Assembly: GCF_036346295.1 (NCBI RefSeq)
Contig: NZ_CP107819.1
Span: forward strand, 3,968,001-4,032,000
DNA from: Streptomyces sp. NBC_00536
GTDB taxonomy: Bacteria; Actinomycetota; Actinomycetes; Streptomycetales; Streptomycetaceae
Direction of reading: 5' to 3'
DNA length: 64,000 nt
The translations under genes were made by a program, and so were the position numbers. A model generated the notes under the pieces. It was not told the DNA's origin. It searched no databases and saw nothing but the letters and a program-made list of their open reading frames with translations. Shown one piece after another: positions 1 to 64,000 of this stretch; the stretch's first letter is position 1; each line of letters begins with the position of its first letter.

Positions 1-490
1 CCTGCTGGCCGTGCTCGCCGTACCGCTGGGCATCGTGTGCGCGCTGCTGTACGCCGCCCCGCGCGCGGGCGTCTTCGTACGGGAGACCCGCGCCGGGCTC
101 GGCGGCCGCCCCTTCCGCACCTGGCGCTTCCGCACGGACGGCCCGCTGCTCGGCCCCGCCCTGGACCGGTACGCCCTCGACGGCCTCCCGCAGCTGCTGA
201 ACGTGGTGCGGGGCGAGATGTCCCTGGTCGGGCCGCGGCCGCTGGCCCGCGCGGAGCACCCCGACCGGCTGCTCGTCCGCCCCGGAATGACGGGCCTGTG
301 GCAGGTGAGCGCGCGCTCGGACCTGCCCTGGGAGGAGATGGACCTGCTGGACCGGCACTACGTGGAGAACCACTGGCTCGGGATGGACCTGGCGATCCTG
401 GCGCAGACCCCGCGCGCGCTGCTGCGTACGGCCGGACCGAAGCCGACATCGAAGCCCTTGGCGGCCCCCGCACCGCGAAGGGTGGCCTGA
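1..490 (+). CDS. Bacterial sugar transferase, C-terminal part (cut by window edge)
   Basis: This is the last ~162 residues of a polyprenyl-phosphate sugar-1-phosphate transferase (WcaJ/EpsL type, bacterial sugar transferase family), which starts exopolysaccharide or glycan assembly on the inner face of the membrane. The visible part has one hydrophobic segment, then FVRETRAGLGGRPF, the conserved LPQLLNVVRGEMSLVGPRPL block and GMTGLWQVSAR, followed by the family C-terminus with a YVENHWLGMDL helix. The reading frame is open to the left edge, so the start and the N-terminal membrane anchor are missing. The sugar it transfers cannot be read from this fragment. Confidence 0.88.
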   Translation, partial: LLAVLAVPLGIVCALLYAAPRAGVFVRETRAGLGGRPFRTWRFRTDGPLLGPALDRYALDGLPQLLNVVRGEMSLVGPRPLARAEHPDRLLVRPGMTGLWQVSARSDLPWEEMDLLDRHYVENHWLGMDLAILAQTPRALLRTAGPKPTSKPLAAPAPRRVA

Positions 491-558
491 GCGACACAGA
501 TCACCGCGCGCTCGGCTACATTGCGGCACGGGAAATGGGTAATCTCAAGGCTTGACTG

Positions 559-578
559 ACTAAGTTACTGCTTAGTAA
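559..578. promoter_or_regulatory. Overlapping inverted repeats (candidate TetR-type operator)
   Basis: Two dyads overlap: ACTAAG-N6-CTTAGT (559-576) and TTACT-GCTT-AGTAA (565-578). They lie directly downstream of a -35-like TTGACT (552-557) and about 40 bp before the Fe-S reductase start at 620. The geometry suits a TetR-family repressor blocking the promoter of that gene. The regulator is not in this window. Confidence 0.45.
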
Positions 579-619
579 GTGCCCGAGTGCCCGCCCTGGC
601 CCGCCCGAGGAGCCTTCCC

Positions 620-2857
620 ATGCAACTCGCCGCGATCATCGTGTCGCTGGTCCTGACCGTGGTCGGCGTCGCGCTGCTCGCCCGAGCCGTGGCGCAGATC
701 TACCGGTTCGTGAAAATCGGCCAGCCCGTGCCGGCGGGCAGCCGCACGGACGACCCGAAGGCACGAACGTTCACCCTGGTCAGGGAGTTCCTCTTCCACA
801 GCCGGATGAACCGCTGGGGCATCGTCGGCTTCGCGCACTGGTTCGTCGCGATCGGCTTCCTGACGCTGCCCCCGACGCTGGCGCAGGCCTACGGCCAGCT
901 CTTCCAGGCCGACTGGATGCTGCCGATCATCGGCGACTTCCTGCCGTTCGAGCTGTACATCGAGTTCATCGGTGTGATGACGACCGTCGGCATCCTGGTG
1001 CTGATGGCCATCCGCCTGGCCAACCTGCCCTCGCGGGCGGGCCGCAAGTCGCGCTTCACGGGCTCGAAGGCCTGGCAGGCCTACTTCGTCGAGTACATCA
1101 TCCTCACCATCGGCCTCGCGATCCTCACCCTGCGCGGCCTTGAGGGCGCGATCCACCACGTCGACCACTACGAGCCGGCGTACTTCCTCTCGTACCCGCT
1201 GGTGCTGGCCTTCAAGGGCCTCTCGGTCGGCGCGCTCCAGAACCTCATCTACTTCACCGCGATGATCAAGATCGGCACCTCGCTGATCTGGATGATCGTC
1301 GTCTCGCTCAACACCAACATGGGTGTCGCCTGGCACCGCTTCCTCGGCTTCCCGAACATCTGGTTCAAGCGGAACGCCGACGGCGCGGTCGCGCTCGGCG
1401 CGCTCCAGCCCATGACCAGCGGCGGCAAGGTCATCGACTTCGAGGACCCGGGCGAGGACGACGTCTTCGGCGTCTCCCAGGTCGAGCAGTTCTCCTGGAA
1501 GGGCATCCTCGACTTCTCCACCTGCACCGAGTGCGGCCGCTGCCAGTCGCAGTGCCCGGCGTGGAACACGGGCAAGCCCCTGTCCCCGAAGCTCCTGATC
1601 ATGTCCCTGCGCGACCACGCGCACGCCAAGGCGCCGTACCTCCTCGCGGGCGGCGGCAAGGACATGGAGGGCAACGAGAAGGCGACCCCGGAGCAGCTGG
1701 CGAACGTACCGGCGGCGGCCCTGGCGGAGGCGGAGCGCCCGCTCATCGGCACCGCCGAGGAGAACGGTGTCATCGACCCGGACGTGCTGTGGTCCTGCAC
1801 CAGCTGCGGCGCGTGCGTGGAGCAGTGCCCGGTCGACATCGAGCACATCGACCACATCGTCGACATGCGCCGCTACCAGGTGATGATCGAGAGCGCCTTC
1901 CCGAGCGAGGCCGGGACGATGCTCAAGAACCTGGAGAAGAAGGGCAACCCCTGGGGGCTGGCCAAGAAGCAGCGCGTCGAGTGGACGAAGGAGGTGGACT
2001 TCGAGGTCCCGATCATCGGGAAGGACGCGGAGGACCTCTCCGAGTTCGACTACCTCTACTGGGTCGGCTGCGCCGGCGCGCTGGAGGACCGGGCGAAGAA
2101 GACCACGAAGGCCTTCGCGGAGCTGCTGAACATCGCGGGCGTCAAGTTCGCGATCATGGGCGGCGACGAGAAGTGCACGGGTGACTCCCCGCGCCGCCTC
2201 GGCAACGAGCCGCTGTTCCAGCAGCTGGCCTCGGAGAACGTCGCGATGCTGAACATGGCCTTCGGCGAGGACGACGAGGACCCGGAGACGAAGAAGCCGA
2301 AGTCGGCCAAGCGGATCGTCTCCACCTGCCCGCACTGTTTCAACACCATCGCGAACGAGTACCCGCAGCTGGGCGGCGAGTACGAGGTCATCCACCACAC
2401 GCAGCTGCTCCAGCACCTGATCGACGAGGGCCGCCTCACGCCGGTCACCCCGGTCGACGGGCTGATCACCTACCACGACCCCTGCTACCTGGGCCGGCAC
2501 AACAAGGTCTACACGCCGCCGCGCGAGATCATGTCGGCCGTGCCGGGCCTGCGCCAGCAGGAGATGCACCGCCACAAGGAGCGGGGCTTCTGCTGCGGCG
2601 CCGGTGGCGCGCGGATGTGGATGGAGGAGCGGATCGGCAAGCGCATCAACAACGAGCGCGTCGACGAGGCCCTGTCCCTGAACCCCGACATCATCTCGAC
2701 CGCCTGCCCGTTCTGCCTGGTCATGCTGACCGACTCGGTCAACGGCAAGAAGAACGACGGCCAGGCGAAGGAGTCGGTGCAGGTCGTCGACGTGGCGCAG
2801 CTGCTGCTGGAGTCGGTAAAGACGCCCGCGGAGCCGGAAGCCGAGCCGGCGAGCTAG
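620..2857 (+). CDS. Membrane-anchored (Fe-S)-binding reductase, EtfD-like
   Basis: About 745 residues. The N-terminal third has several membrane helices. Two 4Fe-4S motifs follow, CTECGRCQSQCP near residue 302 and CTSCGACVEQCP near residue 393. Two cysteine-rich CCG domains of the heterodisulfide-reductase type come last (GFCCGAGGARMW and ACPFCLVML among them). The same order is found in mycobacterial EtfD, which passes electrons from electron-transfer flavoprotein, reduced during fatty acid beta-oxidation, to the respiratory quinone pool. That role is inferred here by architecture. The ATG at 620 is preferred over an upstream GTG at 587 because a GAGGA ribosome site lies 9-13 bases before it. 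A TetR-like operator precedes the gene and a hairpin terminator follows it. Confidence 0.85.
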   Translation: MQLAAIIVSLVLTVVGVALLARAVAQIYRFVKIGQPVPAGSRTDDPKARTFTLVREFLFHSRMNRWGIVGFAHWFVAIGFLTLPPTLAQAYGQLFQADWMLPIIGDFLPFELYIEFIGVMTTVGILVLMAIRLANLPSRAGRKSRFTGSKAWQAYFVEYIILTIGLAILTLRGLEGAIHHVDHYEPAYFLSYPLVLAFKGLSVGALQNLIYFTAMIKIGTSLIWMIVVSLNTNMGVAWHRFLGFPNIWFKRNADGAVALGALQPMTSGGKVIDFEDPGEDDVFGVSQVEQFSWKGILDFSTCTECGRCQSQCPAWNTGKPLSPKLLIMSLRDHAHAKAPYLLAGGGKDMEGNEKATPEQLANVPAAALAEAERPLIGTAEENGVIDPDVLWSCTSCGACVEQCPVDIEHIDHIVDMRRYQVMIESAFPSEAGTMLKNLEKKGNPWGLAKKQRVEWTKEVDFEVPIIGKDAEDLSEFDYLYWVGCAGALEDRAKKTTKAFAELLNIAGVKFAIMGGDEKCTGDSPRRLGNEPLFQQLASENVAMLNMAFGEDDEDPETKKPKSAKRIVSTCPHCFNTIANEYPQLGGEYEVIHHTQLLQHLIDEGRLTPVTPVDGLITYHDPCYLGRHNKVYTPPREIMSAVPGLRQQEMHRHKERGFCCGAGGARMWMEERIGKRINNERVDEALSLNPDIISTACPFCLVMLTDSVNGKKNDGQAKESVQVVDVAQLLLESVKTPAEPEAEPAS

Positions 2858-2887
2858 CGCGAACGCGTACGCACGCACGTACGGCGG

Positions 2888-2920
2888 CGGCCGGTACCCC
2901 CGAAGAGGGGGTACCGGCCG
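2888..2920. terminator. Bidirectional hairpin terminator
   Basis: A perfect 14-bp stem (CGGCCGGTACCCCC and its complement) with a GAAGA loop sits between two convergent genes. There is no U-tract, as is usual in streptomycetes. Confidence 0.8.
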
Positions 2921-2954
2921 CTTCTGCGTGGGCCTTGGCTTGGGTCAGCTCTGG

Positions 2955-4004
2955 TCAGCTCTGGTCCGCGCGGCTGCGGCGGAGCATCGCGAAGCCGAGG
3001 CCCGCGGCGCCGACGGCGGCCATGCCGCCGCCCGCGGCGAGCAGGGCCGGGGTGCCCGCGTCGGCCTGCTGGGTGACGCCCTCGGCGCCCGCCTTCACGC
3101 CGCCCTTGGGAACGACCCGCTGGTCGGCCTTCTTCTCGACCGGCTTGTCGGCCTTCTTCTCGGTCTTCTTCTCGGCGGTGTACTTCTCGATGAGCTTGCC
3201 GCTGAAGTCGTAGACCCAGCTGCTGCCGCCGTTCTTGCCGTCGATGACGACGAACTTCACGCGGTGGCCGTCCTGGACGAGCTTGTACGTCCAGCCGTCG
3301 TTGACCTCGCTGGGGTTCTTGAGGTCGATGGCGCCGAGGAAGGTGCCGTTCGCCATGAACAGCTCGACGCGCTTGCCCTTCGGCCCGTCGATCAGCTTCG
3401 CGATCCGGCCGTCGGCCATCGTGACCCGGACGGAGGTCTCCTTGCGGACCTCCTGCTTCTTGTCGTCCTTCTTGTCGTCCTTCTTGTCGTCCTTCTTCTG
3501 GTCCGTGCCCTCGATCCAGGAGGTCACGGTGCCGTTCGGCTGGAGGGTGACGTGCATGCCGTTGTTCTGGCCGTAGGCGGGCTTGCCGTCCTTGCTGACC
3601 AGGGTGTCCAGCTTGGTGGACCCGGCGAAGATGTCGGCCTCGAAGTGGCGGTCACCGAACTTGTAGACCTTGGCGACCGAGCCGTCGGCGAGCTTGACCG
3701 TGGTCACGAACGCGCGCAGGTTGCCGTCGGGGCGCGGCTTCTCGGTCTTGTCCGGGGTCTTGTCCGGGGTCGGCGTGACCGGGGTCGGCGTGACCGGCTT
3801 GTCGGGCGTCGGGTCCGTGACCGGCTTGTCCGGCGTCGGGTCCGTCACCGGCTGCTCGATGCCGGGCAGGACCTCCGCGTCGGGGGCGGCCGGGGAATCC
3901 GCGAAGGCCGCGCCCACCGGGAGGGCCAGCACGGCGACCGCTCCGGCGGTGACGGCGGCGGCGCGGAGGGTGTTGCGGCGGGTGCTTCGGCGGGTGCTGC
4001 GCAT
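2955..4004 (-). CDS. Secreted repeat protein with C-terminal membrane anchor, unknown function
   Basis: 349 residues. A twin-arginine-rich N-terminus and hydrophobic core form a signal peptide ending near AAFADS. A linker of repeated PVTDPTPDK units follows, then two related beta-rich domains around ADGSVAKVYKFGDRHFEAD and ADGRIAKLIDGPKGKRVEL, joined by a KKDD repeat. A lysine-rich stretch leads to a C-terminal hydrophobic helix and RRSR tail. That end resembles a sortase substrate, but no LPxTG or LAxTG is visible. The ATG at 4004 is chosen because AGGAAGAG precedes it. No family with a known role was recognised; a cell-surface or matrix protein is the likeliest reading. Confidence 0.7.
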   Translation of the reverse strand: MRSTRRSTRRNTLRAAAVTAGAVAVLALPVGAAFADSPAAPDAEVLPGIEQPVTDPTPDKPVTDPTPDKPVTPTPVTPTPDKTPDKTEKPRPDGNLRAFVTTVKLADGSVAKVYKFGDRHFEADIFAGSTKLDTLVSKDGKPAYGQNNGMHVTLQPNGTVTSWIEGTDQKKDDKKDDKKDDKKQEVRKETSVRVTMADGRIAKLIDGPKGKRVELFMANGTFLGAIDLKNPSEVNDGWTYKLVQDGHRVKFVVIDGKNGGSSWVYDFSGKLIEKYTAEKKTEKKADKPVEKKADQRVVPKGGVKAGAEGVTQQADAGTPALLAAGGGMAAVGAAGLGFAMLRRSRADQS

Positions 4005-4242
4005 GGTCTCGGCTCTTCCTCGTGGACTTCGGGGCTGCGACACCACCGAAGCTACGGGGGACATATGTGCGTATTAGGTAGGCAAGGTAACGAGAGACCG
4101 CAGAGTGCCCCGCAGCCGTGTAAACCGCCCCTGGGGCGGGCCCCCGAGGGTTCCCCTAGGGGATGTCACAGGTCAGCCGCAAAGGCCCCCGGTTCCGGCC
4201 GCCCGCACACCGCCGGTCGCCGGACCGGGTACGTTCGATCAC

Positions 4243-5205
4243 GTGGCAGGATTCAGGATCGGACGCGGCCGGGACAACAACCGTGCTCCGCAACAACCCC
4301 CGCAGCAGCAACAGCCGTACGGGCAGCAACAGCAGCCGCCGTACGGCCGGCAGGCCCATCCCCCGGCAGGCCCGCCGCCGCAGCAGCAGTGGCCCCAGCC
4401 CTCGCCGGGCGGTCACGGGGAGCCGGAGTACTTCGACCCCCGCACGGGCGCCCCGGGCGCTCCGCCGTACGCGGGCGGCCAGGGATACGACGGCTACGGC
4501 GGCCAGGGGAACGACGGCTACGGCGGTCAGGGCGGCGGCCCGGGCGGTGGTTCGTACGCGGACAACCCCGGGTACACCCAGGCCTTCGCCGTCGGCGAGG
4601 ACCCGTACAACCAGGGCGCGACCTACCACGCGGGCGCGGCCCAGGCCCCGGCCGGTCCCACCGGTCCGCGACTGAAGTGGAAGGACCTGCTCCGGGGCAT
4701 CGTCATGCAGCCCGGCCCGACCTTCCTCCAGATGCGGGACTACCCCGTCTGGGGTCCGGCGCTGGTCGTGACGTTCCTGTACGGCCTGCTCGCGGTCTTC
4801 GGCTTCGACAAGGCCCGCAAGGACGTCATCAACGCGACCCTGGCCAACGCGGTCCCGATCGTCCTGACCTCGGCCGTGGCCTTCGTCATCTGCGGCCTGA
4901 TCCTGGGCGCGGTCACGCACACCCTGGCCCGCCAGCTGGGCGGCGACGGCGCGTGGCAGCCGACCATCGGCCTGTCGATGCTGGTCATGTCGGTCACGGA
5001 CGCCCCGCGCCTGCTGTTCGCGCTGTTCCTCGGCGGCGACAACGTCCTCGTCCAGGTGCTGGGCTGGGCCACCTGGGTGGCGGCCGGCGCCCTGTTCACC
5101 TCGATGGTCAGCAAGTCGCACGACCTGCCGTGGCCGAAGGCCCTCGGCGCGTCCGCGATCCAGCTGATCGCGCTGCTGTCGATCATCAAGCTGGGCACCA
5201 TCTAG
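4243..5205 (+). CDS. Yip1-family integral membrane protein
   Basis: 320 residues from a GTG start (VAGFRIGRGRDN), which is where the protein-like sequence begins; upstream codons in frame look non-coding. Residues ~1-135 are disordered and rich in proline, glutamine, glycine and tyrosine (QGYDGYGGQ-type repeats). The rest is a compact membrane domain with about five helices beginning at PRLKWKDLLRGIVMQP, matching the Yip1/DUF1282 fold. Bacterial members have no well-defined activity. The gene stands alone, diverges from the secreted protein at 4004 across 238 bp, and ends in a strong hairpin. Confidence 0.75.
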   Translation: MAGFRIGRGRDNNRAPQQPPQQQQPYGQQQQPPYGRQAHPPAGPPPQQQWPQPSPGGHGEPEYFDPRTGAPGAPPYAGGQGYDGYGGQGNDGYGGQGGGPGGGSYADNPGYTQAFAVGEDPYNQGATYHAGAAQAPAGPTGPRLKWKDLLRGIVMQPGPTFLQMRDYPVWGPALVVTFLYGLLAVFGFDKARKDVINATLANAVPIVLTSAVAFVICGLILGAVTHTLARQLGGDGAWQPTIGLSMLVMSVTDAPRLLFALFLGGDNVLVQVLGWATWVAAGALFTSMVSKSHDLPWPKALGASAIQLIALLSIIKLGTI

Positions 5206-5223
5206 AGCCCGTTGCCCCATCCA

Positions 5224-5264
5224 CGCGGGAGGGCCCGTACGCGATGCGTACGGGCCCTCCCGCG
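5224..5264. terminator. Hairpin terminator (19-bp perfect stem)
   Basis: CGCGGGAGGGCCCGTACGC pairs perfectly with its complement across a 3-base GAT loop, between the convergent Yip1 and phosphoribosyltransferase genes. It can serve both strands. Confidence 0.85.
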
Positions 5265-5287
5265 CGTCCTGCGCGTCCTGGGGGGTC

Positions 5288-5785
5288 TCAGGCGTCGAGG
5301 ACCTGGCCCTCACGCTTCACCACGGGCGGTTCGACCGACCAGGGGAAGTTGATCCACTCGTCGGTCTTCTTCCACACGTATTCGCACTTCACCAGGGAGT
5401 GCGACTTCTCGTAGATCACGGCCGACCGGACCTCGGCCACGTGGTCGAGGCAGAAGTCGTGGACGAGCTTGAGCGTCTTGCCGGTGTCGGCGACGTCGTC
5501 CGTGATCAGCACCTTCTTGGCGGTGAAGTCGATCGCCTCGGGGACGGGGGCCAGCATGACGGGCATTTCGAGCGTCGTGCCCACGCCGGTGTAGAACTCC
5601 ACATTCACGAGGTGGATGTTCTTGCAGTCCAGCGCGTACGCCAGCCCGCCCGCCACGAAGACGCCGCCGCGCGCGATGCTGAGGATGATGTCGGGCTCGT
5701 AACCGTCGTCGGCGATGGTCTGCGCCAGCTCGCGGACGGCGCGCCCGAACCGCTCGTAGTCGAGGTTCTCGCGTACTTCGCTCAT
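5288..5785 (-). CDS. Phosphoribosyltransferase (Gpt/xanthine-type)
   Basis: 165 residues with the type-I PRTase signature [14 protein letters not shown], which binds the PRPP ribose 5-phosphate, and an [12 protein letters not shown] loop. Such enzymes move a phosphoribosyl group from PRPP onto a nucleobase, so purine salvage is the likely role; the exact base cannot be told from sequence. Its ATG overlaps the TGA of dcd by the ATGA tetranucleotide (5782-5785), so the two genes are translationally coupled and make a small nucleotide-metabolism operon. Confidence 0.85.
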
Positions 5786-6369
5786 GCCTGGTGCCTCACC
5801 TGGGTGCGGTGGAAGTTCTGGAAGGACCGCGACGCCGTCGGTCCGCGCTGCCCCTGGTAGCGCGAGCCGTAGCGATCGCTCCCGTACGGGAACTCGGCGG
5901 GCGAGCTGAGCCGGAACATGCACAGCTGCCCGATCTTCATGCCCGGCCAGAGCTTGATGGGCAGGGTGGCGACGTTCGACAGCTCCAGCGTGACGTGGCC
6001 GGAGAACCCGGGGTCGATGAACCCGGCGGTCGAATGCGTCACCAGCCCCAGGCGGCCCAGGCTGGACTTGCCTTCCAGTCTGGACGCGATGTCATCGGGA
6101 AGCGAGACGACCTCGTACGTCGAGGCGAGCACGAACTCACCCGGGTGGAGAATGAACGCCTCATCGCCCTCGGGCTCCACCATCCGGGTCAGGTCCGGCT
6201 GCTCGGTGGCGGGGTCGATGTGCGCGTAACGGTGGTTCTCGAACACCCGGAAGAACCGGTCGAGCCGCACGTCGATGCTGGAGGGCTGCACCATCGAATC
6301 CTCGAACGGGTCGATGCGAACCCGTCCGCTGTCGATCTCGGCACGGATGTCTTTGTCGGAGAGAAGCAC
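5782..6369 (-). CDS. dcd: dCTP deaminase
   Basis: 195 residues, the normal family length, starting at a GTG. The enzyme converts dCTP to dUTP and ammonia and feeds dTMP synthesis. Family landmarks include the [12 protein letters not shown] substrate loop, [11 protein letters not shown] with the catalytic serine-rich segment, [22 protein letters not shown] containing the catalytic glutamate, and the C-terminal [11 protein letters not shown] lid. It lies upstream of, and overlaps, the phosphoribosyltransferase. Confidence 0.95.
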
Positions 6370-6453
6370 GTCCCGAGGATACGCAGAGCGCGCGGGCCAC
6401 CCCCAATCGAGTGCGCCCGCGCGCGTCAGCGGCTGCTCCTGTTTCCGCTCCCG

Positions 6454-6618
6454 CTACCGCTTGGGCGAGCCCACGGGCACCGCGTGCCGAAGCCGCGCGC
6501 ACCGCGGACACCGGATGAGCCGCCCCGGACCGATCCGACCGGCCCCGAGCTGCTGCATCGGGAACGAAGCGGTGCTGAATACATGCCCTTCGGCACAACG
6601 GACGACGGTGTGCTCCAT
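6454..6618 (-). CDS. Small zinc-ribbon-like protein (54 aa)
   Basis: A 54-residue protein beginning MEHTVVRCAEGHVFSTASF, with a GGGGAAAGGGA ribosome site upstream of its ATG. A Cys-x-x-x-His (CAEGH) and a Cys-x-x-Cys (CPRC) could bind one zinc ion. The composition looks like real coding sequence, and it lies 84 bp upstream of dcd on the same strand, so it may be cotranscribed. The function is unknown. Confidence 0.6.
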   Translation of the reverse strand: MEHTVVRCAEGHVFSTASFPMQQLGAGRIGPGRLIRCPRCARLRHAVPVGSPKR

Positions 6619-6777
6619 CGAGTCCCTTTCCCCAACGAGCCGTGCTGCGACGAATCGCCACATTAGGGGATGAACAAGACCCACTCCAGTCGCCGCTCCG
6701 CACCCCAACGGTACGCCCCAACTCCCGCGCCCACAGCCCCCGGTACCCCGCACGCCCCCCACCCCCACCGGGCCGAA

Positions 6778-6806
6778 TTCACCGACAAGGGATCATGGGG
6801 TACAGT
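6778..6806 (+). promoter_or_regulatory. Candidate tRNA-Gly promoter
   Basis: TTCACC and TACAGT are separated by 17 bp and end about 37 bp before the mature tRNA. Both boxes match consensus only partly, so the call rests mainly on position. Confidence 0.35.
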
Positions 6807-6842
6807 GTGCAACGATGCGGCACCAGGTAATTGGCCCGCTGT

Positions 6843-6916
6843 GCGGATGTAGTTTAATGGTAGAACATGAGCTTCCCAAGCTTATAGCGCGGGTTCGATT
6901 CCCGTCATCCGCTCCA
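6843..6916 (+). tRNA. tRNA-Gly (anticodon CCC)
   Basis: The cloverleaf can be folded by eye. The acceptor stem is GCGGATG/CATCCGC, the anticodon loop TTCCCAA gives anticodon CCC, and the T arm is GCGGG-TTCGATT-CCCGT. The discriminator is T at 6913 and CCA is encoded at 6914-6916. It reads GGG codons. A terminator follows at once. No integrase or repeated tRNA 3' end was seen nearby. Confidence 0.95.
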
Positions 6917-6921
6917 TGACA

Positions 6922-6948
6922 AAGCCCCAGGTCAGCGACCTGGGGCTT
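6922..6948 (+). terminator. tRNA terminator
   Basis: A 12-bp perfect stem (AAGCCCCAGGTC and complement) with a 3-base loop is followed by a T-rich GTTTGTTGT. It begins 6 bases after the encoded CCA. Confidence 0.85.
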
Positions 6949-7013
6949 GTTTGTTGTCCAGGCCTCCAGGGGCTCGTGTGCCAAGGGCGTGCCACAACCG
7001 CCCTCGCCGCGCG

Positions 7014-7928
7014 TCAGGTTGGGCTGAGGGTGGTACGCAGCAGGTCCAGGAAGACGGTGGCTGCGGGGCTGGAGGGGCCGTTCGTCCGCCAGGCCAGAGC
7101 TACCCGGGCGCGTAGCCGCGGCTCGGAGATCTCCAGCGTCCGCAGCCCGAAGGCCGACGCCGTGCCGGCGGGGAGGGCGGGGAGCACCGCCACGCCGAGA
7201 CCGCGGGCGGCGAGCTGGGCGAGGAACAGCGGTGCGGCTGCCTCGAAGGCGACGCGGGGCTGGAACCCGGCCCGCGCACACGCACGGTCGAGGACTCCGC
7301 GGATGCCCGTGCCACGCGGCAGGCCGATCAGTGGGCGGTCGCGGAGCTCGGCCAACGGGATGCTCGAACGGTCCGGGTGCGTGAGGGCGGGGTCGTCCGG
7401 GGCGACGGCCGCGACCAGGGGTACGTCGACCAGGACCTGGAGGGAGACGCCGGGCGGGGGCTCCTCGTCCGCGAGTCCGATCACGGCGATGTCGAGTTCC
7501 CCACGCATCAGTGCGGTGAGCATCCGCTCCGAGGTGTCCTCGGTCAGGGCGATCTCGACCTTGGGGTGGTCCTCGTGGAAACCTGCCAGGACGGCGGCCA
7601 GGTCGAACTCATGGGCCGCCGCGGCTGCGCCCGAGACGAGGCCGAGGGTGACCTGGCCGCGCAGCAGCCCGGTGAACTCTTCCGCGGTCTGCCGTACCGC
7701 TTCGACGGCGGTGAGCGCGGCCCGTGCGTACGGCAGTACGGCCTCGCCCACCTCCGTCAGGGTCACCGACCGGCCCGAGCGGTCGAGCAGCGGATGCCCG
7801 AGTTCCTTTTCGAGCTGACGGACCTGGGCGCTCACACCCGGCTGCGCCAGGTGCAGACGGGCGGCCGCGCGGGTGAAGTTGGCTTCCTCCGCGACGGTGA
7901 CGAAGTACCGCAGCTGCCGAATGTCCAT
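7014..7928 (-). CDS. LysR-family transcriptional regulator
   Basis: 304 residues, a standard LysR length. The N-terminal winged helix-turn-helix (MDIRQLRYFVTVAEEANFTRAA, then LHLAQPGVSAQVRQLEKELG) is followed by a periplasmic-binding-protein-like effector domain. It is transcribed away from the mycothiol-dependent enzyme at 8000 across 71 bp that contain a T-N11-A dyad, the usual position for a LysR protein that controls both itself and its neighbour. The effector is unknown. Confidence 0.9.
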   Translation of the reverse strand: MDIRQLRYFVTVAEEANFTRAAARLHLAQPGVSAQVRQLEKELGHPLLDRSGRSVTLTEVGEAVLPYARAALTAVEAVRQTAEEFTGLLRGQVTLGLVSGAAAAAHEFDLAAVLAGFHEDHPKVEIALTEDTSERMLTALMRGELDIAVIGLADEEPPPGVSLQVLVDVPLVAAVAPDDPALTHPDRSSIPLAELRDRPLIGLPRGTGIRGVLDRACARAGFQPRVAFEAAAPLFLAQLAARGLGVAVLPALPAGTASAFGLRTLEISEPRLRARVALAWRTNGPSSPAATVFLDLLRTTLSPT

Positions 7929-7943
7929 AACTGATCATTCTAG

Positions 7944-7958
7944 TTGCGAGACATGCAA
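7944..7958. promoter_or_regulatory. LysR-type T-N11-A operator candidate
   Basis: TTGC-GAGACAT-GCAA is an inverted repeat that contains the LysR T-N11-A core (T7945 to A7957). It lies 16 bp upstream of the LysR start and 42 bp upstream of the divergent gene. Confidence 0.5.
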
Positions 7959-7999
7959 ACTCTTGGACTTATGGCGGGGCTCCCACGAGCCTTGAGATC

Positions 8000-8653
8000 A
8001 TGGGGAACACGACGCAACGGATACCAGCGGCGGAGATCAGAGCATCGATCGCGGCCGAACGCCGGGAACTGGCCGCCGTGCTGGACGGCTTGTCGGCCGA
8101 GGAGTGGGACGCGCCCACGCTGTGCGGGGGTTGGCGCGTACGGGAGGTCGCCGCCCACATGACGATGGGGTTCCGGTACTCGCTCCCCACGATGGCGCGG
8201 GAACTGATCGGAGCGCGGGGCAACCTCCACCGGATGACCGATCGATGCGCCCGCAAGGACGCGGCCGCCCATTCGACGCGTGAACTCGCCGCCTTCCTCC
8301 GCGACAACGCGGACCACCCCTGGAAGCCGCCGGTCGGCGGGATCGAGGCGGCCCTGGCCCACGACGTGATCCACGGCCTGGACATCACGGCCGCACTCGG
8401 CCTCGGCCGCCGGGTTCCCGAGGACCGCGTGCGCATCCTCCTGGAGAGCGTCGATGCCAGGACCCTCAGGTTCTTCCGAGCCGACCTCGGCGGCATCGAA
8501 CTCCGCGCCACCGACCTCGACTGGTCCTTCGGCACCGGAACACCCCTGTCCGGCGCCGCACAGGATCTCCTCCTGCTCGCATACGGACGACGGCTCCCCC
8601 CGGGGCACGTCCACGGCGAACCGAGCGACCGCTTCGTCGACGTGCGGGGGTGA
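8000..8653 (+). CDS. Maleylpyruvate isomerase/mycothiol-dependent enzyme family protein
   Basis: 217 residues of the actinobacterial MDMPI/DinB-like family. The helical bundle begins with RRELAAVLDGLSAEEWDAPTLC and the GWRVREVAAHMT histidine, and a second conserved histidine lies in ALAHDVIHGLDI. These histidines typically bind a divalent metal, and some members use mycothiol as a thiol cofactor. The substrate here is unknown. Its stop overlaps the next gene region, so it and the DUF1772 protein form a two-gene unit under the LysR regulator. Confidence 0.8.
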   Translation: MGNTTQRIPAAEIRASIAAERRELAAVLDGLSAEEWDAPTLCGGWRVREVAAHMTMGFRYSLPTMARELIGARGNLHRMTDRCARKDAAAHSTRELAAFLRDNADHPWKPPVGGIEAALAHDVIHGLDITAALGLGRRVPEDRVRILLESVDARTLRFFRADLGGIELRATDLDWSFGTGTPLSGAAQDLLLLAYGRRLPPGHVHGEPSDRFVDVRG

Positions 8654-8658
8654 CACAC

Positions 8659-9174
8659 ATGCGCATCCGGCTCCTCCAAGGGCTCGCCCTGCTCGCCACC
8701 GGTCTCCTCGCGGGCGCCTTCGGCTACGGCGCGGCCAACCTCGTCCCCGCCTTCAACGCCGTACCGCTCGACATGCGGCTGTCGTTCCACGCCGAGCTGA
8801 TGAAGATGAACGGCATCACCATGCAGGCGGCCATGGCCGCCTCCACGCTCAGCTCCCTCGCCCTCGCGGCCCTGACGCGCGGCCGCGCCCGGCTGATCGC
8901 GGGTACGGCAGGTCTGCTGACCCTCACCTCCTTCCTGATCACCCGGCTCGGCAATGTGCCGATCAACGGCCGGATCAAGAAATGGGCGCTCACCTCGGCC
9001 CCGGCCGATCACGCGGAGATCCTGCGGCGCTGGGAACTCTTCAACAACCTGCGCACGCTCACCGCGGTCGCCGCGTTCGCCCTGCTGGTCGTCCTCGCCC
9101 TCAGGCAATCGCCGACCGACCGGAAGCTGACGCACACCACCCTGGCATCCGGGCCGGGTCTTCGTGGCGCTTGA
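8659..9174 (+). CDS. DUF1772 family membrane protein (anthrone-oxygenase-like)
   Basis: 171 residues with four predicted membrane helices and the family signature GNVPINGRIKKW followed by WELFNNLRTL. DUF1772 includes anthrone oxygenase-like proteins, but most bacterial members have no known substrate. The ATG at 8659 has GGGGG 8 bases upstream; a GTG at 8650 overlapping the previous stop is the alternative. It is coupled to the mycothiol-dependent enzyme. Confidence 0.8.
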   Translation: MRIRLLQGLALLATGLLAGAFGYGAANLVPAFNAVPLDMRLSFHAELMKMNGITMQAAMAASTLSSLALAALTRGRARLIAGTAGLLTLTSFLITRLGNVPINGRIKKWALTSAPADHAEILRRWELFNNLRTLTAVAAFALLVVLALRQSPTDRKLTHTTLASGPGLRGA

Positions 9175-9243
9175 GCTGGGCAGGTCGGGGCGTCGCACGC
9201 GCCGATTGCCGGTCGCGGTGCCTCGGGGTGGAGGATCGGACCC

Positions 9244-10491
9244 ATGCTGGTCGAGTCCCTGTCCGTCGCCGCGCTGGTCGTGGTGCTGGTCTGCGCCGTC
9301 GTACGTCCCTTCCGCTGGCCCGAGGCGGCCTTCGCGGTGCCGGCCGCGGCCGTGGTGGTCGCGACCGGGGCAATCCCGTTCTCGCACGTACGGGAGGAGG
9401 CCGAGCGGCTCGGTCCGGTGATCGGTTTCCTCGCCGCCGTTCTCGTCCTGGCCAAGCTCTGCGACGACGAGGGGCTCTTCCACGCCTGCGGCGGCTGGAT
9501 GGCGCGCTGGGCTGCCGGTCGGCCGAGGCGGCTGCTCGGCGCCGTCTTCGTGCTCGCCTCGCTCGTCACGGCGGCCCTGAGCCTGGACGCCACGGTGGTC
9601 CTGATGACCCCGGTGGTCTTCGCGACGGCCGTACGGATGGGGGCGCGGCCCAAGCCGCACGTCTATGCCACCGCCCACCTGTCCAACACGGCGTCGCTGC
9701 TGCTGCCCGTCTCGAACCTGACGAACCTGCTGGCCTACACCGCGGCCGGGCTGAGTTTCACCCGCTTCGCCCTGTTGATGACGCTCCCGTGGCTGACCGC
9801 GATCGCCGTGGAGTACGGCGTCTTCCGCCGCTTCTTCGCCGCCGACCTGGCCGCGCCGGGCACGGACGGCGATGTCGGAAAGCCGCCCGAGATGCCGCTG
9901 TTCGCCCTGCTGACGGTGGCCGCCACGCTCATCGGCTTCGCCGTGACCTCCCTCGTCGGCATCGACCCGGCCTGGGCCGCCGCGGCAGGCGCGGGTGTCA
10001 TGGCGGTACGCGCCCTCGCCCGCCGGCACACCACCCCGGTAAAGATCCTGCGGTCCGCCGCGCTGCCCTTCCTCGCCTTCGTCCTGGCCCTCGGCATCGT
10101 CGTCCGGGCCGTCGTCGACAACGGCCTCGGCCACGCGCTCGACCGGGTCCTGCCGGACGGCACCTCCCTCCCCGCGCTCCTTGGAACCGCCGCGGTGGCC
10201 GCCGTCCTCGCGAACCTGATCAACAACCTGCCCGCAGTCCTCGTCCTCGTCCCGCTGGCCGCACCGTCCGGCCCCGGCTCCGTCCTCGCGGTCCTCCTCG
10301 GCGTGAACATCGGCCCCAACCTCACCTACGCCGGCTCCCTCGCCACCCTCCTGTGGCGCCGCATCGCCCACCAGCACGACCATGCCATCGGCTTCAAGGA
10401 GTTCACCCTCCTCGGCCTGCTCACCACCCCGGCGGCCCTGGCCCTGTCGACCCTCGCCCTGTGGATCTCACTCCGTCTCATCGGCACCTGA
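9244..10491 (+). CDS. ArsB/NhaD-type permease (arsenical pump-like)
   Basis: 415 residues with 10-12 hydrophobic helices, in the ion transporter superfamily that holds ArsB and CitMHS. Recognisable segments are LSLDATVVLMTPVVFATA, the HLSNTASLLLPVSNLTNLL re-entrant region and, in the second half, ANLINNLPAVLVLVP, the pseudo-repeat of the first. Such proteins export arsenite or exchange ions and organic anions. No arsR or arsC lies next to it, so arsenic transport is only one possibility. Confidence 0.8.
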   Translation: MLVESLSVAALVVVLVCAVVRPFRWPEAAFAVPAAAVVVATGAIPFSHVREEAERLGPVIGFLAAVLVLAKLCDDEGLFHACGGWMARWAAGRPRRLLGAVFVLASLVTAALSLDATVVLMTPVVFATAVRMGARPKPHVYATAHLSNTASLLLPVSNLTNLLAYTAAGLSFTRFALLMTLPWLTAIAVEYGVFRRFFAADLAAPGTDGDVGKPPEMPLFALLTVAATLIGFAVTSLVGIDPAWAAAAGAGVMAVRALARRHTTPVKILRSAALPFLAFVLALGIVVRAVVDNGLGHALDRVLPDGTSLPALLGTAAVAAVLANLINNLPAVLVLVPLAAPSGPGSVLAVLLGVNIGPNLTYAGSLATLLWRRIAHQHDHAIGFKEFTLLGLLTTPAALALSTLALWISLRLIGT

Positions 10492-10511
10492 CACCCCTCG
10501 GCCAGGACTGA

Positions 10512-11351
10512 TCAGACCGCTTCGCCGGTTCCGGTGGAGAGGGCCAGGTGGCGCCATTGGCCGAGTTCGCGCCGGACCAGATCCAGCTTCGCCTCGACGC
10601 GGTCGATCGCGTCCGCGCCCAGTTGCAGGCGCAGGGGCGGGTCGGGCACCTCGGTGATGTCGACGATGGCTTTCGCCGCCTTCGCCGGATCGCCCGGCTG
10701 GCGGCCGTCGTTTCCGGCCAGGGCCTCGCGCACCGGGCCCGCGCCGGCGGCGTAGTCGGCGATGGAGGCCGGTTCGACGCGCACGCTCAGCTTGCTGAGG
10801 AAGTCGGTGCGGAAGCCGCCCGGCTCGACGATCGTGACGCGGACGCCGAGCGGGGCCAGCTCGCCGTGCAGTGCCTCGGAGATGCCTTCGAGGGCGAACT
10901 TCGACGCGCCGTACAGACCCACCGCCGGGGCGGTGGCGAAGCCGCCCACCGAGCCGATGTTCAGGACGTGCCCGGAGCGCTGGGCGCGCAACGTCGGCAG
11001 GGTCGCCCGCAACGTGTTGAGCACGCCGAAGACGTTGACGTCGAACAGTGCCCGGGCGGCTTCGTCGGAGGTCTCCTCGATCGCGCCCACGAGACCGTAA
11101 CCGGCGTTGTTGGCCACGATGTCGATCCGGCCGAATTTCGCCAGGCCGGCCTCCACCGCGGCCGTCAGCTGCGCCGGTTCGGTCACGTCCGCGTCCACCG
11201 CCAGCAGTCCGTCCGGCTGGTGCGGGTACGCCCGGAGCACCGCTGACGCGTCCCTCGCCGTGGCGATCACGCTGTGCCCCCGGTCCAGCGCTTCCCGCGT
11301 CATCTCCGCGCCGAGCCCCCGCGATGCCCCGGTGACAAACCAAACGCTCAT
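10512..11351 (-). CDS. Short-chain dehydrogenase/reductase
   Basis: 279 residues with the classical SDR features: TGASRGLG nucleotide-binding loop at residues 7-14, NNAG at 81-84, and catalytic Ser134, Tyr147 and Lys151 (YGASK). The substrate is unknown. It diverges from a MerR regulator, and the minus-strand promoter at 11408-11438 has the over-long spacer typical of MerR-activated genes. This gene is therefore the regulator's likely target, perhaps a response to a reactive aldehyde or xenobiotic. Confidence 0.9.
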   Translation of the reverse strand: MSVWFVTGASRGLGAEMTREALDRGHSVIATARDASAVLRAYPHQPDGLLAVDADVTEPAQLTAAVEAGLAKFGRIDIVANNAGYGLVGAIEETSDEAARALFDVNVFGVLNTLRATLPTLRAQRSGHVLNIGSVGGFATAPAVGLYGASKFALEGISEALHGELAPLGVRVTIVEPGGFRTDFLSKLSVRVEPASIADYAAGAGPVREALAGNDGRQPGDPAKAAKAIVDITEVPDPPLRLQLGADAIDRVEAKLDLVRRELGQWRHLALSTGTGEAV

Positions 11352-11407
11352 GTTCTCCCCTGTTCCGATGCGCCGATGCGCCGATGGCCCGATGGGCCGA
11401 CACCACG

Positions 11408-11438
11408 ACGCTAGAACCTAGAGTCGTGTCTAGATCAA
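11408..11438 (-). promoter_or_regulatory. MerR-type promoter with 19-bp spacer and central dyad
   Basis: On the minus strand TTGATC (11438-11433) and TAGCGT (11413-11408) are separated by exactly 19 bp. Within and at the edge of that spacer is a perfect dyad CTAGA-N6-TCTAG (11418-11433). MerR-family activators act on this kind of over-wide promoter by untwisting it. Transcription would run into the SDR gene, starting near 11401. Confidence 0.7.
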
Positions 11439-11462
11439 CAGCTGTGTGAGGGAGGGGCGTTC

Positions 11463-11876
11463 ATGGACCTGAGCATCGGTGAGGTGGCACGGCGCAGTGG
11501 GCTGAGCGTGCACGCGCTGCGGTTCTACGAGCGGGAGGGCCTGTTCGCCAACCCGGTGCGCCGCCTGTCCAACGGCCGCCGGATCTATCACGAAGAGGAC
11601 CTGGAGTGGCTGGCCATCTGTACGAAGCTGCGCTCCTCCGGCATGCCCCTGGCGATGATCCGGCAGTACGTCGAACTGGCCCAGCAGGGCCCGGGCAACG
11701 AACACGAGCGCCTTGAGCTGCTGCGCCGGCACGAGAGCCACGTGGAGACGCAGATCCGCGAACTGCAGGACACCCTGGACGTGATGCGGGACAAGGTGCG
11801 GATCTACGAGGACCACATCGCCCGCGGCGAAGCCGACCGGCTCTGGAATCCGTCCCGTCCGGCAGCTGCCCACTGA
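11463..11876 (+). CDS. MerR-family transcriptional regulator
   Basis: 137 residues. The winged helix-turn-helix is LSIGEVARRSGLSVHALRFY followed by EREGLF, and a long dimerisation helix with HERLELLRRHESHVETQIREL comes after it. There is no C-terminal cysteine cluster, so it is a small-molecule rather than a metal sensor of the class often paired with an SDR gene. It diverges from the SDR over a promoter with a 19-bp spacer. Confidence 0.9.
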   Translation: MDLSIGEVARRSGLSVHALRFYEREGLFANPVRRLSNGRRIYHEEDLEWLAICTKLRSSGMPLAMIRQYVELAQQGPGNEHERLELLRRHESHVETQIRELQDTLDVMRDKVRIYEDHIARGEADRLWNPSRPAAAH

Positions 11877-12007
11877 CGGTGATCGCGGGCGGGGCGCCTG
11901 TTCACGGCGCGGGGTGTCGCATTGCCCCGGACCGGCGGCGAACGCAAGACTGGGTCGCCGGCGACCTCCGGCATCCGTGCACGGCCATCTCACGAGCAGG
12001 GGATGTT

Positions 12008-12772
12008 GTGACAGGACAGGTCATTCCGCACGAGGTACTGGGCAGCGGTTCCGAACGGGCCCTGCTGCTCCACAACTGGTTCGGCGACCGGTCGAGCTTC
12101 GGCCCGATGCGCGAGCACCTGCACGGGGACGCGTTCAGCTACGCCTTCCTCGACTGCCGGGGGTACGGGGAGGCGATCGGCACGGACGGCGCGTTCACCA
12201 TGGAGGAGGTCGCCGAGGACGCCTTTGCCGTGGCCGACCACCTGGGCTGGGAGTCCTTCTCGGTCATCGGCCATTCCATGGGCGGCAAGGCTGCCCAGCT
12301 GATGCTGCTGGACGCACCGTCGCGCATCCGCTCGGTCATCGGCATCTCACCGGTTCCCGCCTCCGGCTTCCCCCTCGAAGGGGAGATGTGGGAGCTGTTC
12401 GCCGGCGCCGCGCAGAATCCGGGCAACCGCAGGGCGATCATCGACCACACCACCGGCGGGCGGCGCGACGACACCTGGCTCGACGCCATGGTCAGCCGCT
12501 CGGTGGAGCGTTCCTCGGCACCGGCCTTCCGCGCCTACCTGGACTCATGGGCGCGGGTCGACTTCCACGAGCGGGTGAAGGACAACCCGGCCCCGGTACT
12601 CCTCCTCGCCGGTGCGGACGACCCGGCCCTGGGAGCCGAGGCCATGCGCAGCACCTGGATGCAGTGGTATCCGAACGCCCAGCTGGAGGTGCTCCCGGAC
12701 ACGGGGCACTACGCACCGGAGGAGTCCCCGGAGGCCGTCGCCGTGGCCGTCGAGCGGTACCTCGGGCGCTGA
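12008..12772 (+). CDS. Alpha/beta-fold hydrolase
   Basis: 254 residues from a GTG with GGGG just upstream. The nucleophile elbow GHSMGG puts the catalytic serine at residue 90, and the acid and histidine are suggested by LLLAGADDPALG and LPDTGHYAPEES. LLHNWFGDRSSF provides the oxyanion-hole region. The substrate is unknown. It follows the MerR gene by ~130 bp on the same strand and may be part of the same response, though no direct link is visible. Confidence 0.85.
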   Translation: MTGQVIPHEVLGSGSERALLLHNWFGDRSSFGPMREHLHGDAFSYAFLDCRGYGEAIGTDGAFTMEEVAEDAFAVADHLGWESFSVIGHSMGGKAAQLMLLDAPSRIRSVIGISPVPASGFPLEGEMWELFAGAAQNPGNRRAIIDHTTGGRRDDTWLDAMVSRSVERSSAPAFRAYLDSWARVDFHERVKDNPAPVLLLAGADDPALGAEAMRSTWMQWYPNAQLEVLPDTGHYAPEESPEAVAVAVERYLGR

Positions 12773-13012
12773 GGCTTCAGGACCGGGCTGCCGGGGCGGC
12801 GCCGACCGTACTCCGTCGCCCCGGCAGTGAGGCACTCTCCAGCCAAACCGTCGCTGCCGGAAGATCCCTGGTCAGAACCTGCTCGCGGGCGCTCGAACCG
12901 GAGTACGGTGGAGCAACCGGGAGTATTTCGCACACCCGCTCCGCTGCGGACGTCGTTTCCGGCGATCACTGCACCGGGCCGTTCGCGAACGGCCCGGGGA
13001 CGGGTCCGTGAC

Positions 13013-13588
13013 ATGACTACGACCCTTGGCCGCGCCGAGTCCCCCGTGCACGCTCCCGTCGTTCCGGCACGCCTGTCCCTCACGCCGAAGACCGCTCTCG
13101 CGGGCCAGCTGGACGGTGCCTGGTGGCCCCGTTCGCGTGACCTCGAAACCGAGCTCCCCGCGCTGGCCGCCGCCCTCGAAGCGCCCTGGGGGCGCATCAC
13201 CCGCGTCACCGTGAACCCCACCCGCTGGCCCGTCGTCCCGCACGCGGTTCCCGTGAGCGGGCAGGTGCTGCACGTGGGCTGGTTCACCGAACAGGACCCC
13301 CACAAGCTGATCCTGCTCTCCTACTCCGTCGGCCGCTGGGACCTCCTCGTCGTCCCTCCCGAGACCGGTCCCGCCGCAGCGGCCCGGCTGATGGCCGCCG
13401 CCGCGATCCCCGGCAGCGTTCTCACCGCGAGCGTCCTGATGGCCAACGAAGCCGCCATCGGGCGCGGCATCCGCGACGCCCAGCGCCAGGAATCCGGCTG
13501 GGAGAGCGAAGGCGGGGCCTGCATGTCCCCCTTCGGGAATCCGATCGACCGGGGCACCCTCCCGCTGCCCGGGAACGGCTGGAGGTGA
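13013..13588 (+). CDS. DUF5994 family protein
   Basis: 191 residues beginning MTTTLGRAESPV. It has the conserved Streptomyces pattern ARLSLTPKTALAGQLDGAWW, RDLETELPALAAAL, WGRITRVTVNPTRWPVVP and DPHKLILLSYSVGRWDLLVV, which matches DUF5994. No catalytic motif or signal peptide is visible, and no function is established. It heads a run of three small genes; the next start overlaps or nearly overlaps its stop. Confidence 0.8.
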   Translation: MTTTLGRAESPVHAPVVPARLSLTPKTALAGQLDGAWWPRSRDLETELPALAAALEAPWGRITRVTVNPTRWPVVPHAVPVSGQVLHVGWFTEQDPHKLILLSYSVGRWDLLVVPPETGPAAAARLMAAAAIPGSVLTASVLMANEAAIGRGIRDAQRQESGWESEGGACMSPFGNPIDRGTLPLPGNGWR

Positions 13589-13593
13589 GTTCC

Positions 13594-13782
13594 GTGGAGA
13601 CCATCGTCCTCATCGCGGTGATGATCCTCGTGACCGTCATCGGAATGCGCCTGATCCACCGGCTCAACGCGCAGCACGACGCGCGGATCGCGGCCCACCA
13701 CTTCAGCGAGCCCCTGCCGAGACCTCCCGGTCTGTCGGCCGGCACCAGTCGTCGAGCCCACCGCACGGATGCCGACCGGTGA
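13594..13782 (+). CDS. Small single-pass membrane protein (62 aa)
   Basis: A short protein with one N-terminal hydrophobic helix (ETIVLIAVMILVTVIGMRLI) and a charged tail. The GTG at 13594 has GGAGG at 13580-13584 at good spacing; the alternative GTG at 13585 overlaps the preceding stop. It is coupled to the DUF5994 gene. Function unknown. Confidence 0.5.
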   Translation: METIVLIAVMILVTVIGMRLIHRLNAQHDARIAAHHFSEPLPRPPGLSAGTSRRAHRTDADR

Positions 13783-13874
13783 GGAACGTGCGTTCCTCCT
13801 GACCGGGGCCGTCGGGCGGGCGCCCCGCGCCCACCCGCCGAATCCTCCGCCCACTACGAAGGGAACCCGCCCAC

Positions 13875-14141
13875 GTGAAGTACATCGAGACCCAGACACT
13901 GCCGTCGCTCGGAACCGCCGAGGTCCGCATCATCGCGCACACGCCCGAGGCCGCCCGAGCAGTCGCGGAAGCCCTCCGTGACTGCTTCGCCGGCGCCGAG
14001 CAGCGCAGCTACCCCGGTCTCGACGGCGACACCCGCCTCCACCTCACCGTGGACACCGCGACACCCGGCGCCCCCGCCCGCACCTGGCTGGCCACCAGCA
14101 GAACCCCCGTCGGTACCGGAGCCCACTCCGACGAGACCTGA
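13875..14141 (+). CDS. Hypothetical protein (88 aa)
   Basis: An 88-residue protein (MKYIETQTLPSLGTAEVRII) with an alternating strand-helix pattern, EVRIIAHTPEAARAVAEALRDCF then TRLHLTVDT. This suggests a small alpha/beta fold. GAAGGGAACC lies upstream as a ribosome site. No family was recognised. It ends convergently with the sulfur-metabolite operon. Confidence 0.6.
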   Translation: MKYIETQTLPSLGTAEVRIIAHTPEAARAVAEALRDCFAGAEQRSYPGLDGDTRLHLTVDTATPGAPARTWLATSRTPVGTGAHSDET

Positions 14142-14198
14142 GAACCCCGGCCCAGGCCCCGGCCCCGAAGCCCACCCCGCACACGAGATACGAGACGG

Positions 14199-15422
14199 TC
14201 AGGGCTCTCGGGGGCTGCTCAGCAGGGCTTCGAAGCCCGCCGTCAGGTCCTTCTTCAGGTCGTCCAGGCTCTCGAAGCCGACGTGGACCCGGACCAGGGG
14301 CCCGCGTCCCGCCCACGTGCCCGGCAGGCGGTGGGAGACCGGGTCGGCCGGCACGATCAGGCTCTCGTAGCCGCCGTAGCTGTGGCCGAGGCCGAAGACC
14401 CGCAGTCGGCCGAGCATCGCGTCGACGGCCGGTTTGCCGAAGCCCGGCTCCAGTTCCACCCCGAAGAGCCCCGCCGCGCCGGTGAAGTCGCGGCGCCACA
14501 GGTCGTGGCCGGGATCCCCGGGCAGCCCCGGGTTCAGGACGGCCACCACGCCCTCCTGGCCCGCGGTCCAGCGGGCCAGCTCCAGCCCCTGCTCCTGGTG
14601 CCGGCCCAGCCGTACACCCAGGGTGCGCAGCCCGCGCAGGCCCAGGTAGACGTCGTCGGCGCCCGCGCACTGGCCGAGCCGGATGGCCGCGCCCCGGATG
14701 ACCGGGTAGCTCTCCTCGGTGCAGACGATCGCGCCGAGGAGGCTGTCCGCGTGCCCCGTCAGGTACTTGGTCGCGGAGTGCACCACCGCGTCCACACCCG
14801 CACCCAGCGCCAGCGGTCGGCAGAAGGCGGGCGTGGCCCAGGTGTTGTCCGCGATGGTGACCACCCCGCGGGCCCGGCAGACGGCGGTGACCGCCGGGAT
14901 GTCCTGCACCTCGAAGGTGGTGGAGCCCGGGGACTCCAGGTAGAGCAGCCGGGTCCGCGGGCGGATCAGCGCCTCGATCGCGGCGCCGCCCGCGTCCGGA
15001 GGGTAGTACTCGGTCTCCACGCCCAGCGCGGCGAGCGAGTCGCAGAACTTCCGGGTCGGCAGGTAGACCGAGTCGCTGACGAGGATGTGGTCTCCGGCCC
15101 GGACGTACGCGAGGATCGCCGTGGTGATCGCCGAGAGTCCGGAGCAGGTCGCCACCGCCGCGTGGCCGCCCTCCAGTTCGGTCAGCGCCTCCTCGAAGGC
15201 GCGGCCGGTGGGGGTGCCGAAGCGCCCGTAGACCGGGGTGCCGCGCTTGAGCGGGTCCGCCTGGGAGGCGTCCATCTCGGCGACGTCCTGGTAGAGGGCG
15301 GTGGAGGCGCGGTACACGGGCGGGTTGACGTAGCCGCTCTGCCGGCGCGGATCGGACCCGGCGTGCACGAGCCGGGTCTCCCGCGAGGAAGAGGTGGAGG
15401 TGGAGGTGGAGGGATCGTTCAC
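14199..15422 (-). CDS. PLP-dependent C-S lyase, cystathionine beta-lyase (MetC)-like
   Basis: 407 residues of the Cys/Met-metabolism PLP family. The N-terminal SGYVNPPVYRAST is the form typical of cystathionine beta-lyases. The PLP lysine is Lys219 in HSATKYLTGHAD, and the pyridine-binding aspartate is Asp192 in IADNTWATP. It cleaves or rearranges C-S bonds of cysteine-type amino acids with PLP. Its GTG overlaps the TGA of the MFS gene (GTGA, 15419-15422). With the sulfurtransferase upstream it probably supplies or processes sulfur in the operon product rather than serving general methionine synthesis. It is the last gene of the operon. Confidence 0.88.
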   Translation of the reverse strand: MNDPSTSTSTSSSRETRLVHAGSDPRRQSGYVNPPVYRASTALYQDVAEMDASQADPLKRGTPVYGRFGTPTGRAFEEALTELEGGHAAVATCSGLSAITTAILAYVRAGDHILVSDSVYLPTRKFCDSLAALGVETEYYPPDAGGAAIEALIRPRTRLLYLESPGSTTFEVQDIPAVTAVCRARGVVTIADNTWATPAFCRPLALGAGVDAVVHSATKYLTGHADSLLGAIVCTEESYPVIRGAAIRLGQCAGADDVYLGLRGLRTLGVRLGRHQEQGLELARWTAGQEGVVAVLNPGLPGDPGHDLWRRDFTGAAGLFGVELEPGFGKPAVDAMLGRLRVFGLGHSYGGYESLIVPADPVSHRLPGTWAGRGPLVRVHVGFESLDDLKKDLTAGFEALLSSPREP

Positions 15423-16699
15423 CGGGTCACCGCCGCTTCGGCCAGGGGCGGTTCGGGGACGGCGGGCCGTCGGCGGCCGCCCAGCAGCAGGGCGAGCAGC
15501 GCCGCGCCCGCACACTGCGCCGCCACCACCAGCCAGAACGTGCCCAGGTCGCCCGCAGCCTCGTAGTGGGCGAAGACGAACCCTCCGACGACGCCGGCGA
15601 GGAGTCCGCCGATGCCGGCGGTCAGCCGCTGGACGCCGAAGGCGAAGGCGGGGTTTCCCGGCACGCGGTCGACGAGTTCCAGGTCGCAGCGCAGGAAGAG
15701 GAAGATCTCGCCGAGGGTGAAGAGGGCGGTGCCGGCCAGCAGGGCCGGGGTGCTGCCGAGGGACATGGCTCCCATGCCCAGCGCCATCAGGGTGAACGAG
15801 CCGACCACCAGCAGGCGGTAGTCGGCGCGCGCGATGCGGTCGGCGAGGGCCGGCTGGAGCAGCACCACCATGGCGCAGTTGAGCAGCATGACCCAGCCCA
15901 GGACCTGGATGTGGGACACCCCGGCCGCGTACAGGCCCATGAAACTCTGGAAGAAGAAGTAGAGGTAGAAGGCGAGGGCGGTGAAGAGGACCGGGCGCAG
16001 CGCACCGCGCAGCGCCGCCCAGTTCCCGCTGACCGGTGCGGCCCCGGCCACCGCCACCGCCGGAGCCGGGTCCGGGGCCGCGATCGGCCGGGGCGCGACC
16101 GGCTTGAGGGCGGCCTGGTGGGCCGCGGTGATCAGGGCGAAGAGCCCGGCGAGGCCGATGAGCAGCAGCACGGGGTCGGCGTCGATCAGCAGTGCGGCGA
16201 GCAACGGCCCCAGCCCCATGCCCGCGTTGAGGGCGGCGCTGCTCACCCCGAGGAAGAGCGGGCGCAGTTCGTCGGAGACGCTGGTGACGATGTACGCCTT
16301 GTTCGCCGGGAGGTACAGCGCCGGACCGCCCGCGACGAGGACGACGGCCGGGTACGCGACCCAGGGCGCCTTGACCGCCAGCCCGAGCAGGACCAGGCCG
16401 GCCGTGCGCAGGGTGAGCGCGAGCACCATGGTCCGCTTGAGCCCGAGCCGGTCCACGACCGCGCCGCCCAGGATGCTCCCGCCGAACTGGATGAAGGTGG
16501 CCACGGCCACCAGCACCCCGGCCACCCGGACGTCGAGGCCGACGGCCTCGACCATGAGCACGCCGATGAACGGGGTGACCATGTAGCTGCCGAAGGCGAC
16601 GACGAAGGACAGGCCGATCAGGGCCTTGAGGCCGGCGGGCAGGCCGGTGAAGGTCCGCCACTTCGCGGTGAGCCCGCCGCCGCGGCGCCCCCCGGTCAC
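15419..16699 (-). CDS. MFS transporter
   Basis: 426 residues with about 12 membrane helices and the major facilitator loop GGAVVDRLGLKR after helix 2. The start is the GTG at 16699, which overlaps the sulfurtransferase stop (GTGA). Located inside a biosynthetic operon, it is the likely exporter or self-resistance pump for the product. Substrate unknown. Confidence 0.88.
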   Translation of the reverse strand: MTGGRRGGGLTAKWRTFTGLPAGLKALIGLSFVVAFGSYMVTPFIGVLMVEAVGLDVRVAGVLVAVATFIQFGGSILGGAVVDRLGLKRTMVLALTLRTAGLVLLGLAVKAPWVAYPAVVLVAGGPALYLPANKAYIVTSVSDELRPLFLGVSSAALNAGMGLGPLLAALLIDADPVLLLIGLAGLFALITAAHQAALKPVAPRPIAAPDPAPAVAVAGAAPVSGNWAALRGALRPVLFTALAFYLYFFFQSFMGLYAAGVSHIQVLGWVMLLNCAMVVLLQPALADRIARADYRLLVVGSFTLMALGMGAMSLGSTPALLAGTALFTLGEIFLFLRCDLELVDRVPGNPAFAFGVQRLTAGIGGLLAGVVGGFVFAHYEAAGDLGTFWLVVAAQCAGAALLALLLGGRRRPAVPEPPLAEAAVTR

Positions 16700-17595
16700 G
16701 GTGAGCCGCTCTCGCCGGTGGCCTCGCCGAGAGCCTCGCCGCCCGTGGCCACCGGGCGGTCGGAAGGCAGGCCCCACTCGCTCCACGAGCCGTCGTACAC
16801 GGCGAGGTCGCGGTAGCCGGCCAGGGTGGCCCCGAGCGCGAGGACGCAGGCGGTGACCCCGGAACCGCAGGAGAAGTACAGCCGCTCACGGCCCCCGGCC
16901 GCCGCCTCGAACTCCCGTCGCAGCTCGTCCGCGGGCCGCATCGCGCCGCCGTCCCGCTGGAGCTCCCCGAAGGGCAGGCTGGCGGAACCCGGCATGTGGC
17001 CGCCGCGCAGCCCCGGGCGCGGTTCGGGCGCGGTACCGGCGTACCGCTCGCGGGTGCGTGCGTCGAGGACGGCGGCGGCCGGGTCGGCGAGGGCCGCGGT
17101 GACGGCGTCGGCGTCCACGATCAGGCCGGGCCGGGGCCGGGCGGTGAAGGTGCCGCGCGGGCCGTCGTACCGGGCGGGCTCCCGCTCGACCGGGCGGCCG
17201 GCCGCGGTCCAGGCGGGCAGGCCGCCGTCGAGGACGGCGACCCGGTCGAAGCCCATGGCGCGCAGCATCCACCAGGCGCGGGCGCTGGAGTAGATGCCCT
17301 GTGCGTCGTAGACCACGACCGTGTCGGTGTCGTTCACGCCGAGCGCGCGCAGGGCCTCCTCGAGCTGCGGGACCCCGGGCATGGTGTGCGGGGCGGCGGC
17401 GGTGTGGTCGGACAGCGCCCCGTCGAGGTCGAAGGGCCGGGCCCCGGGGATGCGCGCGGCCGCGCCCCGGTGGGCGCCGACGGAGGCGTCGAAGAGGACC
17501 ACGCCCTCCCCGCGCCGTGCGGCCAGCCAGTCGGCCCCGACGAGCGGGCCGGTGAGCCCGTCGGAAGCGGGGCCGGGGCGTGCCGTCGCGCTCAT
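16696..17595 (-). CDS. Mercaptopyruvate/thiosulfate sulfurtransferase (two rhodanese domains)
   Basis: 299 residues made of two rhodanese domains. The second holds the active-site loop CGSGVTA, with the catalytic cysteine at residue 243. CG[ST]GVTA is typical of the 3-mercaptopyruvate group. The enzyme carries sulfur as a cysteine persulfide and hands it to an acceptor. Its ATG overlaps the upstream ATP-grasp stop and its own stop overlaps the MFS start, so it is embedded in a tightly coupled operon. This suggests sulfur transfer to the pathway intermediate. Confidence 0.88.
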   Translation of the reverse strand: MSATARPGPASDGLTGPLVGADWLAARRGEGVVLFDASVGAHRGAAARIPGARPFDLDGALSDHTAAAPHTMPGVPQLEEALRALGVNDTDTVVVYDAQGIYSSARAWWMLRAMGFDRVAVLDGGLPAWTAAGRPVEREPARYDGPRGTFTARPRPGLIVDADAVTAALADPAAAVLDARTRERYAGTAPEPRPGLRGGHMPGSASLPFGELQRDGGAMRPADELRREFEAAAGGRERLYFSCGSGVTACVLALGATLAGYRDLAVYDGSWSEWGLPSDRPVATGGEALGEATGESGSP

Positions 17596-18833
17596 GCGGT
17601 GCCTCCGGAAACGATTCCGCCCGAGCCGGCGGCGGGCCGCCACACGGTGTTGTCGGCGAACCAGCCCGCCACGTGTTCGAGATTCGCGGCCACGTCCTCC
17701 TCCGTGTCCCCGTCGACCACGTAGCCGGCCAGGAACAGTCCGGACTTGACCCCGCCGTGGAACTCCTGGCCGACCGCCCCGGTCAGCATCACCTCGCGCA
17801 CGCAGCCGGGTTGCCCGGCCTCGGTCCCGGCCTCCGGCAGCTTCTCCAGTACCCCGTTCTGCGGCGGGATGTTCAGGGCCCCGGCGGGCCGGTAGATGGG
17901 CGCGCCGAGGGTCGAGGGCAGGCCGCACTCCGCGTACAGCCACTCCTTGTCCAGGTCGATCCCGAACGCGTGCCGGACCATCGCGCTGATCATGCCGCCG
18001 CCGGTGCGGCTGGCGATCTCGCAGAAGACCAGCCGGTCGTCGGGCGTGATCCAGAACTCGGCGTGGAAAGCGGTCTGCGCAGGGGTCGGCAGCTCGGCCA
18101 GGACCGCCCGCACCGCCTTGACCAGCCGGTCGTACGCCGGGTCCTGCGGGGTGAGCGGGAGGTTGGCCACCCAGTCGTTGTCCCGGAAGGACAGGCAGTC
18201 GTTGACGTAGCGGAAGGGGTGGACGAAGACCACCTCGCCGCCCGCCACCAGCCCGTCCACGTGGTACATCTGGCCGGGCACGAAGGCCTCGATCTCGCTG
18301 ATCCCCCGCCACGGGCTGGCCAGGTACGCGTCCAGCTCCGCCTCGTCGCGGATGATCGCCGCGCCCAGCGAACCCGACTCGGACACCGGTTTGATCACGA
18401 CCGGGTAGCCGTGCTCGGTGACGAAGCCGAGGGCCGTGTAGGCCGAGTCGATGCGCCGGTAGGCGGGCACGTCGACGGGTCCGCCCGCGAGGTGGTCCTT
18501 CATGACCACCTTGTCGCGGAAGGCGAGCGCGCTCGCGGTGTGCTGGCCCGGCAGGCCGAGCAGCTCCCGCAGTTGGGCGGCCCGTACGACGTCGGCCTCG
18601 GCTCGGGCGAAGACCGCCTCGACCGCGAACTCGCGGGCCAGGCGCAGGGCCGTCTTCTCGACCAGCTGGTTGGTGTCGTAGGCGTCGAAGGCGTGTACGT
18701 GCGGGAGATGGGAATAGCCCGCCGCGTACTCGGTCGCGGTCACGATGACCGGGACGATCCCCGAGCCGGCCAGCCACTGGTCGTACGGGGTCTTGGCATG
18801 GGGCGTCTTGGCGAAGACGAGGATGTGGCGCAT
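17592..18833 (-). CDS. ATP-grasp ligase 1
   Basis: 413 residues (MRHILVFAKTPHAKTPYDQW). The ATP-grasp fold is recognisable in FRDKVVMKDHLAG, the YPVVIKPVSESGSLGA lysine/glycine loop and the metal-binding FCEIASRTGGGM. This is the carboxylate-amine ligase subclass often used in peptide-like natural products: it activates a carboxylate as acyl phosphate and joins it to an amine or other nucleophile. A GAGAGAGGAAG ribosome site precedes it, inside a threefold 11-bp repeat (18847-18879). It is coupled to the sulfurtransferase by ATGA. Confidence 0.85.
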   Translation of the reverse strand: MRHILVFAKTPHAKTPYDQWLAGSGIVPVIVTATEYAAGYSHLPHVHAFDAYDTNQLVEKTALRLAREFAVEAVFARAEADVVRAAQLRELLGLPGQHTASALAFRDKVVMKDHLAGGPVDVPAYRRIDSAYTALGFVTEHGYPVVIKPVSESGSLGAAIIRDEAELDAYLASPWRGISEIEAFVPGQMYHVDGLVAGGEVVFVHPFRYVNDCLSFRDNDWVANLPLTPQDPAYDRLVKAVRAVLAELPTPAQTAFHAEFWITPDDRLVFCEIASRTGGGMISAMVRHAFGIDLDKEWLYAECGLPSTLGAPIYRPAGALNIPPQNGVLEKLPEAGTEAGQPGCVREVMLTGAVGQEFHGGVKSGLFLAGYVVDGDTEEDVAANLEHVAGWFADNTVWRPAAGSGGIVSGGTA

Positions 18834-18846
18834 CGCGGCGGTCTTC

Positions 18847-18879
18847 CTCTCTCGGGTCTCTCTCGGGTCTCTCTCGGGT
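18847..18879. repeat. Three tandem 11-bp repeats carrying the ribosome site
   Basis: CTCTCTCGGGT is repeated three times without interruption. On the coding minus strand it reads ACCCGAGAGAG, so each copy is Shine-Dalgarno-like. The array spans the gap between the radical SAM stop and the ATP-grasp start. Confidence 0.85.
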
Positions 18880-20132
18880 CAGTTCTGCGAGTCGACGAGG
18901 AGCGGCAGCCGGCGCCGCTCGGGGACCCGGGAGATCAGGCCGAGTTCCTCGGACAGCTCGGTGGCGAAGCAGCCGTCCTTGTACGTGCCGGAGAGCCGCT
19001 TGGCGGTGAACGCCTCGATCTCGTCGTGGTCGAACTCCACGTCGTACGTGGTGGCGTCGCCCGCCTCGCCGGTGGTGACCGTGCGGACCAGGATCCCCAG
19101 GTGCGGCTCGAAGGTGTTGACGCAGCCGACGACGTCGCCGATCTTCTCGCGGCGGCCTTCGGGGCCGTCGGAGAGGACCTCCTCCTGCGCGGGGATGGCG
19201 GCGAACAGCTGACGGCCGGCCCGGCACCAGCCGACGTGGCTCGGGAAGCCCATGGCCTTGATGCCGAAGGTGCCGAAGTCCTCGCTGACGCCGAGCTGGA
19301 AGCCGAGCGGGACCGTCTCGTGGACCCACTTGAAGTCGCGGTAGGCCTGCTCGATCTCCTCGCGGGAGAGGCGCAGTTCGGGGTGGCGGCCGCCGTGGTC
19401 GGTGAAGTTGTTGAACCGTACGGTGGCCACGCCCAGGTTGTTGAAGTAGTGGGCGTAGCGCTCCAGGGAGGTGCGGCCGTGGTTGTGGCTGCCGATGGTG
19501 ACGCCGATGTTGACCCGGAGGGCGTCCTCGGGGGCGATGCCCTTGTTGTACTCGGCGATGCGGCGCAGCACCTCCTCGGTCTCCGCGCCGGAGAAGACGC
19601 CCTTGATGGGGTACGTCTTGTGGTCGGTGACCTTGAGGTCCTCGTCGATCACGCCGTGGTAGGTGATGGAGATGGTGCCGTAGCCGTTCTTGACGGCCAG
19701 GTCGAGGAGCTCGGTCCAGTTGTCGGCGAGCAGCGGGCGGCCGCTGGTCCAGGCGTCGCCCTTCTCCATCGTCTCGGTGGGCTTGTGGTCGGACTCCTGC
19801 CGGAACTCACGGTTGTTGGCCGGTCCGTAGATCCTCATGAACTCGCCGTCGTAGGCGAAGCTGTCCACGTAGCGCGGGTAGACGTGGTAGCCGTGCGACT
19901 GGAGGCCCTCCAGGATGCGGGGGCCCTCCTCCATGGCGAAGGACTTGTCGTAGACCTTCTCGTAGTTGACGAACCAACAGTGCGTGCACTTCTGCCCGCA
20001 GGTGTTCTTGCCGACCTTGGTGTCGAGGTCGAGGTAGATGTGGATGTCCTCGCGCTTGATGTCCTTGAAGGGCATCGAGAACGGGGCATCGCCGTGGAAA
20101 TCGTAGGAAATAGGATCGTTCTGGACAGACAT
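18879..20132 (-). CDS. Radical SAM enzyme
   Basis: 417 residues. The CxxxCxxC motif (Cys45, Cys49, Cys52, in CGQKCTHC) binds the 4Fe-4S cluster that cleaves S-adenosylmethionine to a 5'-deoxyadenosyl radical. The barrel continues through AYDGEFMRIYGPANN, ISITYHGVIDEDL and TVRFNNFTDHGGRHP. Three further cysteines (GWCRAG, VVGCVNTF, DGCFATE) could hold an auxiliary cluster. GGGGGATAC precedes the ATG at 20132. I do not recognise a characterised subfamily. By position it modifies the substrate of two ATP-grasp ligases, possibly forming a C-S or C-C bond. Confidence 0.85.
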   Translation of the reverse strand: MSVQNDPISYDFHGDAPFSMPFKDIKREDIHIYLDLDTKVGKNTCGQKCTHCWFVNYEKVYDKSFAMEEGPRILEGLQSHGYHVYPRYVDSFAYDGEFMRIYGPANNREFRQESDHKPTETMEKGDAWTSGRPLLADNWTELLDLAVKNGYGTISITYHGVIDEDLKVTDHKTYPIKGVFSGAETEEVLRRIAEYNKGIAPEDALRVNIGVTIGSHNHGRTSLERYAHYFNNLGVATVRFNNFTDHGGRHPELRLSREEIEQAYRDFKWVHETVPLGFQLGVSEDFGTFGIKAMGFPSHVGWCRAGRQLFAAIPAQEEVLSDGPEGRREKIGDVVGCVNTFEPHLGILVRTVTTGEAGDATTYDVEFDHDEIEAFTAKRLSGTYKDGCFATELSEELGLISRVPERRRLPLLVDSQN

Positions 20133-20246
20133 GTATCCCCCGAGTGGTGGTGTCGTGGTGCGGCGGTGTGGTGGTGCGGTCAAGGAAAGATGAGGGGCGC
20201 CGGCCGGCTGGGGTCCGGCGCGTGGATCGAAACGGTCAGGGCGCGG

Positions 20247-21398
20247 TCAGGGCGCGGTGGTGACCGCTGGTACGGCGATCAGCTCCGCGACGGCGGCCGC
20301 GCAGGCCTCGGTGTCGGCGGCGGTCAGGACGGCCATGCCGAGCCGGTCCGTGGAGGACCGCAGCGGGCGGACCTCGTGCCCGGGGAGAACCGGGAGGTCC
20401 CAGGCATGGATGTGGCCGTGGGCGAGGGCGGGCGGCGGCGCGACGGCCGTCACGCGCCCCGGCTTCGCGGTGAGGAAGACGGTGGCGGCAGCGGCCGCCG
20501 TGGCGGGGTCGCGCCGGACCCCGGCTCCCACGGCCCAGCCGAGGGCGGCACGCCGCCATTCGACTCCCGTGGTGAGGCGGACCAGGTCGGCGATGCCGTC
20601 GCCGCCGAGCCGGGTGTGGGTCTCGATGACGACGACCTTGTCGCCGTCCACCATGACCTCGGTGTGGCTGGGTCCGTCGGTCAGACCGATGGCGTCGAGC
20701 AGCTCGCCGACCGCGTGGGCGACCAGCCGCTGCCGGCGCGCGTCCAGGGACGGCGGCGGCATCATGTGGCTGACCTCGATGAAGCCGTCCGTCGTGCCCT
20801 TCTCGGCGATACCCATGACGGTGTGCCGGCCGCCCGCCGAGAGCGCCTCGACGCTGAACTCGCGGCCTTCGGCGAACTGTTCGAGGAGGGTCGCGGCCGT
20901 GCGGCGGTCCGCGGGGAGGTCGTCGATGTCCTCGACCAGGGCGATGGAGGTGCTTCCGAACCCGTCGACCGGCTTGGCCACCGCCCGCCCGTGGGCGCCG
21001 AACAGGCGTGCCACGGCCTCCGGGTCATCGCCCGCCGCGAACGCCGGGTTCAGGTGCGGGGCCTCGCGCTCCAGGATCCGCCGCATCGCCAGCTTGTCGC
21101 GGGTGGCCCGTACGACGGCCGGGTCGACGCCGGCGACGCCGAGCCGGCGGGCTGCCAGTGCCGCCGGCTCCAGGCCGAATTCGGTGAGGGAGACGACGGC
21201 GGCGGGTGCCAGCGGCCGCAGGACCGCATCGGTGAAGGCCAGGAAGGCGGGCAGGTCGAGGAAGTCGGCGGTCAGGACCCGGGCGTCGGGGTCGAGGGCG
21301 GGCGCACCGGGCAACTGCACGTGAACCAGCTCACCGGGCAGCGACGCCGCCTCCCGGGCCACGGTCGGATTGGCACCGACGATCACAAGAACGGTCAC
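20247..21398 (-). CDS. ATP-grasp ligase 2
   Basis: 383 residues from a GTG (VTVLVIVGANPTVAREA). It has an N-terminal preATP-grasp Rossmann-like part and an ATP-grasp core with RATRDKLAMRRIL, VAKPVDGFGSTSIALV, EQFAEGREFSVEAL and the metal ligands VVIETHTRLGGDGI. This fits a dapdiamide/biotin-carboxylase-like amino acid ligase. It is the first gene of the minus-strand operon, 114 bp ahead of the radical SAM gene. A TTGACA promoter lies ~115 bp upstream. It is distinct in sequence from ATP-grasp ligase 1, so two successive couplings are plausible. Confidence 0.85.
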   Translation of the reverse strand: MTVLVIVGANPTVAREAASLPGELVHVQLPGAPALDPDARVLTADFLDLPAFLAFTDAVLRPLAPAAVVSLTEFGLEPAALAARRLGVAGVDPAVVRATRDKLAMRRILEREAPHLNPAFAAGDDPEAVARLFGAHGRAVAKPVDGFGSTSIALVEDIDDLPADRRTAATLLEQFAEGREFSVEALSAGGRHTVMGIAEKGTTDGFIEVSHMMPPPSLDARRQRLVAHAVGELLDAIGLTDGPSHTEVMVDGDKVVVIETHTRLGGDGIADLVRLTTGVEWRRAALGWAVGAGVRRDPATAAAAATVFLTAKPGRVTAVAPPPALAHGHIHAWDLPVLPGHEVRPLRSSTDRLGMAVLTAADTEACAAAVAELIAVPAVTTAP

Positions 21399-21483
21399 AT
21401 CGCGCACCCCCGCCGAGCGGACCTCACGCGATCCGTCCACAGCCCCCACTGCGTCCAATTTCTCTCCCCGCCCCCCTCGCCGA

Positions 21484-21499
21484 CCGGTCGTTCGACCGG
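21484..21499. promoter_or_regulatory. Palindrome in the operon leader
   Basis: CCGGTCG-TT-CGACCGG is a perfect 7-bp dyad, and the adjoining CGACCGGTCG (21481-21490) is itself a palindrome. It lies just downstream of the predicted -10, a usual place for a repressor operator. Confidence 0.45.
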
Positions 21500-21511
21500 C
21501 GCGGTGTGCAC

Positions 21512-21540
21512 AAGATCGCAAGGGTGACCGGCACTGTCAA
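21512..21540 (-). promoter_or_regulatory. Vegetative-type promoter of the sulfur-metabolite operon
   Basis: On the minus strand a perfect TTGACA (21540-21535) is separated by 17 bp from GATCTT (21517-21512). The -35 is consensus and the -10 is weak, matching 3 of 6. A transcript would start near 21505, about 105 nt before the GTG. Confidence 0.45.
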
Positions 21541-21817
21541 CAGTTTTGGGAACGGCCGGAATCCAGCCCCCTGACCCGCCCTGACCTGCATCCGGCCCAC
21601 GATCCCGGGCCCGGCCAAGGAGCCGCACGGCCGAAAGCCCACCCCGCCCGGCGGCTCCCTGAAACGCCGGACCGAACAGTTCCAGCCAACTTTTTCGGCC
21701 GCCAGGACACACTCCGTTCACAAAACCACAGCAAAACCTACCGACGAGTATCCGGTTCCGGCCAATGTGACGGCCCGAGCGGCCGCACGGCGAAATTCAA
21801 AAGGGGGAGTGGTCCGG

Positions 21818-22171
21818 TCAGTAGTACTGGCACAGGCAGAACTCGTGCTCTTCCGGGTCCTCCATCACCACCACCACGCCCTCGGCGTACTCGTGCCGTT
21901 CGCCGGTGAACCGGCCGCCGAGATCCATGACCTGGGCCATGCCCTGGGCGATGTCGTCGACCACGACATCCAGGTGCACGCGCGCCTTGCCGTGCTTCGG
22001 CTCGGCAACGGGCTGGAAGACGAGCCGGGGTTGTGCGTCGTCCGGGTGGCCCAGATAGACCCAGCCGGGTTGGGACGGCCCCTTCGGGCGGTCGAGGAGG
22101 GCGCTCCAGAAGGCCGCCACCCGTTCCACGTCGATGCAGTCGATGGTCACTCCGGACCAGCGGTTCGCCAT
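21818..22171 (-). CDS. VOC-family (glyoxalase-like) protein
   Basis: 117 residues from the ATG at 22171 (MANRWSGVTIDCIDVERVAA). Two beta-alpha-beta-beta-beta units are visible, with ARVHLDVVVDD and MEDPEEHEFCLCQ as the metal-side strands. VOC proteins include dioxygenases, lyases and antibiotic-binding proteins, and the substrate cannot be told. It stands alone, transcribed in the same direction as, but ~280 bp away from, the sulfur-metabolite operon promoter. Confidence 0.85.
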   Translation of the reverse strand: MANRWSGVTIDCIDVERVAAFWSALLDRPKGPSQPGWVYLGHPDDAQPRLVFQPVAEPKHGKARVHLDVVVDDIAQGMAQVMDLGGRFTGERHEYAEGVVVVMEDPEEHEFCLCQYY

Positions 22172-22378
22172 GCTGTCAGCACTCCTCACGTTGTCGGACG
22201 GAATGTCCGGCTCTCGCGGATCCGTTGACCAGCGAGCTGCCAGGTGCTCACACCCCTCATGCCCTGACCTGCCGTTCTCCCGTTCAGCGTTTGTCTACCG
22301 GCTCGCGTCAAGGTGACCATGCAGGGCGCCCGCGTAGGTGTGCGGGTGCCGGATCAGGCGCGAGAAAGGTGCACGGGG

Positions 22379-22906
22379 ATGGCAGCAGCGGTGTCGAAGG
22401 CGAAGATCAAGGTGGCTCGGCGGGTGGCCGGGGTACTGGCGGCGGGGGTGGTGGCGTTCACCGGGACGCTGGTGGGCGCGGGCAGCGCGCAGGCCGCGTA
22501 CGACTCGGGGACCCGCACGATGTGGAACGACGAGCCGCTGTACAAGGGCTGGCACGTCGACAACATCGACACGCGGCTGATCATGCAGGACGACGGCAAC
22601 CTGGTCCTCTACCGCGGGTTCAGCAATCCCGCGACGCAGAAAGCGACGTGGGCGTCCAACACCGCCGGCTGCGGCGAGAAGGCGGTCATGCAGACCGACG
22701 GGAACCTGGTCGTCTACGGCCAGGGCGGACGGGTCTGCTATGCCCTCAACGAGTTCAAGGGCTCGTACGCGAACGCCTGCCTCACGGTGTTTTCGAACGG
22801 ATTCAGCGTCTACTACACCAACCTGTCGTGCCCGGAGGCCGCCCCCACCGCCACCGCCGACCACGGCGTGATCATCAAGATAACCCGCAGGTCGGACGCC
22901 TACTGA
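22379..22906 (+). CDS. Secreted bulb-type mannose-binding lectin protein
   Basis: 175 residues with a signal peptide (KIKVARRVAGVLAAGVVAFTG, cleavage near SAQA-AYDSG). A B-lectin domain follows, containing two QxDGNxVxY sugar-binding motifs, QDDGNLVLYR and QTDGNLVVYG. Four cysteines suggest extracellular disulfides. GAAAGG precedes the ATG. It is likely a secreted carbohydrate-binding protein acting on the cell surface or on competitors. Its last 7 bases overlap the convergent SARP gene. Confidence 0.85.
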   Translation: MAAAVSKAKIKVARRVAGVLAAGVVAFTGTLVGAGSAQAAYDSGTRTMWNDEPLYKGWHVDNIDTRLIMQDDGNLVLYRGFSNPATQKATWASNTAGCGEKAVMQTDGNLVVYGQGGRVCYALNEFKGSYANACLTVFSNGFSVYYTNLSCPEAAPTATADHGVIIKITRRSDAY

Positions 22907-24399
22907 TCGCGTCCCGTTCGCGCCACCAGTCCCGCCACCGACCAGTGCGGGCGCGCCGCGAGGCGGGTCGCCGCCGCGCGCAGGTGCAGGGGCAGGTGGC
23001 CGCAGAGCGCGGCCAGTTCGGCCACCGGGCCGGGTTCCTCGCGGACCCGGTCCGCGCCCGCGACCCGGGCGAGCAGCTCGTGCGCGTCGTCCGGCTCCAA
23101 GGGGCCGATACGGATGTGCGCGGCGCCCGTCGGCAGGGCGTCCGGGGCCGCCCCGGTCAGTACCGCCGCGCAGCCGGGGGTGGCCGGCAGCAGCGGCTCC
23201 GGGCGGGCCACCCCGTCCAGCAGGACCAGCACGCGCCGCCCCGCGAGGGCGGCGCGGTAACGCCGGGACAGTTCGCCCGTGTCCGCGGTGTCGGGCGGGC
23301 GTTCGCCCAGGGCCCGCAGGAAGGCGGCGAGTACGGCGCGCGGCTCGGCCGCCGCGCCGTCCCGCGGGCCGCGCGCGCTCACGTACGGGCTCACGTACAG
23401 CTGGCCGTCCGGGTAGGCGTCCTGGACCGCGTGGGCCAGGTGCACGGCGAACGCCGAGGTGCCGCTGCCGCGGGGGCCCGACAGGGCCAGGACCGGGGAG
23501 GTGTCCGGCTGCCGGAGCAGCCCTTCGGCCTCCCGCAGCTCGGCCCCCCGGCCCACCCAGTCCGGAATGTCCGGTGGCAGCTGGCCGGGGCGGGCCGGGC
23601 GGCGGGGCGGCGCCGGGGCCGGGGCGGCCGTCAGCGCGGGATCGCCGTCCCGGATGCGGGTGTGCAGCTCGATCATCGCGGGGGACGGTTCCAGCCCCAG
23701 TTCGCGGTCGAGCCGTTCCCTCAGCGCGTCGAAGGCCGCGAGCGCCTCGTCCGTCCGCCCGCCGCGGTGCAGGGCCAGCACGTACAGCCGCTGCACCTCC
23801 TCGTCGTGCGGGTTCTCCGCTGCCAGGGCCCCGAGTTCGGGCAGCAGTTCCGCGTGCCGCCCCAGGGTGAGTTCGATGTCGAGCAGCGTCTTCGTGACCG
23901 CGTGCCGTCCCGCCGCGAGCCGGTGGCGGGTGCGCTCGGCGAGTACGCCCGGCACCCCGTCCAGCGCCGGTCCGCGCCACCGCCCGAGGGCTTCGCGGAG
24001 CAGGGCGCGGGCCCGTACCGGATCGTCGTGGCGCAGCGCGGCCGACTCCAGCACCGCGGCGTCGTAGTGGAAGAGGTCGACGGCGCGGCGGTCCACGTTC
24101 AGCCGGTAGCCGCCCGATTCGGCGACCAGCACCTCACCGCCCGGGTCCCCGGGCGCGGCCATGGCCCGGCGCAGCCGGTGGGTGTGGGTGCTCAGCTGGC
24201 CCACGGGGTTCTTCGGCCACTGGGCGTCGTCCTCGCCCCAGAGGCCGTCGATCAGCTGCCCGAGCGGGACGAGCTGCCCGGGGGCGAGCAGGAGCGCGGC
24301 GAGCACGGCGCGCTGCTGCGGCCGTCCGAGATCGGTCTCGTGGCCGTCCCGCCAGGCGCGCAGTGGACCGAGCACGCAGAATTCGAGCCCCATACCCAT
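22900..24399 (-). CDS. SARP-family regulator with truncated NB-ARC domain
   Basis: 499 residues. It has an OmpR-like DNA-binding domain (LEFCVLGPLRAWRDGHETDL), then the bacterial transcriptional activator (BTAD) helical domain to about residue 250. A short NTPase part follows. The P-loop reads GPRGSGTSAF, so the Walker A lysine is replaced by threonine, and the protein stops soon after the NB-ARC core without the winged helix and TPRs of AfsR. It probably binds direct-repeat operators and activates transcription, but nucleotide hydrolysis is doubtful. The start may be 24399 or 24393. It diverges from a full-length SARP at 24646. Confidence 0.8.
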   Translation of the reverse strand: MGMGLEFCVLGPLRAWRDGHETDLGRPQQRAVLAALLLAPGQLVPLGQLIDGLWGEDDAQWPKNPVGQLSTHTHRLRRAMAAPGDPGGEVLVAESGGYRLNVDRRAVDLFHYDAAVLESAALRHDDPVRARALLREALGRWRGPALDGVPGVLAERTRHRLAAGRHAVTKTLLDIELTLGRHAELLPELGALAAENPHDEEVQRLYVLALHRGGRTDEALAAFDALRERLDRELGLEPSPAMIELHTRIRDGDPALTAAPAPAPPRRPARPGQLPPDIPDWVGRGAELREAEGLLRQPDTSPVLALSGPRGSGTSAFAVHLAHAVQDAYPDGQLYVSPYVSARGPRDGAAAEPRAVLAAFLRALGERPPDTADTGELSRRYRAALAGRRVLVLLDGVARPEPLLPATPGCAAVLTGAAPDALPTGAAHIRIGPLEPDDAHELLARVAGADRVREEPGPVAELAALCGHLPLHLRAAATRLAARPHWSVAGLVARTGRDQ

Positions 24400-24458
24400 G
24401 CCGCCCCCGCATCCATGAGCCCCGTGCGCCATCGGCGCGCCGACGGTCCGCGACCCCT

Positions 24459-24501
24459 GCGCCATCCGTGCGCCATCCGTGCACAATTCGCGACAGATAA
24501 T
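24459..24501 (+). promoter_or_regulatory. 11-bp direct repeats plus -10 (SARP-type operator)
   Basis: GCGCCATCCGT occurs twice back to back (24459-24469, 24470-24480), followed by the weaker copy GCACAATTCGC (24481-24491). A further GTGCGCCATC lies at 24424-24433. GATAAT (24496-24501) follows as a -10. Direct repeats one helical turn apart just upstream of a -10 are the known SARP operator layout. The promoter faces the SARP gene at 24646. Confidence 0.55.
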
Positions 24502-24645
24502 ACGGGGACGGGGAGGGAGCGCCGCCTTCGCCGCGCAGTGCCGCAGCGCCGTCCATGGACGGCAGGGCCCACGGGATGGGGATCCAGGGGCCTACGGGAG
24601 TGCGTGGCGGACGGGGCGCGGAGCACGAGGACTGGGGGAAGGACC

Positions 24646-27606
24646 ATGGGGGATTTCGCACTGCGATTCAGCCTGCTCGGGCCGTTGCGGGCCTGGTACG
24701 GGGACGACGAGGTCGAGCTGGGGCGGCCCCAGCAGCGGGCCGTGCTGGCCGCGCTGCTGACGGCCGGGGGGCGTACGGTCGCCACCCCGGTCCTCGCGGA
24801 CGCGGTGTGGGGCGGCGCTCCGCCCTCCGAGCCGCGCAAGGCCGTACAGCTGCACGTGTCCCGGCTGCGGGCCGCCTTCAAGGCGTGTGCCGGGGCGGAG
24901 CGTGCGGGCGAGCTGCTGGTCCGCGTGGGCGACGGATACGCGCTCGCGGCGCCGGACGCCGAAGTGGACGTGGTGGTCTGGGACCGGCTGCTCGCCGAGG
25001 CCGGGCGGCTGCGCGACCAGGGCGCACCGGCCGACGCGGTACGGGAGGTGGTGCTGCGGGCGCACCGGCTGTGGGACGGGGAGCCGCTGGCCGGCCTCGC
25101 CGGGCCGCACGCGGAATCGCTGCGGTCCCGGGTGCGGGAGCAGTGGCTCGGCGCGAAGGAGCTCCAGCTGGAGATGGACGTGGAGCTGGGCGACCGTACG
25201 GACCTGACGGCGGAGGCCGCCTCGCTCGTACTGGAGCACCCGGGACGGCCCCGGCTCACCGCCGTCCTCATGCGGGCCCTGTACCAGGCGGGGCGCAAGG
25301 CCGAAGCCCTCGCGGTGTACGAGGAGGCCCGCCGGACTCTCCCGCCGGACGCTCGGGAGGACGATGCCCCGGCAGTGGGCGCGCGGCGCGCTGACGGGCC
25401 CGCCGCGCTGCACCTGCGGATCCTGCGCGAGGACCCCGCCCTGCTGCCCGTCTCCGCCGCCCGCGCCCAGGCCCCCGCCTGGCAGCCACCGCACCAGCTC
25501 CCCGCGGGTCTCGCCGACTTCACCGGCCGGGAGTCCGCCGTCGAGACGCTGGTGGACCGTCTCGTGGGCGGCGTCGGACGCGCGGTGGTCGTCTCCGCGC
25601 TGGACGGCATGGGCGGCGTCGGCAAGACGACGCTGGCGGTGCACGTGGCCCGCCGGGTCCACGAGCGGTTCCCGGACGGCCAGCTCTTCGCGGACCTGCG
25701 CGGCGCCGACCGGACGCCCCTGGACCCCGGCCCGGCGCTCGCCGGGTTCCTGGGCGCGCTGGGGGTCGCCCCGGCCGAGATCCCGCTGGACCTGGGGGAA
25801 CGTACCGCCCTGTACCGCTCCGCGCTCGCGGGCCGCAAAGTGCTCGTCGTCCTCGACAACGCTGTCGGCCCGGAGCAGGTGAAACCCCTGCTGCCGGGCT
25901 CCCCCGGGTGCGCCGTCCTCATCACCAGCCGCACCCGCCTCACCGGTCTCTCCGGGGCCCACCAGATGCGCCTGGAGACCCTCCCCCCCGACGAGGCGCT
26001 GGAGCTGTTCACCCGGATCACCGGAGCCTCGCGGGTGGCCGCCGAACCCGGCCTCGCCGAGGAGATCGTGGTGGCCTGCGGGCTGCTGCCGCTCGCCGTC
26101 AGGATCGTCGCCTCCCGGCTCGCCGCGGACCCCGCGCTCACCCTGGCGGCGCTCGCCGGGGAGCTGCGCGACCAGCGGCGGCTGACCGCCCTGGACGACG
26201 GCAAGCGCACGGTGGAGGCGACCTTCGCCCTCTCCTACCACCGGCTCGGCCCCGAACTCGCCCGCGCCTTCCGGCTGATGGCCCTGCCGGACGCCCCGGA
26301 CATCTCGCTGCCCTGCGCCGCCGCGCTGCTCGGCCGGTCCGAGGCCGAGGCCGACGAGCTGCTCGAAGCCCTCGTCGACCTGAACCTGCTGCACTCCCCG
26401 CAGTTCGAGCGCTACGGATTCCACGACCTGGTCCGCGACTACGCCCGCGACCGGCTGGCCGACGAGGAACCCGCCGCGCGGCGCACGGCGGCCGCCGACC
26501 GGCTGGTCGACTTCTGTCTGGCCACGGCGCGCAACGCCGACCTCGCCGCCCGCTCCGTCGACCCGGTCGAGCAGAGCCTCCTCGACGCACGGGTCACCTC
26601 CGCGGGCCGCCCCGTGGCCGATTCGGCCCAGGCGGTGGGCTGGATGCGCGAGCAGGCCGGTGTGCACGCCGCGGCCATCCACCTGAGCTGCGCCGATCCG
26701 GCGCTGCCGCTGGACCGCGCGGCCGAACTCGCCGACAAGATGGGCTCGGTGCTCTTCGAGCGGGCACAGACGGCGATCATCGCCGACCTGGCCGAACTCA
26801 TCGCCGACGAGGCGGCGGCCCGGGGTGACGACGGCCCCGAGGCCCTCGCCCGGCACGTGCGGGGCATCATGCTCTGGCACGTCAACCGGTACGAGGAGTC
26901 CGAGCGGGAGATCGGCCGGGCGGTCGCCCTGTGCGAGGGCGTCCACGACGGTCCGGTCGTCCGCGTACGGGCCAAGGCCCTCCTCGCCCTGGGCAGCAAC
27001 CTCCGGGTCCGCGGCCGGTACGCCGAGGCCGCCTCGTACGCGGGCAGCGCGGCCGCGCTCTTCCGCCGGGTGGGAGCCGAGCGCGCGGAGGGCAGCGCGC
27101 TGGGGGAGTTCGCGTTCTGCTGCGCCCAGACGGGGCGCGTGGAGGAGGGCCGGGCCGCGGCCGAGCGCGCCGCCCTCCTGATGGACGGGTCGGGCCCGGT
27201 GTCGGCCGCGACCGGCCGCTACTACCTGGCCCGGGTGCTGCGGCTGTGCGGCGATCCGGAGGCGGCCCTGGTCCACGCGGTGCGCGCCCGGGAGGAGTTC
27301 GCGGACCTCCAGGTGACGGTGTTCGAGGCGGCGGCGGGCGACCTCGTGGCCCGTATCCACACCGAGGCGGGCCGCTGGCTGCTCGCCACCGAGGCCGCCG
27401 AGGCGGTGCTGCCGCTCGCCCGGCGCACCAGCAGGGCGCTGGAGGCCGCGCTCCTGCGCACGCTCGGGACCGTGCACACCGGTCTCGGCAGGCCGCGGCA
27501 GGCGCGCGCCTGCCTGGAGGACGCGCTGGCCCTCTACGAGCGGCTGGGTCTCGGCGACGACGCCGGGGAGACGCGGGCCCTGCTGGACGCGCTTCCCCGG
27601 CCGTAG
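24646..27606 (+). CDS. AfsR-like SARP regulator (BTAD, NB-ARC, TPR)
   Basis: 986 residues, AfsR-sized. Order: winged-helix DNA-binding domain (FALRFSLLGPLRAWYGDDEV), BTAD to ~255, NB-ARC NTPase with intact P-loop GMGGVGKTTLA and Walker B KVLVVLDNAVG, a winged helix (YGFHDLVRDYARDRL), and C-terminal TPR repeats. It is an ATP-regulated pathway-type activator. GGGGGAAGGA precedes its ATG. Shares a 246-bp promoter region with the divergent truncated SARP; the first ~20 residues of the two are alike (LGPLRAW, LGRPQQRAVLAALL), suggesting an old duplication. Possible targets are its neighbours, the lectin, CAP and CHAP genes. Confidence 0.88.
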   Translation: MGDFALRFSLLGPLRAWYGDDEVELGRPQQRAVLAALLTAGGRTVATPVLADAVWGGAPPSEPRKAVQLHVSRLRAAFKACAGAERAGELLVRVGDGYALAAPDAEVDVVVWDRLLAEAGRLRDQGAPADAVREVVLRAHRLWDGEPLAGLAGPHAESLRSRVREQWLGAKELQLEMDVELGDRTDLTAEAASLVLEHPGRPRLTAVLMRALYQAGRKAEALAVYEEARRTLPPDAREDDAPAVGARRADGPAALHLRILREDPALLPVSAARAQAPAWQPPHQLPAGLADFTGRESAVETLVDRLVGGVGRAVVVSALDGMGGVGKTTLAVHVARRVHERFPDGQLFADLRGADRTPLDPGPALAGFLGALGVAPAEIPLDLGERTALYRSALAGRKVLVVLDNAVGPEQVKPLLPGSPGCAVLITSRTRLTGLSGAHQMRLETLPPDEALELFTRITGASRVAAEPGLAEEIVVACGLLPLAVRIVASRLAADPALTLAALAGELRDQRRLTALDDGKRTVEATFALSYHRLGPELARAFRLMALPDAPDISLPCAAALLGRSEAEADELLEALVDLNLLHSPQFERYGFHDLVRDYARDRLADEEPAARRTAAADRLVDFCLATARNADLAARSVDPVEQSLLDARVTSAGRPVADSAQAVGWMREQAGVHAAAIHLSCADPALPLDRAAELADKMGSVLFERAQTAIIADLAELIADEAAARGDDGPEALARHVRGIMLWHVNRYEESEREIGRAVALCEGVHDGPVVRVRAKALLALGSNLRVRGRYAEAASYAGSAAALFRRVGAERAEGSALGEFAFCCAQTGRVEEGRAAAERAALLMDGSGPVSAATGRYYLARVLRLCGDPEAALVHAVRAREEFADLQVTVFEAAAGDLVARIHTEAGRWLLATEAAEAVLPLARRTSRALEAALLRTLGTVHTGLGRPRQARACLEDALALYERLGLGDDAGETRALLDALPRP

Positions 27607-27732
27607 CGCGTGGGCGGAAAGGGGCTCCGCTACGCGCGTTGACCACCTGTCTACCGCGGTCCGTGAGCGTTCCTCTCGTCAGTCGGCCGGTCGATCGGAC
27701 CGGCAGCCAGTCAGACGAGAGGAACGATCCAC

Positions 27733-28674
27733 ATGCCCACGCTTCCCCAGAACGGCCAGGCATTCACGCTGCAGACCCCGCTCGACGGGCCGGGAGGAAA
27801 GATCGTCGCTGACCTCCAGGGCAGCAACAGCGGCCGCGGGACCCGCATCCAGTCGTACCACGACAACGGCACCAAGGCGCAGGGCTGGGTCTTCTGGGCC
27901 AAGGAGAACGGCACCTGGCTGCTGGAGAGCCAGGTCACGCAGGGCACGCACGCTCCCGGCCAGGGGATGGCCATGGACTACAACTACTCCACCGGCCAGG
28001 CCTGGCTGTTCAACGAGCACGGCCAGCCCAACCAGCGCTGGTGCCTGGAGGCCGTGGACAACGACTGGCTGCGGATCAAGAGCGCCCGCGGCGACGAGGG
28101 CGACGTCTTCCTGACGGCTTCCCCGCAGGAAGCCAGTGCGCTCACGCTCTCCCAGCGCGACGACAACAACCAGGGCCAGCTGTGGCGCCTGACGCCGGCC
28201 CGCGGGCTGGGCGGCGGCGCCACGGGCGGCGGCCAACAGCAGCCCCAGCCGCAGCAGCCCCAGCAGCCGCAGCAGGGCGGGGCCGAGGGCCGGGTCCTCC
28301 AGCTCACCAACGAATACCGGCAGCGCAACGGCCGTGGCGCCCTCGCCCTGCACCCGGCGCTGAACGGCGTCGCCCAGGCCAGCGCCGCCGAGCAGGCCCG
28401 GCGCAACACGCAGGGCCACTTCACGGTCGGCCAGTGGTTCGGCCAGGCGGCCGCGGGCGGTTACCGGGGCGCGGGCGGAATGTGGGAGAACGCGGGCGGT
28501 GCCCGGGTCGGCGGAAACGACTACTGGCCGACCCCCGAGCGCATCGTCCAGGCCTGGATCGACGAGCCCGCCCACCGGGACAACATGCTCCAGCCGGGCG
28601 CCACGCACCTGGGCGTGGGCCGCGTCAGCAGCGGTGACGGAACCACCTTCTGGTCCCAGATCCTCGCCAGCTGA
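27733..28674 (+). CDS. Ricin-lectin-like plus CAP (SCP/PR1) domain protein without signal peptide
   Basis: 313 residues. Residues ~1-155 form a beta-trefoil lectin-like domain with repeated W-rich strands (AQGWVFWAKENG, NQRWCLEAVDND, GQLWRLTPA). A glutamine/proline linker leads to a CAP domain (RVLQLTNEYRQRNGRGALALHPAL ending near ATHLGVG). CAP proteins are normally extracellular, but the N-terminus MPTLPQNGQAFTLQ has no hydrophobic segment. GAGAGGAAC precedes the ATG. It lies next to a CHAP endolysin-like gene that also lacks a signal. Release by lysis or a non-Sec route are possibilities. Confidence 0.8.
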   Translation: MPTLPQNGQAFTLQTPLDGPGGKIVADLQGSNSGRGTRIQSYHDNGTKAQGWVFWAKENGTWLLESQVTQGTHAPGQGMAMDYNYSTGQAWLFNEHGQPNQRWCLEAVDNDWLRIKSARGDEGDVFLTASPQEASALTLSQRDDNNQGQLWRLTPARGLGGGATGGGQQQPQPQQPQQPQQGGAEGRVLQLTNEYRQRNGRGALALHPALNGVAQASAAEQARRNTQGHFTVGQWFGQAAAGGYRGAGGMWENAGGARVGGNDYWPTPERIVQAWIDEPAHRDNMLQPGATHLGVGRVSSGDGTTFWSQILAS

Positions 28675-28749
28675 CCGCACCGCCCCCAGCCCCCCAGCCC
28701 CCCAGCCCCTCGGCTCAGCACACGTGCACGCACGCAGGAGAACTCCCTC

Positions 28750-29622
28750 ATGACCGCAACCGCAGCAGAACTGATCCGCGCCGCCCGCGGCGAGATCGGA
28801 TACCAGGAAGGCAACGACGACGGCGACTGGAACAACATCCAGCGGTATTCACCCGCCGTACCCGGCCTGGAATGGTCCCAGGGCGAGGCGTGGTGCGCCA
28901 CGTTCGTGGCCTGGTGCGCCCGGGAATCGGGCAACGAATCCCTCTTCCCGGTCTCCGCGTCCTGCGCCGAGGGCGTGTCCTGGTTCGAGGAGCGCGACCG
29001 GTTCACCGAGTACCCGGTGATCGGCGGCCAGGTGTTCTTCGGCCCCGGCGGCGGCAGCCACACCGGCATCTGCATCGCCTACGACGGCTCCACGATCACC
29101 ACCATCGAGGGCAACACCAACGACGACGGGAGCGCGGAGGGCGACGGCGTCTACCTCAAGACGCGCGACCGCGCGTCGAACCGCGTCCACGGCTACGGCA
29201 TCCCCGACTTCGCCGGGGGCGTCGTGCTGGCCGACCCCGAGTGGAAGGGACGCCCCGGGGCGGTGTACTTCGCCGAGGAGGCGTCGGAGTCCGACCTGCC
29301 CTCCGGCGGGACCGCGCCCTCGTCCGCACGGGACAGCGCCCCCGCCGGCGCCGACGATGGCGGTGGTGACGGCGGCTACGAGCCCTTCCCCGGCGCCGAG
29401 TTCTTCCACCCGGAGCAGGACAGCCCCGTCGTCACCCGCATGGGTGAGCGCCTGGTCGCCGAGGGCTGCTCCGCCTACGCCGAGGGCCCCGGCCCCCAGT
29501 GGGGCGACGCCGACCGCGAGTCGTTCCGCAACTGGCAGCACAAGCTCGGCGACACCGGCGCCGACGCGGACGGCGTCCCCGGCCCGAAGCAGTGGTCGGC
29601 GCTGAAGGTGCCCCGCGCCTGA
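28750..29622 (+). CDS. CHAP-domain peptidoglycan hydrolase, endolysin-like
   Basis: 290 residues. The CHAP cysteine is in EAWCATFVAWCA and the histidine in GGSHTGICIAYDG, with IEGNTND following. The fold cleaves peptidoglycan amide bonds. A linker leads to a C-terminal peptidoglycan-binding-like domain (VVTRMGERLVAEGCSAY ending DGVPGPKQWSALKV), the arrangement of actinophage endolysins. No signal peptide and no holin are seen. GGAG precedes the ATG. It follows the ricin-CAP gene by 75 bp and is probably cotranscribed with it. Confidence 0.82.
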   Translation: MTATAAELIRAARGEIGYQEGNDDGDWNNIQRYSPAVPGLEWSQGEAWCATFVAWCARESGNESLFPVSASCAEGVSWFEERDRFTEYPVIGGQVFFGPGGGSHTGICIAYDGSTITTIEGNTNDDGSAEGDGVYLKTRDRASNRVHGYGIPDFAGGVVLADPEWKGRPGAVYFAEEASESDLPSGGTAPSSARDSAPAGADDGGGDGGYEPFPGAEFFHPEQDSPVVTRMGERLVAEGCSAYAEGPGPQWGDADRESFRNWQHKLGDTGADADGVPGPKQWSALKVPRA

Positions 29623-29646
29623 CCCGCGCGCCTGACCCGCGCCTGA
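29612..29646 (+). repeat. Tandem triplication of the CHAP gene stop region
   Basis: CCCGCGCCTGA, CCCGCGCGCCTGA and CCCGCGCCTGA follow one another. The first contains the true stop (29620-29622). Confidence 0.8.
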
Positions 29647-29678
29647 CCACCACCCCCGTCGGGTCAGGCGCCGCCCGC

Positions 29679-29710
29679 CGGGCGGGGACCGCGAAGGCGG
29701 TCCCCGCCCG
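29679..29710 (+). terminator. Hairpin terminator
   Basis: A perfect 14-bp stem (CGGGCGGGGACCGC and complement) with a GAAG tetraloop lies 57 bp after the CHAP gene. Confidence 0.85.
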
Positions 29711-29795
29711 CTCCCGATGAACTGACGGATATTCAATAGGAGGTTTCTCAGGGCGCTTTGGCACATCCGACGGCGGATTGGCACACTATGGAGAG

Positions 29796-32700
29796 ATGGA
29801 TCCGCTGAGGCTGGTCGACATCCGTACCGAGGGCATCGGGGACAAGCGCGCGTTCGGCAGCGGCTATCTGATCGCGCCCCACCTGGTGCTCACCGCCCGG
29901 CACGTCACCCGGCAGAAGAGCACGGGCCTGTTGTGGCCGCGCATCACCGCGCACGTCGGCCTTCCCTCCGACGGCCCCGTCGCATACCGGACGGCAAAGG
30001 TCCGCTGGACCCATCCCGACGGCCTGGACGTCGCCCTGCTGGAGCTGGACTCCGCCGTGGACGTACCGGGAGAGGTGCGGTGGGGCCGCGTCGGCGGAAC
30101 GTACCCGGTGCCCTACCGGGGTCTCGCCTTCCCGCGCTCGACGCGCAAGCCCGACGGGTCCCGCAACTCCGAATACCTGGACGGAAACCTGCCCCGGCTG
30201 TCCGGCGGCGGCGGCGTGCACAACCTGTACACGCTGAACCAGAAGGCCGCCCCGGGGGAACTCAAGGCGTGGGCCGGCGCGTCCGGCGCCGCCGTCTTCT
30301 GCGACGACCACCTGGTCGGGGTGGTCATCCACGACGACCCGGGGTACCAGAACCGCCGCCTGCACGCCTGCCCCGCCCACAGGTTCGTGGCGGACCCCGG
30401 CTTCACGGACCTCCTGCGCGAGCACGGCGTCGTACCACCGGCCCCCCTCACGGTGATCGAGGCGGCCGGTCCGGCGCCCGAACCCGTGGCGCCGCCGCGG
30501 TCGGCCCTGCCCTCCTGGCTCTCCCCGCTTCCGGCCGGTCCCTCGGGCAGGTTCGTGGGGCGCGAGGCGGAGCTGCACAGCGCGCGTTCCCTGGTCTCGG
30601 GAGGCAGGGTCCTCTCGGTCGTCGGGCCCGACCACACGGGCAAATCCGCCTTCATCGGGCGGCTGGTCGGCGACGGGGAAGTCCGCCGCGCACTCGGCAC
30701 GGACCGCCCTTGGGGGCTGCTGGAGCTGAACGTGGCCGGGTCCGGCAGCCGGTTCCCGGTGTCGCGGGCGCTGGCCACGCTGCTCGACGTCGACCTGTTC
30801 ACGGACCAGGAGTACGGCGAGGACACGGCCTCGGCGGAACTCAAGATCAAGCGCATGCTGAACTCCCTCTCGGGCGCCGCGCGCGGGCACGACATCGTGA
30901 CCGTCATCAACTGCACCCGTTTCGGGAAGGACACCTTCGATCTCGAAGCGGACCTCGACGAGGTCCTCGGCAACTTCGCGTTCCGGCGCTCCGCGGTGCT
31001 GATCTCCAGCCTGACGCTCCTCCAGGCCGACGGGGGCCAGCAGCTGCGCGACATGCCCCCGGTCCGGCTCGGCCCGCTCCCCGCGGTGGAGGCCGCCGAA
31101 CTCCTCTCGGCCGAGCTGGACGAGCGCCACGTCCGGGTCGATGCCCGCCAGGTCATCGCCGAGGCCGACGACAGTCTCGTGCAGCGGCCCGGGATCCTGC
31201 TGTCCGGTGTCGACCAGTACGTGAGGAACTACGCCGACGCCGGCCCGCACGACGCCGACCCGGTCGAGGTCGCCGTGGATCTCCTCAGCGCCTGCCGCGT
31301 CACCATCACCAAGGTGTTCGAGGACGCCGGATGCCGGCTGCTCGACGATGCGGGCGCTCCCGGCGCCCTCGCCCCGCTCATCGTCTGGGCGATGGCCGAG
31401 CACCTCCCGCTGCCCGAGGACGTCCTCGTCACCGCGGGGGTCGGCCGGGCGTCCCTGCACCAGCTCTCCGCCGATGGCGTGCTCCTCGTACGGCAGCCAC
31501 CCGCGGGTCCACCGGAACCGCCGCACTACGAACTGAGCCGCGCCACCCGGGAGGCGCTGCGGAACATGACGCTGGTCGCCCTGGGCGTCGACGCGGGACG
31601 GCGGCTGAAGGCGGAGGAGTCCGTCGCGCTCGGTCCGGCCGCCCATGATCCGGAGCTGCTGGACGGGGCGCTTCAAGAGGGTGCGCTCGCCGTCTTCGAG
31701 ACCGCCCGCTCCCATTTCGAGGACGAGGAGGGCGACGGCAGCCACCGGGCGCTCGTCTTCGCCGTGGAGTGCGCGGTCGGCTGGATCCGGGCCCGCGCGG
31801 ACGACCGGCTGCCCCGGCTGAGCCTCCAGGCGGAGGACATCGCCAACACGCTGGATGTGGCGGCGCTGATCCTGCCGGTCCAGCCGAGCGAACGGCCGCA
31901 GGAGGAGCCGGCGCCCGATCCCGTCGCGGAAGCCCCCGGGGCCGAAGCCACCGTCGGCGGTCGCCCGTACGACGGCTACGAGGCCCTGTACCGGGCCGTG
32001 TCGCAGCTGAACGTGCGGATGCGCGAGCCGGTGACGGCACGGGCCGAGGCCGCGTTCATCGCCGCCTGCGAGCAGGCCGTGCGCGCCCTGTGCGGCTGCG
32101 CGCCCGGTGTTCCTCCGCAGATGCTGCGGTCCGTCGACAACGCCCTGTACTTCGGCGGGCGCCGCTACGGGTGCGACGCCGACATCCTGCGGATCCGCGT
32201 CGACGCCGCCGACGTGCTGAGCGAGGACGCCCGCCGGATCGCCGGGGGCCGGGTGGGCCGGCTCGCGTCCACCATTTCGTGGCTGCTCAACACCGCGGAT
32301 CTGCAGCTGGACGGAGAGCAGCTGGCCGAAGGCAGGGCCGGCGTCGCGCTCGTCCACGAGCTGCTGCCCCTGCTGCCCCGGCCGCACACGACCGGTGGTG
32401 AGGCCACGCAGCTCGGCCTGCGCATGCGCGCCAGCCGGGCCCGGGCGAGGACCGCCGACAACGAGCCGGAGCGGCTGGAGGCACTGGCGGAGTCCGTGCG
32501 CCTCGGCACCGTGGCCCTGGAGCGCTGCGCGCCCACCACGGCACTGCGGCACCTGTGGACCCGGCGGTTCCTGGAGGCGGCCAAGCACCACGCGTTCGAG
32601 ATGCGGACGGACGAGGAGCGGACCGCCTTGGTGGGTCTGGTCATGGACACCCTCACCGGCGCGTACGGACCGGTCCCGGTCTGGGAGCCGCCCGTCCGGC

Positions 32701-34385
32701 TGACCGTCGCCAGGTTCCTGCGCAGCGTCCACCGGCGCCAGGCCGACCCCGCTCTCCGGCTGGACGGCGCGAACGCCGCGCTGGACCTGCTCCTGCCGTA
32801 CGGTGACGCCTTCGTGCAGCAGGCCGGGTCCGGCGACGCCGACGGGCTGCTGGAGCTGGCCCGGACGGCCGGGTTCAAGGCGTGGGCGCTGCAGGAGAAC
32901 GAGCGTCTGCCCGAAGCCGTCGCGGAAGCCGGGAGGGCCGAGCGGTACGCCGTACAGGCCGTGGACGGTGCCCCGAGTACCCACGCCTACCGCGTGTGGC
33001 TGCAGTGCCTGCGCCATCGCGTGCAGTTGGAGAGCGGCGACCCCGATGACCCGGCCACGCAGCGGGAGCTGCGCCGCGCGATCAGCAGGACCCAGGAATG
33101 GCTCGCCACCGAGGAGGCCCGGACCACGCACCACGCGCAGCTGGCCCGGCTGTGCATCGTGGAGGAGTGGTTCCTGCGCGGCCGCAGCCTGTGGCAGGCG
33201 GCAGTGCAACCGAACGAAGGGAACAACCCCGCCATCCGGATCGAGCTGCGCCGCGTGTACACGGAGCGGGTCCGGACCCTCGAAGGCCACGAGAAGCGGT
33301 ACGGGCGGACCATCGACACGGCCGTGCTGCGCTGCGACCTGGAACGCGAGTACCGGCGCCTCCTGACGGTGCAGCAGCCCGGATCCGCCAGAACGGGACG
33401 CCGCGTCGACAACCGCCCGACCTGGGCGATCATCGACCGCGCGGAGGGCAAGTGGCCGCACAGCACCGAGATCCGGCTGGCCCGGGCGCGGCTCCACCGC
33501 TACCTGTGGGAATACGCCGAGTCGGCCGCGATCCTGGAATCGGTGATCCGCAGCACCCGCAGCGGGCAGGAACGGCGCCAGGCGCAGATAGACATGGCGG
33601 ACGTCCTGCTCCAGTACGTCCGCTTCGGATCGCCGGACCCGGCGGAGCGCGCCGCGGCGCTGGAGCGGGCGGCCGCGCAGCTGGTCGAGCCGCTCGGCCA
33701 CCGCTTCCAGTCACAGCGGGTGGCCGTGCTGGGCGAGCGCGTCCGCCTGGAGTCCGGCGCGTCGGTCGACCAGGAGCGCATCGACGCGGCGTTCGAAGAA
33801 CTCATCGGCTCCGGCTACGCGACGAGCATCGGCAGGTACCTGCACAGCAGGCGCTACGCGCCCGCGGAACCGGCCGCCGAGGACGGGGAGAGCGGACCGG
33901 ACGAGGAGCCGGAGGAGGATACGGGCGAGGAGCCGGCCGAGGAGACGGACGAGTCACAGGACCTCACGCAGCTGCTCTACGAGGACTTCACCGACATCGA
34001 ACTGATCGACGGGCTGGGGCAGCTCTATCTGCGCCAAGCCGAGCTGTGGAGCGCGGAGGACGCCCCGGACGCGCGGAGCGAGGCCGCCGTGGCCGCGCGG
34101 CGGGCGTACGACTGCTTCGACGCGTGCCGGGTGCTGCTGGAAGCGCGGTTCGGCAAGGAGCACGTGGTGAACTGCTTCCAGCGGGCCGAGGCCATCCGGC
34201 AGGCCGCCCGGCTGACCGGCACGGCCAACCCCCTGGCATGGAAGCCGGAGGGCAAGCCGAGCTGGCTGAAACTGGCCGTCGACCTGTTCCAGTCGGCCGC
34301 CGGACGGTCCGTGGACACCTTCCACGTGCTGTGCAAGGCGCGCATCAAGGAAACACAGCGGCTGCTGAACCAGCTCACCGGCTGA
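29796..34385 (+). CDS. Trypsin-like protease fused to an NTPase and long helical-repeat C-terminus
   Basis: 1529 residues from the ATG at 29796 (GGAGAG upstream; an in-frame TTG at 29778 is the alternative). Residues 1-200 are a trypsin-like serine protease with an intact triad: His36 (LTARHVT), Asp78 (GLDVALLEL), Ser163 (GASGAAVF). Residues ~250-480 are a STAND/AAA-like NTPase with P-loop GPDHTGKS (277-284). The remaining ~1000 residues are helical and probably TPR-like. An acidic stretch lies near residue 1370. No signal peptide is present, so it acts in the cytoplasm. Trypsin-NTPase-repeat proteins in multicellular actinobacteria have been proposed as conflict or programmed-death sensors: the repeats sense, the NTPase switches and the protease acts. 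That role is inferred. Confidence 0.8.
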   Translation: MDPLRLVDIRTEGIGDKRAFGSGYLIAPHLVLTARHVTRQKSTGLLWPRITAHVGLPSDGPVAYRTAKVRWTHPDGLDVALLELDSAVDVPGEVRWGRVGGTYPVPYRGLAFPRSTRKPDGSRNSEYLDGNLPRLSGGGGVHNLYTLNQKAAPGELKAWAGASGAAVFCDDHLVGVVIHDDPGYQNRRLHACPAHRFVADPGFTDLLREHGVVPPAPLTVIEAAGPAPEPVAPPRSALPSWLSPLPAGPSGRFVGREAELHSARSLVSGGRVLSVVGPDHTGKSAFIGRLVGDGEVRRALGTDRPWGLLELNVAGSGSRFPVSRALATLLDVDLFTDQEYGEDTASAELKIKRMLNSLSGAARGHDIVTVINCTRFGKDTFDLEADLDEVLGNFAFRRSAVLISSLTLLQADGGQQLRDMPPVRLGPLPAVEAAELLSAELDERHVRVDARQVIAEADDSLVQRPGILLSGVDQYVRNYADAGPHDADPVEVAVDLLSACRVTITKVFEDAGCRLLDDAGAPGALAPLIVWAMAEHLPLPEDVLVTAGVGRASLHQLSADGVLLVRQPPAGPPEPPHYELSRATREALRNMTLVALGVDAGRRLKAEESVALGPAAHDPELLDGALQEGALAVFETARSHFEDEEGDGSHRALVFAVECAVGWIRARADDRLPRLSLQAEDIANTLDVAALILPVQPSERPQEEPAPDPVAEAPGAEATVGGRPYDGYEALYRAVSQLNVRMREPVTARAEAAFIAACEQAVRALCGCAPGVPPQMLRSVDNALYFGGRRYGCDADILRIRVDAADVLSEDARRIAGGRVGRLASTISWLLNTADLQLDGEQLAEGRAGVALVHELLPLLPRPHTTGGEATQLGLRMRASRARARTADNEPERLEALAESVRLGTVALERCAPTTALRHLWTRRFLEAAKHHAFEMRTDEERTALVGLVMDTLTGAYGPVPVWEPPVRLTVARFLRSVHRRQADPALRLDGANAALDLLLPYGDAFVQQAGSGDADGLLELARTAGFKAWALQENERLPEAVAEAGRAERYAVQAVDGAPSTHAYRVWLQCLRHRVQLESGDPDDPATQRELRRAISRTQEWLATEEARTTHHAQLARLCIVEEWFLRGRSLWQAAVQPNEGNNPAIRIELRRVYTERVRTLEGHEKRYGRTIDTAVLRCDLEREYRRLLTVQQPGSARTGRRVDNRPTWAIIDRAEGKWPHSTEIRLARARLHRYLWEYAESAAILESVIRSTRSGQERRQAQIDMADVLLQYVRFGSPDPAERAAALERAAAQLVEPLGHRFQSQRVAVLGERVRLESGASVDQERIDAAFEELIGSGYATSIGRYLHSRRYAPAEPAAEDGESGPDEEPEEDTGEEPAEETDESQDLTQLLYEDFTDIELIDGLGQLYLRQAELWSAEDAPDARSEAAVAARRAYDCFDACRVLLEARFGKEHVVNCFQRAEAIRQAARLTGTANPLAWKPEGKPSWLKLAVDLFQSAAGRSVDTFHVLCKARIKETQRLLNQLTG

Positions 34386-34398
34386 ACCAGCTCACCGG
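34365..34398 (+). repeat. 17-bp tandem duplication across the stop codon
   Basis: CTGAACCAGCTCACCGG occurs twice back to back; the stop TGA at 34383-34385 lies in the second copy. The duplication leaves the encoded C-terminus unchanged. Confidence 0.9.
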
Positions 34399-34409
34399 CT
34401 GAGGGGATC

Positions 34410-34479
34410 CCCGGCTGACAGCCCGCCGCGCACGCTGTCAGCAGGCTGTCCGCGCGCTGTCAGCCGGGACCCGCATCGT
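34410..34479 (+). promoter_or_regulatory. Three 11-bp direct repeats and flanking dyad (SARP-type operator) before the ABC exporter
   Basis: GCTGTCAGCAG, GCTGTCCGCGC and GCTGTCAGCCG lie end to end at 34434-34444, 34445-34455 and 34456-34466. A -10-like CATCGT (34474-34479) follows. An inverted copy CCCGGCTGACAGC at 34410-34422 pairs perfectly with GCTGTCAGCCGGG at 34456-34468. Three repeats in 11-bp phase a few bases before the -10 match the SARP binding pattern. The gene at 34525 is the obvious target. Confidence 0.65.
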
Positions 34480-34524
34480 CAGGGCCATCGAGAACGACGG
34501 GCACCTGACGAGGAGTGGTTGAGC

Positions 34525-35484
34525 ATGGCGTACGCGATCCGGGCCGAAGGACTGGTCAAGAAGTACGGGGACTTCACCGCCCTGGACGGGGTGGACCTGG
34601 AGGTTCCGGCGGGCAAGGTCGTCGGCGTGCTGGGTCCCAACGGCGCCGGGAAGACCACCACCGTCCGCATCCTGGCCACGCTGCTGCGGCCCGACGCCGG
34701 GTACGCCACCATCGGCGGCCACGACATCGTCAAGGACCCGGTCAAGGTACGGCAGTTGATCGGGCTGACCGGTCAGTACGCCTCCGTGGACGAGACCCTG
34801 TCCGGCGCCGAGAACCTGGTGCTCATCGGGCGGCTGCTCGGCCTGTCCCGGCGCGACGCGAGGGCGCGGGGCGCGGAGCTGCTGGAGCGGTTCTCCCTCT
34901 CCGAGGCGGCCCGCAAGCCGATCGCCACCTTCTCCGGCGGCATGCGGCGGCGCCTCGACCTCGCCGCCTCCCTGGTCGGCCGGCCGCAGGTGCTCTTCCT
35001 GGACGAGCCCACGACCGGGCTGGACCCGCACGCCCGGCAGGAAGTCTGGCAGGTCGTACGGCAGTTGATCGCCGACGGGTCCACGGTGCTGCTCACCACC
35101 CAGTACCTGGAGGAGGCCGACCAGCTCGCCGACTCCATCACCGTCTTCGACAAGGGCCGCAAGGTGGCCGAGGGCCGCCCCGGTGAACTCAAGCGCCGTG
35201 TCGGCGGCCAGATCCTCCAGGTCCGGCCCACCCTGGGCGCGGACGTGCCGCTGGTCGCCGGGATGCTCACCGAGCTGACCGGACACGTTCCCGCCCAGGA
35301 CTCCGGCGTGCTCACCGTGCCCGCCGACGACCCGATGGTGGTCGCCGCGGTCGCCCGCCGCCTGGACGGCGCGGGCATCACCGCCGACGAACTGGGCCTG
35401 CGGCTGCCCAGCCTGGACGAGGTCTTCCTGGCCCTGACCGGGCACGCGCCCACCGCCGCGGAGGACCGACCCGCCGCCGCCTGA
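34525..35484 (+). CDS. ABC transporter ATP-binding protein, DrrA type
   Basis: 319 residues. The Walker A is GPNGAGKTTT, the ABC signature is TFSGGMRRRLDLA and the Walker B is VLFLDEPTTGLDP. A C-terminal extension (LRLPSLDEVFLALTGH) marks the daunorubicin-resistance DrrA family. It powers drug or lipid export with the membrane partner at 35541. The start is the ATG at 34525 with AGGAGTGG upstream. The promoter carries SARP-type repeats, and an AfsR-like gene lies just beyond the permease. Confidence 0.92.
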   Translation: MAYAIRAEGLVKKYGDFTALDGVDLEVPAGKVVGVLGPNGAGKTTTVRILATLLRPDAGYATIGGHDIVKDPVKVRQLIGLTGQYASVDETLSGAENLVLIGRLLGLSRRDARARGAELLERFSLSEAARKPIATFSGGMRRRLDLAASLVGRPQVLFLDEPTTGLDPHARQEVWQVVRQLIADGSTVLLTTQYLEEADQLADSITVFDKGRKVAEGRPGELKRRVGGQILQVRPTLGADVPLVAGMLTELTGHVPAQDSGVLTVPADDPMVVAAVARRLDGAGITADELGLRLPSLDEVFLALTGHAPTAAEDRPAAA

Positions 35485-35540
35485 GCCCCGGCCGCCCGGT
35501 TCCCCTCCCCCTCCCCCATACCTCCCGGAAGGTCCCCACC

Positions 35541-36374
35541 ATGAGCACCCTGCCCCTCCCCGCCCACGCCTCCCACACCTCCCACACCGCGCTCCCCGGC
35601 CGGATCGGCCCCGCCCAGACCCTCCGGCACAGCCTCGCCCTGGCCGGCCGGGGCGTCACCAAGTTCATGAAGTCGCCGATCCAGCTGGTCGACGTGATCC
35701 TCACCCCGATCATCTGCCTGCTGATGTTCATCTACCTCTTCGGGGACGCCATGTCCGGCGGTGACACCGACGGCTACCTGCGGCTCGTCGTCCCCGGTGT
35801 GATGGTCATGGCCGTCTTCCAGGCCAGCGTCGGCATCGGCGCTGCGCTCTGCGCGGACGCCAGTACGGGGATCTTCGACCGGTTCCGCAGCATGCCGATC
35901 GCCCGCTCCAGCCCCCTGATCGGCGCGGTCCTGGCCGACATCGTCCGCTACGTCGTCTGCCTGGGCACCGTGGCCGTCCTGGCCCTGGTCATGGGCTACC
36001 GGGTCGAGACCGGTCCGCTCGCCGCGCTCGCCGCGGTCGCCCTGCTCATCGGCTTCGCCCTCAGCTTCGCCTGGGCTTCGGTGTACCTCGGCATGCTGAT
36101 CAAGAACCCGGCGTCCGTACAGGGCCTGATGACCATCCTCATCCTGCCGCTCACCTTCGCCAGCAACGTCTTCGTCCCCCGGGAGGGCATGGCGGGCTGG
36201 CTCCAGGCCTGGTCGGACGTCAACCCCGTCTCCCTGGTGGCGGACACGGTCCGCGGGCTGCTCAACGGCGGTCCGGTCGCCGACTCCCTGACCGGGACGC
36301 TCGCCTGGATGGCCGGAGTGATCGTGGTCTTCTTCCCGCTGGCCGTCCGCGCCTACCGCAAGAACGCCGGCTGA
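35541..36374 (+). CDS. ABC-2 type permease, DrrB type
   Basis: 277 residues with six membrane helices and the ABC-2 signature (DRFRSMPIARSSPLIGAV and, near the end, SNVFVPREGMAGWLQAWSDVNP). It is the membrane half of the exporter whose ATPase is encoded 56 bp upstream. The N-terminus carries short HASHTSHT repeats. A long hairpin follows it. Confidence 0.92.
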   Translation: MSTLPLPAHASHTSHTALPGRIGPAQTLRHSLALAGRGVTKFMKSPIQLVDVILTPIICLLMFIYLFGDAMSGGDTDGYLRLVVPGVMVMAVFQASVGIGAALCADASTGIFDRFRSMPIARSSPLIGAVLADIVRYVVCLGTVAVLALVMGYRVETGPLAALAAVALLIGFALSFAWASVYLGMLIKNPASVQGLMTILILPLTFASNVFVPREGMAGWLQAWSDVNPVSLVADTVRGLLNGGPVADSLTGTLAWMAGVIVVFFPLAVRAYRKNAG

Positions 36375-36391
36375 TCCGCCGGTCACGCGCC

Positions 36392-36442
36392 CGGCCGGGC
36401 GGGGTCCGCACCCACGGGGGTGGAGCGGGCCCCGCCCGGCCG
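36392..36442. terminator. Long hairpin terminator between convergent genes
   Basis: CGGCCGGGCGGGG (36392-36404) pairs with its complement (36430-36442). The inner GTCCGC/GCGGGC and CACCC/GGGTG segments continue the stem. Confidence 0.8.
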
Positions 36443-36470
36443 TTTCGTACGTCTTCGCGCGGCGTGTGCG

Positions 36471-39400
36471 TCAGTTCCGCGGCGCCGCCCGCAGGGTCTC
36501 CGCCTCCAGCCACCGGAGCGCGTCCGCGCGGGAGTACGCGGCCCCCTCGTCGAAGGCCTGCTGGAACCCCTCCCGGCCCAGCTCCGCCACGATGCGGTCG
36601 ACCAGCTCGCGCCACTCGGGCTCGCCCCAGTCGAAGGCTCCGCGCATCACCTGGCTCATCCCGAGCGAGCGAGCGCCCTCCTCCGGGGCGCCCTCCGCCG
36701 TCCGCAGCCCGCCGAGCAGTTCGGCCACCCAGGCGAGCGCGGCGCCCGCTCCCTGGCCGAGCAGGGCGCCTGCCGCTTCGGGCAGCAGGGCCCGGGCCGA
36801 GGCCGCGTCCCCTGCGGCGAGGCGGTTCTCGATGCGGGTGCTGACGATCAGGTCGCGGGCCAGTTCCCGCAGGGCGGGGCGTCGGTCGCCCAGCGCCTCC
36901 AGCCGGTCGAGCGTGGCGTCGGACCGCACGAGGTCACCGGCCCTGCGGTGCACATTGGCCAGGCCCACGAGGATGTTGGCCTCCAGGCGCAGCTGTCCGC
37001 GCTCGCGGGCCTGGCGGTGTGCGGCGTGCAGATCGCGGAAGGCGCCCGCCAGGTCGCCGCTGCGGCGGCGTTCGCGGGCGAGCCTGGCCTTGCTGAGGTA
37101 GAGGTAGTCCTCGGTGCCGAGTTCGGAGCTGAGCGCCACGGTCCGCTCGAAGGTGGCGATGGCCTGCGCGTACTCGCCGCGCAGGGAGTGGTCGCGGCCG
37201 ATCGGGAGCAGGCTCATCACCAGCCCCCAGCGGTCGCCCACCTCCTCGAAGCCGCGCAGGGCCTCGATCCGGGAAGCGGCGCCGGTGTCCAGGTCGCCCT
37301 GTTCGGTGAGGGCGAAGTCCCGGGCCAGGTGGGCGGTGGCCCGGACCCAGGGGTCGGGCGATTCCAGGGGGTCGCTTGGCGCCCGTACGCCGGTGGGCGG
37401 GGAGACCCGGGACATCCGCAGGAGCAGCAGGGCCGGGTGGAACTCGCGGGCCGTCGCCGACTCGCCCTCGGCGGGCGTGTGTTCAGGCGTAGGTTCAGGC
37501 GTGTGTTCAGGCGTACGTCCGCCACGCGCCGCCCCTGCGGACCGCGGCCCGGGGGCCTGCGCGAGGTAGGTGTCGAGCCGGGCGCTGAGCCCCCGGATCC
37601 CCCAGTACCAGAACATCGCCCCGGCGAAGCGCGCGGCCAGGTCCGCGTCCCCGGCTTCGGCGACCGAGCGCAGCGCGAGGACGAGGTTGTCGTGTTCGGC
37701 GTCGAAGACCTCGATCGCCCGCAGCTGGTCGCGGGTGCGCAGGCGGGGTTCGTGCTCCTCCGCGAGGGCCAGGAAGTACGCGGCGTACCGCCCGGTCACG
37801 GCGTCCCCGGACCCGGACCCGGACGCGGGCGCGGCCTCGGCCTCGGCCAACCGGCGGGCCGCGTACGCCCGTACCGTCTCGAACATCCGGTAGCGCGGCT
37901 CGCCCGCGCCTTCGTCGGCGGCCACGACCAGCGACTTCTCCACCAGGGCGTCCAGCACGTACGCGATGTCGGCGGCCGGGAGCGAGTCGTCCGCGCAGAC
38001 CGCTTCGAGCGCGGTGACGGTCGCGCCGCCCGGGAAGACCGACAGCCTGCGGGCGAGGATCCGCTCGGGTTCGTCCAGCAGGTCCCAGCTCCACTCGACG
38101 AGCGCGAGCAGGGAGCGCTGGCGGGGCAGGGCGGTGCGGCTGCCCGAGGCGAGCAGCCGGAAGCGGTCGTCGAGGCGGCGCGCTATCTGCGGGGCGCTCA
38201 TCGAGCGGAGCTTGGCCGCGGCCAGTTCGAGGGCGAGCGGCATCCCGTCGAGCCGTCGGCACACCTCGACCACGGCGTCGAGGGTCGGGTCGTCGAGCGT
38301 GAAGTCCGGGCGGACCCCGGCGGCCCGGTCGACGAAGAGGCGGACCGCGGGCGAGGCCGCCGCCTCGGCGGGTTCCGGCGAGCCCGTCGGCACGTCGAGG
38401 GGGCCGAGGTGGCACAGGGACTCGCCGGTGATGGCGAGGGCCTCCCGGCTGGTGGCGAGGATCCGCAACTCCGGCAGCTGGTCGAGGAGTTCGGCGGCCA
38501 GTTCGGCGGCCGCCTCGACGAGGTGCTCGCAGTTGTCGAGCAGGAGCAGGGCGTCGCCGCTGCCGAAGAGCCCGGCCATCCGCTCGACCGGGGTCGCCGG
38601 CCGCCCCTGGCCGGAGTCGTAGAGGCGGCCGTCGGTGGAGCTGAGCGCGCCGAGGACGGCGTCCGCGAGCTGGTCCGGCGCGCTCACACCGGCGAGCGGG
38701 ACGAACCAGACCCGGCCGCGCGCGTGGGCCCGGTCCCGGGCGGCCGCTTCGAGGGAGAGCCGGGTCTTGCCCGCGCCGCCGGGGCCGACGATGGTGACGA
38801 GCCGGCCGTGGGCCAGCTGTCCGGCGAGCCGGTCCAGTTCGCCGTCACGGCCGACGAAGCTGGTGAGCCGGGCCGGGAGGCGGCTCGGGGCCGCCTCGGC
38901 CCGCTCGGCGGGCGTCTCCAACTCGCCGCGCAGCAGGGCCAGATGGATCTCCCGCAGATCGGCCGACGGGTCGACGCCGAGTTCTTCGCCGAGCCGCTCC
39001 CGGATCGCCTCGTACACCGCGAGGGCGTCGGACTGCCGTCCGGCCGCCGCCAGCGCCCGCATCCGCAGCCCGGCGACCCGTTCGCCGAGCGGCCGCTCGG
39101 CGCCCGCCGCCTCCAGATCGGCCAGCACCTCCCCGTACCGTCCGAGCCGCAGCTCGGCCTCGCAGCGGTCCTCGGCCGCCGCGGTCCGCAGGTCCTCCAG
39201 CCGGGTCGCGACGGGACCGGCGAACGGGGCGTCGCGGACATCGGCGAGCGCGGCGCCCCGCCACAGCCCGAGCGCCGCCGCGAACAGCGGGGCCGCTTCC
39301 CCGGCCCGGCCCGCCGCGAGCTCCCGCCGCCCCCGGGCGGTCAGGTCCTCGAAGCGGTGGACGTCCACGTCCTCGGCCCGCACCGGCAGCCGGTAGCCGC

Positions 39401-39656
39401 CGGAGGCCGACTCCACCGTCGCGATCCCGCGCAGCGCCCGGCGCAGCCTGGACACCAGCGCCTGGAGCGCGTTGGCCGCGTCGCCGGGCGGTTGCTCTCC
39501 CCACAGCCCGCTGACGAGGGAGTCGACGGACACCGTCCGGCCCTCTTCGAGGGCGAGCCGGGCGAGGAGCATCCGCAGCCGTACGCCGCCCACTTCGACC
39601 GGCGACGCGTCCTCGGCGTACACCTGTACCGGTCCCAGCAGCTCCACGCGCACCAC
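36471..39656 (-). CDS. AfsR-like regulator (BTAD, NTPase, TPR)
   Basis: 1061 residues. Order: winged-helix DNA-binding domain (VRVELLGPVQVYAEDASPV), BTAD to ~255, an NTPase with P-loop GPGGAGKTRLS and Walker B ALLLLDNCEHL as in the LuxR/AfsR ATPases, a winged helix, and ~450 residues of TPR-like helices. A TPEHTPEPTPEHTP insert sits in the middle of the repeats. Start is one of two adjacent GTG codons (39656/39653) with GGGGGAG upstream. It is convergent with the DrrAB exporter. The exporter promoter has SARP-type 11-bp repeats, so control of that exporter is likely. Confidence 0.87.
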   Translation of the reverse strand: MVRVELLGPVQVYAEDASPVEVGGVRLRMLLARLALEEGRTVSVDSLVSGLWGEQPPGDAANALQALVSRLRRALRGIATVESASGGYRLPVRAEDVDVHRFEDLTARGRRELAAGRAGEAAPLFAAALGLWRGAALADVRDAPFAGPVATRLEDLRTAAAEDRCEAELRLGRYGEVLADLEAAGAERPLGERVAGLRMRALAAAGRQSDALAVYEAIRERLGEELGVDPSADLREIHLALLRGELETPAERAEAAPSRLPARLTSFVGRDGELDRLAGQLAHGRLVTIVGPGGAGKTRLSLEAAARDRAHARGRVWFVPLAGVSAPDQLADAVLGALSSTDGRLYDSGQGRPATPVERMAGLFGSGDALLLLDNCEHLVEAAAELAAELLDQLPELRILATSREALAITGESLCHLGPLDVPTGSPEPAEAAASPAVRLFVDRAAGVRPDFTLDDPTLDAVVEVCRRLDGMPLALELAAAKLRSMSAPQIARRLDDRFRLLASGSRTALPRQRSLLALVEWSWDLLDEPERILARRLSVFPGGATVTALEAVCADDSLPAADIAYVLDALVEKSLVVAADEGAGEPRYRMFETVRAYAARRLAEAEAAPASGSGSGDAVTGRYAAYFLALAEEHEPRLRTRDQLRAIEVFDAEHDNLVLALRSVAEAGDADLAARFAGAMFWYWGIRGLSARLDTYLAQAPGPRSAGAARGGRTPEHTPEPTPEHTPAEGESATAREFHPALLLLRMSRVSPPTGVRAPSDPLESPDPWVRATAHLARDFALTEQGDLDTGAASRIEALRGFEEVGDRWGLVMSLLPIGRDHSLRGEYAQAIATFERTVALSSELGTEDYLYLSKARLARERRRSGDLAGAFRDLHAAHRQARERGQLRLEANILVGLANVHRRAGDLVRSDATLDRLEALGDRRPALRELARDLIVSTRIENRLAAGDAASARALLPEAAGALLGQGAGAALAWVAELLGGLRTAEGAPEEGARSLGMSQVMRGAFDWGEPEWRELVDRIVAELGREGFQQAFDEGAAYSRADALRWLEAETLRAAPRN

Positions 39657-39796
39657 GGCGGTCTCCCCCTCTGCCCTCTGCACCGACCGGCCCCCGCCAA
39701 GTCGATCATCGTTCCAACGCCGGGTCAGCATCACCCACCCGGCGCCCCCGGTAAAGGGCTTCCGACCTCAAGCAGCACTTGCGCGGAGGGCATACG

Positions 39797-40375
39797 GTGT
39801 CGCCCGTGACGCAAGACAATGAGGAGCTGGACAGCCTCGTACGCAAACGGATCCGGGCCCTTCGCGTGGCGCAGGGCTGGTCCCTGGCCGATCTGGCCGC
39901 CCGTGCCCACATCAGCCAGTCCACGCTCAGCCGGATCGAGAACGGCCGGCGGCGCCTCGCGCTGGACCAGCTCGTCACCCTCGCCCGGGCCCTGGACACC
40001 TCGCTGGACCAGCTCGTCGAGACCGCCGCCGAGGACATCGTCACCCACCCGGTGATCGACGCGGCCCACGGCCTGATGCGCTGGTCCATGAAGGCAGACC
40101 CGGACGTGAGCGTGGTGCGGCAACGCATGACGAACCCGCCCCCGGACAGCCCCGCGCGGATGCGGGCCCATCCGGGCCGCGAATGGCTCGTCGTCCTGTC
40201 CGGCACGGCGGTCCTGCTGCTGGGGAACCGGCGCGTGCGCGTGGAGACGAACCAGGCGGTCGAGTTCCCCACGATGCTGCCGCACGCCATCGGCGCCGAG
40301 GGCGGGCCCTGCGAGATCCTCGGCATCTTCGACCGCGACGCCCGCCGCGGCCACCAGGGCGGCGACGACACCTGA
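39797..40375 (+). CDS. XRE-family regulator with C-terminal cupin
   Basis: 192 residues. The N-terminal helix-turn-helix (LRVAQGWSLADLAARAHISQSTLS then RIENGRR) is followed by a cupin barrel (REWLVVLSGTAVLLLGN, MLPHAIGAEG). Such proteins sense small metabolites and often regulate adjacent catabolic or export genes. The GTG at 39797 is chosen because GGAGGG lies 6 bases before it. It precedes the methyltransferase at 40496 by 120 bp and may regulate it. Confidence 0.88.
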   Translation: MSPVTQDNEELDSLVRKRIRALRVAQGWSLADLAARAHISQSTLSRIENGRRRLALDQLVTLARALDTSLDQLVETAAEDIVTHPVIDAAHGLMRWSMKADPDVSVVRQRMTNPPPDSPARMRAHPGREWLVVLSGTAVLLLGNRRVRVETNQAVEFPTMLPHAIGAEGGPCEILGIFDRDARRGHQGGDDT

Positions 40376-40482
40376 GCGGAGGGACGCCGGGTGATCGGGC
40401 CGGGGTTTGCGCATACGGCAGGGGACCCGCCCTTCCTCTTGCGCAGTCCGGGAAGCGTGATGCCGAAACGGCACGGCCGTCC

Positions 40483-40496
40483 TAGCGTGGCCGCCA
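40483..40496 (+). promoter_or_regulatory. -10 element placing a leaderless start
   Basis: TAGCGT (40483-40488), a common streptomycete -10, ends 7 bases before the methyltransferase ATG. The transcript would begin at or next to the start codon, and no ribosome site is visible. The -35 is not clear. Confidence 0.45.
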
Positions 40497-41386
40497 TGAA
40501 CCACACCTCCCACGCCTCCCACACCCCCCACGTCCACGACCAGGCGGAGATCCTCGACCTGGACGCGGAGGTGCTCGCCGAGCACACCGCGGCCATCACC
40601 GCCCGGCTGCCCGTCCGGGCGGACCCGCGCCACATCGTGGACCTGGGCTGCGGGACCGGCACCGGCACCTTCGCCCTCCTCGCGCGCTTCCCCGGAGCGC
40701 AGGTGACCGCCGTCGACGCCTCGGCCGCCCATCTGGAGCGCCTGCGGGTACGGGCCCGGGCGCTCGGTCTGGCCGACCGGGTGCGCACGGTGGCCGCCGA
40801 CCTCGACGCGGAGTGGCCCGATCTCGACGCGGAGTGGCCCGACCTCGGCAGGCCCGGCCTCGGCAGGCCCGAGCTGGTGTGGGCCTCGGCCTCCCTGCAC
40901 CACCTGGCCGACCCCGACCGCACCCTGCGCACGGTCCACGCCCTGCTCGCGCCCGGCGGCCTGTTCGCCGTCGTCGAGCCGGCCGGGTTCCCCCGCTTCC
41001 TGCCCGCCGACGCCCCGCGGGAGCGGCCCGGCCTGGAGGACCGCTGCCACGCCGCGCTCGCGCACCACCACGCCGGGCACCTGCCGCACCGCGGCGCCGA
41101 CTGGGGCCCCCGGCTGACCGCCGCCGGGTTCACCGTCGAGGACGACCGTACGATCGCCGTGCACGTCGACGGCTCCGGCACCGACGGCTCCGCCAACGAG
41201 GCCGTCGGCCGCTACGCCCTCAGCAGCCTGGAGCGCCTGCGCGCCAACGCCGCCCACGCCCTCACCGCCGAGGACCGCGCCGCTCTCGACGCACTGCTCG
41301 ACACCGGCGGCCCCCGCAGCATCCTGCGCCGCCCCGACCTCGCGGTCCGCACCGAACGCACCGTGTGGGCCGCCCGCCGCGCCTGA
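40496..41386 (+). CDS. Class I SAM-dependent methyltransferase
   Basis: 296 residues. The SAM-binding motif I is IVDLGCGTGTGTFALLARFP, and the acidic ribose-binding residue is in QVTAVDAS. The N-terminus has HASHTPHVH. An insertion repeats LDAEWPD twice and LGRPG twice, from exact short DNA duplications (40799-40873). The substrate is unknown; small-molecule methylation is likely. It may be translated from a leaderless message. It is convergent with the molybdate transporter. Confidence 0.87.
   Translation: MNHTSHASHTPHVHDQAEILDLDAEVLAEHTAAITARLPVRADPRHIVDLGCGTGTGTFALLARFPGAQVTAVDASAAHLERLRVRARALGLADRVRTVAADLDAEWPDLDAEWPDLGRPGLGRPELVWASASLHHLADPDRTLRTVHALLAPGGLFAVVEPAGFPRFLPADAPRERPGLEDRCHAALAHHHAGHLPHRGADWGPRLTAAGFTVEDDRTIAVHVDGSGTDGSANEAVGRYALSSLERLRANAAHALTAEDRAALDALLDTGGPRSILRRPDLAVRTERTVWAARRA
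40799..40873 (+). repeat. In-frame tandem repeats inside the methyltransferase
   Basis: A 21-bp unit (40799-40819 and 40820-40840, one mismatch) is followed by a 15-bp unit (CTCGGCAGGCCCGGC at 40844-40858 and a near copy at 40859-40873). Both are multiples of three, so the frame is kept. Confidence 0.85.
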
Positions 41387-41424
41387 CGGACCAGGCGGAC
41401 CGGGCGGCTCCAGTGCCGGGGCGC

Positions 41425-43353
41425 TCAGAGTTCCACGAGGGTGACCTCGGTGGCCTTGAGGCCGGCCCAGATCTCGGCGCCGTCCGCGAGGGCGAGGTCG
41501 GCGGCGGCCTGCGGGGTGATCTCGGCGATCAGGTCGGGGGTCTGCTCCGAGGTGATCAGGACGCGCAGTCGGCTGCCGACGACGGTGATCTCGCGTACGG
41601 TCCCCCGCCAGACGTTGCGCGGGCTGCCCGTGGGCCGTTCGCGGTGCAGGGACACCGACTCCGGGGCGATGATCGCGAGCGCCTCGGCCCCCTCGGGGAG
41701 CGGGTCCGCGGCGACCAGGATGCCGCCGGTGGCGAGGGTGAGGCCGGCCCGGGTCGCGGTGCAGGGCCAGGCGTTGCGGCCGAGCATGCGGGCCACCCAC
41801 GGGGAGCGTGGGTGGCGGGTGACTTCGGCGGGGGTGGCGTCCTGGAGGGTGCGGCCGTCGGCCAGGACGAGGACCCGGTCGGCCAGGGAGACCGCCTCGA
41901 CGGGGTCGTGGGTGACGATCAGGCAGACCCCGCCGAAGCCGGCGAGATGGGTGCGCAGGGTGTGCCGCACCCGCGCGCGGGTGGTCTGGTCGAGGGCGGC
42001 GAGGGGTTCGTCGAGGAGGAGCAGGCGGGGGCGGGCGGCCAGGGCGCGGGCCAGGGCGACGCGCTGGGCCTGGCCGCCGGAGAGCTGGGCGGGTTTGCGG
42101 TGGGCGAGGTGGCCGACGGCGAGCCGGTCGAGCCAGGCCTGTGCCTCGGCGCGGGCCTCGGTGCGTGGAACTCCGCGGGCGCGCAGTCCGTAGGCGGTGT
42201 TGGCGAGGGCGGTTTGGTGGGGGAAGAGGGCGCCGTCCTGGGGGACCCAGGCGACCTGGCGTTTGTGCGGGGGCAGGGCGGTGACGTCGAGGTCGCCCAG
42301 CTTCAATGCGGCGTGGGCGCGGGGGGTGAGGCCGAGGAGGGCGCGCAGGAGGGTGGTCTTGCCCGCGCCGTTCTCGCCGACGACGGCGATGGTGGTGCCG
42401 GGTTCCGCGTCCAGGGTCAGTTCGTTGAAGCCGGTGACGGTGGCGTGCAGCGGCCAGGGATCGGTGGGCCGCGGGAGCGCCGGTGGTTCGGCGGTGGCCA
42501 AGGCCGCGGCGGCGGGTTCCGGCGCGGAGGCGGTACGGGGGCGGCTCACCGATCCGGTCCAGCGGCCGCGCAGGCCGACCAGGACGGCCATCGCGATGGC
42601 CAGCAGGAGCAGGGAGACGGAGGTCGCGGCTTCCGGGGCGTCCTGGAGGAGGAGGTAGACCTGGAGCGGGAGGGTCTGGGTGGCACCGGGGAGGTTGCCC
42701 GCGAAGGTGATCGTCGCGCCGAACTCGCCGAGCGCCCGGGCCCAGGCGAGGGCCGCTCCGGCGGCGAGCCCCGGGGCGACCATCGGCAGGGTGACGGTGA
42801 AGAACACCCGGACCGGGGAGGCGCCGAGGGAGGAGGCGGTCTCCTCGTAGGAGGGCCTCAGGCCCGCGAGGGTGCCTTCCAGGCTGATGACGAGGAACGG
42901 CATCGCGACGAAGGTCGCGGCGAGGACGGCGCCCGAGGTGTGGAAGGGGAACACGATCCCGAAGGTGCTCTCCAGCCACGGCCCGAGCAGCCCGCGCCGC
43001 CCGAAGCCGAGCAGCAGGGCGACACCGCCGACGGTCGGCGGCAGCACCATCGGCAGCAGGACCAGGGCCCGGACGGAGGTCTTCCCGGGAAACTCCACCC
43101 GGGCCAGCAGCCACGCCAGCGGCACGCCGAGCAGCAGGGACAGGCCGAGCGCCGCGAAGGAGACGAGCAGCGACAGCTTGAGGGCCAGGACCACCGGCGG
43201 GCTCGTGAGGTGGGTGCCGAGCGCCCCCCATTCGGTGCGCACCAGGATGCCGATCAGCGGCAGCAGCAGGAACGCGACGGCCAGCAGTGCGGGCAGCACC
43301 AGGGTGAGGGAGGGCCGGGTACCGGATATCCGGTACCCGCGGAGCCATTTCAC
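41425..43353 (-). CDS. modBC: Molybdate ABC transporter, fused permease-ATPase (ModB-ModC)
   Basis: 642 residues that join two normally separate subunits. Residues ~1-265 are a ModB-type permease with the GATQTLPLQVY and ALGEFGATITFAGN loops. Residues ~300-520 are the ATPase with Walker A GENGAGKTT, signature QLSGGQAQRVALARAL and Walker B LLLLDEPLAALD. A C-terminal TOBE/Mop domain (~550-642) binds molybdate. The transporter imports molybdate for molybdopterin enzymes such as the one at 58539. The partner substrate-binding protein ModA is not found on either side: only 11 bp separate it from the regulator at 43365. Confidence 0.9.
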   Translation of the reverse strand: MKWLRGYRISGTRPSLTLVLPALLAVAFLLLPLIGILVRTEWGALGTHLTSPPVVLALKLSLLVSFAALGLSLLLGVPLAWLLARVEFPGKTSVRALVLLPMVLPPTVGGVALLLGFGRRGLLGPWLESTFGIVFPFHTSGAVLAATFVAMPFLVISLEGTLAGLRPSYEETASSLGASPVRVFFTVTLPMVAPGLAAGAALAWARALGEFGATITFAGNLPGATQTLPLQVYLLLQDAPEAATSVSLLLLAIAMAVLVGLRGRWTGSVSRPRTASAPEPAAAALATAEPPALPRPTDPWPLHATVTGFNELTLDAEPGTTIAVVGENGAGKTTLLRALLGLTPRAHAALKLGDLDVTALPPHKRQVAWVPQDGALFPHQTALANTAYGLRARGVPRTEARAEAQAWLDRLAVGHLAHRKPAQLSGGQAQRVALARALAARPRLLLLDEPLAALDQTTRARVRHTLRTHLAGFGGVCLIVTHDPVEAVSLADRVLVLADGRTLQDATPAEVTRHPRSPWVARMLGRNAWPCTATRAGLTLATGGILVAADPLPEGAEALAIIAPESVSLHRERPTGSPRNVWRGTVREITVVGSRLRVLITSEQTPDLIAEITPQAAADLALADGAEIWAGLKATEVTLVEL

Positions 43354-43364
43354 GTAGGCGCCGG

Positions 43365-43769
43365 TCAGGTGCGGTCGATGTGGACGCTGGTGGATTTCAC
43401 CCGGGCCGTGGCCTGCATTCCGACCTCCAGCCCCAATTCCTCGACGGCTTCCCGGGTCAGCAGGGAAACCAGCCGGTGCGGGCCCGCCTGGATTTCCACC
43501 TGGGCTGCCACGTCGCCGAGTTTCACGGCCGTGATGATGCCCGGAAAGGAGTTCCGGACGGAGCTGTGGACCGGCTCGTCCTCGTCCTGGTCCCGGTGCG
43601 CGAGGTCAGCCGCGAACGCCGCCAGGTCGCGGCCGTCGATGAGCCGGCGCCCCGAGCCGTCGGGGCCCTCGCGATAGGTGGGGACCTTGCCCGCGTCGGC
43701 CCAGCGCCGGGCGGTGTCCGTACTGACGCCCAGCAGGCGCGCGGCCTGACCCACGGTGTAGTGCTGCAT
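43365..43769 (-). CDS. HTH-TOBE molybdate-responsive regulator
   Basis: 134 residues. An excisionase/MerR-like helix-turn-helix (HYTVGQAARLLGVSTDTARRWA) is followed by a TOBE/Mop molybdate-binding domain (SVRNSFPGIITAVKLGDVAAQ ending VKSTSVHID). It likely senses molybdate and controls the transporter directly downstream, with which it is almost contiguous. The ATG at 43769 has AAGG upstream; a GTG three codons earlier is the alternative. It diverges from the Mop protein gene. Confidence 0.85.
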   Translation of the reverse strand: MQHYTVGQAARLLGVSTDTARRWADAGKVPTYREGPDGSGRRLIDGRDLAAFAADLAHRDQDEDEPVHSSVRNSFPGIITAVKLGDVAAQVEIQAGPHRLVSLLTREAVEELGLEVGMQATARVKSTSVHIDRT

Positions 43770-43911
43770 GTGCCACACCTTAGGGAGGAAAACCCGGCAT
43801 CTGCAATGCGACCGAATTGTGGTGACATCCGGCCGGGCGAAAATGCCAACCCGTGAAGACCATTCGCCTTGCGGATGAGACCGGCTCCGCGCGCCGCGGG
43901 ACGTACGCGGC

Positions 43912-43917
43912 TAGCGT
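43912..43917 (+). promoter_or_regulatory. -10 element of the Mop gene
   Basis: TAGCGT lies 59 bp before the ATG at 43977, in the 207-bp region shared with the divergent HTH-TOBE regulator. No confident -35 was found. Confidence 0.35.
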
Positions 43918-43976
43918 GATCGATATTGCGGTCCAAAGGCCGCTTTCCCCCACCGAGCAGAGTGAGGCGTCACTTC

Positions 43977-44393
43977 ATGAGCCTGAGCATCCGCAACCAG
44001 ATCCCCGGCACCATCACCTCCGTCACGGCCGGCGAAGCCATGTCCACGGTGAAGGTCCGCCTGGTGGGCGGTCAGGACATCACCGCCGCGATCACCACCG
44101 ACGCCGTCAAGGACCTCGGTTTCGCCGAGGGCACCGCCGTCAAGGCGCTCGTGAAGTCCACCGAGGTCTCCCTCGCGACCGCCCCGGTCGAGGGCATCTC
44201 CATCCGCAACCAGATCGCGGGCACCGTCACCGACGTCGCGACCGGTGGCGCCATGGGCTCCGTCAAGGTCTCCGTCGAGGGCGGCGAGCTGACCGCCGCG
44301 ATCACCAAGGACGCCGTCGAGGCCCTCGGCCTGACCGCCGGTTCCTCCGTCGTCGCGCTGATCAAGTCGACCGAGATCTCCCTCTCCGTCTGA
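43977..44393 (+). CDS. Molbindin, two tandem Mop domains
   Basis: 138 residues made of two near-identical Mop repeats: SIRNQIPGTITSVTAGEAMS ending LVKSTEVSL, then SIRNQIAGTVTDVATGGAMG ending LIKSTEISL. Mop proteins form oligomers that store or buffer molybdate and tungstate in the cytoplasm. The ATG at 43977 has GAGG upstream. It belongs to the molybdate module with the divergent regulator and transporter. Confidence 0.92.
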   Translation: MSLSIRNQIPGTITSVTAGEAMSTVKVRLVGGQDITAAITTDAVKDLGFAEGTAVKALVKSTEVSLATAPVEGISIRNQIAGTVTDVATGGAMGSVKVSVEGGELTAAITKDAVEALGLTAGSSVVALIKSTEISLSV

Positions 44394-44402
44394 TCACCGG
44401 GT

Positions 44403-44915
44403 TCAGTCCCGGGCGGGCTCGGCCGTGTCGCCCGCGCCGGAGCGGAAGCGGGCGACGGCGGCGCTCGTCGCGACGAGGCCGTGCAGCGGTTCGCCCACGA
44501 TGCGCCCGGCCAGTTCGGCGGCCAGCGCGACGACGTCACCGTGGAGTTCCGTCTCGGCGGCCAGCCGCTCGGCGGCGATCCGTTCACGGGCGGCGGCGGT
44601 CATCGCCTCCCGTTCCCGCACCCCTTCGGCCCGGATCCCGGCCAGCAGCACCGTGCCCTGTTCCACGGCTTCCTGGCGCGACCGCGCGGCATCGTGCCGC
44701 GCTTCGGCGATCTCCTGGAGGTACTGGCCGAGGATCCGGGACGCTTCCGCGGCGGTCTCCTGGGAACGCTCCATGCCCCCGTCGATCGCGTCCGCCCGCT
44801 CGGCGAGCACCCGGTTGACGCGGGGCAGCAGAACGGCCGCGAGGAACCCGAACACGGTGAGGAACGCGACCGCTCCGACCGACAGCTCCAGCCACTTCGG
44901 TATGAGAATGTCCAT
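44403..44915 (-). CDS. Orphan ATP synthase b-subunit-like protein
   Basis: 170 residues from the ATG at 44915. A single N-terminal membrane helix (WLELSVGAVAFLTVFGFLAAVL) is followed by a long charged coiled-coil helix (RVNRVLAERADAIDGGMERSQ through ERLAAETELHGDV), the layout of the F0 b subunit. None of the other ATP synthase genes are near, so it is not part of the atp operon. It may be a paralogue that assembles into a variant stator or an unrelated membrane-tethered coiled-coil protein. Confidence 0.8.
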   Translation of the reverse strand: MDILIPKWLELSVGAVAFLTVFGFLAAVLLPRVNRVLAERADAIDGGMERSQETAAEASRILGQYLQEIAEARHDAARSRQEAVEQGTVLLAGIRAEGVREREAMTAAARERIAAERLAAETELHGDVVALAAELAGRIVGEPLHGLVATSAAVARFRSGAGDTAEPARD

Positions 44916-45084
44916 GATCGGAGCGTACGGTGCCGCTGATCCCAACTCGGCGGCGGGTCAGGCGAATTGAGGAGAGCGGCCACCGCATCCGGGAGGGGCG
45001 CCCGGGGCGTCGGCCCGCGGTGCGGGGAAGTGTCGGAGCGTGACGATATGCTGGCGTTTCTTTGCTGCCGGGGGGTGCAAGCAG

Positions 45085-47895
45085 GTGGAGTTCAGGCTGC
45101 TCGGATCGGTGTCCGTCGCGAGTGAGGCCGGGGACCTTCCGCTCGGGCCCGCCAAGCGGACCAGCCTGCTGGCCGCGTTGCTGCTGCGGCCCAACCATCC
45201 CGTTCCGCTGCGGCAGCTCACCGCCTCGCTGTGGGACGGCGAGCCCCCGGCGCGCGCACGCAGCGTGATACAGGGGCACGTGTCCCGGCTGCGCACCCTG
45301 CTGGACACCGTCGAAGCCGGCTCGTTCGGCGTGGAGTTGGCCACCCAGGGCGCGGCTTACGTGCTGCGGATGCCGGAGGCGCTGCTGGACGCGCACCGCT
45401 TCGAGGAGATGGTCACGCGGGCCCAGGGGCAGTGTTCGGTCGGGGATTCCGTGGTCATGTACCAGGAGGCCCTGGCCCTGTGGCGCGGGCCCGCGCTGAC
45501 CGGCGTGCACCCCACCCCGCCGCTGCAGCTGGCCGCGGACGCGCTGGAGGAGCTGCGGCTCACCACGGTGGAACACCTGGCCGCCGGGTACGGGCGGCTC
45601 GGCGCCCACGCGCAGGCCGCGGCCGTGCTGCGCGCCGAGGCCGGCGCCCACCCGCTGCGCGAATCGCTGGCCGCCGCGCTGGTGACGGCCCTGCGGCGGG
45701 CCGGGCGGCGTTCGGAGGCGCTGGACTGGTTCCACCACACCCGGCGCCTGCTCGCCGAGGAGCTCGGCGTCGATCCCGGGGACGAGCTGAGCGACGCCTA
45801 CGCGGCGGCCCTGCGCGGCCAGAGCTGCGAGACCGGGCAGAGCGGCCCCGGCGCGCGGAGCGGCGCCGAGGACCACGGCGGGCGCACCGGCGCCGCGCGC
45901 GAGGGGGCGTACGCCCCGCCCCGGATCCCGGCCCCGCGCACCCGGTACGCCGACACCCTCGACCTGATGCCCCGCCCGCCGCGCGGCTTCCACGGGCGCG
46001 AGGCGGAGCTGGCCGCGCTGTCCGGGGCCACCGCCGCGGAGGCCCCCGTATGCCTGGTCACCGGGCCCGCCGGGGTCGGCAAGAGCGCCCTCGTGGTCCA
46101 TTGGGCGCACCTGCACCAGGACCGGTTCCCGGACGGCCGCCTCCACGCCGACCTGCGCGGTTTCAGCGACACCGGCGAGGCCGCGCCGCTCGACGTGCTG
46201 CGGGAGTTCCTGCTGGCGCTGGGCGTCGAGCCGCTGCGCCTGCCGGAAACGGTGACCCGTGCCGCAGCCCTGTTCCGCTCGCTGACCGCGGGCCGCCGGC
46301 TGCTGATCGTCCTCGACAACGTGCGCGCCTCGGAGCAGGTGCGTCCGCTGCTGCCGGGCGGGAGCGAGTGCGTCACCGTCGTCACCAGCCGCCACCGGCT
46401 GCGCGGCCTGATCGCCTCGGACGCGGCCCGCCCGGTCCCGCTCGGCGTCCTGGGACCGGAGGACGGTACGGCGCTGCTCGCCGCGGTGCTCGGCACGGAC
46501 CGGGTGCACACCGAGCCGTTGGCCGCCCGGCAGCTGGCCCGGCTGTGCGACGGGCTGCCCCTCGCGCTGCGGGTCGCCGCGGCCCGGCTCGCGGACCAGC
46601 CGCACCTGAGCCTGACGGCCATGGCGGCGGAACTCTCGGACACCACGCGCAGGCTGGGCCTGCTCGACGCCGAGGACACGGGCGTCCGCGCCGCCCTGCA
46701 CCTGTCGGTGCGCCGCCTCCCGCCGGGCGCCGCGCACCAGCTCGCCCACCTCGGCCGCCACCCCGGCACGCACATCGACCGTGATGTGGCGGCGGCCCTG
46801 GCGGGCACCGGTCCGGCGGAGGCGGAGGCGGCCCTCGACCAGCTCGCCGCCGCCCACCTGCTGACGTACGGCGCGCCGGGGCGGTGGGTGCTGCACGATC
46901 TCGTACGGCTCTACGCGCGCGACATGGAGACCGGCCCGGAGGCACTGCCGCGGCTGCTGGACCTCTACATCGCCACCGGCCTCGCGGCGGCCGGGGCCGC
47001 GGAGCGGGACGGTACGCCGTGCTTCGCGACGCCCGCGGACTTCGGCCGGCCCCAGGAGGTACGGGAGTTCCGCGACCGCGACGAGGCGATGGCCTGGTAC
47101 ACGGCGCAGCGCGAGGACCTGGCCCTCGCCGCGGCGGCGGCGCACGCCGCCGGGCTGCACGGCCGGGCCTGGCGGATCGTGCTGTCCCTGTGGCCGCTGA
47201 TGGTGTGGCGGGTCCTCGACGGCTGGGCCCCGCTCCTGCGCACGGCCCTCGACTCGGCCCGGGCCGACGAGGACCCGCACGGCCAGTCCCGGGTCCTCGC
47301 CCTCCTCGGCTGGGTGCTGACCGAGGAGGGGCGGCCCGAGGAGGCCATGGCGCACCTCGAAGCCGCCTGCCTGCTGGCCGCCCGGGCGGGCGACCGCGGC
47401 GCTCAGGCCACCGCGCTGGTCAACCTGTCCCTGGCGCGGGCCGCGCTCGGCGAACTCGACGTGGCGGCGCGGGGGTGCGTACGGGCCGCCGAACTGGCCC
47501 GTGAGGCCGGTGACCCGGCCACCGAACGCCTCGCGCTCTACCACCTGTCCCGGCACCAGCTCGGCTCCGGGGAGTGGCGCGAGGCCCTGGAGAGCACCAC
47601 GGCCGCGGGGGCCGTCCGGGCCCCGGCCGCGGAGTCCCCGACGCGGGTGCTGCTGCTCGCCGCGACCGGGGAGGCGCTGGTGGCGCTCGGCGAGCGGACC
47701 GAGGGCATCCGGTGCCTGGACGAGGCCGCGCGGGCGGCCGAATCGTCCGGCTTCGACGAGGGCGCGGAGCGGGCGCTCGGCGCGCTGCTCCAGCTGTCGG
47801 ACACCGATGCGGGCGACGGGGCTCGCGGGGTGGACGGGACGGCGTACCGGGCCCGGTACGCCGAGGTGGCCGCGCGCCAGACCGTACGGGCGTGA
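45085..47895 (+). CDS. AfsR-like SARP regulator (BTAD, NB-ARC, TPR)
   Basis: 936 residues from a GTG with GGGGGG upstream. Winged-helix domain (VEFRLLGSVSVASEAGDLPL), BTAD to ~250, NB-ARC with P-loop GPAGVGKSALV and Walker B LLIVLDNVRAS, a winged helix (GRWVLHDLVRLYAR) and C-terminal TPRs. It is followed 142 bp later by an 80-residue lipoprotein whose upstream region has 11-bp repeats. This arrangement recalls afsR and its small downstream target afsS in S. coelicolor, though the small protein here is a lipoprotein and not AfsS. Confidence 0.88.
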   Translation: MEFRLLGSVSVASEAGDLPLGPAKRTSLLAALLLRPNHPVPLRQLTASLWDGEPPARARSVIQGHVSRLRTLLDTVEAGSFGVELATQGAAYVLRMPEALLDAHRFEEMVTRAQGQCSVGDSVVMYQEALALWRGPALTGVHPTPPLQLAADALEELRLTTVEHLAAGYGRLGAHAQAAAVLRAEAGAHPLRESLAAALVTALRRAGRRSEALDWFHHTRRLLAEELGVDPGDELSDAYAAALRGQSCETGQSGPGARSGAEDHGGRTGAAREGAYAPPRIPAPRTRYADTLDLMPRPPRGFHGREAELAALSGATAAEAPVCLVTGPAGVGKSALVVHWAHLHQDRFPDGRLHADLRGFSDTGEAAPLDVLREFLLALGVEPLRLPETVTRAAALFRSLTAGRRLLIVLDNVRASEQVRPLLPGGSECVTVVTSRHRLRGLIASDAARPVPLGVLGPEDGTALLAAVLGTDRVHTEPLAARQLARLCDGLPLALRVAAARLADQPHLSLTAMAAELSDTTRRLGLLDAEDTGVRAALHLSVRRLPPGAAHQLAHLGRHPGTHIDRDVAAALAGTGPAEAEAALDQLAAAHLLTYGAPGRWVLHDLVRLYARDMETGPEALPRLLDLYIATGLAAAGAAERDGTPCFATPADFGRPQEVREFRDRDEAMAWYTAQREDLALAAAAAHAAGLHGRAWRIVLSLWPLMVWRVLDGWAPLLRTALDSARADEDPHGQSRVLALLGWVLTEEGRPEEAMAHLEAACLLAARAGDRGAQATALVNLSLARAALGELDVAARGCVRAAELAREAGDPATERLALYHLSRHQLGSGEWREALESTTAAGAVRAPAAESPTRVLLLAATGEALVALGERTEGIRCLDEAARAAESSGFDEGAERALGALLQLSDTDAGDGARGVDGTAYRARYAEVAARQTVRA

Positions 47896-47922
47896 GCGCC
47901 CCGTGTGACGCGTGATCCGAGG

Positions 47923-47955
47923 ACGTCAGCGGAACGTCAGCGTCGCGTGATCACC
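47923..47955 (+). promoter_or_regulatory. 11-bp direct repeats (SARP-type operator) before the small lipoprotein
   Basis: ACGTCAGCGGA (47923-47933) and ACGTCAGCGTC (47934-47944) are followed in phase by a weak GCGTGATCACC. The GTCAGC core is the same as in the repeats before the DrrAB exporter. Confidence 0.5.
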
Positions 47956-48037
47956 ACGCCAGCGCTCCCCGGCACAGTGGTGAACGCACGGGCGGCCCCT
48001 AACCCGTGCCGACCCTTGAGAACCGGGGAGTTCCCTC

Positions 48038-48280
48038 ATGCGCACCACCCGCCGACGCACCGCGACCCTGGTCGCCACCGTCACGGCCGGGCTCGCGCTG
48101 GCGCTGACCGCATGCGGCGGCCCGGGGAACACGGGGTCCGCGGCGGCGGATCCCGGCACGGACAAGGGCGCGGACCGCGCGGACCGGACGGCTTCGCCCG
48201 GCGCCGCGGGCGGTGCTTCGGCGGCGGGCGCGGGTGTACAGGACGCCCGCGTTCCGTCGTCGGGTGCCGTCACCCCCTGA
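48038..48280 (+). CDS. Small lipoprotein (80 aa)
   Basis: 80 residues with an arginine-rich start, a hydrophobic core and a lipobox LTAC, then a low-complexity alanine/glycine/serine tail. The mature part has no recognised fold and is probably an extended surface tether or signalling peptide. GGGGAG precedes the ATG. It lies downstream of an AfsR-like gene, with SARP-type repeats between them, and ends in a U-tract terminator. Confidence 0.7.
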   Translation: MRTTRRRTATLVATVTAGLALALTACGGPGNTGSAAADPGTDKGADRADRTASPGAAGGASAAGAGVQDARVPSSGAVTP

Positions 48281-48321
48281 ACCCTCCGGGCCCCCCCGCC
48301 ACCCCCGACGGTCCCCGGAGT

Positions 48322-48368
48322 CCGCACACCCCCTGGCCGGCCAACGGCCCAGGGGGTGTGCGGTTTTT
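48322..48368 (+). terminator. Intrinsic terminator with U-tract
   Basis: A 15-bp perfect stem (CCGCACACCCCCTGG and complement, 48322-48336/48349-48363) is followed by TTTTT, which is unusual for this genome. Confidence 0.85.
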
Positions 48369-48390
48369 CGCGTCACGTCACGCGACGGCG

Positions 48391-49326
48391 TCACGCGACG
48401 GCCGGGTCCAGGGAGTCGATGTCCTCCATGAAGCTCAGCATCCGGGCGTTGACCAGCTCGGGGTGGTCGATCTGCGGCCCGTGCCCGGTGGCGGCGACGA
48501 TCTCGGCCCGCGCGCCCGGGATCACCCGCGGCACCCGCTCCACCTGCCGCTTCGGGTGCACGAGCAGGCTGCGCTTGCCCATGATCAGGTAGAACGGCGT
48601 CCGGATCGAGCCCAGTTCCGCGTCCGACAGCGGCAGCGGGGCGGGCCGGCGGATCCGGAAGGCGCGCACGCCGGCCTGGACCCAGGCGCGCAGTTCCGGG
48701 ACGACGAGCACCGGCTGCTCCAGCCAGGACGCCAGCCGCGGCCGCAGCGCCTTGGGCGCGAAGGTGGCGAAGAGGCTGACGAAGATCCAGACGAAGAACC
48801 GCAAGCCGACCTTCTCCAGGCCGCCCGGGTCGAGGGCCGTGACGGAGGCGAGCCGCCCGGGCCTGCGGTGCGCCATGTTGATGACCAGCCAGCCTCCGTA
48901 GGAGGAGCCGACCAGGTGCACCCGGTCGAGGCCGAGCGCGTCGAGGGCTTCGTCGAGCCACTGGGCGGCGCGCTCGGGCTGCCACATCACCTCGCGCTGC
49001 ACGCTGCGGCCGGGGTCGCCCGGGGTGTCGAGGGCGTAGACGGGGCGGTCGGCGCTGAGCGCGGCGGTGTTGGGGTACCACTGCGCGGAACAGCCGCCGG
49101 AGCCGTGGATCAGGACCACAGGCGTACGGGACGCGGCGGCGGGGTCCGTGGGGCCGTACCGGTAGACGTGCGTGGTGCCGAAGCTCGTCTCCACGTCGGT
49201 CTCGGAGCGCGCGGGCGCGCCCAGGGCGTAGACGGCGTCGCAGGCGGCGAAGTAGCGGTCGCGCAGGGTGTCGTTGACGTAGCGGCCGATGTCGCGGCGG
49301 ACGCGGGTGGTCGTGGTGTCGGACAC
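48391..49326 (-). CDS. Alpha/beta-fold hydrolase
   Basis: 311 residues from a GTG with GGAGGT upstream. The oxyanion segment is IHGSGGCSAQWYP, the nucleophile elbow GSSYGG has the catalytic serine at residue 142, and the histidine is in AATGHGPQIDHPE. Several hydrophobic stretches in the lid (LRFFVWIFVSLFATFAP) suggest a lipid-like or bulky substrate. It diverges from a TetR regulator across a clear operator, so that regulator probably represses it. Confidence 0.88.
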   Translation of the reverse strand: MSDTTTTRVRRDIGRYVNDTLRDRYFAACDAVYALGAPARSETDVETSFGTTHVYRYGPTDPAAASRTPVVLIHGSGGCSAQWYPNTAALSADRPVYALDTPGDPGRSVQREVMWQPERAAQWLDEALDALGLDRVHLVGSSYGGWLVINMAHRRPGRLASVTALDPGGLEKVGLRFFVWIFVSLFATFAPKALRPRLASWLEQPVLVVPELRAWVQAGVRAFRIRRPAPLPLSDAELGSIRTPFYLIMGKRSLLVHPKRQVERVPRVIPGARAEIVAATGHGPQIDHPELVNARMLSFMEDIDSLDPAVA

Positions 49327-49373
49327 GGTGGCACCTCCAGGAGATCGGTTCTTCGTGACCTTCGCGGCCTTCG

Positions 49374-49411
49374 TGATACGACCGTACCACGATCTTGGTA
49401 CAGCGGTATCA
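49374..49411. promoter_or_regulatory. TetR operator between hydrolase and TetR gene
   Basis: TGATACGACCGTACCA (49374-49389) and TGGTACAGCGGTATCA (49396-49411) form an inverted repeat with 13 of 16 positions matched across a 6-base centre. It sits midway between the two divergent starts. Confidence 0.7.
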
Positions 49412-49481
49412 TGAAAAAGGGACCGCGGCCCACGCGGCCCCTCACCCCCACCCCTCACCTACAGGCGGAGACACCCCCAAC

Positions 49482-50105
49482 ATGCCGAAGCGCGTGGACC
49501 ACGAGGAACGGCGCACCCAGATCGCCGAAGCGCTCGTCCGGGTCGCCGGACGCCGCGGACTGCACGCCGTCGGCATGCGCGACGTGGCGGCCGAGGCCGG
49601 GGTGTCGCTCCGGCTCGTGCAGTACTACTTCGAGACCAAGGAGAAGCTCCTCCTCTACGGACTCCAGCACCTCACCGACCGCTTCACGGCGCGCGTCGGC
49701 GCCCGCCTCGCCGCCGCGGGCCCCGCCCCCGGCCCGCGCGCAGCCGCCGAGGCCCTGATCCTCGCCTCGCTCCCCACCGACCCGGAGAGCCGCACCTTCC
49801 ACCTGCTCTACAGCTCCTACGCGATCCTGTCCGTGACCGACGAGGCGCTGGCCGCCCAGCCGTTCATCGCCAACCCCGACGCCGCCGAGGACGCGCTGAC
49901 CGGCCTGATCCGCGCGGCACAGGACACCGGGCAGGCCGATCCGGACGCCGACGCGCGCACCGAGGCGATCAGCCTGCTCGCCATGGCCGCGACCCTGGGC
50001 ACCAGCATCCTGGTGGGCCAGCGGGGCCCCGAGTCGGCCGTCGCGGTCCTGCGCCACCACCTCGACCGGATCTTCACTCCCCGCCGCTCCGCGTCAGCGT
50101 CTTGA
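49482..50105 (+). CDS. TetR-family transcriptional regulator
   Basis: 207 residues. The helix-turn-helix is VRVAGRRGLHAVGMRDVAAEAGVS with recognition helix LRLVQYYFETKEKL; the rest is the helical ligand-binding domain. It diverges from the hydrolase gene with an operator between them. Its 3' end overlaps the convergent serine hydrolase by 32 bp. Confidence 0.9.
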   Translation: MPKRVDHEERRTQIAEALVRVAGRRGLHAVGMRDVAAEAGVSLRLVQYYFETKEKLLLYGLQHLTDRFTARVGARLAAAGPAPGPRAAAEALILASLPTDPESRTFHLLYSSYAILSVTDEALAAQPFIANPDAAEDALTGLIRAAQDTGQADPDADARTEAISLLAMAATLGTSILVGQRGPESAVAVLRHHLDRIFTPRRSASAS

Positions 50106-51144
50106 GGACGCGCTCGCGCAGCGGGGCGATCCGGGTGCGGGCGGCGGCCCCGTCGTGGACGGCGTTGGCCGTGATGACCACGTACCGCCCGGCGGCGGGC
50201 GCGAGGAACAGGCTGGCCCCGGTGAAACCGTGGTGGTGGGCCACGGCGCCCCCGGCCCCCACGATCCACCCCAGCCCCCGGTGCAGGCCGGGATCGATCT
50301 CCGCGACGGGGACCAGGCTCGCGGCCAGCCAGTCGCCGAGCGGGCTGCCCGGACCCGCCGACAGCAGGTGCTCCGCATAGGTCGCGAGGTCCGCTGCGGG
50401 CGCGAACACCCCCGCGTGCCCGGCGACATCGCCCATCGCCGCCGCGTTCTCGTCGTGCACCGCGCCCCACAGCCGGTCGTGGCCGTCGCGGTGCTCGGTC
50501 GGCGCGACCTCGGGGGACTGGGCGAGCGGGCCGTAGGCTGTACGGTCCATGCCCAGCCCGGCCCAGAACGCGGCGGCGAGCCGGTCCAGCGGCTCTCTGT
50601 GCACATGGGCGAGGGCCAGGCCGAGCAGCACGTACCCCCGGTTGATGTAGCGGTGGGTGCCCGGGATGTTCTCCAGGGGCTCGCGGCAGATCAGCTCGTG
50701 CAGCGGGCGCTCGGTCAGGTCGTACAGGTCGAAGCGGGTGGCCGCGCGCAGGCCGGAGGTGTGCGAGAGCAGCTGCCGCACCGTGGTCCGGGCCCCGGAC
50801 AGGTGGCCGAGGCCCTCGTCCATCGGCGGCAGGAACTCCCGTACGGGCGCGTCCAGGTCCAGCAGCCCCGCCGCCACGGCGCGGCCGACGAGCGGCCAGG
50901 TCGCGGTGACCTTGGTGAGGGACGCGATGTCATAGACGGTGTGCTCGTCGGGGGTCCGCGGGTTGGTGAACGGGGAGACCACCCCGGCCGACAGGACCGT
51001 ACGGTCCCCCGCGGCCGTGCCGCAGACCACCACTCCGCCCGGGGCCGCCCCGTCGGCGACGACCTCCTCCAGCGCCTCCCGCAGCCCGTGCACGTCGGCG
51101 GCCGTGAAGGGGATGGATGCGGGTGCGGGTGCGATCTCGTTCAT
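50074..51144 (-). CDS. Serine hydrolase of the beta-lactamase/penicillin-binding family
   Basis: 356 residues from the ATG at 51144. The SxxK motif is SLTK (Ser75, Lys78), the tyrosine motif is RYINRGY and the third box is HHHGFTG. No signal peptide is visible, so an intracellular esterase or amide hydrolase of the class C/EstB type is more likely than a secreted beta-lactamase. It overlaps the TetR gene tail to tail. Confidence 0.87.
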   Translation of the reverse strand: MNEIAPAPASIPFTAADVHGLREALEEVVADGAAPGGVVVCGTAAGDRTVLSAGVVSPFTNPRTPDEHTVYDIASLTKVTATWPLVGRAVAAGLLDLDAPVREFLPPMDEGLGHLSGARTTVRQLLSHTSGLRAATRFDLYDLTERPLHELICREPLENIPGTHRYINRGYVLLGLALAHVHREPLDRLAAAFWAGLGMDRTAYGPLAQSPEVAPTEHRDGHDRLWGAVHDENAAAMGDVAGHAGVFAPAADLATYAEHLLSAGPGSPLGDWLAASLVPVAEIDPGLHRGLGWIVGAGGAVAHHHGFTGASLFLAPAAGRYVVITANAVHDGAAARTRIAPLRERVLKTLTRSGGE

Positions 51145-51211
51145 CTGCGCCTCCGGTGCGGTGGGTGCGATGCGTCCGGATCCTGTCGCCGGGCGCATTC
51201 CACCCTGGCCA

Positions 51212-52438
51212 TCACCGGGACCGGGGGACGGCAGCCGCGCCGAGCGAGCGCTCCGCGTTGTCGATCAGCTCCTTGTAGGTGAGCACCTCGACCCGGTTCA
51301 CGTGCGTGTTGAAGGTGCGCAGGGCCTCATGGATCTCCCGCTCCGGGACCTCCGGCTGCGCCCCCGGGTGGCCGATCAGGACCAGCGCGCTCGCCCGGCG
51401 CGTCTCGATGCCGAAGTCGGCGCGCAGCCGCTCCCGGTTCTCGTCGAGCCCCACCAGGTAGTTCACGGCCTGACCGACGGCGTCGTGCACCTCGGCGGCG
51501 GGCACCCAGGCGCCACGGTGCCGCTTCACCAGCGGTCCGCGCAGGCCCATCGACCGCTTCAGCTCCACCACGTGGAGCGAGCCGTCCCCGCGGATCAGCG
51601 GTATGTCCACCTCGTCCCCGGAGACGAGCCGCCGCTGGACGGCCTCGCCGACGAACCGGCCGCCGAAGATCCAGTGCTGTCCCTCCAGCGCCCGCTGGAG
51701 GTCCGCCTCCAGGGCGACGGGGTCCTCGGCGACCGTGCGCAGGGCGGCGAGTTGCGCCGCGCGCCGCTGGAGTTCGGCGGCGCGCAGCGCGAGCCGCCCG
51801 TCCCGGTCGGCCGCGAGCAGGGCGAGCGCCTCGGGCGAGGCGGCGATCCGGCGCGCCTCGGCCTCCGGGTCCGCCACCTCGATCCGCTCCCGCCGGATCA
51901 CCTGCTCGATGTGCAGCGCCCATTCCGCCCGCCCGCGGGGTATGCGGTAGCGCCCGGGCCGGTCCGCCGGCGCCTCCACGAACCGGCCGTCCTCCCCCAG
52001 GCTCCGCAGATAGTCCAGCAGCTCGGCCGGGGTGGCGTCGGGCCGCTCGGCCAGGAATTCCTTGCCCTTCCCCGTCAGGAACTGACCGCCTCCCCACAGG
52101 GTCATCCCCACCAGATCCCGGAGGAGCCAGCTGCGCTCGGCGCCGTCCAGGTACAGCCGGTAGCGCTCCTCGAACTCCGGTTTGAGGATCCGCCCCTCCG
52201 CATAGTCCACGGAGTCCTGGAGCAGCCGCACGACCTGCCACTCGCCCGCCGAGGCCGCCCGGGACCGGGCCTGCGCCAGCAGGTCCACGAGCGCCTTGCC
52301 GCCCCGGCGACCGCGTCCCCGCCCGCCGTGCATGTGCCCGAACACCGCGTCGACGGCCGCCCGCACGTCACCGTCGGCCGCCTCCTTCCGGACGGCGTCC
52401 AATTGCTGTTCCAGGGCGAAATCGACTCGGATCTCCAT
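51212..52438 (-). CDS. sduA: Shedu-family (SduA, DUF4263) nuclease
   Basis: 408 residues. The C-terminal domain (~240-390) has the PD-(D/E)xK pattern of Shedu: Asp278 in GDEVDIPLI and Glu292-x-Lys294 in VVELKRS, preceded by LEGQHWIFGG. The N-terminal ~230 residues are helical and lack a recognised domain; such N-termini are thought to gate the nuclease in Shedu. Shedu systems are single-gene antiphage defences that cut DNA. It stands alone here, with GGGGG before its ATG and no other defence gene adjacent. The family assignment is good; the defence role is inferred. Confidence 0.78.
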   Translation of the reverse strand: MEIRVDFALEQQLDAVRKEAADGDVRAAVDAVFGHMHGGRGRGRRGGKALVDLLAQARSRAASAGEWQVVRLLQDSVDYAEGRILKPEFEERYRLYLDGAERSWLLRDLVGMTLWGGGQFLTGKGKEFLAERPDATPAELLDYLRSLGEDGRFVEAPADRPGRYRIPRGRAEWALHIEQVIRRERIEVADPEAEARRIAASPEALALLAADRDGRLALRAAELQRRAAQLAALRTVAEDPVALEADLQRALEGQHWIFGGRFVGEAVQRRLVSGDEVDIPLIRGDGSLHVVELKRSMGLRGPLVKRHRGAWVPAAEVHDAVGQAVNYLVGLDENRERLRADFGIETRRASALVLIGHPGAQPEVPEREIHEALRTFNTHVNRVEVLTYKELIDNAERSLGAAAVPRSR

Positions 52439-52509
52439 GCCCCCAGCGTGACGCACGGGTCTGACAACGGGTCCGGTATCGGACACAAGATCGATTTCAG
52501 CCCGGCGCT

Positions 52510-52564
52510 GTTCGACTCCACGTCACCCGGGGAAACCGCACCGTTCATGTCCCGCTCTTAGCGT
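52510..52564 (+). promoter_or_regulatory. PHO-box-like 11-bp units and -10 before alkaline phosphatase
   Basis: Four contiguous 11-mers in phase, GTTCGACTCCA, CGTCACCCGGG, GAAACCGCACC and GTTCATGTCCC (52510-52553), resemble the PhoP direct-repeat unit GTTCACCCGGC. The second and fourth fit best. TAGCGT (52559-52564) follows as -10. PhoP boxes lie at this place in Streptomyces phosphate-starvation promoters. Confidence 0.55.
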
Positions 52565-52608
52565 CGGAGCGCCCGCGCCATTCATTTCCGAGGGGGACCT
52601 CCCGCATC

Positions 52609-54138
52609 ATGCGACGCAGACCTGCCAAGACGTTGACCGTACTGGCCCTGACCGGCGCCCTGGCCGCCGGCACCGCGGTCACCGCCAACTCGGCTCCCCA
52701 GCACGGCGGTCAGGGGGAGATCCGCAACGTCATCTACCTGCTCGGTGACGGAATGGGCCGGACCCACGTCACGGCCGCCCGCGACCGGTTCTACGGCGCG
52801 TCCGGCAAGCTGAACATGGAGACCCTGCCCTACACCGGCGCGGTCGCCACGTACGCCGTCGAGAAGGGCACCTCGAAGCCCTCGCTCGTCACCGACTCCG
52901 CCAGCTCGGCCACCGCGTGGTCGACGGGCGTCAAGACCTACAACGCCGCGCTGAGCGTCGACTCGTACGAGAAGCGCGTCACCACGCTGATGGAGCAGGC
53001 CAAGAAGGCCGGCTTCGCCACGGGCAACGTCTCCACCGCCGAGATCACCGACGCCACCCCGGCCGCCCAGTTCAGCCACGCGCTGCTGCGCGGCTGCCAG
53101 GGCCCGGTCTACTCCGACGCCGCCTGCCTCCCCAAGAAGGAGGACGGTACGTACGAGGCCGCGCCCGCGGACAAGACCCTGGTGACCCCGATCGCCGAGC
53201 AGATCGCGCACAACGGCACCGCCGACGTCATCCTCGGCGGCGGCCTCGCCCGCTTCGAGCCGGACGACCAGAAGGCCCTCAAGGACCAGGGCTACCAGGT
53301 GCTCGGCAGCTTCGGCGACCCGAAGCTCCCGGCCCAGACCGCCGCCAGCCAGAAGGTCGCCACCAAGACCGACCTGGCCCAGGCCAACGGCAAGAAGGTC
53401 ATCGGCCTCTTCAACCGCGGCAACCTCACCGTCGAGCAGGCCAAGGCCGGTCTGCCCGCGGACGCCGCGCAGAAGCAGGAGCCGACGCTCGCCGACATGA
53501 CCCGCAAGTCGATCCAGCTGCTCGGTGAGCGCGGCGGCTACGACCGCAACCGCAAGGGCTTCCTCCTCCAGGTCGAGGGCGCCCAGATCGACAAGCGGTC
53601 GCACGCCAACGACGCCGCCCAGACCCTGGGCGAGATCAAGGCCTTCGACGACGCGGTCAAGGTGGCCACCGACTTCGCGAAGAAGGACGGCCACACCCTG
53701 GTCGTCGTGACCGCGGACCACGAGTGCGCCGGCTTCAACATCATCGAAAAGGGCACCTACACCAACGCCGAGGCGGTCGCTCCCCCGGCCAACACGGACG
53801 CGGGCAACCCGGCCAACAACAGCACCACCTCGCGCCCCGCTTCGGGTGCCAAGGACCCGGTGCGCTCGACCGGCCCGATCAACGGCACCGGCGCGGGTGA
53901 CGTGAAGAACTTCGCTCCCGCCACCTTCCGCACGCCGAACGACCCGGCCGAGGTCAAGGACGGCAGCCCGGACGCCAGCCTCTGGCTGACCTACCTGTCC
54001 GGCAACCACACCGGTGCCGACGTGCCGATCTTCGCGTACGGCCCGAACGGCGCCGCCTTCGCCGCGAGCCAGAACAACACCGAGCTGTACGGCAAGCTGT
54101 ACCGCTCGCTGTTCGGCAAGTCGCCCCAGCAGCACTGA
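52609..54138 (+). CDS. phoA: Secreted alkaline phosphatase
   Basis: 509 residues with a signal peptide (RRRPAKTLTVLALTGALAAG, cleavage near the NSA region). The metal site begins with YLLGDGMG (Asp47), and the nucleophile is Ser97 in TDSASSATAWSTG. Further zinc and magnesium ligands lie in EGAQIDKRSHAND, TADHECAGF and GNHTGADVP. It releases phosphate from organic esters outside the cell. An insertion rich in Asn/Thr/Ala lies near residues 390-420. GAGGGGGA precedes the ATG. PHO-box-like repeats upstream point to phosphate-starvation control. Confidence 0.92.
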   Translation: MRRRPAKTLTVLALTGALAAGTAVTANSAPQHGGQGEIRNVIYLLGDGMGRTHVTAARDRFYGASGKLNMETLPYTGAVATYAVEKGTSKPSLVTDSASSATAWSTGVKTYNAALSVDSYEKRVTTLMEQAKKAGFATGNVSTAEITDATPAAQFSHALLRGCQGPVYSDAACLPKKEDGTYEAAPADKTLVTPIAEQIAHNGTADVILGGGLARFEPDDQKALKDQGYQVLGSFGDPKLPAQTAASQKVATKTDLAQANGKKVIGLFNRGNLTVEQAKAGLPADAAQKQEPTLADMTRKSIQLLGERGGYDRNRKGFLLQVEGAQIDKRSHANDAAQTLGEIKAFDDAVKVATDFAKKDGHTLVVVTADHECAGFNIIEKGTYTNAEAVAPPANTDAGNPANNSTTSRPASGAKDPVRSTGPINGTGAGDVKNFAPATFRTPNDPAEVKDGSPDASLWLTYLSGNHTGADVPIFAYGPNGAAFAASQNNTELYGKLYRSLFGKSPQQH

Positions 54139-54153
54139 CCCACCGATGCGCAG

Positions 54154-54188
54154 CCGGGGCCGGGAGGACCACGTCCTCCCGGCCCCGG
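54154..54188 (+). terminator. Hairpin terminator (16-bp stem)
   Basis: CCGGGGCCGGGAGGAC pairs perfectly with its complement over a CAC loop, 15 bp after the phosphatase stop and 19 bp before the next gene. Confidence 0.85.
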
Positions 54189-54207
54189 CCACGTCAGGAG
54201 CCTTCCG

Positions 54208-54753
54208 ATGAGACACCTCACCCGCCGCACCGCCGGGGCGCTGGCCGCCGCGGCCGCCGTTCTCGCACTCGCCTCGGGCTGCTCCGGCGGCCCGGCGGCA
54301 GCCACTGCCGACAGCGCGGCGGAGGCGGCCGGATCCGCCGCCCCCGTGGTCCTGCCCGCGCCGCGCGGGGCGCCCGCGCCCGCCGCCGTACTGGCCCAGC
54401 CCGCCAAGCCGGGCGAGGTCCGCATCGAGGAGGGCCCCTTCACCGACCGGGTGAAGATGACCGCCCTCAAGCTCACCGACAAGGCGTCCGTCACCGGGCA
54501 CATCGCCATCACCTCCGATGTCAGCGACACCCTGGCCCTGGAGATCGGCGCGGCGTACTACGACCCGACCGGCCACCTCCTCGGGACCACGAAGTTCCAG
54601 TACCAGGAGGAGGGCGAGGACGCGCAGGGCGACCAGCACCACGACGGGCCGCGCGCGGCGGGCGACGGCATCGACTTCACCGTGCCTGCCGGGCAGTTCG
54701 CGCAGGCACCGGCGAGCGTGGTGCTGTCGATACCGGTCCTCGTCAGCGAGTAG
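54208..54753 (+). CDS. Lipoprotein of unknown function
   Basis: 181 residues with a twin-arginine start, hydrophobic core and lipobox LASGC. A low-complexity linker is followed by a beta-rich domain (KMTALKLTDKASVTGHIAITSD, AYYDPTGHLLGTTKFQY). The fold resembles FxLYD-type extracellular domains that compare binding partners, but the match is not certain. It follows the phosphatase after a hairpin, so it is probably expressed at a lower level or separately. Confidence 0.7.
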   Translation: MRHLTRRTAGALAAAAAVLALASGCSGGPAAATADSAAEAAGSAAPVVLPAPRGAPAPAAVLAQPAKPGEVRIEEGPFTDRVKMTALKLTDKASVTGHIAITSDVSDTLALEIGAAYYDPTGHLLGTTKFQYQEEGEDAQGDQHHDGPRAAGDGIDFTVPAGQFAQAPASVVLSIPVLVSE

Positions 54754-54789
54754 CGGAGCGGACGGGGTTCCGCCGGGGTTCCGCCGCGG

Positions 54790-56346
54790 CTACTGCCCCG
54801 CGGCGCAGAACGTGTCACGCGACGGGCGGTGGCCGGTGGTCAGGAACTCGGTGACCGCCCGGTCCCCGCAGGCGTTGCCGTTGCCCAGGTAGACGCCGTG
54901 GCCGCCGTGGTCGACGGTGACCAGGCGGGCCCGGTCGCCGAAGGCCTCGCGCATCTTCAAGGCGCCGAAGTAGGGGGTGGCCGGGTCGCGCAGGTTCTGG
55001 ATCATCAGCACGTTGGAGGGGCCGTCACCGGTGATCCGGGTGGGCTTCTCCACCGGCGCGTCCTTCCAGAACGCGCAGGGCGTGACCGTCGCGGGCATCC
55101 CGGCGGTGAGCGGGTGCGCGGCCCGGTCGGCTGCCGAGCCGCGCGCGTAGGCGTTCACGTCGGCGGGCCACTTCACGTCGTTGCAGATCACCGCGACGGC
55201 GATCGCCGCGTCCTCGTCGCGCAGCGGCTGGGCCAGCTCGGGCGGCAGCACCGGGGTCGCGGCCGGGTCCTGGGCCTGCCGCACGAGCCGGGCGAGGCCC
55301 GGGAAGGCCGCGTCGCCGTACAGGGCGTTCTGCATGGCCTGGCGCAGCAGGTTCCCGGTCAGCGGCGTGCCCTGGGTGGTCGAGGGCTTGGGCGCGTGGT
55401 CGAGCGTGGCCGCGAGGGCGAGGAACAGCGGGCGCACCTCGTCGGGGCGCTCGGCGAGCCGCAGGCCCTCGGCCGCGCGGGCCGGGTCGGCCGCCCAGGC
55501 CGCGAAGTCGGGGAACCGGTCGTCGGCGCCCTGCGACATGTTCGCGAGCCAGCCGCGCGCCACGCGCGACGGGTCGGGGTCGCCGCTGCTGTCCAGGACC
55601 CAGCGGTCGGTGTGCTGGGGGTACTTCTGCCCGTAGACGGCGCCGACGTACGTACCGTACGAGGTTCCCCAGGCCGACAGTTTCCGCTCGCCCAGGGCCT
55701 GGCGCAGCCGGTCCATGTCCCGGACCTCGTTGGCGGTGGTGAAGCTGCGCAGCACCGCGCCGCCATTGGTCTGGCATGCCTCGGCCACCCGGCGGGAGCG
55801 GGCCTCGTTGACCGCGACACCGCCGTCCGCGTCGGGCCAGGACCGCAGGGTGACCAGCATCCGGTCCTCCGGCGCGAGTCCGCAGTTCGCGGTGGTACTG
55901 GCGCCCACGCCGCGCGGGTCGAAGCCCACCAGGTCGTAGCTGCCGGCCATCGCCTTGCCCAGCGCCTCGCCCTTCTGCGCCAGGCGCTGCACCCCGGAGC
56001 CGCCCGGGCCGCCGGGCAGGACCATCAGCGTGCCGCGCCGGGCGGCGGGCCGGTCGCTGCGGATCCGGGAGACCGCGAGGGAGAGCTGCCGGCCGGCCGG
56101 GTCGCCGTAGTCGAGGGGCACGGGCAGCTCGGCACACTCCTGCCCGGCGGGCCCGCCCGGCCGCTCGCAGGGCCGCCAGGCCAGCGCGGGAGCCCCGGCG
56201 GTACCCGCCGCGGCGCTCGCGGGGACGGCGTCCGCCCGGCCGCCCGCCGCGGCGTCGGCCGAGGGGGCGAAGGCCACGGTCAGGGCGGTGGCGGCGGTCA
56301 CGGCGGAGAGGGCGAGTGCGGCGCTCGTACGGGTGTAAGTCGTCAT
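54790..56346 (-). CDS. Secreted alpha/beta hydrolase, tripeptidyl aminopeptidase (TAP)-like
   Basis: 518 residues with an N-terminal signal peptide (SAALALSAVTAATALTVAFA). The oxyanion loop is LPGGPGGSG, the nucleophile elbow is WGTSYGTYVG around residue 240 and the histidine is in VDHGGHGVYL. The C-terminal TAP-like domain carries paired cysteines (ACGDRAV, DTFCAAGQ). The enzyme removes tripeptides from protein N-termini in secreted Streptomyces homologues. It is transcribed toward the phosphatase cluster, alone. Confidence 0.9.
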   Translation of the reverse strand: MTTYTRTSAALALSAVTAATALTVAFAPSADAAAGGRADAVPASAAAGTAGAPALAWRPCERPGGPAGQECAELPVPLDYGDPAGRQLSLAVSRIRSDRPAARRGTLMVLPGGPGGSGVQRLAQKGEALGKAMAGSYDLVGFDPRGVGASTTANCGLAPEDRMLVTLRSWPDADGGVAVNEARSRRVAEACQTNGGAVLRSFTTANEVRDMDRLRQALGERKLSAWGTSYGTYVGAVYGQKYPQHTDRWVLDSSGDPDPSRVARGWLANMSQGADDRFPDFAAWAADPARAAEGLRLAERPDEVRPLFLALAATLDHAPKPSTTQGTPLTGNLLRQAMQNALYGDAAFPGLARLVRQAQDPAATPVLPPELAQPLRDEDAAIAVAVICNDVKWPADVNAYARGSAADRAAHPLTAGMPATVTPCAFWKDAPVEKPTRITGDGPSNVLMIQNLRDPATPYFGALKMREAFGDRARLVTVDHGGHGVYLGNGNACGDRAVTEFLTTGHRPSRDTFCAAGQ

Positions 56347-56476
56347 GCCCAAAGGGTGGTTCAGCCCCGCCCGCCGTCCCATCCGGCTGGCGTGACGGCC
56401 GGGGGTGGGGCTAACCCCCCGGGGTTCCCCCAGAGGGGGGTTGGCCGACCCTCCGGACGGGCCTCCGAACGGTCCG

Positions 56477-56932
56477 TCAGAGGTCGAACTCGTGCGGTGC
56501 CAGGCCCAGGGCGAAGCAGGCCTCGCGGACGACGGCCTGCTCGGTCTTGTCGAAGTCACCGTCGGCGCCACCGATGATGATGCCGATCTGGATGACCGCG
56601 CGGGCCTCCGCGGGCTTCTTCTTCGCCTTGGCTATCTCCTGCATGACGGCGACCTTGCCGAAGTCGAAGTCGGCGGTCAGCTTGTCGAGGTTCTCGTCGA
56701 AGCGCCGCCGCAGTTCGTCCGCGGGGAAGTTCTGCAGCACCTCGTTGGTCCCGATCAGCTGGGCCACGCGCTGGCGTTCGGCCGCGTCGATCGTGCCGTC
56801 GGCCGCGGCCACGAGCGCGCACATCGCCATGCTGGAGTCCCTGAACGCCCCGCTCTTGAGGTCGTTCCGCTTCGCCACCAGCTGCGTCTGCATCGTCGCG
56901 GCGGAATCCTTGATGCGGTCCCACAGGGCCAT
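56477..56932 (-). CDS. TerB-family tellurite-resistance/stress protein
   Basis: 151 residues. Two acidic helix-turn-helix metal sites are visible, AAADGTIDAAER and GGADGDFDKTEQ, as in TerB. TerB proteins bind divalent metal and work with TerD proteins in membrane-associated stress and defence complexes. No terC or other ter genes are adjacent, but an Mrr-TerD fusion lies 4 kb away. It is a single-gene unit upstream of the TAP-like peptidase. Confidence 0.88.
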   Translation of the reverse strand: MALWDRIKDSAATMQTQLVAKRNDLKSGAFRDSSMAMCALVAAADGTIDAAERQRVAQLIGTNEVLQNFPADELRRRFDENLDKLTADFDFGKVAVMQEIAKAKKKPAEARAVIQIGIIIGGADGDFDKTEQAVVREACFALGLAPHEFDL

Positions 56933-57050
56933 GTCTGTCTCCTTATGTCATGGATGGTCACCCCGACAACGGACAGGACTCCCCGCGCGTGCCCGGCCCG
57001 CCGATCCCTTCCGCTTCCTTCCGCTTCCTTCCGCTTCCGCCCCGCACGGG

Positions 57051-57818
57051 CTACGCCGGGAGGGCCATGACCAGCAGCGGCGCCGTGGTGGGACGCGCGG
57101 AGCCGCCCGCCGGCTCGACCGTGAGACCGATCGCCGTGGCGTCCCGCACCGCCCCGTCCAGCAGCAGCGCGTGCCCGCCGCCCAGCAGCCCGGCCGGGCG
57201 CATCGAACCGTGCTCCGAGAACCACAGCTGGTACGTCGTCCCCGCGGGCGGCGGCGGCAACTGCGCGGCCAGCACCACCGCCTGGTCCCGGGCGGCCGAG
57301 GTCACGACGGTGACCCTGGCCCCGCTCGCGGTCCGGCCCGTGGCGGTACGTGCGTCCGGCGCGGCCAGCACCGCCGTGAGCGCCTCGCTCCGCGCCCCGG
57401 CCCGGTCGGCCTCGCGCTGCGCGGCCTGCACGGCCCGCCGCGCCCGCTGGGCCTCCCCGTGCTGCCCGAGGGCGATCGCGCCGAAGGACACGGCCGCGGC
57501 GAGGCTGGCCGCGATCACGAGGACCGCGCCGCGGCGCCTGATCCCGGCGGCGAGCACGGCGTACCGCCCCGGCGCCGGTACCCGTGGCGGGAGTTGGCGC
57601 ACGCTGTCGATGCGTTCCAGCACCAGCGCCTTCAGCTCCGGCGGCGGGGGCACGGCGGCCGCCGACGCCAGCCGGGCCGCGGTCGCGGCGAATTCCCGCA
57701 CCTCCTGGGCGCAGGACGTGCACTGGCCGAGGTGCCGGGTGAAGGCGTGGTGTTCGTCGGGGCCCAGCGCGTCCAGCGCGTACGCACCGGTGAGGGCGTG
57801 CGGGTCTTCGGTCGTCAC
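57051..57818 (-). CDS. rskA: Anti-sigma-K factor RskA
   Basis: 255 residues. The cytoplasmic anti-sigma domain includes the HxxxCxxC zinc-type motif in FTRHLGQCTSC. One membrane helix (GAVLVIAASLAAAVSFGAIAL) leads to an extracytoplasmic RskA domain (GTTYQLWFSEHGS). It holds SigK at the membrane until proteolysis frees it. Its GTG overlaps the sigK stop, giving translational coupling and balanced amounts of the two proteins. Confidence 0.92.
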   Translation of the reverse strand: MTTEDPHALTGAYALDALGPDEHHAFTRHLGQCTSCAQEVREFAATAARLASAAAVPPPPELKALVLERIDSVRQLPPRVPAPGRYAVLAAGIRRRGAVLVIAASLAAAVSFGAIALGQHGEAQRARRAVQAAQREADRAGARSEALTAVLAAPDARTATGRTASGARVTVVTSAARDQAVVLAAQLPPPPAGTTYQLWFSEHGSMRPAGLLGGGHALLLDGAVRDATAIGLTVEPAGGSARPTTAPLLVMALPA

Positions 57819-58411
57819 GTGGTCACCCCCATGCAGTCGCGCAGCCGGATCAGTCCGTCGCGCATACGGGTCTTGATGGTCGGAAGGGGGGTCCGCAGGG
57901 TCTGCGCCACCTCGCGGTAGGTCAGGCCCCGGTAGTAGGCGAGGGTGACGGTCTCCCGCTGGAGTTCGGTCAGCCGGCGCAGACAGCGGCGCACCTGCTC
58001 GCTCTCCAGCCGGGTCTCCACCTGCTCGCTGACCTCGTCGAAGGGCGGTGTCAGCGCGCCCAGCGCGTCCTGGTGGTCGCGGTTCGCGGCGGCCTGCGCC
58101 GAGCGCACCCGGTCCACGGCGCGGCGGTGCGCGAGGGTGGCCGTCCAGGTCGTGACGGACCCCTGGGCGGGCTGGTAGCGGGCGGCGCCCCGCCAGATCT
58201 CGATCATCACTTCCTGCGTCACCTCCTCGGACTGCGCGCGGTCCCGCAGGACCTTGAGGACGATGCCGAAGACCGGGCCGGCGATCACGTCGTAGAGGGC
58301 GGCGAAGGCGTCCTGGTCGCCGAGCGCGACCCGGGCCATCAGCTCCGCGGGGTCGGGCCGGGCGGACCGTTCAGGACGGTCGCCCTCGTCCCTTCGATGG
58401 ATCGCTCGCAT
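57815..58411 (-). CDS. sigK: RNA polymerase sigma factor SigK (ECF)
   Basis: 198 residues. Region 2 is DAFAALYDVIAGPVFGIVLKVL through TTWTATLAHRRAVDRVRS, and region 4 is LTELQRETVTLAYYRGLTYR followed by EVAQTLRTPLPTIKTRMRDG. It pairs with the downstream anti-sigma factor. The neighbouring divergent genes (molybdopterin oxidoreductase, fasciclin lipoprotein) parallel the mycobacterial SigK regulon, which contains the fasciclin-type antigens MPT70/MPT83. The upstream promoter has the same -35 and spacer as that of the divergent gene. Confidence 0.93.
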   Translation of the reverse strand: MRAIHRRDEGDRPERSARPDPAELMARVALGDQDAFAALYDVIAGPVFGIVLKVLRDRAQSEEVTQEVMIEIWRGAARYQPAQGSVTTWTATLAHRRAVDRVRSAQAAANRDHQDALGALTPPFDEVSEQVETRLESEQVRRCLRRLTELQRETVTLAYYRGLTYREVAQTLRTPLPTIKTRMRDGLIRLRDCMGVTT

Positions 58412-58463
58412 GGGCAGTCCTCCGCGCCGTTCGGCATGGGTGGTGGCACCCCGGTCACCTGTT

Positions 58464-58490
58464 CTTCGGAGCCGACGCCCCCGAGGATTG
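58464..58490 (-). promoter_or_regulatory. Predicted SigK promoter of sigK-rskA (autoregulation)
   Basis: CAATCC (58490-58485), 15 bp, then CCGAAG (58469-58464) on the minus strand. It is close to the mycobacterial SigK pattern CCATCC/CCGAAT, and the start would lie ~45 nt before the sigK ATG. Confidence 0.6.
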
Positions 58491-58513
58491 CCGGAACATC
58501 CGGCGAACCGAAC

Positions 58514-58540
58514 CAATCCGCGGGGCCCGGGGCGCCGAAT
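58514..58540 (+). promoter_or_regulatory. Predicted SigK promoter of the oxidoreductase gene
   Basis: CAATCC (58514-58519), 15 bp, then CCGAAT (58535-58540): the same -35 and spacer as the sigK promoter facing the other way. The -10 overlaps the annotated ATG at 58539. Confidence 0.6.
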
Positions 58541-60128
58541 GCCAGATGTGACCATCACCCGACCGGCCCTGAACCGCGGCGCACTCGCCGCGCTGAGCGG
58601 CCTGCTGTCCGGGTACACGGCGCTGGCGGTCGCAGAACTGGTCGCCTCCTTCGTGCGGCCCCAGGCGGGCCCCGTCACCGCAGTAGGCGGCGCGGCCATC
58701 GACCGTACCCCCGCCCCGGTCAAGGATTTCGCGATCCGGCGCTTCGGCACCGACGACAAGCTCGTCCTCCAGATCGGCATCGTCGCCGCCCTCGGCTTCC
58801 TGGCCGTCCTCCTCGGCCTGTTCGCCCTGCGCCACCGGCGCACCGGCGCCGCCGGTGTCCTCGCCTTCGGCGTGCTCGGCGCGGCCGCCGCGCTCACCCG
58901 GCCCGACGCGGCCGGGGCGGCCGACGCGCTGCCCTCGCTGGTGGGGGCGGCCGCCGGATCCGTGGTCCTGCACGTCCTGCTCGGGCGGCTCGCGCGGCCA
59001 CCGGCCGGGACCGGTGAGGGCCCGGCCGCGGGCCGCCTGGACCGGCGCGGGTTCCTGCTCGCCGCCGGAGCCACCGCGCTCGTCGCCACCGGGGCGGGTG
59101 CGCTGGGACGGACCCTGGCCGGGCGGCGCGGCCGGGGCGCGGTGGCCTCCCGGGCCGCCGTACGGCTGCCCGCGCCCGCTTCGCCCGCCGCGCCCGTACC
59201 GGCGCGGGCCGCCCCGCGGATCCCCGGGATCAGCGCCTTCACCACCTCGAACACCGACTTCTACCGGGTGGACACCGCACTGGTGGTGCCCAGGGTCGAC
59301 GCCGGCACCTGGCGGCTGCGGCTGCACGGCAAGGGCGTGGGCCGCCCCCGGACGTACTCCTACCGGGAGTTGCTCGGCCGGGACCTGATCGAGCGCGACG
59401 TCACGCTGACCTGCGTGTCCAACGAGGTCGGCGGACCGTACGTCGGCAATGCCCGCTGGCTGGGCGTCCGGCTGGCCGACCTGCTCCGCGAGGCGGGCGT
59501 ACGGCCCCCCTCGCGCGGCGGCCCGGCCGATCAGCTGGTGGCCCGCTCGGTCGACGGGATGACCCTGGGCAGCCCGGTCGAGGACGTCATGGACGGCCGC
59601 GACGCGATGCTCGCGGTCGGCATGAACGGGGAACCGCTCCCCTTCGAGCACGGCTTCCCGGTCCGCATGCTCGTCCCCGGGCTGTACGGGTACGTGTCGG
59701 CCTGCAAGTGGATCCGGGACATCGAGCTGACCACCTTCGACGCCTACGACCCGTACTGGGTCCAGCGGAGCTGGGCCCGGCGCGCACCGGTCAAGACCCA
59801 GGCCCGGATCGACACCCCCAAGCCGTTCGCCCGGCCGCCGCTGGGCACGACCGTGATGGTCGGCGGGGTCGCCTGGGCCCAGCACCGGGGCATCCGGCGC
59901 GTGGAGGTACGGATCGACGACGGCCCGTGGCAGGACGCCGACCTCGCCGACCAGGACACCGTCGACACCTGGCGGCAGTGGTCCTTCCCCTGGACGACCA
60001 CCCCGGGCGGCCACACCCTCACCGTCCGCGCCACCGACGGCGGCGGCCGCCTCCAGACCGACCGGCGCACCCAGACCCTTCCCGACGGAGCCAGCGGCTG
60101 GCACAGCGTCTTCGTCACCCCCGGCTGA
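58539..60128 (+). CDS. Membrane-bound molybdopterin-dependent oxidoreductase (sulfite-oxidase type)
   Basis: 529 residues. About five membrane helices come first, then a short RRGFLLAAGATAL segment. The SUOX/YedY-like molybdopterin domain follows, with the molybdenum-ligand cysteine in TLTCVSNEVGGPYVGNARW, and a C-terminal Mo-co dimerisation domain (GVAWAQHRGIRRVEVRIDDG). It transfers electrons or oxygen to an unknown extracytoplasmic substrate. A SigK-type -10 (58535-58540) overlaps the ATG; an in-frame GTG at 58548 would then be a leaderless start, shortening the protein by three residues. It is followed by the fasciclin gene. Confidence 0.88.
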   Translation: MPDVTITRPALNRGALAALSGLLSGYTALAVAELVASFVRPQAGPVTAVGGAAIDRTPAPVKDFAIRRFGTDDKLVLQIGIVAALGFLAVLLGLFALRHRRTGAAGVLAFGVLGAAAALTRPDAAGAADALPSLVGAAAGSVVLHVLLGRLARPPAGTGEGPAAGRLDRRGFLLAAGATALVATGAGALGRTLAGRRGRGAVASRAAVRLPAPASPAAPVPARAAPRIPGISAFTTSNTDFYRVDTALVVPRVDAGTWRLRLHGKGVGRPRTYSYRELLGRDLIERDVTLTCVSNEVGGPYVGNARWLGVRLADLLREAGVRPPSRGGPADQLVARSVDGMTLGSPVEDVMDGRDAMLAVGMNGEPLPFEHGFPVRMLVPGLYGYVSACKWIRDIELTTFDAYDPYWVQRSWARRAPVKTQARIDTPKPFARPPLGTTVMVGGVAWAQHRGIRRVEVRIDDGPWQDADLADQDTVDTWRQWSFPWTTTPGGHTLTVRATDGGGRLQTDRRTQTLPDGASGWHSVFVTPG

Positions 60129-60162
60129 CCCCCTTCCCGCACCCACCACCATGGAGAACGCC

Positions 60163-60807
60163 ATGAGCACGCTTCGCTTCCTCCGTACCGCCCTCGCCGT
60201 CGCCACCGCGGCCATCCTGCCCTTCGCCCTGGCCGCCTGCTCCGAATCCGGCAAGGACAGCGCGGCCGGTCCGGCCGCCGACTCGGCGGGCGCGGTCCCC
60301 ACCGCGCCCGCCGTGGACGGTGCGCCGTCCACGGACAAGCCCTTCGGCCCCGCCTGTGCGGGGGTCCCCGCCACCGGCGCGGGCAGCTTCGACGGCATGG
60401 CCAAGGACCCGGTCGCCACCGCCGCCTCCCACAATCCGGCGCTGTCCACCCTGGTCGCCGCCGTCAAGCAGGCCGGCCTGGTCGACACCCTCAACAACGC
60501 CAAGGACCTCACCGTCTTCGCCCCGACCAATGAGGCCTTCGCCAAGATCCCGAAGGCCGACCTGGACAAGGTCCTCGCCGACAAGGCGATGCTGACGAAG
60601 ATCCTCACCTACCACGTGGTGGGCCAGAGGCTGGCGCCGCAGCAGCTGGAGAGCGGCTCCTTCGACACCCTGGAGAAGGACCAGGTCACCACCGCCGGAT
60701 CCGGCACCTCCTACCAGGTCAACGGCGCCTCCCACGTGGTCTGCGGCAACGTCCCGACCGCCAACGCGACCGTCTACATCGTCGACACCGTCCTGATGCC
60801 CAAGTAG
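60163..60807 (+). CDS. Fasciclin-domain lipoprotein (MPT83-like)
   Basis: 214 residues with lipobox LAAC and a single fasciclin domain (DLTVFAPTNEAFAKIP, ILTYHVVGQRLAP, VYIVDTVLMPK). GGAGAA lies 8 bases before the ATG at 60163; an ATG at 60151 is less well placed. MPT70/MPT83 of mycobacteria have the same domain and are SigK targets, so this is a likely member of the SigK regulon, probably cotranscribed with the oxidoreductase 34 bp upstream. The role on the surface is unknown. Confidence 0.9.
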   Translation: MSTLRFLRTALAVATAAILPFALAACSESGKDSAAGPAADSAGAVPTAPAVDGAPSTDKPFGPACAGVPATGAGSFDGMAKDPVATAASHNPALSTLVAAVKQAGLVDTLNNAKDLTVFAPTNEAFAKIPKADLDKVLADKAMLTKILTYHVVGQRLAPQQLESGSFDTLEKDQVTTAGSGTSYQVNGASHVVCGNVPTANATVYIVDTVLMPK

Positions 60808-60847
60808 CGGCCGGGGAACGGGCCCCGCGGGAGAACGAGCGCGGCCA

Positions 60848-60881
60848 CAGGGCCGGTCACCGACTGTGGTGACCGGCCCTG
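60848..60881 (+). terminator. Hairpin terminator
   Basis: A 14-bp stem (CAGGGCCGGTCACC and complement) with a 6-base loop follows the fasciclin gene by 41 bp. Confidence 0.8.
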
Positions 60882-60946
60882 AGCCATGCCTTCGAGCCGC
60901 TAGGGTTTGCGTGGGTATCGCACGGGGTCGGGGAGGGCCGGGGCGG

Positions 60947-63052
60947 ATGAGTCGTCGTTCCAGTGGACTGGTCGGGATCTGGGCCGAGGCCCAGCGCCAG
61001 CAGCAACGCTCGCAGGCCCTGCAGCAGCGGGAGCGAGAACGTCAGCAGCGGGCTCAGGAGCGGGACATGGCCCGCGGCCTGCGCGAACAGAAGGTGGCCT
61101 ACCGCCAGTACCGGGACGCCGAGGCGCGGCGGCTCACCGAGCAGCTGGAACAGCAGGTCGCCGCGCTCCAGGGGCTGCTCGGCCAGGGCTGTGCCGCACC
61201 CGCCTTCCGGATCGCCGCGTTGCGGCGGCCCGAACGGGTCGAGGCGTTCAACCCGGGTCAGCTGGAGCGTCCGGTGCCGATGCCGGAACCGCACCAGTTC
61301 GCCGTGCAGACCGGCTGGGGCATCGGGGCGGGCCGCCGGGCGCAGGCCGAGGCCGACGCGCACGCCCGGTACACCCAGGCCTGGCACGCGGCCCAGGCCG
61401 CCGAGACGCAGCGGCAGCAGCAGCTCTCCGCGTACCGCGCGCAGTACGACCGGTGGGCGGGCGGGCAGCTCGCGGAGATCCGCGCGCACAACACCGGGAT
61501 CGCGGAGCTGGCGGCCTCGCTGCGCGCCGGTGACCCCGACGCGGCCGTCGAGTACTTCTCGGCCGCGCTGTACTCGTCCTCCGGCTGGCCCGGGGAACTG
61601 CCGCGCGCGCTGAGCGCCGCCTACGATCCGGGGGCCCGCCAGCTGGTCCTGAACTGGGAGCTGCCGGGGTTCGACGTGGTGCCCACCGCGAAGTCGGTGC
61701 GGTACATGCCGAGCACGGACCAGGACAAGGAGTCCCCGCTCCCGGTGGGCCAGCGCCGCGCGGTGTACCGCGATCTGCTCGCGCAGTGCGTCCTGCTGGT
61801 GCTGCGGGACCTGTTCGAGGCGGACGAGTTCGGCGCCCTGGAGTCGGTGGCCCTCAACGGGTACGTCGACGACCACGATCCGGCGACGGGCCGTCCCGCG
61901 CAGATCTTCCTGGCCACGGTGATGGCGACCCGACCGTCCTTCGCCGCCCTCCACCTGGCCCAGGTCAACCCGGTGGACTGCCTGACCGGCGCTCTGCGCG
62001 GGCAGTTGTCGGCCCGCCCGGACCTGCTCACGGCCGTACGTCCGGCCCGCACGCCGGAGGACCTCGGCTCGGGCGTGGTCACGCACGGAAGCGGCACTGG
62101 CGGCGGAGCGGGGGACGAGGAGCCCGATCTGTTCTCGATGGATCCCATCGAGTTCGAGGGCCTGGTCGCCGAGCTGTTCCGGGCCATGGGGATGCAGGCC
62201 GTGATGACCCAGCGGTCCAACGACGGCGGGGTGGACGTCGACGCGACCGACCCCACCCCGATCCGCGGCGGCTCGATCGTGGTCCAGGTCAAGCGGTACC
62301 GCAACACCGTCCCGCCGACCGCCGTGCGCGACCTGTACGGCACGGTCCAGGACGCGGGGGCCAACAAGGGCGTACTGGTGACGACCTCGGGCTTCGGTCC
62401 GGGATCGCACGCCTTCGCCCAGGGCAAGCCGCTGGAGCTGGTCTCCGGGCCGGAGCTGGTGGACCTGCTGCACCGGCACGGGCTGCGCGGCCGTCTCGGG
62501 GACGGCGGCCGTCCGGCGGCGGCCGTCCCCGCCCAGCGCGAAGCCACCCCGGCCCCGGCGGCCGCCCCCGAGTACAACGTGCTCGGCATGTACTGGTCCG
62601 GGCCGGTCGCGCTCGATGTGTGCGCCCTCGTCTGCGCGGGCACCCGGGTGCTCAGCGATGAGCACTTCGTCTTCTTCAACAACCACCGCACCCCGGACGG
62701 TTCGGTGCGCAGCCGTCCGCACACCCCGCCGGACCGGGCCGCGATCGAGGTGGCCTTCGACGCGCTCCCCGACCGCGCCGACCGGCTGGTGCTGGTCGCG
62801 GCGGTGGATCCCGAGACCCATCCGTACGCGGACCTGTCCGGGTTCCTCGCGGCCCGGATCCGGCTGCTCGGCGCCGACGGCACGGAGATCGACCAGCTGG
62901 ACGTGTCCGACGGCCGCCCCGGGGAAACCGCCCTGGTCCTGGGCTCGTTCCGGCGACGAGCGGGCGGTGACTGGTCCTTCGTGGCGGGCGGCAAGGGGTA
63001 TCCGGGCGGTCTGGCCGCCCTGGTGCACGACTTCGGGATCGCCACCGAATGA
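60947..63052 (+). CDS. Mrr-type restriction endonuclease fused to TerD domain
   Basis: 701 residues from the ATG at 60947. Residues ~10-80 are a glutamine/arginine-rich coiled coil, and ~150-380 are an uncharacterised helical region. Residues ~395-510 are an Mrr_cat nuclease with Glu404 (FEGLVAELF), Asp430 (GGVDVDA) and Gln447-x-Lys449 (VVQVKRY). The last ~150 residues are a TerD domain (YWSGPVALDVCALVC through FVAGGKGYPGGLAAL), a calcium-binding stress module. Mrr enzymes cut modified DNA. The fusion suggests a nuclease whose activity depends on Ter-type sensing. Stands alone after a terminator. Function inferred. Confidence 0.82.
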   Translation: MSRRSSGLVGIWAEAQRQQQRSQALQQRERERQQRAQERDMARGLREQKVAYRQYRDAEARRLTEQLEQQVAALQGLLGQGCAAPAFRIAALRRPERVEAFNPGQLERPVPMPEPHQFAVQTGWGIGAGRRAQAEADAHARYTQAWHAAQAAETQRQQQLSAYRAQYDRWAGGQLAEIRAHNTGIAELAASLRAGDPDAAVEYFSAALYSSSGWPGELPRALSAAYDPGARQLVLNWELPGFDVVPTAKSVRYMPSTDQDKESPLPVGQRRAVYRDLLAQCVLLVLRDLFEADEFGALESVALNGYVDDHDPATGRPAQIFLATVMATRPSFAALHLAQVNPVDCLTGALRGQLSARPDLLTAVRPARTPEDLGSGVVTHGSGTGGGAGDEEPDLFSMDPIEFEGLVAELFRAMGMQAVMTQRSNDGGVDVDATDPTPIRGGSIVVQVKRYRNTVPPTAVRDLYGTVQDAGANKGVLVTTSGFGPGSHAFAQGKPLELVSGPELVDLLHRHGLRGRLGDGGRPAAAVPAQREATPAPAAAPEYNVLGMYWSGPVALDVCALVCAGTRVLSDEHFVFFNNHRTPDGSVRSRPHTPPDRAAIEVAFDALPDRADRLVLVAAVDPETHPYADLSGFLAARIRLLGADGTEIDQLDVSDGRPGETALVLGSFRRRAGGDWSFVAGGKGYPGGLAALVHDFGIATE

Positions 63053-63091
63053 GCACGCGGGGCGCCCCCAACAGGAGCCTCCCAACAGGGT

Positions 63092-63105
63092 GTTTCACGT
63101 GAAAC
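63092..63105. other. parS site 1
   Basis: GTTTCACGTGAAAC, the perfect 14-bp ParB-binding palindrome of Streptomyces. The 16-bp form differs at one outer base. Confidence 0.93.
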
Positions 63106-63112
63106 CGGGCGT

Positions 63113-63126
63113 GTTTCACGTGAAAC
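63113..63126. other. parS site 2
   Basis: GTTTCACGTGAAAC within a perfect 16-bp TGTTTCACGTGAAACA, centred 21 bp from site 1. Confidence 0.95.
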
Positions 63127-63134
63127 ACTCATTT

Positions 63135-63148
63135 GTTTCACGTGAAAC
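63135..63148. other. parS site 3
   Basis: GTTTCACGTGAAAC within a perfect 16-bp TGTTTCACGTGAAACA, centred 22 bp from site 2 and 46 bp before the FMN reductase start. Confidence 0.95.
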
Positions 63149-63193
63149 ACCCGGTCAACGGACCAAGATCAGGTCGCACGTACCCTCCGTGCC

Positions 63194-63781
63194 ATGGCTA
63201 ATAACACACCTGTGAACAAGCTCGCTGTCATCGTCGGCTCCACCCGCGAAGGCCGCTTCGGCCCGACCGTGGCCGAATGGTTCACCGCGCTCGCCGCCGA
63301 GCACGGTGGCTTCGAGGTCGACGTCATCGACGTGGCCGAGCTGGAACTTCCCGCCCAGCACCCGAACTGGGGCACCCCGCGCACTCCCGCGCTGGAGGCA
63401 CTGTCCGAGCGCGTCACCGCGGCGGACGCGTTCGTCGTCATCACGCCGGAGTACAACCACAGCTACCCGGCGCAGCTGAAGCACTTCCTCGACCTGCACA
63501 CCACCCAGTGGCACGCCAAGCCGGTCGCCTTCGTGTCCTACGGCGGTGTCTCGGGCGGTCTGCGGGCCGTCGAGCACCTGCGCCAGGTCTTCGCCGAGCT
63601 GCACTGCGTCACGATCCGCGACGCGGTCAGCTTCCACGGCGCGTGGGACCACTTCGCCGAGGGCGGCAAGGCCCACGACCCGCAGGGCGCGGCCGGCGCG
63701 GCCAAGACCCTCCTCGACCGGCTGACCTGGTGGACCACCACGCTGCGCGAGGGCCGCACCGCCCGCCCGTACAACTCCTGA
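63194..63781 (+). CDS. NADPH-dependent FMN reductase
   Basis: 195 residues of the flavodoxin-like NAD(P)H:FMN reductase family. The FMN phosphate loop is IVGSTREGRFG, and PEYNHSYPAQLK is the flavin-ring motif, with FVSYGGVSGG following. It supplies reduced flavin or reduces quinones or other electrophiles. The start at 63194 has no clear Shine-Dalgarno sequence. It lies just after three parS sites, so ParB loading may influence its promoter region. Confidence 0.92.
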   Translation: MANNTPVNKLAVIVGSTREGRFGPTVAEWFTALAAEHGGFEVDVIDVAELELPAQHPNWGTPRTPALEALSERVTAADAFVVITPEYNHSYPAQLKHFLDLHTTQWHAKPVAFVSYGGVSGGLRAVEHLRQVFAELHCVTIRDAVSFHGAWDHFAEGGKAHDPQGAAGAAKTLLDRLTWWTTTLREGRTARPYNS

Positions 63782-63801
63782 CCAGCGCACCCGCCGTGCC
63801 G

Positions 63802-63835
63802 ACGGGTCCGGGCCGCCGTCGCGGCCCGGACCCGT
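63802..63835. terminator. Bidirectional hairpin terminator
   Basis: ACGGGTCCGGGCCGC pairs perfectly with its complement over a CGTC loop, between the convergent FMN reductase and kdpC. Confidence 0.85.
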
Positions 63836-63854
63836 CCGGCCATCCGGTCAGCCG

Positions 63855-64000
63855 TCAGCCCGTCAGGGACTTCAGCGCGATGTTCAATTCCAGTACGTTG
63901 ACGCGGGGTTCGCCCATGAAGCCCAGGGTCCGACCCTCGGTGTGGGCGGCGACGAGCTTCTCGACCTGGGCGACCGGCAGGTGGTTCCGCGCGGCGATCC
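63855..64000 (-). CDS. kdpC: KdpC, C-terminal end (cut by window edge)
   Basis: The minus strand from the right edge reads [20 protein letters not shown] then [20 protein letters not shown] and stops after LKSLTG. This is the highly conserved C-terminus of KdpC, the small subunit of the high-affinity KdpFABC potassium-transporting ATPase. About 48 residues are visible. The rest of the kdp operon should lie beyond the right edge. Confidence 0.9.

Follow-up and report, generated by a model that had tools for sequence, protein, structure and literature searches.

The six-gene operon and its products

The window analysed here, a stretch of 64,000 nucleotides from Streptomyces sp. NBC_00536, carries six minus-strand genes spanning exactly positions 14199-21398, at the coordinates given for them in the initial annotation. 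As that annotation had also described, four of the genes are tied together by overlapping stop and start codons, the three junctions reading ATGA, GTGA and GTGA, and the remaining two intergenic gaps measure 45 and 114 bases. The protein families that had been named from the translations were recovered by profile search (PF13535 twice, LAL_C2, PF00581, PF07690, PF01053 and TIGR01324).

The operon's first gene encodes ATP-grasp 2 (20247-21398, GTG start, 383 aa), which carries LAL_C2, scores 47.2 bits with PF13535 (cut-off 27) and 44.1 bits with PF18603 (cut-off 29.4), and has as its nearest solved structure 3vot, the L-amino acid ligase BL00235. ATP-grasp 1 (17592-18833, 413 aa) scores 29.1 bits with PF13535, against the same cut-off of 27, and its nearest solved structure is another L-amino acid ligase, 4wd3. 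By these PF13535 scores both proteins are assigned to the L-amino-acid-ligase type, and ligation of free amino acids is predicted for them. The MFS transporter (15419-16699, GTG start, 426 aa) matches PF07690 with 88.5 bits and is presumed to be an exporter.

Two further products are sulfur enzymes. The PLP enzyme (14199-15422, GTG start, 407 aa) matches PF01053 and scores 438.2 bits with TIGR01324, which is over the cut-off of 365.9 and places it in the MetC cystathionine beta-lyase class of C-S beta-lyases; 8duy, 21kb and 1cl1 are among its six nearest solved structures, and the PLP lysine motif SATKYLTGH is identical in 19 of 19 cassette copies. The sulfurtransferase (16696-17595, 299 aa) is a two-domain protein of the 3-mercaptopyruvate type that matches PF00581, and its score with the SseA equivalog model NF008557 is 201.3 bits, under the cut-off of 250 and thus short of the equivalog assignment, E. 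coli SseA itself scoring 579.9 bits. Its nearest solved structure is 1urh, which has the same CGSGVTA loop in the alignment, and this loop is identical in all 18 cassette sulfurtransferases.

The radical SAM protein

The radical SAM gene (18879-20132, 417 aa) has an ATG start with GGGGG upstream of it and is present in one copy in the genome. Searches with its product gave no match to Pfam at E 0.1 or to NCBIfam at E 0.01, and PF04055 was weakly matched by 14 of the 63 aligned family members (E up to 0.1; best 3.3e-4). The protein has six cysteines only, every one of which is invariant across the 63 aligned rows. Three of them (C45, C49 and C52) form the CxxxCxxC motif for a [4Fe-4S] cluster and SAM, just where it had been noticed at residues 45-52, and the other three (303, 337 and 388) lie in the C-terminal part.

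The predicted model (pLDDT 92.3) has the partial TIM-barrel fold of the radical SAM superfamily. Nine known radical SAM structures were found among its first 11 Foldseek rows, lipoyl synthase 5exi being ranked sixth, and the leading VIA-align rows were also radical SAM enzymes; lipoyl synthase was not among the best 50 VIA-align rows, an absence that does not prove the folds to differ. Because of the motif, the weak PF04055 matches among the members and the modelled fold, the window protein is assigned to the radical SAM enzymes, within a divergent family of which 154 proteins were found and the best 120 of these 154 listed. Its relatives include those of Pantoea ananatis, Serratia plymuthica, Teredinibacter, Corallococcus and Duganella. 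The fold matches extend to residue 398 in VIA-align, and the C-terminal part is, on the model, SPASM/twitch-like with a putative auxiliary cluster.

Conservation of the cassette and its relatives

We compared 19 Streptomycetaceae loci, including that of the window. The radical SAM, ATP-grasp 1, MFS and MetC genes were each found in all 19, the sulfurtransferase and ATP-grasp 2 genes in 18 each, and the complete set of six in 17, a frequency which argues against a chance grouping. The cassette is kept in S. flaveolus (locus L016) without the sulfurtransferase and in S. morookaense without ATP-grasp 2; in genome G219 the best genome-wide match to ATP-grasp 2 is 33% identical, and at locus L017 the MFS gene is in two pieces. 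When the flanks of all 19 loci were compared, no flanking open reading frame of at least 70 aa was common to more than three of the other 18 loci. The six genes are a bounded cassette that a minority of Streptomyces carry and that moves as a single unit. When gene trees were compared for 11 genomes, the six genes were mutually correlated with r from 0.84 to 0.97, and with rpoB with r from 0.72 to 0.86, so that much of the tree agreement is plain vertical descent; we make no claim of horizontal transfer within Streptomyces.

Altered forms of the cassette occur in unrelated bacteria. A Providencia plasmid carries the radical SAM, ATP-grasp and MFS genes together with a PatB-type C-S lyase in place of MetC, the lyase being the only one of the two sulfur enzymes there, while an Enterobacter plasmid carries a broken radical SAM gene, a sulfurtransferase and an MFS gene, with the sulfurtransferase as the only sulfur enzyme annotated beside the remnant. 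The trio of radical SAM, ATP-grasp and MetC genes is also present on metagenomic contigs. No DNA match to the Providencia radical SAM-ATP-grasp-MFS stretch was found in E. coli genomes, and no cassette relative in the viral contigs searched. Taken with the Streptomycetaceae loci, the plasmid gene sets indicate that a C-S beta-lyase, a sulfurtransferase or both recur with the radical SAM gene, as expected from the initial annotation, and that two lyase classes, MetC here and PatB in Providencia, fill one slot. The sulfurtransferase tree, with its long branches, 3 of 18 inner branches well supported and one row (L065) translated on the wrong strand, was used for pairwise identities only and cannot decide on a common cassette ancestor for the genes of Enterobacter and Streptomyces.

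A proposed pathway and its alternatives

The cassette probably builds and exports a small sulfur-containing peptide. Of the earlier proposal of such a product, the co-occurrence of the sulfur genes with the radical SAM gene is thus supported, and the product itself is a reasonable suggestion. From the gene set and its conservation, the family memberships, the six invariant cysteines and the exchange of lyase class, we infer a self-contained pathway, with a probability of roughly 0.3, which would make and export a sulfur-bearing di- or tripeptide without NRPS or ribosome, the radical SAM enzyme acting before the lyase, the ligases and the MFS protein in turn. With three cysteines as ligands, the putative C-terminal auxiliary Fe-S cluster would probably have one open iron site. 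There the radical SAM enzyme would bind cysteine via its sulfur, which it would then couple to an unactivated carbon, either in an amino acid or in a dipeptide made by an ATP-grasp enzyme. The PLP C-S beta-lyase, of the MetC class in the window and the PatB class in Providencia, would then split off the carbons of cysteine, yielding pyruvate and ammonia and leaving a thiol, the ATP-grasp ligases would cap the thio-amino acid to give a peptide, and the MFS protein would export it. The sulfurtransferase may handle persulfide or excess sulfur. The order suggested earlier, in which persulfide gives the sulfur and the PLP enzyme frees the thiol, is one of several readings, S. flaveolus having the cassette without a sulfurtransferase.

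No known cluster with this gene set was found in the open-access literature searched, in line with the earlier remark that no characterised pathway with it was recognised. Passages of PMC7744662 likewise gave no matching set among the known Pantoea antibiotic clusters, the PNP-3 and PNP-2 clusters lying outside this comparison. One close likeness is to ergothioneine and ovothiol synthesis, where a metal-dependent C-S bond former (EgtB or OvoA) is joined to a PLP C-S lyase; the cassette differs in presumably using a radical SAM enzyme to form the bond and in its added ATP-grasp ligases and MFS protein, and no EgtB/OvoA-type domain was found in its six genes at E 0.001. The ligases resemble BacD of bacilysin and DdaF of dapdiamide synthesis as L-amino-acid-ligase type ATP-grasps with weak NCBIfam and PDB matches, but they score far under the equivalog cut-offs, and neither pathway is known to include a gene for a radical SAM enzyme, a MetC or a sulfurtransferase. 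The SPASM/twitch thioether synthases SkfB and CteB share the CxxxCxxC motif and C-terminal cysteines and are among the best structural matches, and the sequence profile of the cassette's radical SAM family retrieved none of these synthases. They act on ribosomal precursor peptides, whereas no conserved open frame was found in the gap between the ATP-grasp 2 and radical SAM genes and no widely shared seventh gene in the flanks, which were searched for frames of at least 70 aa only; a RiPP cluster is for these reasons not favoured.

The sulfur enzymes can also be read in other ways. They might supply sulfane sulfur to rebuild an auxiliary cluster that the radical SAM enzyme sacrifices for sulfur insertion, like lipoyl and biotin synthases, with MetC or PatB cleaving cystine to thiocysteine and the sulfurtransferase turning 3-mercaptopyruvate into persulfide. 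This would account for the absence of either enzyme in S. flaveolus, Providencia and Enterobacter, and fits the lipoyl synthase match and a passage of PMC4493562, in which the cluster is the proposed sulfur source in radical sulfur insertion, yet we consider it unlikely. The lyase and sulfurtransferase might instead protect the producer from a peptide bearing a toxic amino acid, such as a beta-substituted alanine or one that inhibits transsulfuration enzymes, either as insensitive stand-ins or by degrading it. Some antimetabolite peptides come from ATP-grasp pathways of the L-amino-acid-ligase type, the BacD and DdaF models are weakly matched, and the exchange of MetC for PatB fits the bypass of an inhibited reaction; however, the other two PF01053 proteins of full length in the host score over the cystathionine gamma-synthase (671 bits vs 513) and gamma-lyase (555 bits vs 440) cut-offs, so that no MetC-class target copy is evident, with transsulfuration enzymes left as possible targets, and self-protection seems a rather doubtful role. 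Quite improbable is a product free of sulfur, for which the PLP enzyme and sulfurtransferase would only provide or regenerate a building block, such as an amino acid that is racemised or lacks sulfur. Racemase side activity occurs in MetC enzymes, and the PLP enzyme scores 227.6 bits with an archaeal model for alanine/glutamate racemase from its own superfamily, but this is far under the cut-off of 629, and the radical SAM gene is repeatedly accompanied by sulfur enzymes, which belong to different families.

In its broadest form the radical SAM-lyase pathway may be a radical counterpart of ergothioneine-type transfer, a tentative view that could well be mistaken. Enzymes of a new radical SAM family would attach the sulfur of cysteine at an unactivated C-H position in a free amino acid or dipeptide, and a lyase, exchangeable between the MetC and PatB classes, would free the thiol, giving a new NRPS- and ribosome-free class of thiol peptides in Streptomyces, myxobacteria and Gammaproteobacteria. 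If true, a compact pathway would place sulfur at an unactivated carbon in a small molecule, bond former and bond cutter adjoining each other, which would be chemically useful, and the small peptides that it makes would form a new natural product class. Whatever the mechanism, the cassette marks out a radical SAM family that is uncharacterised and has a recurring set of partner genes, which makes the substrate of the radical SAM enzyme directly testable.

The six genes and their families

The sequence check of the cassette, which lies in the window at 14199-21398 on the minus strand (the window being G000:C1:3968001-4032000, contig C1 of the 9.15 Mb host genome G000), showed that the six genes sit where the initial annotation had placed them and that the overlaps and cysteine positions it described agree with the sequence; domain searches upheld its families as well, namely two ATP-grasps, a rhodanese-type sulfurtransferase, an MFS protein and a Cys/Met-metabolism PLP enzyme. 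The radical SAM protein had no match in Pfam at E 0.1 or in NCBIfam at 0.01, and was absent from the 23 matches of a PF04055 search of the host genome. It was assigned to the radical SAM enzymes because it carries CxxxCxxC, because weak PF04055 matches were found in 14 of 63 family members, and because its structure model, which is confident (pLDDT 92.3, pTM 0.90), has radical SAM enzymes as top structural matches.

For the PLP enzyme (MetC), the score was over the TIGR01324 cut-off, and the nearest solved structures were E. coli-type lyases and 21kb, deposited as cysteine-S-conjugate beta-lyase. The host encodes two further long PF01053 proteins, 34% and 31% identical to MetC, which NCBIfam cut-offs class as a cystathionine gamma-synthase and a cystathionine gamma-lyase. 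The sulfurtransferase carries a loop of the MST type but scored below the equivalog cut-off. A solitary second sulfurtransferase, 72% identical to it over 289 residues, is encoded 1.5 Mb away at G000:C1:5527734-5528453 (loci L042 and L089), and no other cassette gene was found in the 19.5 kb examined around it.

Two divergent BTAD-domain (SARP/AfsR-like) regulators are encoded near the cassette, at 22900-24486 (minus strand) and in the frame 22033-27606 (plus strand), the latter also matching NB-ARC and TPR; flank comparison placed both outside the conserved six-gene unit. A short, secreted-looking protein at 22313-22906 (plus strand), with no Pfam match at 0.001, carries DGNLV repeats which we read as resembling those of bulb-type lectins.

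Occurrence and limits of the cassette in Streptomyces

The scan of species-representative genomes yielded 12 cassette loci, every one in Streptomyces, and the addition of six more brought the set to 19 with the window. In whole-genome searches of overlapping samples, each counting the window's genome, the radical SAM gene was found in 9 of 392 genomes sampled from the genus, in 8 of 394 from the family, where it fell in 2 of 17 genera, and in 2 of 396 from the phylum. The genes for radical SAM, ATP-grasp 1, MFS and MetC were present in all 19 loci, and the complete set in 17; the sulfurtransferase (18/19) is missing from S. flaveolus (L016) and ATP-grasp 2 (18/19) from S. morookaense (L019), and searches of these two genomes (G1005 and G219) revealed no close copy elsewhere, with best matches of 43% and 33%, respectively. 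In S. misionensis (L017:13349-15057) the MFS gene was matched as two pieces about 500 bases apart, reflecting either a disruption or an assembly fault.

The conserved unit stops at the six genes, since no flanking ORF of at least 70 aa was common to more than three of the other 18 loci when 2.6 to 10 kb per side was compared for all 19; some flanking genes do recur within sets of a few loci, for example the window, L012 (S. toxytricini) and L052. Pairwise distances among the six genes in 11 genomes correlated at r 0.84-0.97, and those of the cassette genes against rpoB at 0.72-0.86, somewhat below the internal agreement. Open-access full-text literature gave no description of this gene set; a published account is possible, as subscription papers lie mostly outside that search.

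Relatives on plasmids and in other genera

The radical SAM gene was found on two of 72,556 plasmids searched. In Providencia sp. R33, pR33-1 carries consecutive genes for a radical SAM protein (51% identical), an ATP-grasp, an MFS protein and a MalY/PatB protein which exceeds the TIGR04350 cut-off (PatB family C-S lyase); the incomplete gene table gave no further ATP-grasp or sulfur gene in 12 kb on the opposite side, a stretch that crosses the start coordinate of the circular sequence. Enterobacter cloacae pWP8-W19-CRE-02_1 encodes the C-terminus of a radical SAM protein, 83% identical to a Pantoea and 85% to a Serratia protein, followed by a sulfurtransferase (43% identical to the window's) and then an MFS gene (39% to that of Providencia). 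At 39% identity to E. coli SseA, this sulfurtransferase is therefore not the ordinary enterobacterial gene. The radical SAM remnant (L010:12004-12405, AP022275.1) lies near a transposase gene on this conjugative plasmid. Though few, the two plasmid loci show that gene order and lyase class differ and that sulfur enzymes persist.

With an E-value limit of 0.001 the radical SAM family numbers 154 proteins, the best 120 of which include members from Kitasatospora, Corallococcus, Teredinibacter, Pantoea ananatis, Serratia plymuthica and Duganella. Co-occurrence was judged indirectly, by contigs of equal length across the best 120 of 154 radical SAM, 120 of 276 ATP-grasp 1 and 120 of 7487 MetC matches. 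Among 118 distinct radical SAM contig sizes, at least 39 recurred with ATP-grasp 1, at least 22 with MetC and at least 18 with both. For radical SAM proteins 57-69% identical to the window's, at least 23 of 48 were paired with ATP-grasp 1 and at least 8 of 48 with MetC; at 48-56% identity, none of 33 was paired with either among the matches listed. One of 52 listed MetC matches at 56% identity or less equalled a radical SAM contig in size, which bounds the background of such pairing. A Corallococcus contig, 865,490 bases long, is among the matches listed for both radical SAM (66%) and ATP-grasp 1 (61%).

A possible route to a sulfur-bearing metabolite

In ergothioneine biosynthesis, as described in PMC4493562, sulfur is moved from cysteine by a C-S bond former, after which a PLP C-S lyase acts. 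A radical version of this transfer would have the radical SAM enzyme bind cysteine, an exchangeable C-S lyase cut the adduct, and the ATP-grasps, which are related to L-amino acid ligases, form the peptide bonds. We offer this analogy tentatively, with the odds lying against it, and its weak point is that the sulfurtransferase is given a supporting role only. Because one species is without ATP-grasp 2 and the Providencia cluster has a single annotated ATP-grasp, the product of such a route would probably be built on a dipeptide core that can be extended. In general, the analysis suggested, with a probability of roughly two in three, that the cassette serves to make and export a small peptide-like metabolite by a route that includes a sulfur step.
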